IMG/VR virus record: IMGVR_UViG_3300009553_000013
Coordinates: 1 to 36,764 of that record
From: a virus
Direction: 5' to 3' (one strand)
DNA: 36,764 bases
The number at the start of each line of letters is the position of its first letter. Position 1 is the first letter of the stretch. Positions 1 through 36,764 of the stretch are shown in pieces. The notes beneath the pieces were generated by a model. That model saw only the letters and a list, made by a program, of their open reading frames with translations. It was not told the origin of the DNA and searched no databases. The position numbers were made by a program, and so were the translations under genes.

Positions 1-123
1 CGCCATGACGTCGTCAGCTGGCGGTCGGGAACGCCGCGGTGCAGTCGCCGGGCTGCGCGGACCAGTCGTCCCCGACGGCCACCGCGGCGGCGGTGACGGT
101 GCCAGAGGCCACGAACGTGCCGC
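1..123. repeat. Terminal direct repeat, left copy
   Basis: These 123 bases are identical to the last 123 bases of the window (36642-36764). The copy holds the end of the tail gene 14-409 and the start codon of the next tail gene (positions 4-6, equal to 36645-36647). Joining the copies gives one uninterrupted tail operon and a circular unit of 36,641 bp. This is most simply the overlap of a circular assembly. A genuine packaged terminal repeat is less likely, because it would be very short and would lie inside a gene. Confidence 0.97.
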
Positions 124-409
124 CGCTCTCGGCGGTCCAGAAACTCAGGTGCGTGTACGTCTCGGCAACGGGCACATCCAGCCACGGCCCAATCGCGGCG
201 TCGTTGCTGATCTGCCCGCCGGCCGGGCTGGTGCCGTAGGCGGTGGAGGCGTCCACGCGGCGGGTATCGCCGGCGATGTTGGCGTCACCGTCCGCGCCGG
301 GCGGGCCGACGTGTTTCTGTGCCCACAGGTCCGCAACCGCGTACGCGACGCCGCGGAAGATGGCCGACAGCAGCCCGTTGGCGGTGGCGACACTCAGCCC
401 TTCGGCCAT
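14..409 (-). CDS. Minor tail protein (actinophage tail fibre/Gp80-like family)
   Basis: A 131-residue protein beginning MAEGLSVATANG. Opening on a short helix (residues 1-20), then a loop with a GPPGADG motif, and closing on FWTAESGGTFVASG plus a beta-rich end is the pattern of small tail-associated proteins common in actinobacteriophages. The ATG at 409 is preferred over one at 448 because GAAAGGGG lies just upstream of it. The longer form would overlap the gene before it by 23 bp. It sits between the distal-tail-like gene and the large 710-residue tail protein, which starts 7 bp further on across the circular junction. It probably belongs to the tail tip; its exact role is not known. Confidence 0.75.
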   Translation of the reverse strand: MAEGLSVATANGLLSAIFRGVAYAVADLWAQKHVGPPGADGDANIAGDTRRVDASTAYGTSPAGGQISNDAAIGPWLDVPVAETYTHLSFWTAESGGTFVASGTVTAAAVAVGDDWSAQPGDCTAAFPTAS

Positions 410-425
410 GCCGGCCCCTTTCTCG

Positions 426-881
426 TCACGGCCAGACCCAGACGCCATCGGCGCGTTGCCACCCGCCGGAGAGGTTGGTGAACAGCAGATCGGCGGCCAG
501 CTGGCGGCCGGTGTCGTCGCGGGTGAACCCGGACAGTCCGGCGAACCGGCCTTGCGCGGTGTAGTCGGTCAGCCCGCCCGGGTCGTTGCTGACCAGCCGC
601 CGGGTCAGCAGCCCCAGCCCGCCGGTGGTGCGCAGCACGGCGCCGAGACCGAGCAGAGCCCCGTGTAGGTCGGCCTCGGTGTTGCCGACCACCAGCACCG
701 GCACGGTGAACTGGTAGGAGTCGAACGGCAGCGGCGCGCCGAGGGCACCGTCCCGGCCGGGGATCACCTCGTCATTGCCGCGGCGCGTCATCGGCGCGTA
801 CAGCGCGGTGGCGAGGTCGCCGACGTGCACCCCGGCGATGTTGCGCAGGTCGGTGCCGGCCCACAGCAGGGTGCTGATCAC
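426..881 (-). CDS. Distal tail (Dit)-like minor tail protein
   Basis: A 151-residue protein starting at GTG 881, five bases after the tape measure stop codon. The central segment, with EVIPGRDGALGAPLPFDSY around residues 38-57 followed by alternating beta strands, resembles the N-terminal domain of Dit-type proteins. These form a hexameric ring joining the tail tube to the tip. The length matches a Dit ring domain without a carbohydrate-binding extension. The position directly after the tape measure gene is the usual one for Dit. The assignment rests on position plus the PGRDG signature, not on a search. Confidence 0.65.
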   Translation of the reverse strand: MISTLLWAGTDLRNIAGVHVGDLATALYAPMTRRGNDEVIPGRDGALGAPLPFDSYQFTVPVLVVGNTEADLHGALLGLGAVLRTTGGLGLLTRRLVSNDPGGLTDYTAQGRFAGLSGFTRDDTGRQLAADLLFTNLSGGWQRADGVWVWP

Positions 882-885
882 CTGG

Positions 886-3800
886 TCACCACCATTCGGC
901 GGCGGCGGCGCGCATCGCGGCCGGGCTGGACGGGCCGGTCGTCGGCGTCATCGGCGAGTGGATGTGCTGTTCGAAGGTGAACGTGCCGCCGCCGCCGAAC
1001 GCGCCAGGGCGGCCGGCGGGCGGGCGCAGGCGGGTGGACGCGGCGGCGTTGGCGAGCCGGTCCACCTCGCCGGCCACGGCGGCGTACTTGCCGCCGATGC
1101 CCTGCGCGATGCCTTCGCCGAAGTTGCCGCCGAGGGCGATACCGACCCGGGACGGGGAGTGAATCCCGAGGGCGGCACGGAACTGGGCCACCATCTTGTT
1201 GGCGAGTTCGCGGATGGCCTGCAGCACCTTCGACTCTTTCGCTTTCAGCCCGGCCACCAGGCCCTCCGCGGATTTGACGCCGGCGTCGTACAGTTCGCCG
1301 GCGACGAAGCCGCCGGTGCTGGCGGCGGCGCGGTTGAGTTTGGCGTATTGCGCCTTCACGGCGGCGAACTGGGCCGGGGTGGCCTTCAGGAGCGCCTCGG
1401 CCTCCTGCAGCGCGGACGGGCCGGCCTCGGCGAGTTGCTGCAGCAGCCCGTTGGGCAGGCCTTCGCGGGCCAGTTTGCGCAGCACGACACCGAACCGGGC
1501 GGCCTTGCTGGCGGCGGTGCGCAGCTGCGCGAGCAGGTCCCGGATGGTCACCGGCTCCCGGTAGAGGGTGGTGATGCGGGAGACGTCGAACGAGCCGCGG
1601 ACGGCGCCGGCGACGGTGGCCCGCTCGGCGGCCCGGTCGCGGCGCGCGTCGGCCAGTTTCTGCTGCGCGGCGGCGAGCTGTTCCGCGATCTGGTCGCGGC
1701 GTTTCACCAGGGCGATCAGTTGGCTGTTCTCGGCGCGGAGCTGGGTCACGAAGCCGCTGGACAGTTTCTTGCCGGCCTCCCGGGCGGAGGCGAGGATCGA
1801 GTTCAGTGCGTCCACCAGCGGGTTGACCTGCTCGCCGGTGGCGGTGCGGCGCAGCGCGTCCAGGAGGCTCTTGTCGAACGGCGGCGGCGGCGGCGCCTTC
1901 GCCTTCGCGGCCTTGACGGGGTCGAAGTTGTCTTTCACGTAGTCGCCGATGGCGTGCCCGGCGCCGGTGCCCGGCAGGAACGAGCCGACGCCCACCGCGA
2001 TGGCGTTTCCGACACTGGACGCGAGGGTCAGGATGCCGTTCAGCACCTGACCGAGCGTGTCGGCGCGGGCGATCGCGAGATCCAGGCCGACCGCGATCGA
2101 GTTGCCGAACGAGGTACCGGACGTGTCCTTCGCCAGGTCGAGTACGACCCTCATGGCCCGGCCGAGCCCGACCGCGCTCCGTGCCGCCTCGGCGAGTCCG
2201 GCCGCGATGCCCTGCCCAGTGCCGGCGGCCAGCTTCGCGGCGGCGGCGGCCTCACGCTGGGTCTGCGCGAGGATGCGGTTGTTTTTCACGGATTCGCGGA
2301 ATTCGTCCCGCAGTGGCCGGATCACGCCGAGCAGTGCCGTGGCGGCGCCGAAGTGACCCTTGGTGGCCGCCTCCACCTTGGCCGTTGCGGCCGCGTTGCC
2401 GTAGATGTAGCCGGTCAGGTCGGACAGGCTCAGGCCGTACTTCTTGGCGAGGTCCGCCATGTCGGAGTCGAGCAGTTTCTTCAGGATGTTTTTCTTGATG
2501 TTCTCGTCAATGACGCCGTTGGACTGCTCCAGTTCGCTTGTCCACTCCTGCACCCGGGCGCGTGACTCGGCGGCGGCCTGCGCACTGTTCTGCCAGGCGA
2601 GCGTCATCAGGCCGATCGCGGCGGTGATGCCGAACGACGCCGCGGAGATCGCGCTGGCGGCGGTGCTCATGCCGGTGGCGAGCCGGGTGTTGCCGAGCCC
2701 GAAGGTGCCGAGCGCGCGCGAGGCGAGATTCAGCGATTTGCTGACGGTGCCGAGGACGCCGTTCAACAGCCGGAACGCGAACACGGTGGCGAGGATCGGC
2801 CCGCCGAAGCTGCCGAGCAGCCGCACCACCGGGCCGAGCACGGTCAGCAACCCCGACACGGCCGACGCGAGTAGGCCGACGATGGGGCTGACCACGTCGT
2901 GGATGGTGGTGAACAGTTCCAGCAGCGGCGGCCCGAACGTGGTCACGAGCTTGGAGAACACCTCGGCGAGGGGGCCGGCGGAGGTGGCGAGGGACCGGAA
3001 CGCATCGACGGCGGCGGGGATCACCGCGGCCAGTGCGGCCACGATCTGCGGCGCGACCTTGCCGAGGCTGCCGGAGATGATCGGCACGAGATCGCCGAGC
3101 GCGTTTTTGATCGTCGGTAACAGGGGCTGGAAGGCCTGTGTCAGCGCGATGTTGACGGTGTCGCTGAAGGTGGACAGCATCCCGTTGAGCGTCGCGGACT
3201 GGGCGGCCATCGCCCCGGCGGCGCCGGGGAACTTCCGCATTCCCTCCACCAGCGCCTGCACGCCGGTCTTCGCGTCCAGGCTGCCCTTCGAGATCTCGTC
3301 CAGCACCTCGGCGGTCGATTTGCCGGTGGCGGCGGCGATCGCGGCGGCGGCGTTGAAGCCCGGGAAGGCCTCGGAGACCTGGTTCAGGTTCTCCAGCGTC
3401 ACCTTGCCGGACGAGCCGATCTGACCGATCGCGGTGACGGCGTTGCGGATGTTCTCGGTGGATGCGCCGGTGACGGCGGCGACGTCGCCGATGGCGGTCA
3501 GGAACGGCTGCACCTGGTCCTTCGCGAACCCGACCGACTCGGCGAGGGCGTAGTACTGCTGCGCGTAGCCGAGCACGTCCTCTTGTGAGAAAGGCGTTTT
3601 GGCGGCGAAGGCCTGCAGGCTCTGGATCTGCTGGGTGGCGGCCTGGGCGGAGCCGAGCAGGGACGTGAACGCGGTGTTCGTGGTCTCCAGCGCGGCGGCG
3701 CCCTTCACGCCGAGCAGCACCATGCCGGTGGCGGCGGTTCCGGTGGTGGCGGCGAGCGCCTGCAGCCCGGCCTTGAACGCGCCGGCGAAGCGTCCGCTCG

Positions 3801-4044
3801 CGGCGGTGCCGGCCTCGTCGCCGACCTGCTGCGCGCCGGGCAGCACCTTGTCCCGGATGGCTTGCGGCACGCCGGCGAGGTCGGCGGCGCGGGCGGCGAA
3901 CCGTTGCGCGAACGAGCGTCCCGCCGTCTCGCCGGCCTGTGCGCCGGCGCGGGCCGCGGGCACGGTCAGCTGCCGGGTGAGGTTGGTGTGGATGTCACGC
4001 AGCGACGGGATGACCTCGAGCGTCGCGAAACCGACGGTGGTCAC
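886..4044 (-). CDS. Tape measure protein
   Basis: A 1052-residue protein, the longest complete protein in the late operon. Residues about 90-310 carry a TP901-type tape measure domain, with AALETTNTAFTSLLGSA and an AKTPFS...DVLGYAQ stretch. Hydrophobic, Ala-rich helices follow (about 310-480), then coiled-coil regions (about 770-830). A C-terminal segment with IHSPSRVGIALGGNFGEG is often seen near the end of tape measures. It sets tail length and is ejected into the cell during DNA entry. The GTG start at 4044 overlaps the stop of the frameshifted chaperone by 4 bp (GTGA), so translation is probably coupled. At about 0.15 nm per residue the tail would be roughly 150 nm; this is a general rule, not a measurement. 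Confidence 0.95.
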   Translation of the reverse strand: MTTVGFATLEVIPSLRDIHTNLTRQLTVPAARAGAQAGETAGRSFAQRFAARAADLAGVPQAIRDKVLPGAQQVGDEAGTAASGRFAGAFKAGLQALAATTGTAATGMVLLGVKGAAALETTNTAFTSLLGSAQAATQQIQSLQAFAAKTPFSQEDVLGYAQQYYALAESVGFAKDQVQPFLTAIGDVAAVTGASTENIRNAVTAIGQIGSSGKVTLENLNQVSEAFPGFNAAAAIAAATGKSTAEVLDEISKGSLDAKTGVQALVEGMRKFPGAAGAMAAQSATLNGMLSTFSDTVNIALTQAFQPLLPTIKNALGDLVPIISGSLGKVAPQIVAALAAVIPAAVDAFRSLATSAGPLAEVFSKLVTTFGPPLLELFTTIHDVVSPIVGLLASAVSGLLTVLGPVVRLLGSFGGPILATVFAFRLLNGVLGTVSKSLNLASRALGTFGLGNTRLATGMSTAASAISAASFGITAAIGLMTLAWQNSAQAAAESRARVQEWTSELEQSNGVIDENIKKNILKKLLDSDMADLAKKYGLSLSDLTGYIYGNAAATAKVEAATKGHFGAATALLGVIRPLRDEFRESVKNNRILAQTQREAAAAAKLAAGTGQGIAAGLAEAARSAVGLGRAMRVVLDLAKDTSGTSFGNSIAVGLDLAIARADTLGQVLNGILTLASSVGNAIAVGVGSFLPGTGAGHAIGDYVKDNFDPVKAAKAKAPPPPPFDKSLLDALRRTATGEQVNPLVDALNSILASAREAGKKLSSGFVTQLRAENSQLIALVKRRDQIAEQLAAAQQKLADARRDRAAERATVAGAVRGSFDVSRITTLYREPVTIRDLLAQLRTAASKAARFGVVLRKLAREGLPNGLLQQLAEAGPSALQEAEALLKATPAQFAAVKAQYAKLNRAAASTGGFVAGELYDAGVKSAEGLVAGLKAKESKVLQAIRELANKMVAQFRAALGIHSPSRVGIALGGNFGEGIAQGIGGKYAAVAGEVDRLANAAASTRLRPPAGRPGAFGGGGTFTFEQHIHSPMTPTTGPSSPAAMRAAAAEWW

Positions 4045-4711
4045 GGTGTCACCCCTCTGCCGCGTCGAAGGACCGACCCGGAGATGCCGAGCCGTTTGCG
4101 GCGCCGCTCCGCACGGACCGCGCCGACCTGCAGCCGGGCCCGCAGCAGCCGGTCCTGGTGTTTGACCCGCGGGTCTTCCGGGTGCCGTTGCCCGGTCTTC
4201 ACCAGGAACATGTCGGACTGGAGCAGGTCGCCCTGCGTCCAGCCGTCGAAGCCGGCCAGTGCCGCCTCACGGGGCAGGTGCCGCACCAGCCAGCCGATCT
4301 GCGCCCAGTTCAGCGTCAGCGCGGACACGCCGTAGAAGCGCCGGAGATCGGCCTCCACCGCGTCGGGGCGGGCCCGGAGTAGGCGGAGGAGGCGGACTAT
4401 TCCCCCGGCTTGTCGCCGAGCCTCGTCACCTCGGTGATCTTGTTGAACAGCTCTTCGGCCTCGGTGATCGACATGTTCTCCACGCGCGACCACGCCACGT
4501 CGCCGATGACGCCGGCGATGGCGTCGACGGTGTGACCTTTCTCGAAAGCGCGGAGCACCTTCAGCGGCCAATTCGACGGGTCATCGATGGCAAAATGGAT
4601 ACCGCGCCAGGTGAACGTCCGCGGCCACGCCGGCGGCCACGGCGCGGCCGGTTCGGCCGTCTCGGCGGCGGGCTCGGCGCGCAGCTCCGTGACCTTCGTT
4701 TCCTTCGCCAT
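4041..4711 (-). CDS. Tail assembly chaperone, long form by -1 frameshift (gpGT-like)
   Basis: This product starts at ATG 4711 like the short chaperone but shifts into the -1 frame at GGGGGAA (4406-4400), just before the short form's TAG. It then continues with GIVRLLRLLRARPDAVEADL and ends at 4041, giving about 222 residues. The downstream frame has no start codon with a ribosome site of its own, and it reads as ordinary protein only after the shift point. Before that it is Arg/His-rich shadow sequence. Paired chaperones made by frameshifting, located between the tail tube and tape measure genes, are typical of long-tailed phages and coat the tape measure during assembly. Confidence 0.85.
4397..4711 (-). 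CDS. Tail assembly chaperone, short form (gpG-like)
   Basis: A 104-residue protein from ATG 4711 to TAG 4397, starting five bases after the major tail protein stop. It opens with a charged stretch (MAKETKVTEL), then an Ala/Pro linker. A compact domain follows, with FTWRGIHFAIDDPSNWPL and an acidic helical end, as in many siphovirus gpG-type chaperones. It is the abundant product of the pair. A minority of ribosomes slip near its last codons to make the long form. The function follows from position between tail tube and tape measure and from the frameshift architecture. Confidence 0.85.
   Translation of the reverse strand: MAKETKVTELRAEPAAETAEPAAPWPPAWPRTFTWRGIHFAIDDPSNWPLKVLRAFEKGHTVDAIAGVIGDVAWSRVENMSITEAEELFNKITEVTRLGDKPGE
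4400..4406 (-). promoter_or_regulatory. -1 programmed frameshift site GGGGGAA
   Basis: On the minus strand the zero frame reads CCG GGG GAA TAG. Slipping back one base on the G run gives GGG then GGA ATA GTC, the frame that stays open to 4041. GGG re-pairs perfectly in the P site. The A-site codon GAA would re-pair imperfectly as GGA, so this is a near-match, not an ideal XXXYYYZ heptamer. It lies directly before the zero-frame stop. Confidence 0.75.
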
Positions 4712-4716
4712 CGGCG

Positions 4717-5274
4717 TCACGGCCCGGTGGCGGCAGGCCCGCGGTACGTGTAGAACAGGCCGCCGCCGGAGTCGGGGTAGATCGCGACGGTGAACGCGCG
4801 GGAGGCGATGTCGTTCTCGCCTTCCTTGTTGGTGCCGCGCTCGTCGACCTGGGCGTAGTTCTTGCTGACCACACGCTTGATGACGCCGCCGCTGTTCGTC
4901 TCGAAGGCGATCTTGAATTTGGCCTGTAGGTCCGGCACGAGGATGTCGCCCTCGTAGGTGCCGTCGACGTCGAAGGTGACGTCGTGGCCCGGGTACCACA
5001 GGTCGAAGACGGTCTTGTTGTCCTCGTACGCGGTGAAGGTGCGGGTCAACTTGAAGTTGCGCCGCGTCGTCGCGACGAGGATGCCGCCCCAGGCGTAGAA
5101 GTCGGACTTGTCGAGGCTCATGTCCTCGCTGAAACCGTCGTCGCCGTTGAGCAGGCCGACCAGGTCCCAGGTGTTGTCGAAGGCCGCCCCCGCCACGGGG
5201 ATCGTGGCGGTGTCGCCACCGATGTAGACATCAGCACCGCTCCAAACAGCGGCATTGCTCGGGTCTCCGCCCAT
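4717..5274 (-). CDS. Major tail protein (tail tube subunit)
   Basis: A 185-residue protein starting at ATG 5274, with AAAGGTG seven bases upstream. A beta-rich profile with GADVYIGGDTATIP near the N-terminus, a WDLVGLLNGDDGF segment, a ATTRRNFKLTRTFTAYEDN segment and a C-terminal SRAFTVAIYPDSGG strand is typical of actinophage tail tube proteins. It sits directly before the frameshifted chaperones, the standard place. It should polymerise as stacked hexameric rings around the tape measure. The 65-bp space before the start and the strong ribosome site suggest independent, high-level translation, which fits an abundant structural protein. Confidence 0.88.
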   Translation of the reverse strand: MGGDPSNAAVWSGADVYIGGDTATIPVAGAAFDNTWDLVGLLNGDDGFSEDMSLDKSDFYAWGGILVATTRRNFKLTRTFTAYEDNKTVFDLWYPGHDVTFDVDGTYEGDILVPDLQAKFKIAFETNSGGVIKRVVSKNYAQVDERGTNKEGENDIASRAFTVAIYPDSGGGLFYTYRGPAATGP

Positions 5275-5339
5275 CGCGGTCACCTTTCTGTGTCGTGGCC
5301 CGGCGGACGCCGGTCGCTGTTCGGGTGGTGCATCACGGT

Positions 5340-5753
5340 TCAGGGCACGAGGCTCTCGGCCCCGCTGGAAACCCGCACCGCAAACCAAGCCAGATCGGTT
5401 TCGGTGTCGACGTCGAAGGAACGCAGCGGCCCGAGCCGGGCGTGGCAGGCCAGCGGCCCCGGCGAGGACAGCAACACGCCGTGCGCCAGCTGCGCGAGGT
5501 CGTAGGCGCTGTCCGCGTCGCGGTGCCAGACCGTGACCCGGGTGGCGTTGCGCTGCACCACCGGCCAGATCACCTCGCTGCCGTCCAGGGCCACCAGCAC
5601 GTAGGGCAGCGGCGGCGGGGTGCTGCCGCGCGGCACCCGGGTGCCGACGGTGGCGTCCTGCGCGAACGGCTGGCCGGCGCCGGCGAGCGCGTCCCGGAGG
5701 AGGGTCGCCACCGCGGCCTGCGTGTCACCGAAGACGTACACGGCGGCGCTCAC
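5340..5753 (-). CDS. Tail terminator / tail completion protein
   Basis: A 137-residue protein whose GTG start at 5753 overlaps the preceding stop by 4 bp. It has an N-terminal helix (DTQAAVATLLRDAL), a PPPLPYVLVALDGSE segment, a central VVQRNATRVTVWHRDADSA and a beta-rich end. This is the alpha/beta layout of tail terminator proteins such as the gpU-like and DUF3168 groups. These cap the tube at its final length and contact the neck. Fourth in a run of small connector genes and directly upstream of the tail tube gene, it is in the expected position. The assignment is by layout and fold-type appearance. Confidence 0.68.
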   Translation of the reverse strand: MSAAVYVFGDTQAAVATLLRDALAGAGQPFAQDATVGTRVPRGSTPPPLPYVLVALDGSEVIWPVVQRNATRVTVWHRDADSAYDLAQLAHGVLLSSPGPLACHARLGPLRSFDVDTETDLAWFAVRVSSGAESLVP

Positions 5754-6025
5754 GCGGCGCCGTGCACGTCGTAGCCCAGCTCGCCGGCCGCGCGGGTCAA
5801 CGCGCCGTGTTTGGCCTGTTCGCTCTGCCCGCGGCGGTCGGTGATGGTGACGGCCGACGCGCGGCGGTCCGTCACGTAGTCGTGCACCACCACCGGCAGG
5901 TCGGTGCGAGCTTCGACGGCGGCGGCGATGTCGGTGGCGGCGTCGTGCACGGCCCGGCCGAAGTCTTCCGAAAGCAGCAGCTTCGCGATGCCGTCGGTGT
6001 CGAGCTTCAGCTCTTTCAGCGTCAC
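5750..6025 (-). CDS. HK97 gp10-like neck/tail completion protein
   Basis: A 91-residue protein, MTLKELKLDTDGIAKLLLSE at the N-terminus, followed by a helix ending in AATDIAAAVEART and then VTDRRASAVTITD. The pattern of an N-terminal 'gpA' helix, a conserved DRRASAV-type strand and a short C-terminus is that of small HK97 gp10-type proteins in actinophages. Such proteins act in the head-tail joining region. It overlaps the next gene by 4 bp (GTGA) and begins 3 bp after the previous stop, so it is translationally tied to its neighbours. Confidence 0.65.
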   Translation of the reverse strand: MTLKELKLDTDGIAKLLLSEDFGRAVHDAATDIAAAVEARTDLPVVVHDYVTDRRASAVTITDRRGQSEQAKHGALTRAAGELGYDVHGAA

Positions 6026-6028
6026 GGC

Positions 6029-6382
6029 TCAGCCCTCCGCCCGCACGATCGTGAACTCCACGTGATGCACCGCGCCGGGGCTGCTCGAGTCGCGCCACCG
6101 GTCCACGTCCCCGTCCACGGCGAACAGGTCGCCGCGGTACTCGATCCGGTCGGTGGCCTGCACGTCGACATCGACGCCGCGGTCTGTGAGCACCCGCAAC
6201 CGCCGCACCGTGAGGTCCCGATCGGCGCCGGCCTGTTCCGTCGGCGGCGGCGAGGGCTGCACGTTCACCCCGCCGATGTCGAGCCGGTCCGGTGCGGCGG
6301 TCCAGTCCGGCACGGTGTCGCCGCCGCGCGTGGTGTGTTCGGCCGGACGCAGCCGGGTGACCGTGTCGCTGTAGAGGCTCAC
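6029..6382 (-). CDS. Head-tail stopper (head closure) protein
   Basis: A 117-residue protein starting at GTG 6382, overlapping the adaptor gene's stop by 4 bp. The first half is a loop-rich segment with DTVTRLRPAE and a Pro-rich stretch. The second half is a small beta-barrel-like region with RIEYRGDLFAVDGDVDRW, as in SPP1 gp16-type stoppers. Such proteins form the ring below the adaptor that prevents DNA leakage before the tail joins. The call rests on order (portal, protease, capsid, adaptor, this gene) and on the barrel-like segment. Confidence 0.65.
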   Translation of the reverse strand: MSLYSDTVTRLRPAEHTTRGGDTVPDWTAAPDRLDIGGVNVQPSPPPTEQAGADRDLTVRRLRVLTDRGVDVDVQATDRIEYRGDLFAVDGDVDRWRDSSSPGAVHHVEFTIVRAEG

Positions 6383-6900
6383 GGCCGGTACACCAGCGCG
6401 TACGGCGCCAGCGCGCGCTTCTCGCCGTCGGTGAGGGTGTCGCCGGCGGCGGCGGTCAACAGCCCGCCGTAGGTGCGGGACTCCCCGCCCACCTGTTCCT
6501 GCGTCACCCCGGACATGGCGGCGGGCAGGCGTTTCGCCACCGAGATGGTGACGTCCCGCACGGCGTCCGGGACGTCGTCGTAGCCGTGCGTGAACGTCAC
6601 CGCCAGCGCCCGGTACCGGCAGCTCCACCAGCCGGTCTGGCGCTGCACCATGCCGGCCTGTGACCAGTCGTAATCGGCCGCGTCGACCAGTGTGCCGCTG
6701 TCACTGATCGACGCGACCGCGGTCACGTACAGGCTCGGCAGCAGCAGCAGCCGCCCGCCCGGGCCGTCGAGGGTGAGCGTCTCGGTCCGGGACGGGTAGA
6801 TGTGCCAGCGGCAGTAGGCCCGCACGCGCGCTGACGCCAGCTCGGTCTGGACATCGTCGGTGAGGACCAGATCGGTGGCGTCGATCAGCGGCTCGGTCAC
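6379..6900 (-). CDS. Head-tail adaptor (connector) protein
   Basis: A 173-residue protein beginning at GTG 6900. It opens with LIDATDLVLTDDVQTELASA and has a central TETLTLDGPGGRLLLLPSL strand pair. It then shows VTFTHGYDDVPDAVRDVTIS, where the HGYDDVPDAV motif is very common in actinophage connector proteins of the HK97 gp6 type. These dodecamers bind the portal and continue the DNA channel. It lies between the small charged protein after capsid and the stopper gene, and both neighbours are within a few bases. Confidence 0.78.
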   Translation of the reverse strand: MTEPLIDATDLVLTDDVQTELASARVRAYCRWHIYPSRTETLTLDGPGGRLLLLPSLYVTAVASISDSGTLVDAADYDWSQAGMVQRQTGWWSCRYRALAVTFTHGYDDVPDAVRDVTISVAKRLPAAMSGVTQEQVGGESRTYGGLLTAAAGDTLTDGEKRALAPYALVYRP

Positions 6901-6903
6901 GGC

Positions 6904-7110
6904 TCAGCTCTTGCTGCCGGCCTTGTTCTGTGCCGCGGCCTGCTTGTTCGCCGGCGTCTCGGACTGCTTGGCGCCGCCCTTGCTGTCCTCGGCCTTGTCC
7001 TTGTCCTTGTCCCCGTCCTTCAGGTCCGGGTAGAGCCGTTCCACGTCCTCGTCTTCCAGCTGCACGGTCATCTCGATGCCGTCGGCGTTGGTGACGGTGT
7101 GTTCACGCAT
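6904..7110 (-). CDS. Small highly charged protein downstream of capsid
   Basis: A 68-residue protein starting at ATG 7110 with GGAGG nine bases upstream. The first 30 residues look folded (MREHTVTNADGIEMTVQLED). The rest is a Lys/Asp/Gln-rich disordered tail with KDGDKDKDK and several Lys-Ala-Gln segments. Short proteins like this often lie between the capsid and connector genes of actinophages, where roles such as head decoration or assembly help have been suggested. No function can be assigned from sequence alone. Confidence 0.7.
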   Translation of the reverse strand: MREHTVTNADGIEMTVQLEDEDVERLYPDLKDGDKDKDKAEDSKGGAKQSETPANKQAAAQNKAGSKS

Positions 7111-7193
7111 CGGTGCTGCCTCCAGTTCACCAGGAATGCGAAGGGAACCCGGGCGGCGGGCACGCAGGCCCGCCGCCGGGCGATCTTGGGAAA

Positions 7194-8414
7194 TCAGGCG
7201 GTGAGAGTGACCTTGCACAGCGCGGTGGGGTAGTACACCGCGAGGCCGACCCGCTCCTCCACGCGGATGGCGACCAGGTTGTTCTTGAAGTCGTCTTCGT
7301 TGCTGTTCGTGGTCTCCAGCCGCACGCCGCCCTTGCGGAAGACCTGCGCGGCGGTCTTGAACCCGCCGACCAGGACGGTGCCGGCGGTGATCGCCGGGGT
7401 GACCACGGTGGGCAGGCCCCACAGTCCGGGCTGCATCTGCACGGTGCCGTTGCCGTAGGCGCCGGTGAACGGGCCGCCGCCGTAGTACTGCTGCTGCCCG
7501 TCGACACCGAGGCGCAGGGTCTCGTAGTCGGTCGGGTTGATGATGATGCCGTCCGGTTCGATGTAGGAGCCGGTGCGGACCAGGGTCATGGCGTGGAAGA
7601 TGCCGTCCATGCCCTTCTTCACGGTGAACGAGGCCGCGGTGGCGTAGGTCTGGATGCCGGAGCGGTTCAGCAGTCCGCGCAGGTTCGGGCTGGTGCCGTT
7701 GCCTTTGAGCAGCTGGTCCTCTTCGATGACCGCCAGCCGCTGCAGCAGCTGCGAGCGGATGATCGAGACGAGGAAATCGGCGTCCTCGGTCATCTCGTCC
7801 GACACCTTCGTGACGCCGGCCAGCTTCGCCAGCGCCTCCGTCACCTGCCCGAACACGAAGTTCAGCGCCGGCTTCGTGGCACCCTCCGCGACGCTGGCGA
7901 CGTCGCCGGTCAGCGCACCCTGCACCCAGTACGTCAGCGCCGGGCTGGACAGCCTGCCGGACGCGAGCAGGTCGGCGACCGTGAGGCGCCGGTACAGCGT
8001 CTGGTAGGCGCCGCCGTAGGTGACCGGGAGCCCGCCGGTGTTGGACGTCAGGGTCGGGTCGGTGGCGGCCTTGAACTCCGGGCCGTCGACGGCGAACCGG
8101 CTGCCGCGCTTGGCCTTGATCGCGTTGAACATGCCGGACTTGACGAAGTGGTCGCCGAGGTCGGCGGCCTTCGTCTCGTTGGCCGGTTCGGCGGGGCGTT
8201 CGGCGTCGGGGGCGCCGAGGGCGGCGACCTGCCGCAGCGTGTCGGCACGGACCTCCGCGGACTTGATGCGGCTGTTGAGGTCGGCGATCTTGCCGAGGTG
8301 GCCGGTCAGCTTGGTGGTTTCGTCGTCGTCGGGGTCACGGCCTTCGGCCTTCGCGGCGTCCACGATGGCGCGGGCAGCCTTGATCTCGTCGTCCCGTTCG
8401 GTGAGCAGTGTCAT
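7194..8414 (-). CDS. Major capsid protein, HK97 fold
   Basis: A 406-residue protein from ATG 8414, overlapping the protease stop by 4 bp (ATGA). The first about 70 residues are a charged helical delta domain (ERDDEIKAARAIVDAAKAEG, then TKLTGHLGKIADLNSRIK), which the prohead protease is expected to remove. The mature part carries HK97-type features: TSNTGGLPVTYGG, VASVAEGATKPALNFVF, an EDQLLKGNGTSPNLRGLL segment, and a C-terminal GGFKTAAQVFRKGGVRLETT followed by VAIRVEERVGLAVYYP. Order (portal, protease, capsid) matches the family. The delta domain acts as a scaffold, so no separate scaffold gene is expected. Confidence 0.95.
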   Translation of the reverse strand: MTLLTERDDEIKAARAIVDAAKAEGRDPDDDETTKLTGHLGKIADLNSRIKSAEVRADTLRQVAALGAPDAERPAEPANETKAADLGDHFVKSGMFNAIKAKRGSRFAVDGPEFKAATDPTLTSNTGGLPVTYGGAYQTLYRRLTVADLLASGRLSSPALTYWVQGALTGDVASVAEGATKPALNFVFGQVTEALAKLAGVTKVSDEMTEDADFLVSIIRSQLLQRLAVIEEDQLLKGNGTSPNLRGLLNRSGIQTYATAASFTVKKGMDGIFHAMTLVRTGSYIEPDGIIINPTDYETLRLGVDGQQQYYGGGPFTGAYGNGTVQMQPGLWGLPTVVTPAITAGTVLVGGFKTAAQVFRKGGVRLETTNSNEDDFKNNLVAIRVEERVGLAVYYPTALCKVTLTA

Positions 8415-9178
8415 CTGGCGATCTCCAATTCCAGGAGGTGGATGTCGGTCGCCCAGGTGTCGACGGACACGCGGCGCGTGGGTGCTTCGGGCGTCGCCTG
8501 ATCGGGGCGGGCGTCCTTCGCCGGTTCGCTCGTGCTGGCCTTGTCCTGGTCTGCTGTCTCTCCGATGGCGGAGAGCAGGTCTGTGATGTCTTTCGCCATG
8601 CCGGCGGCCTGGTCGGCGATGGCGCGCAGCGCGGCCTCGTTCTTCGCGGAGAACACCCGGCCGGCCTTCAACGCGACGTTGATGCGCTCGAGCTCCTGCG
8701 CGGCCTTCACGGCGAGGATCTCGGCTTCCTGGTTGGCGCCGAGCGGCACGATCGACACCTCGTGCAGCTTCAGCTTCTTGAGCCGGAAGTCCTCGCCGTC
8801 CTGCTTGCCTTCCTCCACGTCGTAGGCGAAAGACATTTGCCGCACCCGGCGGCCCTTCAGCAGTCGGTAGGTCTGCGCGGCCTTCGGCGAGTCGAGATCG
8901 AGCTGGGCGGTGACCAGCAGCCCCTTCTCGTCCTGCACCGCGTCGAGGACGGCGCCGAGGTTGAAGTCGGGGTCGGCCATGTTGTGGCCCCACAGCAGCG
9001 GGATCGGGTCGCCGCTCGTCTTCCAGTCGGCAAGGGTGGCGGTGAACGCACCGGGCTCCACCACGTCGCCGTAGGAGTCGCGATTGCCGAACACGCTGGC
9101 GTAGGCGGTGAATTCACCGTCGGCGAGCCCGTCATCCGGGCCGGCCTTGATCTTGACGTGGGCGTCTTTGATCTTCAC
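8411..9178 (-). CDS. HK97-family prohead protease
   Basis: A 255-residue protein starting at GTG 9178 in a 4-bp overlap with the portal stop. Residues 20-120 form the protease domain: GEFTAYASVFGNRDSYGDVV, LLWGHN with the catalytic histidine at about 65, and RRVRQMSFAYDV with the catalytic serine at about 116. VSIVPLGANQEAEILA follows. The last 100 residues are helical and then Thr/Ala/Pro-rich. It cuts the N-terminal delta domain from capsid subunits during head maturation. Family U35 proteases sit between portal and capsid, as here. Confidence 0.92.
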   Translation of the reverse strand: MKIKDAHVKIKAGPDDGLADGEFTAYASVFGNRDSYGDVVEPGAFTATLADWKTSGDPIPLLWGHNMADPDFNLGAVLDAVQDEKGLLVTAQLDLDSPKAAQTYRLLKGRRVRQMSFAYDVEEGKQDGEDFRLKKLKLHEVSIVPLGANQEAEILAVKAAQELERINVALKAGRVFSAKNEAALRAIADQAAGMAKDITDLLSAIGETADQDKASTSEPAKDARPDQATPEAPTRRVSVDTWATDIHLLELEIAR

Positions 9179-10488
9179 AAGGCCTCCTTCGGGCCGCTGA
9201 GCGCGCGCAACTGTTTCGGTGGCGGCGGGGCGGTGTCGGTCGGCGAGGCCTGCCCGCCGGTGAGCACGTTCAACGGCGTCACGAGCTCGTCGCCGCCCTC
9301 GACCGCCGGCAGGTTCAGCAGCGCCCGGCCCTCGTTGCGGGTCATCGACGGTGCGCCGACCAGCGTGGACAGCGCCTGCGACTGCTCTTCGAACGAGCCC
9401 TGCAGTTTCTCGCCGATGTTGAATTCGACGTAGCGGTTCGGCAGGGTGCCGACGCGCGGCACCACGAACGTGTTCAGCCGGTCCTCGATCTGCGCCAGGA
9501 TCGGGCCGAGCGTGTCGCCGTACAGCATGCGGCGGAACTCGCGCACGTTGCTGTAGTTGGCGTTGTCGAGCAGGCCGACCATCGTCGGGTTGATGTGGTA
9601 GACGCCGGCGACGGTGGCGAGGGACAGTTTCGCCGCGTTGACCCAGTCGTCCTCGCGGGCGGAGAAACCGACGCGCTGCAGCGTCATGCCGTCCTCGAGG
9701 ATCGGCGTGCCGCCGGCCTGCGTGCCGTCGTCGGAGGCGTACCGGTTCCGCCAATCCTCCCGGAACCGGTCCCGGGCGGGGTCGGACCAGGTCGGCGCGG
9801 TCGCCGGACGGGTCAACACCGCGCCGACCCGGCCGCCGCGGTCCCACACCTGCTGGCGGTAGGCCCACGCGCTGATCTGCTCCTTCAGGATCTCCCGGAG
9901 CGCCCAGATCGGCGCCGAACCGGCGGCCGGGTCGTCCGGGTTCCAGCCGTGGAAAATCTGCAGGTCGCTGGCGGGGATCTGCTGGCGGGTGCCATTGGGC
10001 CGGTTGACCACGATGCCGCCGACGGCCCAGGCGTCCCCGCCGTAGACGTTCTCCACCCACGCCGGCGGTATCGGCCGGATCGACCAGCCGGACGGGGAGG
10101 TGGTGTCGCTGCCGAAATTCCAGTACGCGACGTCATACAGCGACAGGTCCGCCACCAGCGTGTAGATCAGCTCGTAGCACGTCATCGTCGGGTTGGGGTG
10201 GGCGAGCAACTGCGCCACCGGGTCATCCGTGAGCCGCTGCCGGTCGGTGTCGCTGACCCGCTCGAAGGTGTGCAGGCCGAGCTGCGCGATGTTGCGGGCC
10301 AAGAACGTGATCACCATGCGCAGGTACGGCTGGGTGCGGAACAGCTCCCCCGGGCTCTGGTGGTCCACGAACAGCAGCGCCGTGTCCAGCCAGCGGTTCC
10401 ACTCGTACGGCGGCACCGTCCACGCGTTGGTGAAGTTGCGCACCTGCGCGGCCTTGCGTCCTCCGGTGAACAGGTCACGCAGCCCCAT
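9175..10488 (-). CDS. Portal protein, HK97 type
   Basis: A 437-residue protein. The ATG at 10488 is preferred because GAGGGG lies nine bases upstream; a GTG at 10494 would add two residues and stands only three bases from the same site. Family features are PYEWNRWLDTALLFVDHQSP, VVNRPNGTRQQIPASDLQIF, WAYRQQVWDRGGRVGAVLT, a GTPILEDGMTLQRVGFS segment and NVREFRRMLYGDTLGPILAQ. This is the typical C-terminal portal core. It forms the dodecameric DNA gate and binds the terminase. It lies 15 bp after large terminase and overlaps the protease by 4 bp. Confidence 0.94.
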   Translation of the reverse strand: MGLRDLFTGGRKAAQVRNFTNAWTVPPYEWNRWLDTALLFVDHQSPGELFRTQPYLRMVITFLARNIAQLGLHTFERVSDTDRQRLTDDPVAQLLAHPNPTMTCYELIYTLVADLSLYDVAYWNFGSDTTSPSGWSIRPIPPAWVENVYGGDAWAVGGIVVNRPNGTRQQIPASDLQIFHGWNPDDPAAGSAPIWALREILKEQISAWAYRQQVWDRGGRVGAVLTRPATAPTWSDPARDRFREDWRNRYASDDGTQAGGTPILEDGMTLQRVGFSAREDDWVNAAKLSLATVAGVYHINPTMVGLLDNANYSNVREFRRMLYGDTLGPILAQIEDRLNTFVVPRVGTLPNRYVEFNIGEKLQGSFEEQSQALSTLVGAPSMTRNEGRALLNLPAVEGGDELVTPLNVLTGGQASPTDTAPPPPKQLRALSGPKEAL

Positions 10489-10503
10489 GCTCACCGGCCC
10501 CTC

Positions 10504-12069
10504 TCACAACACCATCAGGTTTCGCGACTCGTACGCCGACACCACCGGCACCGGCGCCGTCAGCAGCCCCCACACCGCCGCGTTCGCCGCGATCAACGGC
10601 GAGATGTCCGTCGGCGACTGCCGCCGGTTCCACACGAACCGGTCCCCCAGCGGCTTCGTCACCGCCGTCGCCGCCGCCACATCCAGCAGCGGCTGCGCCA
10701 CCCGCGACATCAACCGCTCCCGCACCAGGTCGTAGAACTGCCCCGTCCCGGACGCCAGCTCGTCGCCCTCCCAGCGGCGCACCTCGAACCCGTCCGCCTC
10801 GAGCTCGCCGAGCAAGTCCGACACCGGCGCGCCCTTCCCCTGCCCGGCCACCGCACGGATCCGCGCCCGGCGTTCCCGCAGCCACGGCAGCACCCAGTCC
10901 GTGCCGGCACGCGACGCGTTCACCTCCGGATGCGGGCGGCCGCGCTGGTCGAACTCCGCCACCGCCACATGGGTGACCGCCCGGTCATGCGACACGTCCA
11001 CGCCGACCACGTACGACTCGGCGTCGCCGATCGACGACTCCGGGTCCAGACAGCCCTCCCACGCCCCCGGCGGGAACGGGCCCTCCAACGTGCCCGAGGA
11101 CCACTGGCACAGCACCTCGGTGCGGAACACCCATTCCGGGTCGGTGCGCAGCGCCGACGCGAGCGCCCGTTCCGTGATCGTGTGGCCGAGTGCCGGGTTC
11201 GCCATCGCCCACACCCGCCGGTCCGCCGGATCACTGCCCGGCGGTGCCGACCACTCGAAGATCCCCAGCGAATCGCCGTCCACGTCGACGTCGTCCGGCG
11301 CCGCCTCGGTCGCGGACAGCGCACCCTCGCCGACGTTGATCCCGTCCGGGTCGCCGAGCGCGGCGTGCGCCATCCGCCGCAGATGCGCCAGCACGATCGA
11401 CATCGCGTCGCCCGCGTTCGACAACGCCCACACCTGCGCGAGCAGCCGCGCCAGCGTCGTCTTCGTCACCGCCGACCACGAGTCCCACGACTGGTGTTCG
11501 CGCAGCTCATCCATGAGCACCAGGTCGCCGGACAGGCCACGCCCGCCCCGCCGCGACGCGGTCTGCACCTTGTACCGCTCCCCGGTCCGCAGCTCGAGCG
11601 CCTTCTTGCCGTTCACCCGCACGACGCGCCGGATCTCCTCCGCCAGCTCCGGCACGTCCTCGGCGATGTCGACCGCGCCCTGCCACACCTCTTCGGCGAT
11701 GTCGAGGTTCTGCGCCGTCCCGATCACCAACGCCACCGCGCGGACGTACATGAAGAACAGCGCCAGCACCTGGGCCAGCGTCGACTTGCCGTTCTGCCGG
11801 GCCACGAGCACCACGACGGTGCGGAACCGGAACGTGCCGTCCCGCAGCTGCTCCAGCGCGTGGACCAGCAGCCACCGCTGCCACGGCAGCAGCGTGATGC
11901 CCAGCACCTCCTCGGCGAACTCGATGCACGCGAACCCGGCCGACGTCCGTGGTGTCAGCCGACGCAGCGGCGGCGTGAAGATCCGCGGCTTCTCGCTACC
12001 GAGCCGCGGCGCGACGGGCCGCCGGCTTGCCGCCACCCTGGACGGCGCGGAGCTTCGCGAGCTTGCCAC
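10504..12069 (-). CDS. terL: Terminase large subunit
   Basis: A 521-residue packaging motor. The N-terminal ATPase shows Walker A ARQNGKST at about 90-97 and Walker B LVLMDE at about 183-188. The C-terminal nuclease starts near VVGVDVSHD (Asp about 358), followed by basic and hydrophobic blocks and a late SPLIAANAAVWGLL segment. The GTG at 12069 has AAGGAG seven bases upstream and puts 74 bp of overlap with the small subunit gene. An internal GTG at 12036 is an alternative start with a weaker ribosome site. It cuts concatemeric DNA and pumps it through the portal. Confidence 0.93.
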   Translation of the reverse strand: MASSRSSAPSRVAASRRPVAPRLGSEKPRIFTPPLRRLTPRTSAGFACIEFAEEVLGITLLPWQRWLLVHALEQLRDGTFRFRTVVVLVARQNGKSTLAQVLALFFMYVRAVALVIGTAQNLDIAEEVWQGAVDIAEDVPELAEEIRRVVRVNGKKALELRTGERYKVQTASRRGGRGLSGDLVLMDELREHQSWDSWSAVTKTTLARLLAQVWALSNAGDAMSIVLAHLRRMAHAALGDPDGINVGEGALSATEAAPDDVDVDGDSLGIFEWSAPPGSDPADRRVWAMANPALGHTITERALASALRTDPEWVFRTEVLCQWSSGTLEGPFPPGAWEGCLDPESSIGDAESYVVGVDVSHDRAVTHVAVAEFDQRGRPHPEVNASRAGTDWVLPWLRERRARIRAVAGQGKGAPVSDLLGELEADGFEVRRWEGDELASGTGQFYDLVRERLMSRVAQPLLDVAAATAVTKPLGDRFVWNRRQSPTDISPLIAANAAVWGLLTAPVPVVSAYESRNLMVL

Positions 12070-12352
12070 CCTGCGGCTCCTTCGACGGATCCAGGCTGAT
12101 GCGGCCGACCGGCGTCAGGCCGAGCGCGTCGCAGTACTTCAAGAACGCCGAGATCGACACGTTGTCGTTCTGCGGCACACGCGGACGAAGCTTCGTGTCC
12201 TCCACGTCCTCGGCCGCCCAGCCGACGATCACGTCCCACGCGTCGATCTTGCGAGCGAGCGCCCGCATCGCCTCGACCGCGGCCATGTCCAGCGGCGTCA
12301 GATGCGTCGCCGCCGCCACGGCGTCCTCGAGGGCCTTCGCCAGGTCTGTCAT
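11996..12352 (-). CDS. terS: Terminase small subunit (P27-like)
   Basis: A 118-residue protein from ATG 12352. Helical N-terminal two thirds (LAKALEDAVAAATHLTPLD, then VEAMRALARKID) are followed by ISAFLKYCDALGLTPVGRI, which matches the 'LGLTPssR' signature of P27-type small terminases. The C-terminus is Lys/Gly/Ala-rich (GGKLAKLRAVQGGGKPA) and probably contacts the large subunit or DNA. It overlaps the large subunit gene by 74 bp. P27-type small subunits with a neighbouring HNH gene usually belong to cos-packaging phages. That is family knowledge applied here, not something seen in the bases. Confidence 0.78.
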   Translation of the reverse strand: MTDLAKALEDAVAAATHLTPLDMAAVEAMRALARKIDAWDVIVGWAAEDVEDTKLRPRVPQNDNVSISAFLKYCDALGLTPVGRISLDPSKEPQGGKLAKLRAVQGGGKPAARRAAAR

Positions 12353-12442
12353 CGTCGTTTCAACCCCCGTTTCGGCGCCGGACGGGGAGGGAAGCAGCCG
12401 GCGGAACTTCCAGCGCATTCGTCGCTGGTGATCCGGACCCCC

Positions 12443-12715
12443 CTACCACCGGACTGTCGTCGCCCCGATCTCCGGCCGGTTCTCCCGGTCGCCGCGCCGC
12501 TTGTTGCACCGGGCGTGCGCCGGCTGCAGGTTGCCCGGGTCCCACGCCAGGTCGGGTCGCGCCGAGCGTGGGATCCGGTGGTCGACGGTGAACGCGTCGG
12601 GGTCGTCGGACGCGAGCGTGTAGTCGATCGGCTGCCCGCACAACGCGCATGGCAGGCCGAGCGCTTTCACCTGCGCGGCGAGCCGCTGGAGTCTGCGTCC
12701 GCCCCACGCGGTCAC
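12443..12715 (-). CDS. HNH endonuclease next to terminase
   Basis: A 90-residue HNH protein. It has the first zinc cysteine pair CALC (23 and 26), TVDHRIPRS with the catalytic DH at 45-46, the asparagine of NLQPAH at 62 and RCNKRRG at 69-75, which closes the zinc site. All key residues are present. Short stand-alone HNH proteins directly before the terminase genes are needed with terminase for cos cleavage in several phages (for example HK97 gp74). The start is GTG 12715. The 90 bp to the small terminase hold no evident gene. Confidence 0.9.
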   Translation of the reverse strand: MTAWGGRRLQRLAAQVKALGLPCALCGQPIDYTLASDDPDAFTVDHRIPRSARPDLAWDPGNLQPAHARCNKRRGDRENRPEIGATTVRW

Positions 12716-12896
12716 CGGTCACCGTTCCTGTCTGGTTCCACGCCCCGCCCGCGACGGTGCATGTGCGCCCTGGGAGGACGGTGTTCAGTTGTCCGGGCGG
12801 GGCGCGGAAGTAGGCCGCCGACTGGCGGTGAGGCTTCGGGTTTGGGGTCCGTAGCCCGTTTCCGGGCACGCGGAAGATGTCGCGATTTTGGGGTAC
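12716..12896. other. Non-coding gap with large inverted repeat (possible cos, terminator or late promoter region)
   Basis: The only sizeable gap between the early and late minus-strand operons. CGCCCCGCCCG (12741-12751) and its exact complement (12794-12804) form an 11-bp inverted repeat. Three more pairs (GAC/GTC) are possible past a one-base bulge, and the loop is about 36-42 bases. Inside lie two copies of GACGGTG (12754-12760 and 12778-12784). This could be a terminator for the early operon, a late promoter region or part of cos. A reading frame on the minus strand from about 12869 runs through it but has shadow-like composition past the first 50 codons. Confidence 0.5.
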
Positions 12897-13118
12897 CTAA
12901 GCCCTCTGCGTCAACTGGACACGCCGTCCGAGCGGGTCGAGGACGGCGGCGCACGCGTCGAGGTCGTACAGCAGCGCGTGGCTGGCGACGTCGCAGGCGA
13001 CGGGTTCGCAGTGTCGCCGGACCTGGTTCTCGTGGCGTGCGGTGAGAGCGGCGGTGGTGAGCCGGGTGCCGAGCATGTGGGCGCCGGCAAGCCGGGGCCT
13101 GTGGGTGGCGCGGTTCAT
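12897..13118 (-). CDS. Hypothetical protein, 73 residues
   Basis: Last gene of the early operon. ATG 13118 overlaps the stop of the Cys-rich gene before it (ATGA). The protein begins MNRATHRPRLAGAHMLGTRL and continues with a helix-like TAALTARHENQVRRHCEPVA and a Leu/Asp-rich end. It is small, basic at the start and has two cysteines. No family was recognised. The tight overlap and the GC-rich third positions favour a real gene. Confidence 0.6.
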   Translation of the reverse strand: MNRATHRPRLAGAHMLGTRLTTAALTARHENQVRRHCEPVACDVASHALLYDLDACAAVLDPLGRRVQLTQRA

Positions 13119-13270
13119 CGCTGCTCGGCGTCGTCGAGGACGAGTCGGTGACAGAAGCAGGCGCACTGGGGCTGGATCTCGTCGGGGCACTGCTCGTGGT
13201 CGCCGCAGCCGCATTGGACGGACACGGCGAGCTTCTGGCTGCTCGTCTCCGGGTCCCGCTCATCCGTCAT
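13115..13270 (-). CDS. Small cysteine-rich protein, 51 residues
   Basis: From ATG 13270 to TGA 13115, joined by 4-bp overlaps to genes on both sides. The protein reads MTDERDPETSSQKLAVSV and then a dense cysteine region: QCGCGDHEQC, a short acidic/proline spacer and QCACFCH. That gives six cysteines and two histidines within about 25 residues, consistent with a small zinc-binding unit. An acidic tail (LDDAEQR) follows. Tiny Cys-rich proteins of this kind are common in early regions of actinophages; the role is unknown. Confidence 0.7.
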   Translation of the reverse strand: MTDERDPETSSQKLAVSVQCGCGDHEQCPDEIQPQCACFCHRLVLDDAEQR

Positions 13271-13914
13271 GCCTTCTGCCCTTCCTTCTCGTGGATGAGG
13301 TTAAGCCGGGCCAGGTGCACGCCGGTCCATTCGGCGCGGCAGTGTCGGCAGGTCACCACGTCGACGCCGATGGTGACGAACAGCTTCGCCTGGCACGCCG
13401 GGCACGGGCCGATCGACTCGGGCCACATGGTGACGCCGACGGCCCGCGCCACGACCTGGTGCAGCGCGTGCAGGTCCGCGGCGTAGTCGTCCACCCACGA
13501 CTGCCGCGCGATCCAGTGCCGCTCGCGGCGCAGCACCCCGGCCAGCGACGGCACGTCGCCGGGCACGTCGCACAGCCGCTGGTCGTTCCGTTCCTCCGCG
13601 ATCAGGCGGATATAGCCGTAGAGGGTGCCGGGCACGTCGGGCACCGCGTCGTCGTCGTCGTGCCAGTCCCGGTTGCGCGGGTCGGATAGCGCCATCACCT
13701 CGATGCGGCCGGGCGCGGGTGACCCGTCCGGGGTGGCGTGCCGTCCGCCGCCGGGGCCGGGCAGGACGACGTCGCCGCGCAGCGTGTACAGCTCGGCGAT
13801 CTGGGTGAGCATGTCGTTGATCCACTGCAGGTGGCGGCGGCACACGTGGCCTTCGTCGGCGGCGGCGGGCTGTGCGTGCGGGAACACGCAGTCGTGCCCG
13901 GCGTCGCCGGTCAT
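13267..13914 (-). CDS. Zinc-ribbon protein of unknown function
   Basis: A 215-residue protein. The N-terminus has C-H...H.C..H residues (DCVFPHAQ, HVCRRHLQWI), suggesting one metal site. The middle is helical with YGYIRLIAEERNDQRLC and SWVDDYAADLHALHQVVARA. The C-terminus has GPCPACQAKLF and CRHCRAEWTGVHLARL, a four-cysteine zinc ribbon. Proteins with this layout recur near the replication genes of actinophages but have no assigned function. A role in binding nucleic acid is an inference from the zinc ribbon. It overlaps the next gene by 4 bp. Confidence 0.8.
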   Translation of the reverse strand: MTGDAGHDCVFPHAQPAAADEGHVCRRHLQWINDMLTQIAELYTLRGDVVLPGPGGGRHATPDGSPAPGRIEVMALSDPRNRDWHDDDDAVPDVPGTLYGYIRLIAEERNDQRLCDVPGDVPSLAGVLRRERHWIARQSWVDDYAADLHALHQVVARAVGVTMWPESIGPCPACQAKLFVTIGVDVVTCRHCRAEWTGVHLARLNLIHEKEGQKA

Positions 13915-13955
13915 CAGGGTGCCGTGCCGTCGACGGTCACCGGGTCGTCGCTCAT
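13914..13955 (-). CDS. Possible 13-residue coupling peptide
   Basis: ATG 13955 overlaps the preceding stop (ATGA), and its own stop overlaps the next start (TGATG). The peptide would be MSDDPVTVDGTAP. It may only serve to carry ribosomes from the 112-residue gene to the zinc-ribbon gene, filling the one gap in an otherwise overlapping chain. It is too short to show codon bias, so it could be chance. Confidence 0.3.
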   Translation of the reverse strand: MSDDPVTVDGTAP

Positions 13956-14290
13956 AACGTCGTCTCGATTCCCACCTCGGCGAGTGCCTTGCTGAGCAAG
14001 CTGTCGAAGCCGGGCGTGCCGGGCTCGCCCTCGATGACCGCGTTGGCGACCCGGCGCAACTGCGCGGGCACCACCCGGCCAGGCGGGCAGACGATGATGA
14101 GCGGCTTGTCCAGCAACAGGCTCATGCCGATCTCCACGGCCTGCTGCAGGTCGGCCTCGCCGGGCGGCCCGGAGATGACCAGGCTGGCCGCCGAGCTGGC
14201 CAGCATCGGATAGACCTGCTCTCCCCACCGGGCCGCAAACGCCTTGAACTCCGGACTCTGCCAGGGGTCTCTGTCTTGCCTCCGACTCAT
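13952..14290 (-). CDS. Rossmann-like protein resembling nucleoside 2-deoxyribosyltransferase-type families
   Basis: A 112-residue protein. After a basic start (MSRRQDRDPWQSPEFKAFA) comes LVISGPPGEADLQQAVEIGM, then LLLDKPLIIVCPPGRVVPA and a late AVIEGEPGTP. A beta strand, acidic helix with an E-I-G motif and a second strand ending in 'DKPLI' recall the small Rossmann-like domains of the deoxyribosyltransferase/TIR-related group. The usual catalytic set is not clearly complete. Such a protein could bind a nucleotide. It is translationally coupled on both sides. Confidence 0.7.
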   Translation of the reverse strand: MSRRQDRDPWQSPEFKAFAARWGEQVYPMLASSAASLVISGPPGEADLQQAVEIGMSLLLDKPLIIVCPPGRVVPAQLRRVANAVIEGEPGTPGFDSLLSKALAEVGIETTL

Positions 14291-14391
14291 TCCTGCCTCC
14301 GTATCGGCATCCGCAGTCCGGTGTGGGCGGGCGGGTGGTCACATTCGCATCGCCGGTTCATCGGTTCCTGCTCGTTCCACGCACCGGTCAT
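14287..14391 (-). CDS. Tiny Cys/His-containing protein, 34 residues
   Basis: ATG 14391 overlaps the preceding membrane-protein gene (ATGA) and its stop overlaps the next start (ATGA). Sequence: MTGAWNEQEP, then MNRRCECDHPPAHTG and a basic end. The CECDHPPAH cluster could hold a metal ion. Overlaps at both ends favour translation, but the length allows no family call. Confidence 0.5.
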   Translation of the reverse strand: MTGAWNEQEPMNRRCECDHPPAHTGLRMPIRRQE

Positions 14392-14528
14392 TGCCGGACC
14401 AGCGCGGCGACGACGATGACCAGCGCCCACGCGAACAGCCAGCCGAGGGCGAAGCCCATCGCGGCGAACGCCGGCCACGACGCGACGTCGGTGCACACAC
14501 CGCACGTGTCGAGCGGGTACGGCCTCAT
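14388..14528 (-). CDS. Small single-pass membrane protein, 46 residues
   Basis: ATG 14528 overlaps the stop of the preceding membrane-protein gene by 4 bp. It has a short N-terminal part with two cysteines (PLDTCGVCTDV) followed by one membrane helix, FAAMGFALGWLFAWALVIVV, and a short basic end. One of a pair of adjacent tiny membrane proteins. In an early operon such proteins may act at the host membrane, for example in exclusion; this is speculation. Confidence 0.65.
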   Translation of the reverse strand: MRPYPLDTCGVCTDVASWPAFAAMGFALGWLFAWALVIVVAALVRQ

Positions 14529-14677
14529 CGGCGCCGCCCGTGCAGCCACGCGTCGGCGCCGAGGATGGCCAGACCGGTCACGGTCGCGGCCATGGCGACG
14601 GCGATGGCGCCCAGCGCGCCGGCGACCAGCATCACCAGGAACGCCACCCAAGCGGCCAGCAGGGCTCCGTCGATCAC
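14525..14677 (-). CDS. Small membrane protein, 50 residues
   Basis: Starts at GTG 14677 with GGAGG six bases upstream, 10 bp after the resolvase stop. Almost the whole protein is hydrophobic: LLAAWVAFLVMLVAGALG, then AIAVAMAATVTGLAILG, forming one long or two short membrane helices. It ends in a basic tail (WLHGRRR), which should lie in the cytoplasm. It overlaps the next tiny membrane protein. No family recognised. Confidence 0.65.
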   Translation of the reverse strand: MIDGALLAAWVAFLVMLVAGALGAIAVAMAATVTGLAILGADAWLHGRRR

Positions 14678-14687
14678 CGCCGCCTCC

Positions 14688-15035
14688 TCACGCCGTGACC
14701 TCGTCCGCGGTCCACGGCACCCGCGGCTGCGCGCCGCCGGACCCGTCCTTCCGGCCCGTGATGAGCCACCAGCGGATCACGCGCGGCCGGGGCCGCTCCA
14801 CGAGGATCGGCACGGCGCCGACGCGCAGCGCCAGGTCGTACAGCTCGTTCCACTTCGCCGGCCCGAGACCCGCGACGCCCTTGGCCTGCACGAGCAGCAC
14901 CTGCCCGGGTTTCAACGCGACGATGTCCGCGGCACGTTTCGAGCCCGCGGAGCGCACCACGAAGTAGCCGTCGCGGAGGAGCCGGGCGATGGCGTGGTAC
15001 TCGAGGCCGCGGCCCCGGGCGTAGCCGGTGGTCAC
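14688..15035 (-). CDS. Holliday junction resolvase, Hjc-like
   Basis: A 115-residue nuclease of the archaeal Hjc/RecB-like fold. Motifs in order: GRGLEYHAIARLL with Glu 12, a GYFVVRSAGSKRAADIVAL block with Asp 37, and VLLVQAKG with Gln 50 and Lys 52. These match the E...D...QxK metal site of the family. The basic end (RPRPRVIRWW) fits DNA binding. It would cut four-way junctions made by the phage recombination genes (exonuclease and annealing protein upstream) or clear branches before packaging. The GTG 15035 start overlaps the gene before it (GTGA). Confidence 0.87.
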   Translation of the reverse strand: MTTGYARGRGLEYHAIARLLRDGYFVVRSAGSKRAADIVALKPGQVLLVQAKGVAGLGPAKWNELYDLALRVGAVPILVERPRPRVIRWWLITGRKDGSGGAQPRVPWTADEVTA

Positions 15036-15259
15036 CGCTCGTCGATCTCTAAGAGGAGCGCCAGCGTCTGGACCAAACTCGCCTCGATGACGCACAGCCC
15101 GTTCGCGGCGAGGCCGTCGGAAATGCGCTCGGCGAGCACGTCGGGACTCCACGCGATCAGTGCGAGTGGTTCTCCGGGTAGGTCATCGCACAGCGGCAGC
15201 AGGACGTCTCGGATCGCGTTGACCGTGAAGTCGCGGCCGGATTCGGATGGGCTGCTCAC
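15032..15259 (-). CDS. Hypothetical protein, 75 residues
   Basis: GTG 15259 overlaps the preceding stop and the gene's own stop overlaps the resolvase start. The protein has an N-terminal SSPSESGRDFTVNAIRDVL, then LALIAWSPDVLAERISDGL, and a helical end VIEASLVQTLALLLEIDER. It looks like a compact helical domain. No family recognised. Overlaps and codon use support a real gene. Confidence 0.65.
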   Translation of the reverse strand: MSSPSESGRDFTVNAIRDVLLPLCDDLPGEPLALIAWSPDVLAERISDGLAANGLCVIEASLVQTLALLLEIDER

Positions 15260-15474
15260 GACTCGTCCTCGCCGCGGAGGATCCGCAGCACCGCGGCGGT
15301 ATCGGCCGGTGCCGGCACGGACAGGTGCCGGATCGCGTCCTCGATGCGGACGTTGAGCCGTTCCCGTTCCCGGGTGAGCTCCAGCACCGCGTCGTTCACG
15401 TCGCGCAGGATCTCGTCGAGGAGCTGCAGCGCGGTACGCGCGTCCGGCAGGAACCGGCGCTCGCCGCCGGTCAC
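15256..15474 (-). CDS. Hypothetical coiled-coil protein, 72 residues
   Basis: GTG 15474, overlapped at both ends by 4 bp. Residues 10-50 form a long amphipathic helix (TALQLLDEILRDVNDAVLEL then RERERLNVRIEDAIRHL), probably a coiled coil. The tail carries an acidic end (LRGEDES). It could be a dimerising accessory factor. No family recognised. Confidence 0.65.
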   Translation of the reverse strand: MTGGERRFLPDARTALQLLDEILRDVNDAVLELTRERERLNVRIEDAIRHLSVPAPADTAAVLRILRGEDES

Positions 15475-15653
15475 AGCACGCCCGACTTCCGCCGGTCCCA
15501 GCCCTCGGCGTCGACGACGCGGGCGCGGTAGCCGTCACGGCGGGCGTGGTCGAGCTCGGCGTACGCGGTCACCCGGTCGACCCAGGTGGTCCACTCGGTC
15601 CACGGGTCGTCGGGCGTGGCGCGGGCGAGCACGGTGAACCGGTTCGCGTTCAT
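15471..15653 (-). CDS. Hypothetical protein, 60 residues
   Basis: ATG 15653 overlaps the preceding stop (ATGA); its stop overlaps the next GTG. The protein reads like a small alpha/beta unit: NRFTVLARATPDDPWTEW, then YAELDHARRDGYRARVVDA and a short basic end. No family recognised. Confidence 0.62.
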   Translation of the reverse strand: MNANRFTVLARATPDDPWTEWTTWVDRVTAYAELDHARRDGYRARVVDAEGWDRRKSGVL

Positions 15654-15913
15654 TGGACGCGCAGGCCCAGCTTGTAGCGGCCGGACTCGCCGGGCGGCAC
15701 AGCCGGGTCGAAGACCTCGAGCAGCCACACGCCGCCGACCTGCTCCGCGTCCACGCACAGGTCGGCGTGCTGCTCAGCGAGCTGCTGCGCGACGCCGGAC
15801 GCTTCGGTGGTGCTGGTGTCGATCCACGCTTCGTGGACGACGCGACCGTCGACGATGATGCGGAACCGGAGACGCGGGTCGTCCGGGTCGAACGGGTCGT
15901 TGTCGCTGGTCAT
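15650..15913 (-). CDS. Hypothetical protein, 87 residues (conserved actinobacterial type)
   Basis: ATG 15913 overlaps the initiator gene's stop. The protein has FDPDDPRLRFRIIVDGRVVH, then VAQQLAEQHADLCVDAEQV and WLLEVFDPAVPPGESGRYK. Small proteins with this 'DPxDPRLRFRIxVDG' opening and an 'EVFDP' strand recur in actinobacterial phages and mobile elements. The function is unknown. It appears to be a small alpha/beta domain. Confidence 0.68.
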   Translation of the reverse strand: MTSDNDPFDPDDPRLRFRIIVDGRVVHEAWIDTSTTEASGVAQQLAEQHADLCVDAEQVGGVWLLEVFDPAVPPGESGRYKLGLRVQ

Positions 15914-16899
15914 CGTGGCGGCTCCTGGTCATCGGGCTGGGTGCCGCCGTCGGCCTGGTGGTCGCAGCGGCCGGTCGGCTTGCGCGTGTCGGGGTCGAGC
16001 CGGAGCCCGTTCGAGTCGCACAGGTCGCACTCGGCGACGGCGGCGACGCGCTGGCGGCGCTCCTCGGCTTCGCGTGCCGCCGTGGCGTCGAGCCACGCCT
16101 GGTGCGCGAGCCGGGCGGCGCGGCACGGGCCGCACGGTGTCTCGGTTCCGTCGGGGTGTTTCGAACAGTGCATTGGAGGGGGGCCGGCGCCGGAGGCGTC
16201 GGCGGCTTGTGCGTCGCTGGTGCCGCGATGCCCTATCCGGGTTGCGGACCCTCCCGGACGTTTTTTCTGGGTTGTGGGTTGCGGTCTCTGGTTACGTTTC
16301 TTAACCACAACCCTGTCAAAACGGGATTGCGTATCGGATGCACTATCAGTGTCCGATTCTGTCCCGGATTCTGCTGTTGTTAAAGTAGCCGCTCGGCTCG
16401 TTTCGGCGTGATTTGCCGATGGGGTATGCGATGCCGCTTCGGATGGGTTATCGGATGGCGCACCCTCCGGGCTGGTTTTCCACAGCTCGGCGGCCATTTC
16501 CACATACCCGAGATGTTCGATTTCGAGGGCGAGTGCGTGCCTGATCCGGGTCGAGGAAACACCCTCCGCGGCGTCCATGATCACCGGTCGACGCTTCTCG
16601 TTGCGGATGCCGCCGTCCCACTTGACGAACTTGCGGATCAGCACCTCCTCGGTGTCGTCGTCGACGATCAGGTGCACGCCGGGGCAGTTCTCGAGCTCGC
16701 CAAGGACACGGCGTAGCTCGTCCGGTGACGAGTCGGCGGACATGGCCGCCCAGCGCCGCAGGGTGAGGTTCAGCGTGCCGGCGGCGGACACGTCGGGCTG
16801 GGTGCACAGCAGGAAGTAGACGGCCTGCTGCGTGCTGGTCAGGCTGGTGAAGTCCTCGTCGCGCCAGATGGACGTGGTGAACCGGCCGTAGTTACGCAT
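15910..16899 (-). CDS. Replication initiator / helicase-loader-like protein
   Basis: A 329-residue protein from ATG 16899. The first about 110 residues (MRNYGRFTTSIWRDEDF, TQQAVYFLLCTQPDVSAAG, LRRVLGELENCPG) form a winged-helix domain like phage replisome organiser and DnaD-type proteins. A Ser/Thr/Asp-rich linker (about 150-220) follows. The C-terminus has Cys pairs CSKHPDG, CGPC and CDLC with a late RCDH, probably zinc binding. It should bind the origin and recruit host helicase. The linker DNA (around 16261-16458) is unusually AT-rich and repetitive, suggesting an internal origin. It overlaps the HNH gene by 8 bp. Confidence 0.75.
   Translation of the reverse strand: MRNYGRFTTSIWRDEDFTSLTSTQQAVYFLLCTQPDVSAAGTLNLTLRRWAAMSADSSPDELRRVLGELENCPGVHLIVDDDTEEVLIRKFVKWDGGIRNEKRRPVIMDAAEGVSSTRIRHALALEIEHLGYVEMAAELWKTSPEGAPSDNPSEAASHTPSANHAETSRAATLTTAESGTESDTDSASDTQSRFDRVVVKKRNQRPQPTTQKKRPGGSATRIGHRGTSDAQAADASGAGPPPMHCSKHPDGTETPCGPCRAARLAHQAWLDATAAREAEERRQRVAAVAECDLCDSNGLRLDPDTRKPTGRCDHQADGGTQPDDQEPPR
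16261..16458. other. Candidate origin of replication inside the initiator gene
   Basis: A clear drop in GC compared with all surrounding genes, within the linker coding part of the initiator. It contains a 9-bp inverted repeat (GGGTTGTGG 16269-16277 and CCACAACCC 16305-16313). A hairpin with ATCGGA (16333-16338), CACT, AGTG and TCCGAT (16352-16357) follows. TCGGATG occurs at 16334-16340 and TCGGATGG at 16439-16446 and 16451-16458. Lambda-type phages place iterons inside the initiator gene, so this is a reasonable but untested origin. Confidence 0.45.
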
Positions 16900-17569
16900 G
16901 GGATTGTCCGTCGACAACGGCGCAGAGAGCGTTGTTGACGTGTTCCGCGTACTGTCCCATCGGATCGCGTGACTGGGGGTGTCTGTCCTCTTCGGCGTGC
17001 AGCAGCGCGGCCGCCCGGTCTTCGAGCTGGCGCACCTTCTTCCAACACACGCCGCAGAAATAGCGCCACGCCTCCTGTGGGCGGCCGCTCTTCGCTGCTG
17101 CGGCGATACGCGCGGCTTCTTCGAAGTCCACGAGGGCGAGGCCCGCACGGATCAACTGGTCGTAGGTGTTGAAGGCGTCGGGCGGGATGTAGTCGTAGAG
17201 GGTTCCGCCGCCGCGGTATGACGGCACGAGCGTGTCCGCGAAGACGTATTCGACTTCGCCAGCGACGACGCGCTGGCTTTCACGATCGGCTTCGATCATC
17301 TCCGCGGCACGGCGCTTCGCCGCGGCCCAGCGGACGGCGTCCTGGTCGACGTCGGCGATGAGCGCGGCGCCGGCGGGCGTCGCGGACTTGCCGCTGTTGC
17401 AGTCGCGGCAGGCGGTGACGAGGTTGCCTGGTTGGTCGGTGCCACCGAGCGCGACGGAGAGGACGTGGTCGATCTGCAGTTGGACGTTAGGCGCCGCGGC
17501 GCCGCAGTAGCGGCAAGCGTGGTTGTCGCGGCGGAAGATCTCGTAACGCAGTCGCTTGGATATGGGCAT
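16892..17569 (-). CDS. HNH endonuclease (actinobacterial type)
   Basis: A 225-residue protein. The N-terminal HNH domain is complete: RYEIFRRDNHACRYCG with cysteines 19 and 22, LQIDHVLSVALGG with DH 34-35, NLVTACRDCNSGKS with Asn 49, cysteines 54 and 57 and the closing N-x-G-K. The rest is helical, with a GGGTLYDYIPPDAFNTYDQL segment and a YFCGVCWKKVRQLE motif that may hold a second metal ion. Proteins of this layout are widespread in actinobacterial prophages. It could be a homing-type nuclease or act in DNA processing. It sits within the early operon and overlaps the initiator gene. Confidence 0.85.
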   Translation of the reverse strand: MPISKRLRYEIFRRDNHACRYCGAAAPNVQLQIDHVLSVALGGTDQPGNLVTACRDCNSGKSATPAGAALIADVDQDAVRWAAAKRRAAEMIEADRESQRVVAGEVEYVFADTLVPSYRGGGTLYDYIPPDAFNTYDQLIRAGLALVDFEEAARIAAAAKSGRPQEAWRYFCGVCWKKVRQLEDRAAALLHAEEDRHPQSRDPMGQYAEHVNNALCAVVDGQSHA

Positions 17570-17599
17570 CGGTCACCGCCTGGGGTTGAGGTGGGTCGA

Positions 17600-17809
17600 T
17601 CATTCCGCGACCTGGCCGGCGCGGATCCGCTCGTCGGCGGCTTCGACGGTGGCGGCGACGAGGGCGAGGCTGGCGTGGATCTGGGCGGCGGCGAGGCAGT
17701 ACCGCTCGTGGTTGTCCTGGTCGGTGTACTCGGCTTCGCGGAGGAGCTTCTCGGCTTGCCGGTAGTGCTCGCGCGCGGCGCCGAACGTTGTTGTGTCGCC
17801 GGAGGTCAC
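17600..17809 (-). CDS. Hypothetical helical protein, 69 residues
   Basis: GTG 17809 overlaps the preceding stop (GTGA). Nearly all of it is predicted helix: FGAAREHYRQAEKLLREAEY, then YCLAAAQIHASLALVAATVE. It looks like a two-helix hairpin. The pattern of a TPR-like helical pair is common in small actinobacterial proteins; function unknown. A 30-bp gap separates it from the HNH gene. Confidence 0.62.
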   Translation of the reverse strand: MTSGDTTTFGAAREHYRQAEKLLREAEYTDQDNHERYCLAAAQIHASLALVAATVEAADERIRAGQVAE

Positions 17810-18135
17810 TGCTCGTCCTGGTCGAACAGGTCGGGGTCGCCGCCGCGCGCCTTGACGGCCGCGAGGAGCAGCGCTTCGGCCTTCTTCGCCAGCCCGTTGT
17901 CGCCTGCGATTTCGATGCGGAGGATGCGGATGACGGCGGTGTCGGTGTCGTCGTCGACGTCGTCGATGACGCGGGCGGTGTCGAGCTGGATGATCGCGTA
18001 GCGGCGTTCGCGGGGGCTGGCGACGAGCTTCTCGGCCCATGGTTTGAGCCCGTTCCCGTCGCCTTTGGGCAGGGCCGCGGCGAGGCGGACGGCGTAGGCG
18101 GCGGCGGTGTCGACGGGTTCGGTGGCTCGGGTCAT
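17806..18135 (-). CDS. Hypothetical protein, 109 residues
   Basis: ATG 18135 overlaps the zinc-binding gene's stop; its own stop overlaps the next GTG. It has TAAAYAVRLAAALPKGDGNG, then ERRYAIIQLDTARVIDDVDD and a helical tail ending DPDLFDQDEQ. The acidic C-terminus ending in DPDLF resembles peptides that bind sliding clamps or partner proteins. That is only a visual similarity. No family recognised. Confidence 0.65.
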   Translation of the reverse strand: MTRATEPVDTAAAYAVRLAAALPKGDGNGLKPWAEKLVASPRERRYAIIQLDTARVIDDVDDDTDTAVIRILRIEIAGDNGLAKKAEALLLAAVKARGGDPDLFDQDEQ

Positions 18136-18359
18136 CGGGTGTCCTTCCGGCGGTGTTGGTCGGCGTGGGGGCAAGTCGCGAAGTGGCTGGTGTGGCGCGG
18201 CCCGCTCGAGTGCGGGTCGACGTGCACGCGGTTCGGTGTGCCGTAGTCGAGGACGAGGTTGCCGTCGGCGCGGGGCGTGGGGTCGATGGGCATGCGCCGG
18301 CCGTTGCCGGTGACGGCCCACAGGACGGGTCGGCCGCAGGAGCGGCAGTGGTCAGACAT
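18132..18359 (-). CDS. Small zinc-binding protein, 75 residues
   Basis: ATG 18359 overlaps the RecT-like gene by 8 bp. CRSCGRPVLWAVTGNGRRMP forms a CxxC knuckle, and HFATCPHADQHR near the end gives the second Cys/His set. Residues between (PIDPTPRADGNLVLDY) are a conserved type of loop. This compact zinc protein is common in actinophage early operons with unknown function. Confidence 0.75.
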   Translation of the reverse strand: MSDHCRSCGRPVLWAVTGNGRRMPIDPTPRADGNLVLDYGTPNRVHVDPHSSGPRHTSHFATCPHADQHRRKDTR

Positions 18360-19566
18360 CCGGCTGGACGTCTGGCTCGACGGGTGGCTCGACGCCCCAC
18401 TGGACGTCGCGCTGAGTGCGTTCGGTGAGGTTGTCGATGACGCGGGAGGCCTCCTCGGCGGACAGGTCGTCGCTGGTGTCGATGTCGCGGCCGAGGATGC
18501 CGCCGAGGGTGGCGAGCCGGTCGACGCGGTCGGTGATGCCGAGCTCGTTGCAGAGGGCCATGATCATGCGCTGCTGGGCCTTCGTCATGCGCTTCGCCGG
18601 CAGGGTGCGGGCCGGCGCGGGCGGTGCCGGCGCGGGCGGCTCGTCGGGGACGGGCAGCGGCACGTCGACGACGCCGGCGATGGGGTGCAGTCGCGGCTCG
18701 ACAGGCTCGTCCGGGGCCGGCGCGACGATGGGGGCGCCAGCGGCCGGCCCCAGACGAGGTCTATGGGTGGTCGGAGGTGTGCGGTCTGGGGGCGGTTCGG
18801 AGTTGGCGGCGGGTGGTTCGTCGAATCCGGGGTCATCGTCCACGGCGGGTGCCGCCGGCCGCGGGGCTGCGGTGACAGCGGGCGGGGTCGCGCGCGCTTT
18901 GCGTTGCGCGGTGCGTTTGGCCGGCGGCCGGTGTATGTCCAGTTCGGCGGCTTCGGGGTCGTCGCCGAGCTCTTCGGCCAGGTACGGCATGCCGAGCAGC
19001 GCCTCCGGCGCGACCAGGCGGGCGCACTCCCCCGTCGCCCGCGCCACCAGCATCGCCATCGGCTGCTGCTGCCAGTTCGGCTTGCCGAGCAGGCCGAGGT
19101 CTTTGGCGCGGTCGACGGTCCACACCGACTCTTGGGTGCGAGTCGACCCGGCGCGGCGGCCGCGGACGATGGCGCGGGTCTTGGTGGATTCCTCGACCCA
19201 GATCTCGTGGCCGCGGGCGATGACGATGGCGCGGGCACCGAGCGCGTTGAGGGCGGGGGTGCCCATGATGACGTTGATGCTGCGCAGCGACGCCATCGGC
19301 TCGAGGCCGAGTTCCTTGCCGGTCAGCAGCGTCGCGGCGACGTTGGCTGTGGTGGCGGGGATGTCGATGTCGCGGCTGTTGTGTTGCCGCACGCGGAGCG
19401 TCTCGGGGACGAACGGCGTCGACGCGAGGCCGCGGGCGATCTGCGCGGCCGCGGCCATCTCCCCGGCCCAGGTCTCGAGGTCGGGACGGTCCGGCCGGGT
19501 CTCGCGGCGCGTGAGCTGCTGCTGCTCGGCCGGGTCGCGGTAGATGTCGATGTCGGCGGCGGTCAT
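18352..19566 (-). CDS. RecT-like single-strand annealing protein
   Basis: A 404-residue protein from ATG 19566, overlapping the exonuclease stop (ATGA). Residues about 30-215 form the annealing domain: a RGLASTPFVPETLR segment, TLLTGKELGLEPMASLRSIN, VIMGTPALNALGARAIV, a WTVDRAKDLGLLGKPNW stretch and CARLVAPEALLGMPYLAEEL. Then comes a Pro/Ala linker. A helical C-terminal domain (KRMTKAQQRMIMALCNELGI, DLSAEEASRVIDNL) of a type found on phage annealing and recombination proteins closes it. Together with the exonuclease it should repair and recombine phage DNA ends. Confidence 0.82.
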   Translation of the reverse strand: MTAADIDIYRDPAEQQQLTRRETRPDRPDLETWAGEMAAAAQIARGLASTPFVPETLRVRQHNSRDIDIPATTANVAATLLTGKELGLEPMASLRSINVIMGTPALNALGARAIVIARGHEIWVEESTKTRAIVRGRRAGSTRTQESVWTVDRAKDLGLLGKPNWQQQPMAMLVARATGECARLVAPEALLGMPYLAEELGDDPEAAELDIHRPPAKRTAQRKARATPPAVTAAPRPAAPAVDDDPGFDEPPAANSEPPPDRTPPTTHRPRLGPAAGAPIVAPAPDEPVEPRLHPIAGVVDVPLPVPDEPPAPAPPAPARTLPAKRMTKAQQRMIMALCNELGITDRVDRLATLGGILGRDIDTSDDLSAEEASRVIDNLTERTQRDVQWGVEPPVEPDVQPDV

Positions 19567-20369
19567 GACGCGGCCGCGCGGTCGGGCTGCAACGCCTTGC
19601 CCATCAGCGAGTCGATGCGGGCGCTGCGAGTCTCTTTGTCCCACTTCACCCATCGCCCGACGAGCGCGACGTGCCGGAACAGGTTGAATGTCACCTCTCC
19701 GATGTTCATCGGGTAGATGTCGAACCCGTCGGCGCGCAAATGCACGACCGCGGCCCGCTCGATCCCGAGTTCGGACATCGGATGCTCGAGGCCGTCGCCG
19801 CCGACCCAGTGTTCGGCGTGCGCGTACGCGGCCAGCTGCAGTGCCGCCTCTGCGTACACGCTCTTGCCGGTCTTCCAGTCGAACAGGTAGCGGGCGGCGC
19901 GGAGGCGGCCGGCGAGCATGTCGGCGACCAGGTCCACGGTGCCGGCGTACGGGATCGCCCGGTTCACCACGGTGGTCTCGGACACGACCGGCTCGACCTG
20001 GTAGGTGTCGAGGAAACGCACGCACGCCTCGACGTGCCCTTCGAGGCCGGGCGGGATCTCGACCTTCTGGCCGTGAAGCAGCTGCTCGGCGAGCTGGTGG
20101 ATGGTGGTGCCCTTGCCGGCGGCGGCGTCGCGGGTGCGTTGCCAGGCGTACTGGATCTGCTTGGCGCGTTCGAGCAGCCCCAGCTCCTGGAGCTCGTCCC
20201 AGTGGGTAATCGCGTACTGGGCGGCTTCGCCGGCGGCCCAGTTCGTCAGCCCACCCTTCGGGATGCCGTCGCCGAGCAGGGTGGTGACGCCGGGCACCTT
20301 GGTCTCGTTTCCGTCGGCGTCGACGTCGTAGTAGGAATGCCCGGCACCGTGGTTCCTGCGCTTGATCAT
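19563..20369 (-). CDS. PD-(D/E)XK exonuclease (RecB/RecE-like)
   Basis: A 268-residue nuclease from ATG 20369. Motifs: KGTTIHQLAEQLL with a histidine at 91 typical of RecB-like nucleases, YAGTVDLVAD with Asp 146, and LFDWKTGKS with Asp 164 and Lys 166. This is the complete PD-(D/E)XK core. It resects DNA ends to make 3' tails for the annealing protein encoded directly after it. It overlaps genes on both sides by 4 bp. Confidence 0.85.
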   Translation of the reverse strand: MIKRRNHGAGHSYYDVDADGNETKVPGVTTLLGDGIPKGGLTNWAAGEAAQYAITHWDELQELGLLERAKQIQYAWQRTRDAAAGKGTTIHQLAEQLLHGQKVEIPPGLEGHVEACVRFLDTYQVEPVVSETTVVNRAIPYAGTVDLVADMLAGRLRAARYLFDWKTGKSVYAEAALQLAAYAHAEHWVGGDGLEHPMSELGIERAAVVHLRADGFDIYPMNIGEVTFNLFRHVALVGRWVKWDKETRSARIDSLMGKALQPDRAAAS

Positions 20370-20635
20370 TGGATCGGTCCCCCTGCCGGGGCGGCGGCCC
20401 ACACCTGGCCGGGGCCGAGTTCGCCGCGCAGCACCTGGTCCGCGGCGGTGGTCCGCCACGTGAGGGTGCAGAGTTTGGCTTCCAGCGCGACGACGAACCC
20501 GGCGAGCTGCTGGACGTCGGCAGGTTCGGGGTCGCGGCCGTCCTGCACCTCGCCGAGGATCGCGAGCGCACGGGTCCGCATCTCCAGCGGCGTGGCGGGG
20601 GTGAGCACGCGGCCGCGCGCACGCGCCACGGTCAT
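20366..20635 (-). CDS. Hypothetical protein, 89 residues
   Basis: ATG 20635 overlaps the preceding stop and its stop overlaps the exonuclease start. The protein has TPLEMRTRALAILGEVQDGR, then LAGFVVALEAKLCTLTWR and a Gly/Pro/Ala-rich end. It is helical. Its position upstream of the exonuclease suggests a recombination accessory role, but nothing in the sequence proves this. Confidence 0.65.
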   Translation of the reverse strand: MTVARARGRVLTPATPLEMRTRALAILGEVQDGRDPEPADVQQLAGFVVALEAKLCTLTWRTTAADQVLRGELGPGQVWAAAPAGGPIQ

Positions 20636-21294
20636 GGCGTTCGCGCCTTACGCCCGTGCGCCCGGGCCTGGTGCACGCCGACGTTCTTCAGGCCAGTCCG
20701 CCCACAGACGTCGGAGATCCCTTTGCCGGTAAGGGTTTCCGTGCGTGTGACGGCCGCCGGCGTGGTGCCGTGGAGCTGGGCGCGGGCCGCCTTCAGCTCG
20801 GCCTCGAGGTCCGCGATGCGGCGCATCGCGTCAACCTTGGGCCGTTCCTCCTCGAGCCGTCCGCGGAGGTCGCCGAGCAGCTGGCCGATCTTCTCGGCCA
20901 GGACGACGGTGCGTTTGAACGGGGAGAAGCGCCCCTCGTCGAGCAGGGCGCCGAGGCCGCCGGGCTTGTCGACAACGACGCGGGCGGGCGGTGCCGGTTC
21001 GATGACCAGTGCCTCGTCGAGGACCTCGAGGGCGGGGCAGTCGCACCCCTCGGCGCCGCAGCCGCCATCGGCGTGCCGGCTGTCGGTGTGGCCGCACAGG
21101 CACAGCACGGACACGTGCGCGGCCAGCGTCGCCGCGATGGCGGCGGGCGGTCGTGCGGCCGCGAGCTTGGGCCGGTATGCCAGGCAGGTGCAGTGTGCGG
21201 CGGTGCACTGCGGCGCGAACCCGGCCTGGTCGTGGTCGTGCTTGTCGTGGCCGCACCGGCACAGCGGCCGGTCGACGGCCTGCAGCGCGGTCAT
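20632..21294 (-). CDS. Protein with duplicated Cys/His metal-binding module
   Basis: A 220-residue protein. Two similar units, CRCGHDKHDHDQAG then CTAAHCTCLAY (about 12-41) and CLCGHTDSRHADGG then CGAEGCDCPAL (about 65-90), each show a C-x-CGH...H...C...C-x-C layout, consistent with zinc binding and internal duplication. Residues 115-180 form a long coiled coil (GQLLGDLRGRLEEERPKV, IADLEAELKAARAQL). The C-terminus (GISDVCGRTGLKNVGVHQAR) looks like a degenerate C2H2-type or DNA-binding end. It may be a DNA-binding early protein. Overlaps neighbours by 4 bp. Confidence 0.75.
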   Translation of the reverse strand: MTALQAVDRPLCRCGHDKHDHDQAGFAPQCTAAHCTCLAYRPKLAAARPPAAIAATLAAHVSVLCLCGHTDSRHADGGCGAEGCDCPALEVLDEALVIEPAPPARVVVDKPGGLGALLDEGRFSPFKRTVVLAEKIGQLLGDLRGRLEEERPKVDAMRRIADLEAELKAARAQLHGTTPAAVTRTETLTGKGISDVCGRTGLKNVGVHQARAHGRKARTP

Positions 21295-21512
21295 GCCCGT
21301 GCCGCCCGCCGGGACCGGAGCCTATCCACAGCTTCCATCCACAGGTCGGGGCCGTCGGCGTGGCCGGCGAGGCTGTAGCCGAGTTCGCGGAGGAACTCGG
21401 CGCGGGCCAGGGTGCGCTGGTCGGCTGGGTATCCGTCGAGGAGCCGGTCCAGGGCGCACGCCATGCGGCTGGCGACCTCGATTTCCGGCGCATTTGTGCG
21501 GGTATTGCTCAT
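21291..21512 (-). CDS. Hypothetical helical protein, 73 residues, first gene of the coupled early operon
   Basis: ATG 21512 has CGGAG about seven bases upstream. A longer form from ATG 21626 is rejected because its extra codons lack the usual third-position GC. The protein is helical: PEIEVASRMACALDRLLDG, QRTLARAEFLRELGYSLAG and a basic end. It overlaps the next gene by 4 bp. It starts the chain of coupled genes running to 12897. Confidence 0.65.
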   Translation of the reverse strand: MSNTRTNAPEIEVASRMACALDRLLDGYPADQRTLARAEFLRELGYSLAGHADGPDLWMEAVDRLRSRRAARA

Positions 21513-21710
21513 CGAAAGCTCCGTACGGTTGAGCTCAAATCTCGCCGCATTCCCACCGGGAAATGACGACCGCCGGCGGTCGGGAACGAACCGCACGTCG
21601 GAGATCCTTGCGTGGGCAGCATTCATCGCCTGGGCTCCTCGCCCTCGAATTGGTGTTTGGCCTCGGCGCGCGGCCCGGCCCGGGTTTGACGCGCCGAGAG
21701 TTCAGGCGCG
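21513..21710. promoter_or_regulatory. Gap with 16-bp perfect palindrome
   Basis: Between the excisionase-like gene and the first coupled early gene lies a 198-bp stretch of lower GC. It holds a perfect 16-bp palindrome, CGACCGCCGGCGGTCG (21567-21582), and a smaller repeat, TTCCC/GGGAA, at 21550-21562. The palindrome lies about 55 bp before the 21512 start and is a good candidate operator or early promoter control site. No -10/-35 pair stands out clearly. Confidence 0.45.
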
Positions 21711-21938
21711 TCAGGCTGACTTGCGCTTGCCGGCGCGGGTGCGGTTCCGGTCGACGTAGTCGATCACGGCACGCTGCAGAATGCGGCGTTCACGGCCGAT
21801 TTTGAACGACTCGATCTGGGGCTCGGGTCCTGCGAGCAGGCGGCGCACGGAGCGCGGCGACATGTTCAGGAACTCGGCGAGCCCGTCGACGGTGAACGAG
21901 CTGTGGATCTCGGTGATGTCAAGTGGTGGCATCGGCAT
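21711..21938 (-). CDS. Excisionase-like / winged-helix DNA-binding protein
   Basis: A 75-residue protein of the MerR-like excisionase type: FTVDGLAEFLNMSPRSVRRL (helix-turn-helix), then IESFKIGRERRILQRAVIDY and a basic tail (RTRAGKRKSA). The R-R-V-R-R-L and the following 'FKIGRERRI' wing are typical of HTH_17 proteins. It may be the recombination directionality factor (Xis) or a Cro-like early regulator. It is divergent from the repressor-like gene across a repeat-rich gap. Start chosen at ATG 21938; ATG 21932 is also possible. Confidence 0.8.
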   Translation of the reverse strand: MPMPPLDITEIHSSFTVDGLAEFLNMSPRSVRRLLAGPEPQIESFKIGRERRILQRAVIDYVDRNRTRAGKRKSA

Positions 21939-22110
21939 GTGCTCCGGCGGTTCCGGTGGTGCACGACTTGTGGGCTAAGCGCCTTAACAGCTACCCGTGA
22001 CTCTCCGTGACCGCAAGATACCTTCTAGAAACTCGGCCGCAACTGACGCTTTCCTTCCGTGACTGACCGTAAAATGTCACCCACGTCCACGAATTAATAA
22101 CGTGCGGCAT
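21939..22110. promoter_or_regulatory. Divergent switch region with CCGTGAC operator-like repeats
   Basis: The gap between the excisionase-like gene (minus) and the repressor-like gene (plus) is AT-richer than its surroundings. CCGTGAC occurs at 21995-22001, 22005-22011 (10 bp apart, one helical turn) and 22057-22063, with a related GACCGTAA just after the third. TAAG-CGC-CTTA (21976-21986) is a short inverted repeat. An AT-rich ATTAATAA stands just before the repressor start and may be its -10 element. This is the expected place for repressor operators and the early promoter. Confidence 0.55.
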
Positions 22111-22503
22111 ATGCCGTCCCGCCAAGGCTCGTTTGCACGCTCGCTCATCGACGAGCGTGACGGACGGCTGGCCAAGGACCTCGACGCAGCGATCGGCTGG
22201 TACAACGGAAAGACCGCGAAGCTGATCGCGCAGACGATCAGAAACGGGCGTGTGCCGCATGTCGACGACGTCACGAGGATCGCGGCCGCGCTGCAGACAC
22301 CGACAGATCCGGTAGAGCTGCTGATCGCGTTCGCGCGGGACGCCGGACTGCGCACCAGTGGCGAGAACCTCGGCCGCGCCCTCACTCTCATCGCGCAGAC
22401 GCGGCGGCTGACCCACGCCGAGCGGGCCACGGTCCAGCAGGTGACCGATCAGATCGTGGCGCAGTTCAACGCCAGCCGCGCGGCGCGGCGCCGGCGGCGC
22501 TAG
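22111..22503 (+). CDS. Repressor-like HTH protein (putative immunity repressor)
   Basis: A 130-residue protein on the opposite strand to its neighbours. After SRQGSFARSLIDERDGRLA comes a helical region with KTAKLIAQTIRNGRVPHVDD and VTRIAAALQTP, laid out like a Cro/C1-type DNA-binding fold, then a helical second part and a very basic end (ASRAARRRRR). Its position between integrase and an excisionase-like gene fits a lysogeny repressor. No ribosome site is visible; ATG 22111 lies 10 bases after an AT-rich hexamer, so a leaderless mRNA is likely. GTG 22102 is an alternative start. Its stop shares the CTAG at 22500-22503 with the integrase stop. Confidence 0.65.
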   Translation: MPSRQGSFARSLIDERDGRLAKDLDAAIGWYNGKTAKLIAQTIRNGRVPHVDDVTRIAAALQTPTDPVELLIAFARDAGLRTSGENLGRALTLIAQTRRLTHAERATVQQVTDQIVAQFNASRAARRRRR

Positions 22504-23645
22504 ACCGCGAGCGCGGCCCGGACCGCCCGGGCGCGGGCGCCGTCATCGGCCGCGTGCAGGTACCGGCCGGTGGTCCGCTCGTCGGCATGGCCCATGAGCA
22601 CGGCGATCTCCTTGCGCGGCATGCCGGCCGCGGCGAGGCGGGTGCCGTAGGTGTGGCGCAGGTCGTGGTAGCGGGGCTGCGGGTCGGCCAGGGCGGCAGC
22701 GGCGCGGGCGGGATACCACAGGTCGCGCCGCCAGTTGTCGTAGCCGAGTTGCCGCCCGGTCTTCGATGTCGCGAACAGCAGCCCGCCCAGTCCGCGGGCC
22801 GCGGCCGCGGACTCGACCGGCGCGGCAAGCGCAGCCACGACACGGTCGGTCAGCGGGACCTTCCGGGCGCGGTGGGACTTCGGGTAGCCGCGAACCATGC
22901 CTGAGTGGCGTTCCACGACCTGGCGGACGGTGACGAATCCGGAGTCCAGGTCGACATCGAGGGCGGTGAGGCCGGCGGCTTCGCCCCACCGCAGCCCGGC
23001 GTCGAGGCCGAGGAGGAAGAACAGCTGGCCCTGTTCGGTGCCGGCGAGCAGGAGGCGGGACTCTTCGGCGCGGGTGAGGGTGCGGTCGGGGCGGATGTCG
23101 CCGGTGGGCAGCGGGATGCCGGCGGTCGGGTCGCGCCAGACGAGCTCGTTGACGAGGGCGTCCCGGTAGATCATCCGGAGGACCTTGATCGCGAGGCGCA
23201 CGGTGTGCAGCGCGGTGTCGTCCTCGTCGAGGTCGGCGAGCCAGAGTTCCACGTCGGCGCGGCGGACGAGGTCGAGGCGGGCGCGGCCAAGGGGGCCGGT
23301 GGAGATGGTGGCCACGGCGCGGCGGTAGTTCCCGGCGGTGGCGCCGGTGATGGTGCGGGAGCGGCGGTTGAGCCAGTCCGCGGCCTGGGCGGAGACGACG
23401 GGTGCCCGGCTAGCGCGGGGCCGTTCGGGTTCGCGCGGCGCGGCCGTATGGGCGCGCTCGGGTGGGGTGCCGGTGGCGGTCGTGGCGACGTCGCCGGCGC
23501 GGTCGAGCCGGTCGAGGGTGTCGGCGATGAACTGCTCGGCCTCATACCGGTAGTCGAAGGTCTTGCTGATCGACTTGCGCCCGGCGGGGCGGACGATGCC
23601 GCGGTGGCGGCCGGACGGGAGGGTATCGATGTAGGCCCGGGGCAT
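22500..23645 (-). CDS. int: Tyrosine integrase
   Basis: A 381-residue site-specific recombinase. The N-terminal arm-binding part (about 1-50, RPAGRKSISKTFDYRYEA) is followed by a core-binding SAM-like domain (about 85-175). The catalytic domain holds Arg 219 (DAGLRWGEA), Lys 256 (YPKSHRARKVPL), His 327 and Arg 330 (HDLRHTYGT), His 353 (MGHA) and the nucleophile Tyr 362 (TTGRYLHA). All catalytic residues are present. It should join attP, located just upstream of it (23833-23874), to a tRNA-Ala gene. An inverted repeat at 23666-23684 stands between its start and that core. Confidence 0.95.
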   Translation of the reverse strand: MPRAYIDTLPSGRHRGIVRPAGRKSISKTFDYRYEAEQFIADTLDRLDRAGDVATTATGTPPERAHTAAPREPERPRASRAPVVSAQAADWLNRRSRTITGATAGNYRRAVATISTGPLGRARLDLVRRADVELWLADLDEDDTALHTVRLAIKVLRMIYRDALVNELVWRDPTAGIPLPTGDIRPDRTLTRAEESRLLLAGTEQGQLFFLLGLDAGLRWGEAAGLTALDVDLDSGFVTVRQVVERHSGMVRGYPKSHRARKVPLTDRVVAALAAPVESAAAARGLGGLLFATSKTGRQLGYDNWRRDLWYPARAAAALADPQPRYHDLRHTYGTRLAAAGMPRKEIAVLMGHADERTTGRYLHAADDGARARAVRAALAV

Positions 23646-23663
23646 GGTGCCGCCTTCTGCTCG

Positions 23664-23684
23664 GGTGTCGCAGTAACTGCGACA
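23664..23684. promoter_or_regulatory. Palindrome and arm-type repeat upstream of integrase
   Basis: TGTCGCAG (23666-23673), TAA and CTGCGACA (23677-23684) form a perfect 8-bp inverted repeat 21 bp before the integrase ATG. It could be an operator or a hairpin in the leader of the mRNA. Its left part, GGTGTCGCAGTAACT (23664-23678), recurs with one mismatch at 24046-24060, on the other side of the attP core. That also fits a binding site for integrase or excisionase. Confidence 0.55.
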
Positions 23685-23741
23685 GCCAGGGGCGGGCCGG
23701 GCCGATCTGGCGGCGGTGGTTATGTCCGTTTCGTGGGGCGA

Positions 23742-24093
23742 CGTGTGGCAACGTGTGCCACACGCTCTTCCGAGCGCACTTCCATGATCACCGCAAGTGG
23801 CTACAGCCCCCGGAAAACGGGGCCTCTAGCCGTGGAGCTGAGGGGACTCGAACCCCTGACCCCCACACTGCCAGGACAGTCTGCCGCCCCCAGTTCTTGG
23901 GGATGGTTGTTGCTTTCCCCAACAGTTTACGGCCATTCGGGGTCACGCGACACTCGGCGCGGACGGCCGGAACGCGGCTTTGCCACACGCCGCCACACGC
24001 CGCGGTATGACCCCCACACCGGATCCTGAGCGGCGCCCCGCCCTCGGTGTCGCAGCAACTTGGACCGCATCCCCCACACGCGAAATGTGGGGG
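23742..24093. repeat. Clustered CCACAC-type repeats and hairpin around attP
   Basis: CCACACG or its complement occurs at 23742-23748, as CGTGTG-C-CACACG at 23752-23764, at 23983-23989 and 23993-23999 (10 bp apart), at 24014-24020 (CCACACC) and at 24074-24080. TGACCCCCACAC is found both in the core (23857-23868) and at 24008-24019. CCCCCACA (24071-24078) and TGTGGGGG (24086-24093) form an 8-bp hairpin. Together with GGTGTCGCAGyAACT (23664-23678 and 24046-24060) these are probable integrase and excisionase arm sites. Confidence 0.55.
23833..23874 (-). other. attP: attP core: 3' half of tRNA-Ala(GGC)
   Basis: Read on the minus strand this is a clean tRNA 3' half. It has the anticodon loop CTGGCAG (U33, anticodon GGC, A37), the 3' stem TGTGG, a 5-base variable loop, a T arm AGGGG-TTCGAGT-CCCCT, acceptor CAGCTCC and discriminator A. 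The sequence before the anticodon loop does not pair, so no whole tRNA is present. Integrative phages carry such 3' halves so that insertion restores the host tRNA. The alanine identity follows from the GGC anticodon. The core lies 188 bp upstream of integrase. Confidence 0.85.
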
Positions 24094-24214
24094 CGATGCG
24101 CCCGACAGCGCCTCGGTGTGGCCCCCCACCCCCGACGCCCCGCGCGGCGTTCCCGTCAGTGGCGGCGATGCGTCGCAGCTACATGCTGGGCGATCTGGCT
24201 CTACCATCCCTCGG

Positions 24215-24931
24215 GTGCTGTTGTGCTTCGTTGACGAGTCGAACCGTGGCGATTTCTACGGTTTCGCTGGCCTAATGGCGGATGAGAATGCCACCAAGTC
24301 CCTCACCGATGCATTGAGCAGGATCGTTGCGCAAGCGGTTGTCGACTACGGCGTCCCCGACTCGGCCGAGATTCACGGACACCCGATCTTTCACGGCAAG
24401 GAAGATTGGAAGGACGTGCCCACAAGAGCGCGGATCAACGTCTTCAATCGAGTGCTGGAGGCAATCACTGATGCCGACGTGACGATCTTGCTTCGCGGCG
24501 TGCATGCCGACCGGTTACGTGCCCGCCAGGCTCGGGAGAACTACCCGGTCAACTTCCCTCCCGAGCAAGTGTGCTTCCAGCACATCTTGCAGCGTGCTGA
24601 CCAGGTTGCGAGGCAGAACCGCACCTACGCGCTGATGATTGCCGATGATCGCAGCGACCGAGACCGGCATCGGGAGCGGTTCGCTACCTACCAGACCATG
24701 GGAACGCCCGGAGCCTACATGCGCAGCACGTTGAGCCACCTCCTAGACACGGTTCACTTCGCGCCCAGTCACCGCTCACGCATGCTCCAAGCCGCAGACA
24801 TACTCGCCTTCACCTACCGCCGTCGCATGACTGTGGCCGAAAGCGATCCGCGAGCTGAGCGAATCATGGATCGGCATTGGACCCGGATCACGAACTGCGG
24901 AAAGGTCTACGACCGAGGTACCTGGCCGTAG
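24215..24931 (+). CDS. DUF3800-family protein
   Basis: A 238-residue protein on the plus strand. Near the N-terminus LLCFVDESNRGDFYGFAGL gives the family DES motif. SAEIHGHPIFHG gives the E-x-H set, LMIADDRSDRD a central acidic set, and SRMLQAADILAFTYRR the late Q-x-AD motif. These residues suggest an RNase H-like metal site. GTG 24215 is chosen because TACCAT (24202-24207) fits a -10 box placing transcription start at or near the GTG, a leaderless start. A terminator follows. The biological role of DUF3800 is not settled; cargo or exclusion roles are possible. Confidence 0.8.
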   Translation: MLLCFVDESNRGDFYGFAGLMADENATKSLTDALSRIVAQAVVDYGVPDSAEIHGHPIFHGKEDWKDVPTRARINVFNRVLEAITDADVTILLRGVHADRLRARQARENYPVNFPPEQVCFQHILQRADQVARQNRTYALMIADDRSDRDRHRERFATYQTMGTPGAYMRSTLSHLLDTVHFAPSHRSRMLQAADILAFTYRRRMTVAESDPRAERIMDRHWTRITNCGKVYDRGTWP

Positions 24932-24939
24932 ACGCACGA

Positions 24940-24963
24940 CAGCCCCCGCCAAGGCGGGGGCTG
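24940..24963 (+). terminator. Terminator after the DUF3800 gene
   Basis: CAGCCCCCGCC (24940-24950) and its exact complement (24953-24963) are separated by two bases, giving a very stable hairpin nine bases after the stop codon. The innermost pairs would open to form a loop. No U tract follows, as is usual in actinobacteria. Confidence 0.75.
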
Positions 24964-25069
24964 AAGGCGATGCGGGCGGCAGTTCCCTGCGGCCTGCATC
25001 CATGACCGTAGCATCGGCGTCCGACACTGCGGGTTAGGCCCGCCTACGGGAGTGGTCGGTAATACACTG

Positions 25070-25138
25070 TGGACCGGGCGGGGATCGGACCCGCGAGGAA
25101 TGCTTCCAGAGGCGCTCCCGGCAACCATGCCCCGGCCC
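25070..25138 (-). tRNA. tRNA-like element (degenerate or partial)
   Basis: On the minus strand, GGGCCGG (25138-25132) pairs with CCGGTCC (25077-25071) as a 7-bp acceptor with discriminator A. GCGGG-TCCGATC-CCCGC (25094-25078) forms a T arm, although C replaces the usual U55. CTGGAAG could be an anticodon loop (GGA), but its flanks do not pair, the D arm is poor and the whole is only 69 bases. It lies alone between two terminators. It may be a decayed tRNA, a second attachment-type fragment or another structured RNA. Confidence 0.3.
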
Positions 25139-25189
25139 ATGTAGCGTCAGGAACGACGTGTGAGCGCACGCCGCCCTGGCCGCCGCTTG

Positions 25190-25232
25190 GCCCCCGCCGC
25201 TCCCTGACTCACGGGGCGCTGGCGGCGGGGGC
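25190..25232 (-). terminator. Terminator after the DUF5343 gene
   Basis: GCCCCCGCCGC (25190-25200) and its exact complement (25222-25232) form an 11-bp stem with a 21-base loop, 12 bases past the stop at 25244. The stem shares its GCCCCCGCC core with the terminator at 24940-24963, so the two could be copies. Confidence 0.65.
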
Positions 25233-25243
25233 TCAGGCCCTCC

Positions 25244-25966
25244 TCATGACGCACCGCCCTCGTTCGAGACGGAAGCCGCGGCGGGAGTGCGCAGCGAGGT
25301 CTCCAGTCCGATCAGCCGCTCGATGCGGTCGAGCAGATCGGTGTCGGTCGCCCCCTCAGTCTTGGCCTTCTCGAGCAGCAGGTCGAAGTACATCCGGCGC
25401 ATGTCATCGGTCGGTGCCTGCGGAGGGGTTACCGGGTCGGCCGAGGGCGCCGTCGTGGATGTAATTGGCGTCTTCGGTTTCCGGACGCTCGCACGAGTCG
25501 TCCCTGCTGCTTTCGGCCGAGGTCCGGGGGCCTGCTTCGGGGCCGCCGCGATCATCTTCGCGTAGGCCATCAATCCCGTGAATAGGGTCACCATGCGGGC
25601 TCGCTGGCCTGACGGCGCGAACCCGCGGAATGCGTCCTCGATCTCCGTAACCGAGGCCGTCGTCGGATCGACCACCGAGAACACGGGCGCGTACACGTCA
25701 CGGATGAGGTTCGCCAGCGCGCTCGGTAGATCCCCCATTGGGGCCTTCCGAATCGCCTCGAACTCGTCCGTGGGTTTGCCGGCGTCGTCGATGAGGTCGA
25801 GCAGTTTCAACGCTTGCACCGTGCGCGGGGCGAGCGACTGGGTCACTCCCATACGGACGAGCGTGTCCGTCGTGATCGCGGGCAGCCCCACCTGCCGGTG
25901 GCGCTCGATGACCGAGACCACGGCCTTGACCGGGGCGTAGGGCGCCGCTCCATCCATCTGTAACAT
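25244..25966 (-). CDS. DUF5343-family protein
   Basis: A 240-residue protein from ATG 25966 with GAGGAG five bases upstream. The first about 140 residues are a winged-helix-like helical domain: YAPVKAVVSVIERHRQVGLP, MGVTQSLAPRTVQALKLLDL, IDDAGKPTDEFEAIR and a late GQRARMVTLFTGLMAYAKM. This matches my memory of the DUF5343 profile. Then comes a Thr/Ala/Pro/Lys-rich linker and a short helical end (MYFDLLLEKAKTEG). It is divergent from a HicB-like gene, with a shared inverted repeat. The family function is unknown; DNA binding and a cargo role are inferred. Confidence 0.75.
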   Translation of the reverse strand: MLQMDGAAPYAPVKAVVSVIERHRQVGLPAITTDTLVRMGVTQSLAPRTVQALKLLDLIDDAGKPTDEFEAIRKAPMGDLPSALANLIRDVYAPVFSVVDPTTASVTEIEDAFRGFAPSGQRARMVTLFTGLMAYAKMIAAAPKQAPGPRPKAAGTTRASVRKPKTPITSTTAPSADPVTPPQAPTDDMRRMYFDLLLEKAKTEGATDTDLLDRIERLIGLETSLRTPAAASVSNEGGAS

Positions 25967-25977
25967 CAACACTCCTC

Positions 25978-26065
25978 GTGGACAGCAACTGCACGGCGGC
26001 CGCGGACGGCGATGCAACCGATCGTAACACGACGGAAAGTTCTTCATCGGGTTATTGCTGTCCAC
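25978..26065. promoter_or_regulatory. Divergent promoter region bracketed by an 11-bp inverted repeat
   Basis: GTGGACAGCAA (25978-25988) and its exact complement TTGCTGTCCAC (26055-26065) lie 66 bp apart between the DUF5343 gene (minus) and the 64-residue gene (plus). The left arm almost touches the DUF5343 ribosome site and the right arm lies 25 bp before the plus-strand ATG. A regulator binding both could repress both genes or form a loop. No clear -10/-35 boxes could be fixed. Confidence 0.55.
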
Positions 26066-26089
26066 CTGGGTACAGCGCACGCTGGAGGC

Positions 26090-26284
26090 ATGATCGAAGC
26101 AGCGACGACGGACGATGTGCCCGTCTTAACCGAGACGCCGGGCGGCTGGCTGGCCGTGTCTCCGGGTGACTTCCCCCGAATCGGTGTCATCGCGCCGACC
26201 ATCCCCGAGGCTGAACGCGATTACCGGGCGGCGCGAGACGCTTGGCGCGCGTGGCGCAACTTGCCCGAGCCGCACGGCACCTGA
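26090..26284 (+). CDS. HicB-like small protein, 64 residues
   Basis: ATG 26090 has a GGAGG almost touching it, closer than usual, so GTG 26117 is an alternative start. The protein reads LTETPGGWLAVSPGDFPRIG, then IPEAERDYRAARDAWRAWRN. A small beta hairpin plus a helix after 'P-x-x-EAE' recalls the HicB-type antitoxin half-domain. No HicA partner is seen beside it. It is divergent from the DUF5343 gene. HicB similarity is visual only. Confidence 0.55.
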   Translation: MIEAATTDDVPVLTETPGGWLAVSPGDFPRIGVIAPTIPEAERDYRAARDAWRAWRNLPEPHGT

Positions 26285-26353
26285 GCACCCGCCCGTCGCT
26301 TCACCTCGACACGGACTGTTACCGCGTCATTGACCCCGCCCGTGTTCCGCCGG

Positions 26354-27238
26354 CTAGCCCGCCAGCGCCTCCTGGTAGGCCGCGCTGGACTGCGGCACCA
26401 GCAGCCCATCGACCTTGTGCGCGGCTTCGGGGGCGTCGTGGTTGAAGTAGCACTCGAGCGCCGCCTTGTGCTCGCGCGCCCAGGCCAGCAGGTTGTGCAC
26501 GTAGAGCGGGTCGTCGCCGCCGCCGCCGGAGCCGCCGACCATCGCGGCGTCCTCGTTGACCAGGCCCCATTCGCCGACGGCGAAGCGTTTGCCGCGCGCA
26601 GCGGAGAAGTCGGTCCAGAACGCCAGCCCGCCGGCCTGCTCGCCGGTGCGGCTGTTGACCAGGAAGTTCCACCGTTCGGCCGGCGTCGCCGGGTGCTGCC
26701 ACCAGGTGTCGTAGCAGTCCACGCCGATGAAGTTGACGTACGCGTCGCCGGGGTAGGCGGCGCGGGCATCCCAGCCGAGGTAGGGGTTGGAGACGCACCA
26801 GAAGAACCGGAACGACTGGCCGGGGACCTGGCGCAGGGCGATGAGGATCTTGCGCCAGTACCGGATGTAGAGCTCGGGGTCGGGTTGGGCGGCCCACGGG
26901 AACCAGGAGCCGTTGCATTCCCAGCCGGGGCGGAGGATGGCGTTGCCCATGCCGGCGGCGACGAGGCTGCCGCCGAGCGCGCGCCAGTGCGGGTCGTAGC
27001 GGCCGATGGCGCCGGCGGTCATCACGGAGTCGCCGTCGGAGGGCAGCATCGGCAGCGACAGCATCATCCGGTCGGCGTAGGGGCGCCAGTAGTTGAGGAA
27101 CGAGGTGGGCATCGCCAGGTCGCCCCAGGTCTTGGCGGGCAGGTAGGTGTGGGCCAGCTCGACGGGGCGGCGGCGCCAGTCGCCGAACGCGGTGAGCGCG
27201 GCGGGTCCGCCTTTGACGTACGCGCCGGACAGGGGCAT
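26354..27238 (-). CDS. Glycoside hydrolase, GH26-like
   Basis: A 294-residue protein from ATG 27238, with AAGGCGAG before it. A longer form from 27295 lacks a ribosome site. The core fits a TIM-barrel glycosidase: SGAYVKGG, LRPGWECNGSWFPWAAQ with the likely acid/base Glu 107, FFWCVSNPY and KRFAVGEWGLVNED with the likely nucleophile Glu 223. GH26 enzymes cut beta-mannan and related glycans. Here no signal peptide or tail-attachment domain is seen. It may help break host surface or cell wall glycan during infection or release, or be prophage cargo. It follows the beta-helix and lysis genes, separated by a plus-strand gene. Confidence 0.75.
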   Translation of the reverse strand: MPLSGAYVKGGPAALTAFGDWRRRPVELAHTYLPAKTWGDLAMPTSFLNYWRPYADRMMLSLPMLPSDGDSVMTAGAIGRYDPHWRALGGSLVAAGMGNAILRPGWECNGSWFPWAAQPDPELYIRYWRKILIALRQVPGQSFRFFWCVSNPYLGWDARAAYPGDAYVNFIGVDCYDTWWQHPATPAERWNFLVNSRTGEQAGGLAFWTDFSAARGKRFAVGEWGLVNEDAAMVGGSGGGGDDPLYVHNLLAWAREHKAALECYFNHDAPEAAHKVDGLLVPQSSAAYQEALAG

Positions 27239-27315
27239 GGCAGCTCGCCTTCGTCGGTCTTGTTCTCTCAGCATCTCGGCGCGCGGATTCTTCACACGTA
27301 CCGCACACTGTCCGG

Positions 27316-27738
27316 ATGCTCGCTCGAATGCCTGTCTGGCTGGTGCTGCTCGTCTCCGCCGCGGTCGCCGGCGTCCTCCTCGCCGTGGTCGTGACCGTGG
27401 ATCAGCTGGGCCCGGCGATGAAGGACGTCGGGGCCGTGGCGAGGGCTGAGGGCCACGGGCAGACCGGGGGCACCCAGACTGTCGGCGCCGCCTCGTTCGT
27501 CATGCCGGACGAGGTCGGCAAGAATCTCCAGGACGCCCAGGACCACATGCAGCTGGTGTCGGGCAATGACGGCTTCTACACCGGATCCGTGGACGCCACC
27601 GGCCAGGGCCGGGGCCAGTGGCTCGACCGGGGTTGGCAGGTGTGCAACCAGAACGTCGCGCCCGGTACTCGGGTGTCGGCCGACGACACCGGCGTCGTGT
27701 TCTCCGTGGTGCGTGTCACGGAGTCCTGCCAGTACTGA
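27316..27738 (+). CDS. Membrane-anchored PASTA-domain protein
   Basis: A 140-residue protein on the plus strand. Residues 6-28 form a membrane anchor or signal (VWLVLLVSAAVAGVLLAVVV). A linker follows, and residues about 60-139 form one PASTA-like domain: FVMPDEVGKNLQDAQDHMQ, WLDRGWQVCNQNVAPGTRV and VVFSVVRVTESC. PASTA domains bind muropeptides in bacterial kinases and penicillin-binding proteins. In a phage it is probably expressed by the prophage to alter host surface or signalling, or to block superinfection. Start ATG 27316 shows no clear ribosome site. It is divergent from the GH26-like gene. Confidence 0.75.
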   Translation: MLARMPVWLVLLVSAAVAGVLLAVVVTVDQLGPAMKDVGAVARAEGHGQTGGTQTVGAASFVMPDEVGKNLQDAQDHMQLVSGNDGFYTGSVDATGQGRGQWLDRGWQVCNQNVAPGTRVSADDTGVVFSVVRVTESCQY

Positions 27739-27769
27739 ACACCCGTTCTGAGGTCACAGGCTGGGTGGT

Positions 27770-27814
27770 GCAGCACCGGGCGCGGCCCCCGCAAACGGCG
27801 TGCGCCCGTGCTGC
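27770..27814. terminator. Bidirectional terminator between PASTA and beta-helix genes
   Basis: GCAGCACCGGGCGC (27770-27783) and GCGCCCGTGCTGC (27802-27814) pair over 13 bp with one bulged C and an 18-base loop. The hairpin lies between the converging PASTA gene (ends 27738) and beta-helix gene (ends 27846), so it probably stops transcription from both sides. Confidence 0.65.
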
Positions 27815-27845
27815 GTCCGAAGATTACCCAGCGGGAGGCTGCGGC

Positions 27846-29108
27846 CTACCCCGCTTCCTCGGCCGGGTATTCGTAGTCGGTCGGCACGACGGCGTCCTCG
27901 TCGCCCATCGGCGGCGGTTCCTCCGGCCCGCCCTGCCATTGCGCGATCGAGTTGGTCTGCGCGTAGGTGTTGCCGACCTGCTTGATGGAGTGCATGCCGG
28001 CGCCGCCGGCGAGCACCGCCATGCGCGCTCCGAACCGGTTGTACGCGGCGATGGAGTGGTCGCCGAGGTACGGCTCCAGGTTCAGATTGCGGATGCCGCC
28101 GTCGAGGTAGTTGCAGCGCAGCTCGACGTAGTCGATGGGGCGGCCGGCGATCTCGTTGGCCTGGATGGTGGCGTTGGCGCACACACGCGGGTCGGCCTTG
28201 CCGAAGTTCTTGCCGTAGTAGGGGTTCCAGCCGCCGAGCTTGTTCTTGTGCGCCTCGTCGCGCCACGGGTCGTGCGGGGTGGTGCCGTCGCGGCTGGGGA
28301 TGTCGTTGGCGAAGATCGCCTCGAGCACGCTGCCGAGCACGGTCAGGTAGGACCCGCCGTGGAGCTGGATGCAGTCGTTGTGGGTCATGGGCCGGTTCAG
28401 CGGGTAGTCCGGGCAGTGCCCGGCGAGCCTGCTAATGCGGCTGCCCTTCACCACGATGTTGTTGCGGGGGCTGGACGGGTGGTGGGCGCCGATGCCGTCG
28501 GTGACGTGCAGCATGTCGACGCGGTTGAACGTGGTGTCGTGGCCGAAGAACCCGTTCTGGTTGGGCATCGGCTTGCTCGGCTGGAGCGTGACGTCCTGCA
28601 GCAGCAGGTTCACGCAGGCGGCGTTGTCGCCGCGGACCAGGGCGATCGACTTGGGGTCGTTGGGGTTGCCGCGCACGATGCTGGTCAGCAGTTTCACGTT
28701 CTTCGCGCGCACGTCGACGCGGGCCCGGATGTCGTAGCCGGACAGCACGGCGCCGGCGTCCTTGATGGTGAGCACCCCGTTGTAGACGGGTCCGGCGGGT
28801 CCGCCGGTGGCCGGGTAGATCTTGAGCGCGGCGCCGGTCGCCGCGGCGCCGCACGTCGTCTGATCCGGGTCGTATGTGCCGAGGGGCCGCTGGATGCGGA
28901 CCCGCTTGGTGCCCATCGTGATCGCGAGCTTGCCGGCGTTGCCGGTGGTGGCCTTGGTGGTGAAGGTGGCGGTGGTGGCGGTCTTCGCGGTGCACACCCA
29001 GCCGGCCTCGGCGATGACGGGGTTGGGTGCCGGCAGGTTGCGCAGGGTGAGCCGCACGGTGTCGCCGGGTGCGTAGACCCGCTTGTCGTAGCTGAACGTG
29101 AGCGCCAT
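27846..29108 (-). CDS. Right-handed beta-helix protein
   Basis: A 420-residue protein from ATG 29108. A small N-terminal beta domain (LTFSYDKRVYAPGDTVRLTL) precedes a long region of short repeated strands rich in Asn and Asp: NGVLTIKDAGAVLSGYDIR, HDTTFNRVDMLHVTDG, NDCIQLHGGSYLTVLGSVL, CANATIQANEIAGRP and RCNYLDGGIRNLNLEPYL. These resemble parallel beta-helix folds of phage tailspikes and pectate-lyase-like enzymes. Surface glycan binding or cutting is likely, but the catalytic residues are not evident. The C-terminus is an acidic disordered tail (DEDAVVPTDYEYP). Confidence 0.72.
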   Translation of the reverse strand: MALTFSYDKRVYAPGDTVRLTLRNLPAPNPVIAEAGWVCTAKTATTATFTTKATTGNAGKLAITMGTKRVRIQRPLGTYDPDQTTCGAAATGAALKIYPATGGPAGPVYNGVLTIKDAGAVLSGYDIRARVDVRAKNVKLLTSIVRGNPNDPKSIALVRGDNAACVNLLLQDVTLQPSKPMPNQNGFFGHDTTFNRVDMLHVTDGIGAHHPSSPRNNIVVKGSRISRLAGHCPDYPLNRPMTHNDCIQLHGGSYLTVLGSVLEAIFANDIPSRDGTTPHDPWRDEAHKNKLGGWNPYYGKNFGKADPRVCANATIQANEIAGRPIDYVELRCNYLDGGIRNLNLEPYLGDHSIAAYNRFGARMAVLAGGAGMHSIKQVGNTYAQTNSIAQWQGGPEEPPPMGDEDAVVPTDYEYPAEEAG

Positions 29109-29110
29109 GA

Positions 29111-29506
29111 TCAGCCGCCGTTCTCCTCGGCGGCGCGGTTCTGCGCCTCTGCCTGGCTGTACCTGGCGGGCGGCGGCTCGTCCGCGGCGACCCAGTCCTC
29201 CCCGCCGGCGCCGGCGGCGTAGAGCTTCTTCGACACGTCGGTGCCGGACCAGGACACCTTGTTGCCGATCAGCGCCATCACCAGGGCCCCGATCGCGGTG
29301 GACAGTCCCTTGCGCCAGTCGAAGGTGGTGCCGGCCTCGATCCACTCGCCGAGGAAGCCGGCGGCCGCGGACAGCACCACGGTGGCGAACCCGGTCCAGG
29401 CCGACGGGTGGCTGGTCAGCCACGCCGAGGCGAGCGGGACCACGTAGCCGAGCAGCACCGCCAGGACCAGGATCAGCGGGGTCGGGGTGAAGGTGATGGT
29501 GGGCAT
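29111..29506 (-). CDS. Holin-like membrane protein
   Basis: A 131-residue protein, ATG 29506 overlapping the endolysin stop. Two hydrophobic segments, LILVLAVLLGYVVPLASAWL and TGFATVVLSAAAGFLGEWI, and a possible third, TAIGALVMALIGNKV, are followed by a hydrophilic tail rich in Ala/Glu (ARYSQAEAQNRAAEEN). This is the usual layout of actinophage holins, placed next to endolysin. It should form membrane holes timed for lysis. Confidence 0.72.
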   Translation of the reverse strand: MPTITFTPTPLILVLAVLLGYVVPLASAWLTSHPSAWTGFATVVLSAAAGFLGEWIEAGTTFDWRKGLSTAIGALVMALIGNKVSWSGTDVSKKLYAAGAGGEDWVAADEPPPARYSQAEAQNRAAEENGG

Positions 29507-30324
29507 CAGAGCAGCGCCTTCCAGTCGGACTTGGTGACGATCCCGGTGGGCCTGCGCCGCTTGGCCTTCTCCCACGCCAGCACGGCCTCGGTGGTGGGGT
29601 CCTCCCAGCGGCCGTCGGCCCAGCCCTGCGCGCGGGGGGCGTGGCCGAATTTCTGCAGCCGGGTCTGGATGGCACGCACGTGGGCCCGCTCGTGGCGGTA
29701 GTAGCCGCCGTGGCAGCGGTCCGGGCCGGTGATCGGGCCGAAGTAGTGCCCGTCGGGCAGCGGCCACTTCGGGGTGCCGCCGGGTCGGACCAGCTGGCCG
29801 CCCTTGGCCCGGATCTTCTGCGCCGGGCGCATCGGCACGCCGCAGATCACGTCGCACAGCGCCCGCCACTGCGCCTCGGTGGCGTCGCGCAGCCCGGAGA
29901 TGTGCTCGTGCCACAGATGGCCGGCGTCCCAGGAGTTGATGCCCTGGCAGTAGTTGCCCTGCACGTCGTAGGGGTAGGTGTTGCGGCCGTCGATGGTGCC
30001 GCAGAAGCTGCGGGCGCAGCCGACGATGCGGGGGTCGCGGTCCCGGGCCGCCCGTAACAGCCGCTTGGTCACCAGGATCATGTCGGCGGTGTTGAAGCTC
30101 AGGTCCCACGCGGACGCCTCGTCCGGGTGCAGCCGGGCGCCGCGCTGGTCGCGTTTGAGCTGCAGCGAGTAGTCCCACGGCTGCAGCAGCCGGGGCGCGA
30201 CGTGGTAGCCGGACAGGTGCCGGTCGTCGCCGACCATGCCGGACAGCACGTAGCTCTTGGGGCGGTCCTTGCGGGCGCGGAACTCGCGCTCGACGGTGAG
30301 CATGCGAGACGGTGCGATAGTCAT
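29506..30324 (-). CDS. Endolysin candidate: M15-like domain plus peptidoglycan-binding domain
   Basis: A 272-residue protein. The N-terminal domain (about 25-150) has VGDDRHLSGYHVAP, DYSLQLKRDQRG, SAWDLSF and NSWDAGHLWHEHISG. The His/Asp residues (about 36, 51, 74, 136, 139, 141) are spaced like the zinc site of M15/VanY-type peptidases. The C-terminus (about 195-272) has GPDRCHGGYYRHERAHV, IQTRLQKFGHAP and a DGRWEDPTTEAVLAWEK, a typical PG_binding_1 repeat, ending TGIVTKSDWKALL. It probably cleaves peptide cross-links in host cell wall. It overlaps the holin gene. Confidence 0.72.
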   Translation of the reverse strand: MTIAPSRMLTVEREFRARKDRPKSYVLSGMVGDDRHLSGYHVAPRLLQPWDYSLQLKRDQRGARLHPDEASAWDLSFNTADMILVTKRLLRAARDRDPRIVGCARSFCGTIDGRNTYPYDVQGNYCQGINSWDAGHLWHEHISGLRDATEAQWRALCDVICGVPMRPAQKIRAKGGQLVRPGGTPKWPLPDGHYFGPITGPDRCHGGYYRHERAHVRAIQTRLQKFGHAPRAQGWADGRWEDPTTEAVLAWEKAKRRRPTGIVTKSDWKALL

Positions 30325-30337
30325 GGCGTCCTCCCAG

Positions 30338-30481
30338 TCAGCACGTCCCGTGCCAGCGCGTGACTTGCGTGCACAGGTCCAGCACCTCCTCGTGTAGCCG
30401 GAACACCTCGACGGCCAGCACCAGACAGGTCAGCCCGAGCGCGAGGATGACCAACGCGGCCCACCGGTCGTCGCGCCTCAC
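30338..30481 (-). CDS. Small membrane protein, 47 residues, lysis cassette
   Basis: GTG 30481 overlaps the stop of the preceding membrane-protein gene by 4 bp. It has a basic N-terminus (RRDDRW), one membrane helix ALVILALGLTCLVLAVEVF, then a short soluble end (HEEVLDLCTQVTRWHGTC) with two cysteines. It lies 13 bp before endolysin. It could be a holin partner, antiholin or spanin-like part of the lysis set. Confidence 0.62.
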   Translation of the reverse strand: MRRDDRWAALVILALGLTCLVLAVEVFRLHEEVLDLCTQVTRWHGTC

Positions 30482-30618
30482 GGCTTGGTCCCGTCGCCGG
30501 GCGGCTTGGGGGTCGGGGGCGGGGGTTTGCCGCCTCGGATCGCGACCAGAAGTCCAGACAGCGCGGCCACCAGGCCGGCGGCAGCACTTGTGAGCGTGGC
30601 GATCCCGGCCCAGTCCAC
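30478..30618 (-). CDS. Small membrane protein, 46 residues, holin-like
   Basis: GTG 30618 has GGAGG eight bases upstream. It is nearly all one membrane helix, IATLTSAAAGLVAALSGLLV, with a short basic/Pro-rich tail (RGGKPPPPTPKPPGDGTKP). Tiny proteins with a helix and a Lys/Pro tail are common in actinophage lysis cassettes as holins or holin regulators. It overlaps the next membrane gene by 4 bp. Confidence 0.62.
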   Translation of the reverse strand: MDWAGIATLTSAAAGLVAALSGLLVAIRGGKPPPPTPKPPGDGTKP

Positions 30619-30651
30619 ACGGTCCACCTCCTCGCCCGGCTTCGCGGCCGG

Positions 30652-30891
30652 TCAGCCGATGCCGGCCGCGTCGGTCAGGCTCTGCTGTTCCTGCGCGTCG
30701 ACCTGCGCGCTAGCGGCCCTGCTGGCCTGCGCCGTCTCGTAGTCGGCCAACATCCGCCGCCAGTAGTCCGACGTCACCCGTTTGAACGCCTGCCCGTCGG
30801 CCAGGTCGGCGTGTTGCGGGAACGCCGCCCGCATCGCCGCGGTGAGCCGCGGCACCAGCGCGTCCGGAACCGTGATCGTGATGCTCGCCAT
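30652..30891 (-). CDS. Hypothetical protein, 79 residues
   Basis: ATG 30891 has GGAGG five bases upstream, following the tail fibre gene by 10 bp. The protein starts with a beta strand (MASITITVPDALVPRL), then helices (AAMRAAFPQHADLADGQAF, RRMLADYETAQASRAAS) and a Gln/Ala-rich end. Small proteins of this type are often found between fibre and lysis genes in actinophages. No function assigned. Confidence 0.68.
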   Translation of the reverse strand: MASITITVPDALVPRLTAAMRAAFPQHADLADGQAFKRVTSDYWRRMLADYETAQASRAASAQVDAQEQQSLTDAAGIG

Positions 30892-30901
30892 CTCGTCCTC
30901 C

Positions 30902-32065
30902 TCACGCCGCCAGGAAGCTGATGCCGTCCAGCGTCCAGAACCCGTTGGTGCCGCCGCCGATGGCCTGGTAGGCGTACACGTCGCCGGTGTTGGCGATCTG
31001 GGTGCGGCACGGCTGCGGCCCGCCGCACAGCCCCGGGAACGTCACACTCACGGCCGGGGCGTATCCGGCCGGGAGCCGGAAGATCACCCCGGTGGCGGTG
31101 GTGGAGATCGTGCCGGCCCGCACCAGCCCCTGCAGGTGCACGACGCCGGACCCGTCCTTCCAGAAGCTCGCGTCCGCGTACGGGGTGCCGTAGTTCTGCC
31201 AGCCGTTCTTGAAGAACGGGTCCGTGCTGCCGGACGACGCCACCGAGGACGGCACCGGCACTCCGCCGATCTCGTACCACGGCCGCCAGCCGTTGACCTG
31301 GCTCCACTGCCGGACCCATTCCTCGTAGAGGTCGCCGGTGCCGATCCGCCACAGGTGCTGCACCGCCCAGGTCGCGACCGGGTTTCTCACCACCAGGCCG
31401 ATGTAGTACGCGCCGGGCCGCGGCGAGTTGGCCGCCGTGCTGTTGCCGTAGTACCAGCCCGGCAGGGTGGCGGTGTTCCAGTCGGGAATGGTCTGCATCA
31501 GCCCGCCCGGCGCGGCCGGGCCGTAGGCGTTCAGGACCCGCCAGGTGTCCGCCGTGGTGGTGGATTTCAGGATGACCGTGTCGTACTGGTTCTCCAGCGC
31601 GTAGATCGACGGGCCGTCGATGGAGCCGGCGGAGATGAGCACGTAGTTGGCGCTCGCGTCCGCCTTGCGCAGGATGAAGATGATGCCGTCGTTGGTGGTG
31701 GTGGGCAGGGTGACGGTGACCTGCCCGGCGGTGGCGTCGAAGACCTGCACCGGCTTGTCCGTGACGGACAGGCCGACGCTGGCGGCGGTCGAGCCAACCT
31801 CGCCGAGACGCACGGCGCCGTTGAGGTAGGTGGCGCCGGTGAACGTCTTCCCGCCGAGGGTGTCTTTCACCGTCGGGTTGGGGTAGGTGCCGGTCAGGTC
31901 GCCGCCGGCCGCCCCGGACGGTGCACCTCCGCTACCGCTACCACCGCCGCGGGGCCAGAGCTGCCCGGTGGTGGGGGCCGAGGACCCGGAGACGTCCCGT
32001 GCGCCGACGGTGACGGTGGTGCGCGCGACCTTCGCGAGTCCGGGTTTGGCTACGTAGGTGGGCAT
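30902..32065 (-). CDS. Tail fibre protein with pyocin-knob-like domain
   Basis: A 387-residue protein. The N-terminus carries the recurring fibre motif GAAGGDLTGTYPNPTVKD (about 51-68) after a Gly/Ser-rich hinge. The middle is a beta-rich shaft (VTVTLPTTTNDGIIFILRK). The segment DWNTATLPGWYYGNSTAAN to GWRPWYEI resembles pyocin_knob trimer domains. The C-terminal QGLVRAGTISTTATGVIF and GYAPAVSVTF strands resemble a receptor-binding tip. It probably forms a trimeric fibre contacting the host surface. Confidence 0.78.
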   Translation of the reverse strand: MPTYVAKPGLAKVARTTVTVGARDVSGSSAPTTGQLWPRGGGSGSGGAPSGAAGGDLTGTYPNPTVKDTLGGKTFTGATYLNGAVRLGEVGSTAASVGLSVTDKPVQVFDATAGQVTVTLPTTTNDGIIFILRKADASANYVLISAGSIDGPSIYALENQYDTVILKSTTTADTWRVLNAYGPAAPGGLMQTIPDWNTATLPGWYYGNSTAANSPRPGAYYIGLVVRNPVATWAVQHLWRIGTGDLYEEWVRQWSQVNGWRPWYEIGGVPVPSSVASSGSTDPFFKNGWQNYGTPYADASFWKDGSGVVHLQGLVRAGTISTTATGVIFRLPAGYAPAVSVTFPGLCGGPQPCRTQIANTGDVYAYQAIGGGTNGFWTLDGISFLAA

Positions 32066-32995
32066 CTAGTCTTCCCACAGCACGGCGAGACAGGCGTTGC
32101 CCTCATTCAGAGCGGCGGAGTTGGCGCCCGAGGTGGATTGGTTGTTGCCCGCGTTGCCGGCGGTGGCCCCCAGCGCGAGATAGGTGTGCGGGGTCGCGCC
32201 GAGCACGGTGGAGGTGAACGTGGTGGCCGCGGTGATGTCGGCGTTGTTGTAGGTCACTGCGGCGAGCACGTTCCTGATCGCGGGCAGGAACGCCAGATGC
32301 GGGAAGACGTACACCTCGCTCGCGGTGCTGAACGAGGCGAGGTCAGGGAACGCGGCAACCGGTCCGATAGGCCCCTGGTTCACCCCGGAGACGTAGTTCA
32401 TGGTGTACGCGGAGACGAAGACCAGGGTGGCGCTCGCGCGGGCCACGGCGATGTAGAGACCCTCGGTGGTGGGTGCGCCGGCGCTGTCCCGGGTGCGGTC
32501 GAGGACCAGGACCATGCCGGACCCGACACCGCCGCCGTACCCGGCCCGGTTCACCACGAGGGTGAGGAACCCCTCCCCGTGCGTGACGTAGCTGGTGCTG
32601 TTGACATTGTCCGGGTTGTTGGACGAGGACGCGGTGAAGAAGCTGGTCAGCGCCTGTATCTGGCCGGTGAGGTTGCCGGCCCCGTCGGAGCCGGTGCCGA
32701 TGCTGATTGCGGTGATGCCCGCGGCGTTGATACCGGTGCTGCCGCCGAGCCCGTAGGACAGTTTCAGGTAGACCGGGCGGCTGGTCGCCAGCGAGTCGCC
32801 GAATTTGCGGATCTCGTAGCCGGCGACGGTGGTGGCCGTGGCCGGTTTCGTGACGGTGGCCCAGTCGATCTGGCCGGTGTCGGCGGTCTTCGCCAGTCCG
32901 GCCGCGGTGATCGCGGCCGAGATGGCCGAACCCCAGGCCCGGAACTGCGCATCGCTGCTGGTGTTCGGGTTGGTCAGGACGGTCTGTCTCGTCAC
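32066..32995 (-). CDS. Minor tail protein / fibre-associated protein
   Basis: A 309-residue protein starting at GTG 32995 with TRQTVLTNPNTSSDAQFRAW, the typical opening of an actinophage minor tail family. DTGQIDWATVTKPATATTVA and GYEIRKFGDSLATSRPVYLK continue the domain. The rest is beta-rich and low in charge (SYVTHGEGFLTLVVNRAGYG, YVSGVNQGPIGPVAAF). It lies between the collagen-like fibre and the second fibre, 3 bp after one and next to the other. A role at the tail tip is likely. Confidence 0.72.
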   Translation of the reverse strand: MTRQTVLTNPNTSSDAQFRAWGSAISAAITAAGLAKTADTGQIDWATVTKPATATTVAGYEIRKFGDSLATSRPVYLKLSYGLGGSTGINAAGITAISIGTGSDGAGNLTGQIQALTSFFTASSSNNPDNVNSTSYVTHGEGFLTLVVNRAGYGGGVGSGMVLVLDRTRDSAGAPTTEGLYIAVARASATLVFVSAYTMNYVSGVNQGPIGPVAAFPDLASFSTASEVYVFPHLAFLPAIRNVLAAVTYNNADITAATTFTSTVLGATPHTYLALGATAGNAGNNQSTSGANSAALNEGNACLAVLWED

Positions 32996-32999
32996 GGCT

Positions 33000-34511
33000 T
33001 CACTCCTGCCGGAGCCAGACCAGCGTCACCGTGACGGTGCCGGTGGTCGTGTCGTTGTTAGTCACCGTCATCGGGATGCTGGCGTCCGGGCTGGCGTCGA
33101 GGTCGGCACCGTCCACCAGCGGGCTCAGCGGGTAGACAGTGCCCGCGGCGGTGGTGACGTAGTCCAACGTCACGCCCGCGTCCGCGGCCGGGTCGGTGCC
33201 GACCGGGCGGGCGAGGTCGGCAGTGCGGGCCGCGGCGGTCTCGTAGAGACGCACCCGGGCGGGCCGGGACGTCTGCACGCTGTAGAGCCGGTACCCGACG
33301 GCGAGGGTGGCACTGACGGCGGTGTCGGTGGCGGCGGGTGCGAGGGAGGCGCTGGTGGCGGTAGCGGTGGCACGCGCGTAGCCGCTGCCGGCGGGGCCTG
33401 CCGGGCCTGCCGGGCCTTGCGGACCCGTGGCGCCGGTCGGGCCTGCCGGTCCGGTCGCGCCGGCGGGGCCGACGGGTCCCTGAGGTCCGGTCGCGCCATC
33501 GGCGCCGGCCGGGCCTGCCGGGCCTGCCGGGCCTGCCTGACCGGTAGCGCCTGTGGTGCCGGTCGGGCCTGCCGGGCCAGCGGGGCCCGGTGGGCCTGCC
33601 GGTCCGGTGGGACCGGGTGGGCCTGCCGGTCCGGTAGGACCCGGCGCACCATTGGCGGCGGCGGTGATCCGGCCTTTGCCGTCCACCGTGACGCTGGCGT
33701 TCGTGTAGGAGCCGGGCGTGACCGCGGTCAGGCCCAGGGTCGGATTCGGGTAGGTCCCGGCCAGGTCGCCGCCGGCCGCGCCGGTCGGCGCACCGCCGCT
33801 ACCGCCTCCGCCGCCGGTGACGGGGACGCCGGCCACCTCAAGCGAGCCGGGGATTCTCACGTGGTGCAGCGCGGTGCCGAGCACGAAATCGTTCGGGCCG
33901 CTGGCCTGCGCGCCGGCGCCGGTGTCGTCGGTGCCGAGCGCGACGTCGCCGGCCTGCTGCGCGACGGTGCCGCTACCCACGGCCATGCCGTAGTCGGCGC
34001 CTGCCTGCACTTCGGCCTGGTACCCGACCGCCACCGTGTCCGGCGCGTAGCAGTGCGCGACGTACCCGACCGCGACGGACTCCGCGCCGTTGTTGTAGGC
34101 GAGCGGGCCGACCGAGACGGTGTTCTCCGCGGCGGCCTGCGCGTCCAGGCCGACGCTGACCGCGCCGATGTCGCTGGCCCACGTGTAGTGGCCGATCGCG
34201 ACCGCGCTGGTGTTGGCGTGCGACGCCGGGCCGATCGCCACCGCGCCGGTGCCGTTGGCGTAGGAGCCGCCCGGGCCGGGGTGGGTGATGGTCAGCGAGA
34301 TCTGCGCGTCCTGGTCGTCGCCGACCTGCTGCCCGGTGACGACGGGCACGTCCGGCGGCGGTTCCACGTACCGCCGCCCGGCGGGCGGTTGCGCCGGCAC
34401 CGGCCGGGCGAAGGTGGTGGTGCCGCCCGCGGACAGGGCCGCGTGCGTGGTGGCAACGGCACGGTTGCGTTGCGCCGCGGTGCGCGGCAGCCGCCGCGGG
34501 ACGTCAGGCAT
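33000..34511 (-). CDS. Collagen-like tail fibre with YadA-type head repeats
   Basis: A 503-residue protein. After a basic N-terminus, residues about 88-195 hold tandem units of roughly 12-16 residues, each with AVAIG, AVSVG, SVAVG or MAVG. These are like the trimeric YadA head repeats that stack as a left-handed helix. Residues about 246-258 carry [14 protein letters not shown]. Residues about 288-376 are Gly-X-Y triplets (roughly 30), able to form a collagen triple helix. The C-terminal about 125 residues form a beta-rich domain ([19 protein letters not shown]). A trimeric fibre is expected. It begins 3 bp after the large tail protein. Confidence 0.82.
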
Positions 34512-34514
34512 GGG

Positions 34515-36647
34515 TCACGCTCCCGGGTCGCCGGTGCCCGGGCCGCCGGGCTCGAGGTCGCTGTCCGCGTCGGAGTTGTCGGCCACCAGCTCCGGGGTGA
34601 TCCGCACCGGGCCGTCCTCGGCGGCGTCGAAGGTGAGCGCCAGCACCCGGGCCCGGTCCCCGCCGGGCACGGTGATGGTGTCGCCGAGGTCGAAATCCCG
34701 GTACGGCTGAGGCCCGATCAGGGAGCTGAGCTGCGTGGTGAACGCGACCAGGGTCTGCCCGGCCTCGGCGAGCTGCCCGTCGAGCACCTCCGCCACGGTG
34801 TCCAGGTCGCTGCTGGAGCCGGCGGAGATGCCGGCGCCTTCCCGGCCCACCGCGGCGACGGCGGCGGCGTCCTGCCGCTGCACCCAGGTGCCATTCGCGA
34901 GCTGCGCCAACGCGGTGTTGTACCGCGCCTCGGTCTCGGTGCGCTGGTGCGCGAGCACCGAGCCGCCGTCCACGCCGAGGGCCAACGCCACGGTGGCGCC
35001 GCGGTCAGCACCTTTGCGGCTCCAGGCCTGCAGGGTGAGGGTGTCCGGCTCCACCAGCACGTCGAGGCCGGATTCGGCGAGCTGGGTGCAGGCGTCCAGC
35101 ACGGTGGACCCGACGTCCAGCCCGTACTCGCCGGGCGGGTCGGTCCACGGCTGCCCGGCGGAGTCGTGGGTGTGGTCGAACCCGCGCGTGAGGATCTGCA
35201 TGGCCCGGTAGCCGTACACGGTGCCTTCCGTCCACAGCTTCACCAGCACGTCGGCCTTGCGGAACCCGGCCACATCGGCGGCGCGCCAGCGGGGATCGCT
35301 GTTGACCAGCGGGACGCCTTCCAGCACGTCGCCGCTGGCGTCGGTCTGCTGCAGCGTCAACAGCAGGCCCATCGGATTGTGCAGATAGCCGAAACGCAGC
35401 GGAGTATTGCTGATCTTCGCGGCCAGCACGTGCGGCCCGGCGGGCAGGGTCAGGCTCAGCTGCACCAGGTAGCGCCACGTCTGACCCTGCTGCGCGTCGG
35501 GTTCGATGATCCGCTCACCGTCGAGCCACAGCGTCAGTTCATTGTCGGCGGTGGCGAGCAGTTGCGTGGTGAGCGTGGCGGAGGTGGTGAACTCCCGGCG
35601 CAGGTACTGCACCGTGCCCGCCGGCTCGCCCACATTGGGGCCCCGTTTGGTGATCCACTCCGGGTCCGGGTAGGCGAGCCCCTCCGGCAGGCCGGTGCGC
35701 ACACCCGTCATCTGCGACCACTTCACCCCGAGCGCCGGGGTCCAGTCCGGCGGCTGGTACCAGGCGTCGCGGCGGCTCATGTAACCGAACCAGCGCTGGG
35801 CCTGCGAGGACCGCTCCAGCCCGTACTCGGGATAGACGGGGACCCGGCCGAGGAGGGCGAGCGGGCCGGGCAGGTTCTGCCAGCTGCGCCACGCCACCCC
35901 GTCCACCGCCTCGTCGGCGGCGAGGTTGTCCAGCCGGGCGGCCTGCCGCACCCGGCCGCGCCACGCCACTTTCACGATGCGCCGCGGCAGCACTTCGGGC
36001 AGTGCCGGGTCAGTGGTCGGCAGCCGGAACGAGAGCGAACCGGGCGCGGAGATCTCCTCCTGCCAGGCGATGCCGGCGGCCAGCGGCAGTGCCGCCAGCC
36101 AGGTGCGCCCGTCCTCGGCGTAGAGGGCGAGGGTGGGCCGGTCGGTGGCGGTGGCAGCCACCGCCAGCGCGCCGAAGAGCAGCCGTGCCGTGCCGGTGCG
36201 GTCCCGGGGGCCGACGGTGAGCGCGAGATCGAGGCCGCCGAGGTCGAGGCGAACCCGGATCAGCGCCGGCGGCGGGGTGAGCGCGGCCGGGTCGAGTGTC
36301 GGGGCGGTGCCGGTCAGTTCGTAGTTGGGCTGCCAGTAGATCGCGTAGCAGTGCCACGGCTCCGGCGGCACCGGGGTGTCTTTCACCTCGGCGATGCTGG
36401 CGCCGCCGCCGCCGTAGTAGCGGAAGGCGAGGTAGCTGGCGGCCAGCACGTCGCTCCACATGCCGCCGGTGATGGCGGCGAAGCTCTGGTCACTGACCAG
36501 GTAGTCCAGCTCGGCGCAGTCGCTGGCCGGCGGCATCACGGCGGCGGTGGGCGGCCCCGGTAGGTAGTCCAGCGGCCCGAGGTCGGCGATCCAGTACCCG
36601 CCCGGCGGCGTCGTGCCGGCGTCGGTGATAACGCTGGTCCACGCCAT
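34515..36647 (-). CDS. Large baseplate/tail tip protein (Gp37-like), crosses the circular junction
   Basis: A 710-residue protein starting at 36647 inside the right terminal repeat (same base as position 6). The first half is beta-rich. A segment with RAAVAEPAG-like linkers precedes VQYLRREFTTSATLTTQLLA and LTLWLDGERIIEPDAQQGQT then AGPHVLAAKISNT, resembling a galactose-binding jelly roll. The C-terminal third (LDVGSTVLDACTQLAESGLD to DLGDTITVPGGDRARVLALT) has the layout of ReqiPepy6 Gp37-like minor tail proteins. It probably is the tail-tip hub, with an added carbohydrate-binding domain. Seven bases separate it from the preceding gene. Confidence 0.72.
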   Translation of the reverse strand: MAWTSVITDAGTTPPGGYWIADLGPLDYLPGPPTAAVMPPASDCAELDYLVSDQSFAAITGGMWSDVLAASYLAFRYYGGGGASIAEVKDTPVPPEPWHCYAIYWQPNYELTGTAPTLDPAALTPPPALIRVRLDLGGLDLALTVGPRDRTGTARLLFGALAVAATATDRPTLALYAEDGRTWLAALPLAAGIAWQEEISAPGSLSFRLPTTDPALPEVLPRRIVKVAWRGRVRQAARLDNLAADEAVDGVAWRSWQNLPGPLALLGRVPVYPEYGLERSSQAQRWFGYMSRRDAWYQPPDWTPALGVKWSQMTGVRTGLPEGLAYPDPEWITKRGPNVGEPAGTVQYLRREFTTSATLTTQLLATADNELTLWLDGERIIEPDAQQGQTWRYLVQLSLTLPAGPHVLAAKISNTPLRFGYLHNPMGLLLTLQQTDASGDVLEGVPLVNSDPRWRAADVAGFRKADVLVKLWTEGTVYGYRAMQILTRGFDHTHDSAGQPWTDPPGEYGLDVGSTVLDACTQLAESGLDVLVEPDTLTLQAWSRKGADRGATVALALGVDGGSVLAHQRTETEARYNTALAQLANGTWVQRQDAAAVAAVGREGAGISAGSSSDLDTVAEVLDGQLAEAGQTLVAFTTQLSSLIGPQPYRDFDLGDTITVPGGDRARVLALTFDAAEDGPVRITPELVADNSDADSDLEPGGPGTGDPGA

Positions 36648-36764
36648 GACGTCGTCAGCTGGCGGTCGGGAACGCCGCGGTGCAGTCGCCGGGCTGCGCG
36701 GACCAGTCGTCCCCGACGGCCACCGCGGCGGCGGTGACGGTGCCAGAGGCCACGAACGTGCCGC
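36642..36764. repeat. Terminal direct repeat, right copy
   Basis: Exact copy of positions 1-123. It repeats the start codon of the 710-residue tail gene (36645-36647) and the C-terminal 36 codons of the tail gene 14-409, which here would run 36655 to the window end as a partial copy. Trimming one copy gives the circular genome. Confidence 0.97.

Follow-up and report, generated by a model that had tools for sequence, protein, structure and literature searches.

Which role may be played by a divergent pair of genes, one encoding a protein of the DUF5343 family and the other a protein of 64 residues, that a phage carries close to its putative attachment site? The window, that is, the whole stretch of DNA analyzed, is a complete virus record of 36,764 bp. 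Genes for a terminase, a portal, tail proteins, and an integrase mark the record as a temperate tailed phage of actinobacteria; the closest portals (52–57% identical) are those of phages of Propionibacterium, Arthrobacter, and Gordonia. The pair was recovered as the first-pass annotation had described it, with exactly 123 bp between the two ATG codons (Table 1). The open reading frame of DUF5343 begins with the ATG at 25966 and stops at 25244, and its score for PF17278, 66.9 bits, exceeds the curated family threshold of 27.

Table 1. Features of the pair and its surroundings; positions refer to the window, except for those of the L003 gene, which belongs to a Planctomycetota genome.
Feature	Position	Strand	Basis or remark
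Tyrosine integrase	22500–23645	−	PF00589 E 6.9e-21
attP-like core	23832–23867	.	36-bp match and partial Rfam tmRNA match
DUF3800 gene	24047–24931	+	PF12686 E 1.9e-14; GC3 0.73
DUF5343 gene, 240 aa	25244–25966	−	PF17278 E 2.9e-18; PADLOC PDC-M34A E 6.3e-10
Divergent intergenic region	25967–26089	.	123 bp, ATG to ATG
Left repeat arm GTGGACAGCAA	25978–25988	+	Exact match; immediately upstream of the DUF5343 ribosome-binding site
Right repeat arm (TTGCTGTCCAC on +)	26055–26065	−	Exact reverse complement; 24 bp upstream of the small gene ATG
Small protein, 64 aa, predicted HicB-like fold (beta-beta-beta-alpha), without DNA-binding domain	26090–26284	+	L003 homologue; AlphaFold2; VIA-align
L003 small gene, 75 aa	5560–5787	−	Immediate divergent neighbor of the L003 DUF5343 gene

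The 36-bp attP-like stretch recurs almost unchanged at the ends of two Mycobacterium prophage records and in one Tsukamurella phage, and it falls inside a region that partially matches the tmRNA (ssrA) 3′ end in Rfam; thus, it is most likely an attP core of the tmRNA 3′-end type. Such a core points to insertion into ssrA of an actinobacterial host. The pair and the DUF3800 gene are placed between this core and the arm of GH26, tail, and lysis genes. The GC3 values were 0.82 and 0.78 for the genes of the pair and 0.73 for the DUF3800 gene, versus 0.89–0.95 in the core phage genes. The lower GC3 of the pair fits acquired cargo and, together with the position beside attP, suggests that the pair and the DUF3800 gene are att-linked cargo, which agrees with the cargo role first proposed for the pair. 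In Propionibacterium phage B3, the equivalent slot, the holin–integrase interval, is occupied by two different small genes. Toxin/immunity genes and some toxin-antitoxin and defense loci have been described beside the att sites of mycobacterial prophages, and several of these loci were found by RNA-seq to be expressed in lysogens (PMC8092301). The phage pair resembles them in being a small accessory cassette beside att, on the opposite side from the integrase; however, it contains no genes homologous to that cargo.

Several other features of this region were noted. A gene of 133 aa (22102–22503, +), convergent with the integrase gene, had a weak match to the phage transcriptional repressor family phrog_12831 and is a candidate immunity repressor. 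Between the DUF3800 and DUF5343 genes, a tRNA-like cloverleaf (25066–25142, −) was observed, with an 8-bp acceptor, a 5-bp T-stem, and the loop UCCGAUC; it received no ARAGORN call, its stability was not above that of shuffles, and it is possibly a decayed tRNA or the remnant of an old attachment site. A small gene at 27316–27738 (+), with a weak PASTA-like match and a hydrophobic N-terminal stretch, is surrounded by a tail/lysis arm that is otherwise on the minus strand.

Linkage of the two genes in other genomes had been set as a test of the pair. When approximately 85,000 species genomes were scanned with the phage DUF5343 protein, the sole close relative confirmed was that of the Planctomycetota MAG L003, with 54% identity over residues 17–151. 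The adjacent divergent gene of L003 encodes a homologue of the 64-aa phage protein (BLASTP E 2e-4) with the shared pattern GxWxAxS...I.PT...AE..Y....AW; none of 20,000 shuffles scored as high, and the neighbor ranked first among the 109 ORFs of the locus. The divergent pair was thus found again in a distant genome with both of its proteins homologous, and the small reading frame of the phage is counted as a gene because of this homologue. Since order, orientation, and homology are the same in an actinophage and in a Planctomycetota contig, a chance juxtaposition is unlikely. The view that the DUF5343 gene and the small ORF are unrelated and became neighbors by accident could draw on the number of loci, two alone, and on tblastn searches with both proteins, canonical DUF5343, and the C-terminal tail, which gave nothing credible in 50,697 phage and 72,556 plasmid records. 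Nevertheless, the rank of the L003 neighbor and its exactly syntenic divergent position make such an accident very improbable.

In the viral contigs, no homologue was confirmed with the queries used (the proteins, the alignment, two degenerate DNA patterns, the HTH-like neighbor in L003, GH26, and the integrase); these searches relied on exact peptide or DNA patterns, which reach close relatives alone. When a profile built from both small proteins was run over 392 Planctomycetota genomes, L003 alone was retrieved, and the two weak hits that were inspected resembled noise. Actinobacterial genomes were outside the search, so that the rarity of the pair in the databases is no sign of rarity in nature.

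Phage structural genes were not evident on the 42-kb contig of L003, and this copy of the pair appears to be located in a chromosome-like stretch. In L003 (4608–5563, −), the small gene overlaps an HTH-like gene without a family match, which in turn overlaps a gene with a weak zinc-finger match; the small gene heads this run of overlapping genes, an operon that may belong to a larger module there. A larger cassette could also be proposed for the phage, with DUF3800 as the effector and the pair as its control element, given that the DUF3800 gene lies in the same low-GC3 stretch that extends from attP to the lysis/tail arm. This is highly unlikely, since reading by eye the ORFs that surround the L003 pair revealed no DUF3800 gene, and since the gene of the phage is on the strand opposite DUF5343 and separated from it by strong hairpins. 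The DUF3800 gene thus seems to stand outside the conserved pair; with a strong hairpin 3′ of it, it is likely a separate item of att-linked cargo.

PDC-M34 is a putative defense candidate of PADLOC that comprises PDC-M34A (DUF5343) and PDC-M34B (Swt1-like HEPN). The PDCs are computational candidates obtained by “guilt-by-embedding,” most of them without experimental validation (PMC12988326), and the HEPN toxins of conflict systems have been reviewed (PMC3710099). In the sample of 392 Planctomycetota genomes, DUF5343 matches were detected in seven, to which a class-level search added L024; the match in L019 was under the family cut-off. At six other DUF5343 loci (L009, L014, L015, L016, L020, and L024), the adjoining gene was HEPN or HEPN-like. 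In L014, L015, L016, and L020, DUF5343 is located directly upstream of a co-directional Swt1-like HEPN gene with R-x4-H, and the HEPN proteins of the latter three match PDC-M34B, up to E 2e-69. The partner gene in L024 is Hypoth_Ymh, which matches HEPN-containing defense models, and the one in L009 has a weak match to DUF4145, which overlaps HEPN. In L017, DUF5343 is fused to a protein-kinase-like domain (1486–2859, +) on the contig shared with the DUF5343–HEPN pair of L020.

The match of the phage protein to PDC-M34A was far weaker than those of canonical members (1.8e-71 and 1.5e-73). Its identity to canonical DUF5343 proteins was 13–20%, versus 38% to the L003 protein in the same comparison, and both proteins share the segment DAFRGFxPSGQxxRMVTLFxGL, which was unseen in canonical members. 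The phage and L003 proteins appear to form a separate branch without HEPN. No match to the PDC-M34B HEPN was obtained at E ≤ 1 across the whole virus record, with two control genomes matching, and none at E ≤ 0.01 in the L003 genome, in a search without a positive control. Thus, the phage pair resembles PDC-M34 in its DUF5343 domain and in its match to the PDC-M34A model (E 6e-10), but the record has no HEPN/PDC-M34B, the partner is divergent rather than co-directional, and its DUF5343 belongs to a distant branch with another C-terminal tail. The initial statement that no system with this pairing had been described needs to be narrowed: DUF5343 does have a described context in PDC-M34, and it is for the HEPN-less branch with a HicB-fold partner that no description was found.

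The AlphaFold2 model of the phage DUF5343 protein, built from eight sequences, is helical and mostly confident over residues 10–143, with pLDDT mostly about 90 in the N-terminal domain. A winged-helix-like domain (approximately residues 10–77) and a second helical domain (to approximately 143) are predicted to be followed by a disordered linker rich in Pro, Lys, and Thr (pLDDT < 50) and by a C-terminal helix (207–221). Foldseek alone gave no significant match for this model or for that of the small protein, and a second look with VIA-align was the informative one. Residues 10–77 matched winged-helix regulators at Z 7.5 (OhrR), 7.3 (FtsK gamma), and 7.0 (BpsR); values of Z below 8 are suggestive only, yet winged helices filled nearly all of the top rows. 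The predicted N-terminal winged helix is compatible with a DNA-binding autoregulator, and the modeled protein, with its DNA-binding-like N-terminal domain and disordered tail, is shaped like many type II antitoxins. A role of this tail in binding the small protein was considered and dropped: the C-terminal tails of the phage and L003 proteins could not be aligned, and the tail, not being conserved across the two pair-bearing loci, is probably not the binder.

The small protein was modeled as beta-beta-beta-alpha with a pLDDT of 76.5. In VIA-align, its best matches included TTHA0281 (Z 5.9), HicB3 (5.6), and E. coli HicB (5.2), with unrelated dsRBDs close behind at about 5. Neither of the small proteins, from the phage or from L003, matched a HicB family in Pfam, NCBIfam, PHROGs, or PADLOC. 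The designation “HicB-like” in the first-pass annotation can therefore be read only as a statement on the predicted fold, with modest Z values, and found no support in any profile search. Compared with the HicAB type II toxin-antitoxin system, the phage protein has a predicted fold with modest matches to the HicB antitoxins (Z 5–6); however, it has no C-terminal DNA-binding domain, and its divergent partner is DUF5343, with no HicA adjoining. According to Pfam, the neighbors of the small gene are DUF5343, DUF3800, and GH26, and no HicA, a dsRBD-like toxin of about 60 aa, was found in the other genes of the window that were scanned, a subset of the ORFs. No catalytic motif was apparent in the small protein, so that neither gene is an obvious toxin.

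Each of the two proteins looks like the non-toxic half of a toxin system, and the usual toxin stands beside neither of them. This would suit an anti-defense function, in which an orphan PDC-M34A-like antitoxin and an orphan HicB-fold protein act as decoys neutralizing the HEPN and HicA toxins of the host. Such a function is clearly unlikely, because a decoy makes little sense in the chromosome-like stretch of L003, a branch so far from the canonical DUF5343 proteins would be a poor mimic, and the 64-aa protein does not match HicB in sequence.

The divergent gap presumably holds the promoters and operators of both genes; a consensus scan found no sigma-70-type promoter in it, and a terminator scan found nothing. 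The arms of the 11-bp inverted repeat are the sole two exact copies in the window. Read along each gene, TTGCTGTCCAC stands 11 bp before the ATG of DUF5343 and 24 bp before that of the small gene; the repeat reported earlier is exact, but its arms are set back from the two borders of the gap. When the gap was shuffled 3000 times with its dinucleotides preserved, one shuffle contained an exact inverted repeat of at least 11 bp, and of approximately 917 real segments of 120 bp from the window, 9 contained one this long. The excess over chance thus appears real but modest and, as real stretches also reach this length, is suggestive rather than strong. Copies with one or two mismatches were in surplus across the window (20 observed versus 7.9 expected), which is likely explained by codon usage. 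The repeat was absent from the divergent gap of L003; autoregulation through this putative operator, not conserved there, is plausible in the phage.

The winged-helix model, the divergent layout around a gap that contains an inverted repeat, and the HTH-like neighbor of the small gene in L003 would also suit plain regulation, the main rival explanation, in which a DNA-binding protein and a small cofactor regulate genes of the prophage or the host and take no part in toxicity or defense. We consider it rather unlikely, since the known context of the DUF5343 family is a partnership with HEPN and not metabolism or phage regulation, and since another gene of the phage, located beside the integrase, is repressor-like (phrog_12831).

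The analogy with PDC-M34 and the antitoxin-like shape of DUF5343 point to a toxin-antitoxin-like or defense module, and a partner-swapped variant of PDC-M34 is our best reading of the pair. We assign a probability of roughly 0.4 to the pair being an att-linked lysogenic accessory module that acts as a toxin-antitoxin or abortive-defense pair, in which DUF5343 binds DNA and the small protein stands in for HEPN. Such a module would presumably be expressed during lysogeny of the temperate actinophage. DUF5343 would be its antitoxin-like or sensor half, and its winged-helix domain would bind the divergent gap, perhaps at the GTGGACAGCAA arms, so that both genes are repressed. We infer that the small HicB-fold protein may be the dedicated partner of DUF5343, forming a complex with it and filling the place of the HEPN RNase of PDC-M34, and that the balance of the pair would be upset when another phage infects the cell or when the prophage is lost, setting free an effector activity on growth or on phages. 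Counted in favor of the module were the divergent pair in two phyla, the PDC-M34A match, the toxin-like HEPN pairing of other DUF5343 proteins, the antitoxin-shaped model, the HicB antitoxin fold of the small protein, the attP-side position, and the low GC3. Counted against it were the two loci alone, the repeat missing in L003, the differing tails, the lack of an obvious catalytic site, the modest HicB-fold matches (Z 5–6, with dsRBDs at about 5), and the perhaps larger module of L003.

A full-text literature search for the name DUF5343, part of the computational candidate PDC-M34, retrieved no paper. The association of DUF5343 with HEPN is already described as the candidate system PDC-M34, and what appears to be new here is the HEPN-less branch with a HicB-fold partner. 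It is doubtful that a winged-helix DUF5343 has traded HEPN for a HicB-fold protein of 64–75 aa, so that the two genes, after transfer, make up a system in its own right and a novel type of toxin-antitoxin or phage-defense module, present on a phage and in one Planctomycetota genome. A natural, phage-mobile variant in which a tiny protein takes the place of HEPN would allow what DUF5343 does, in DNA binding, as an antitoxin, or as a sensor, to be told apart from what the RNase does, and with two small genes and a tractable host background, the question is open to direct testing.
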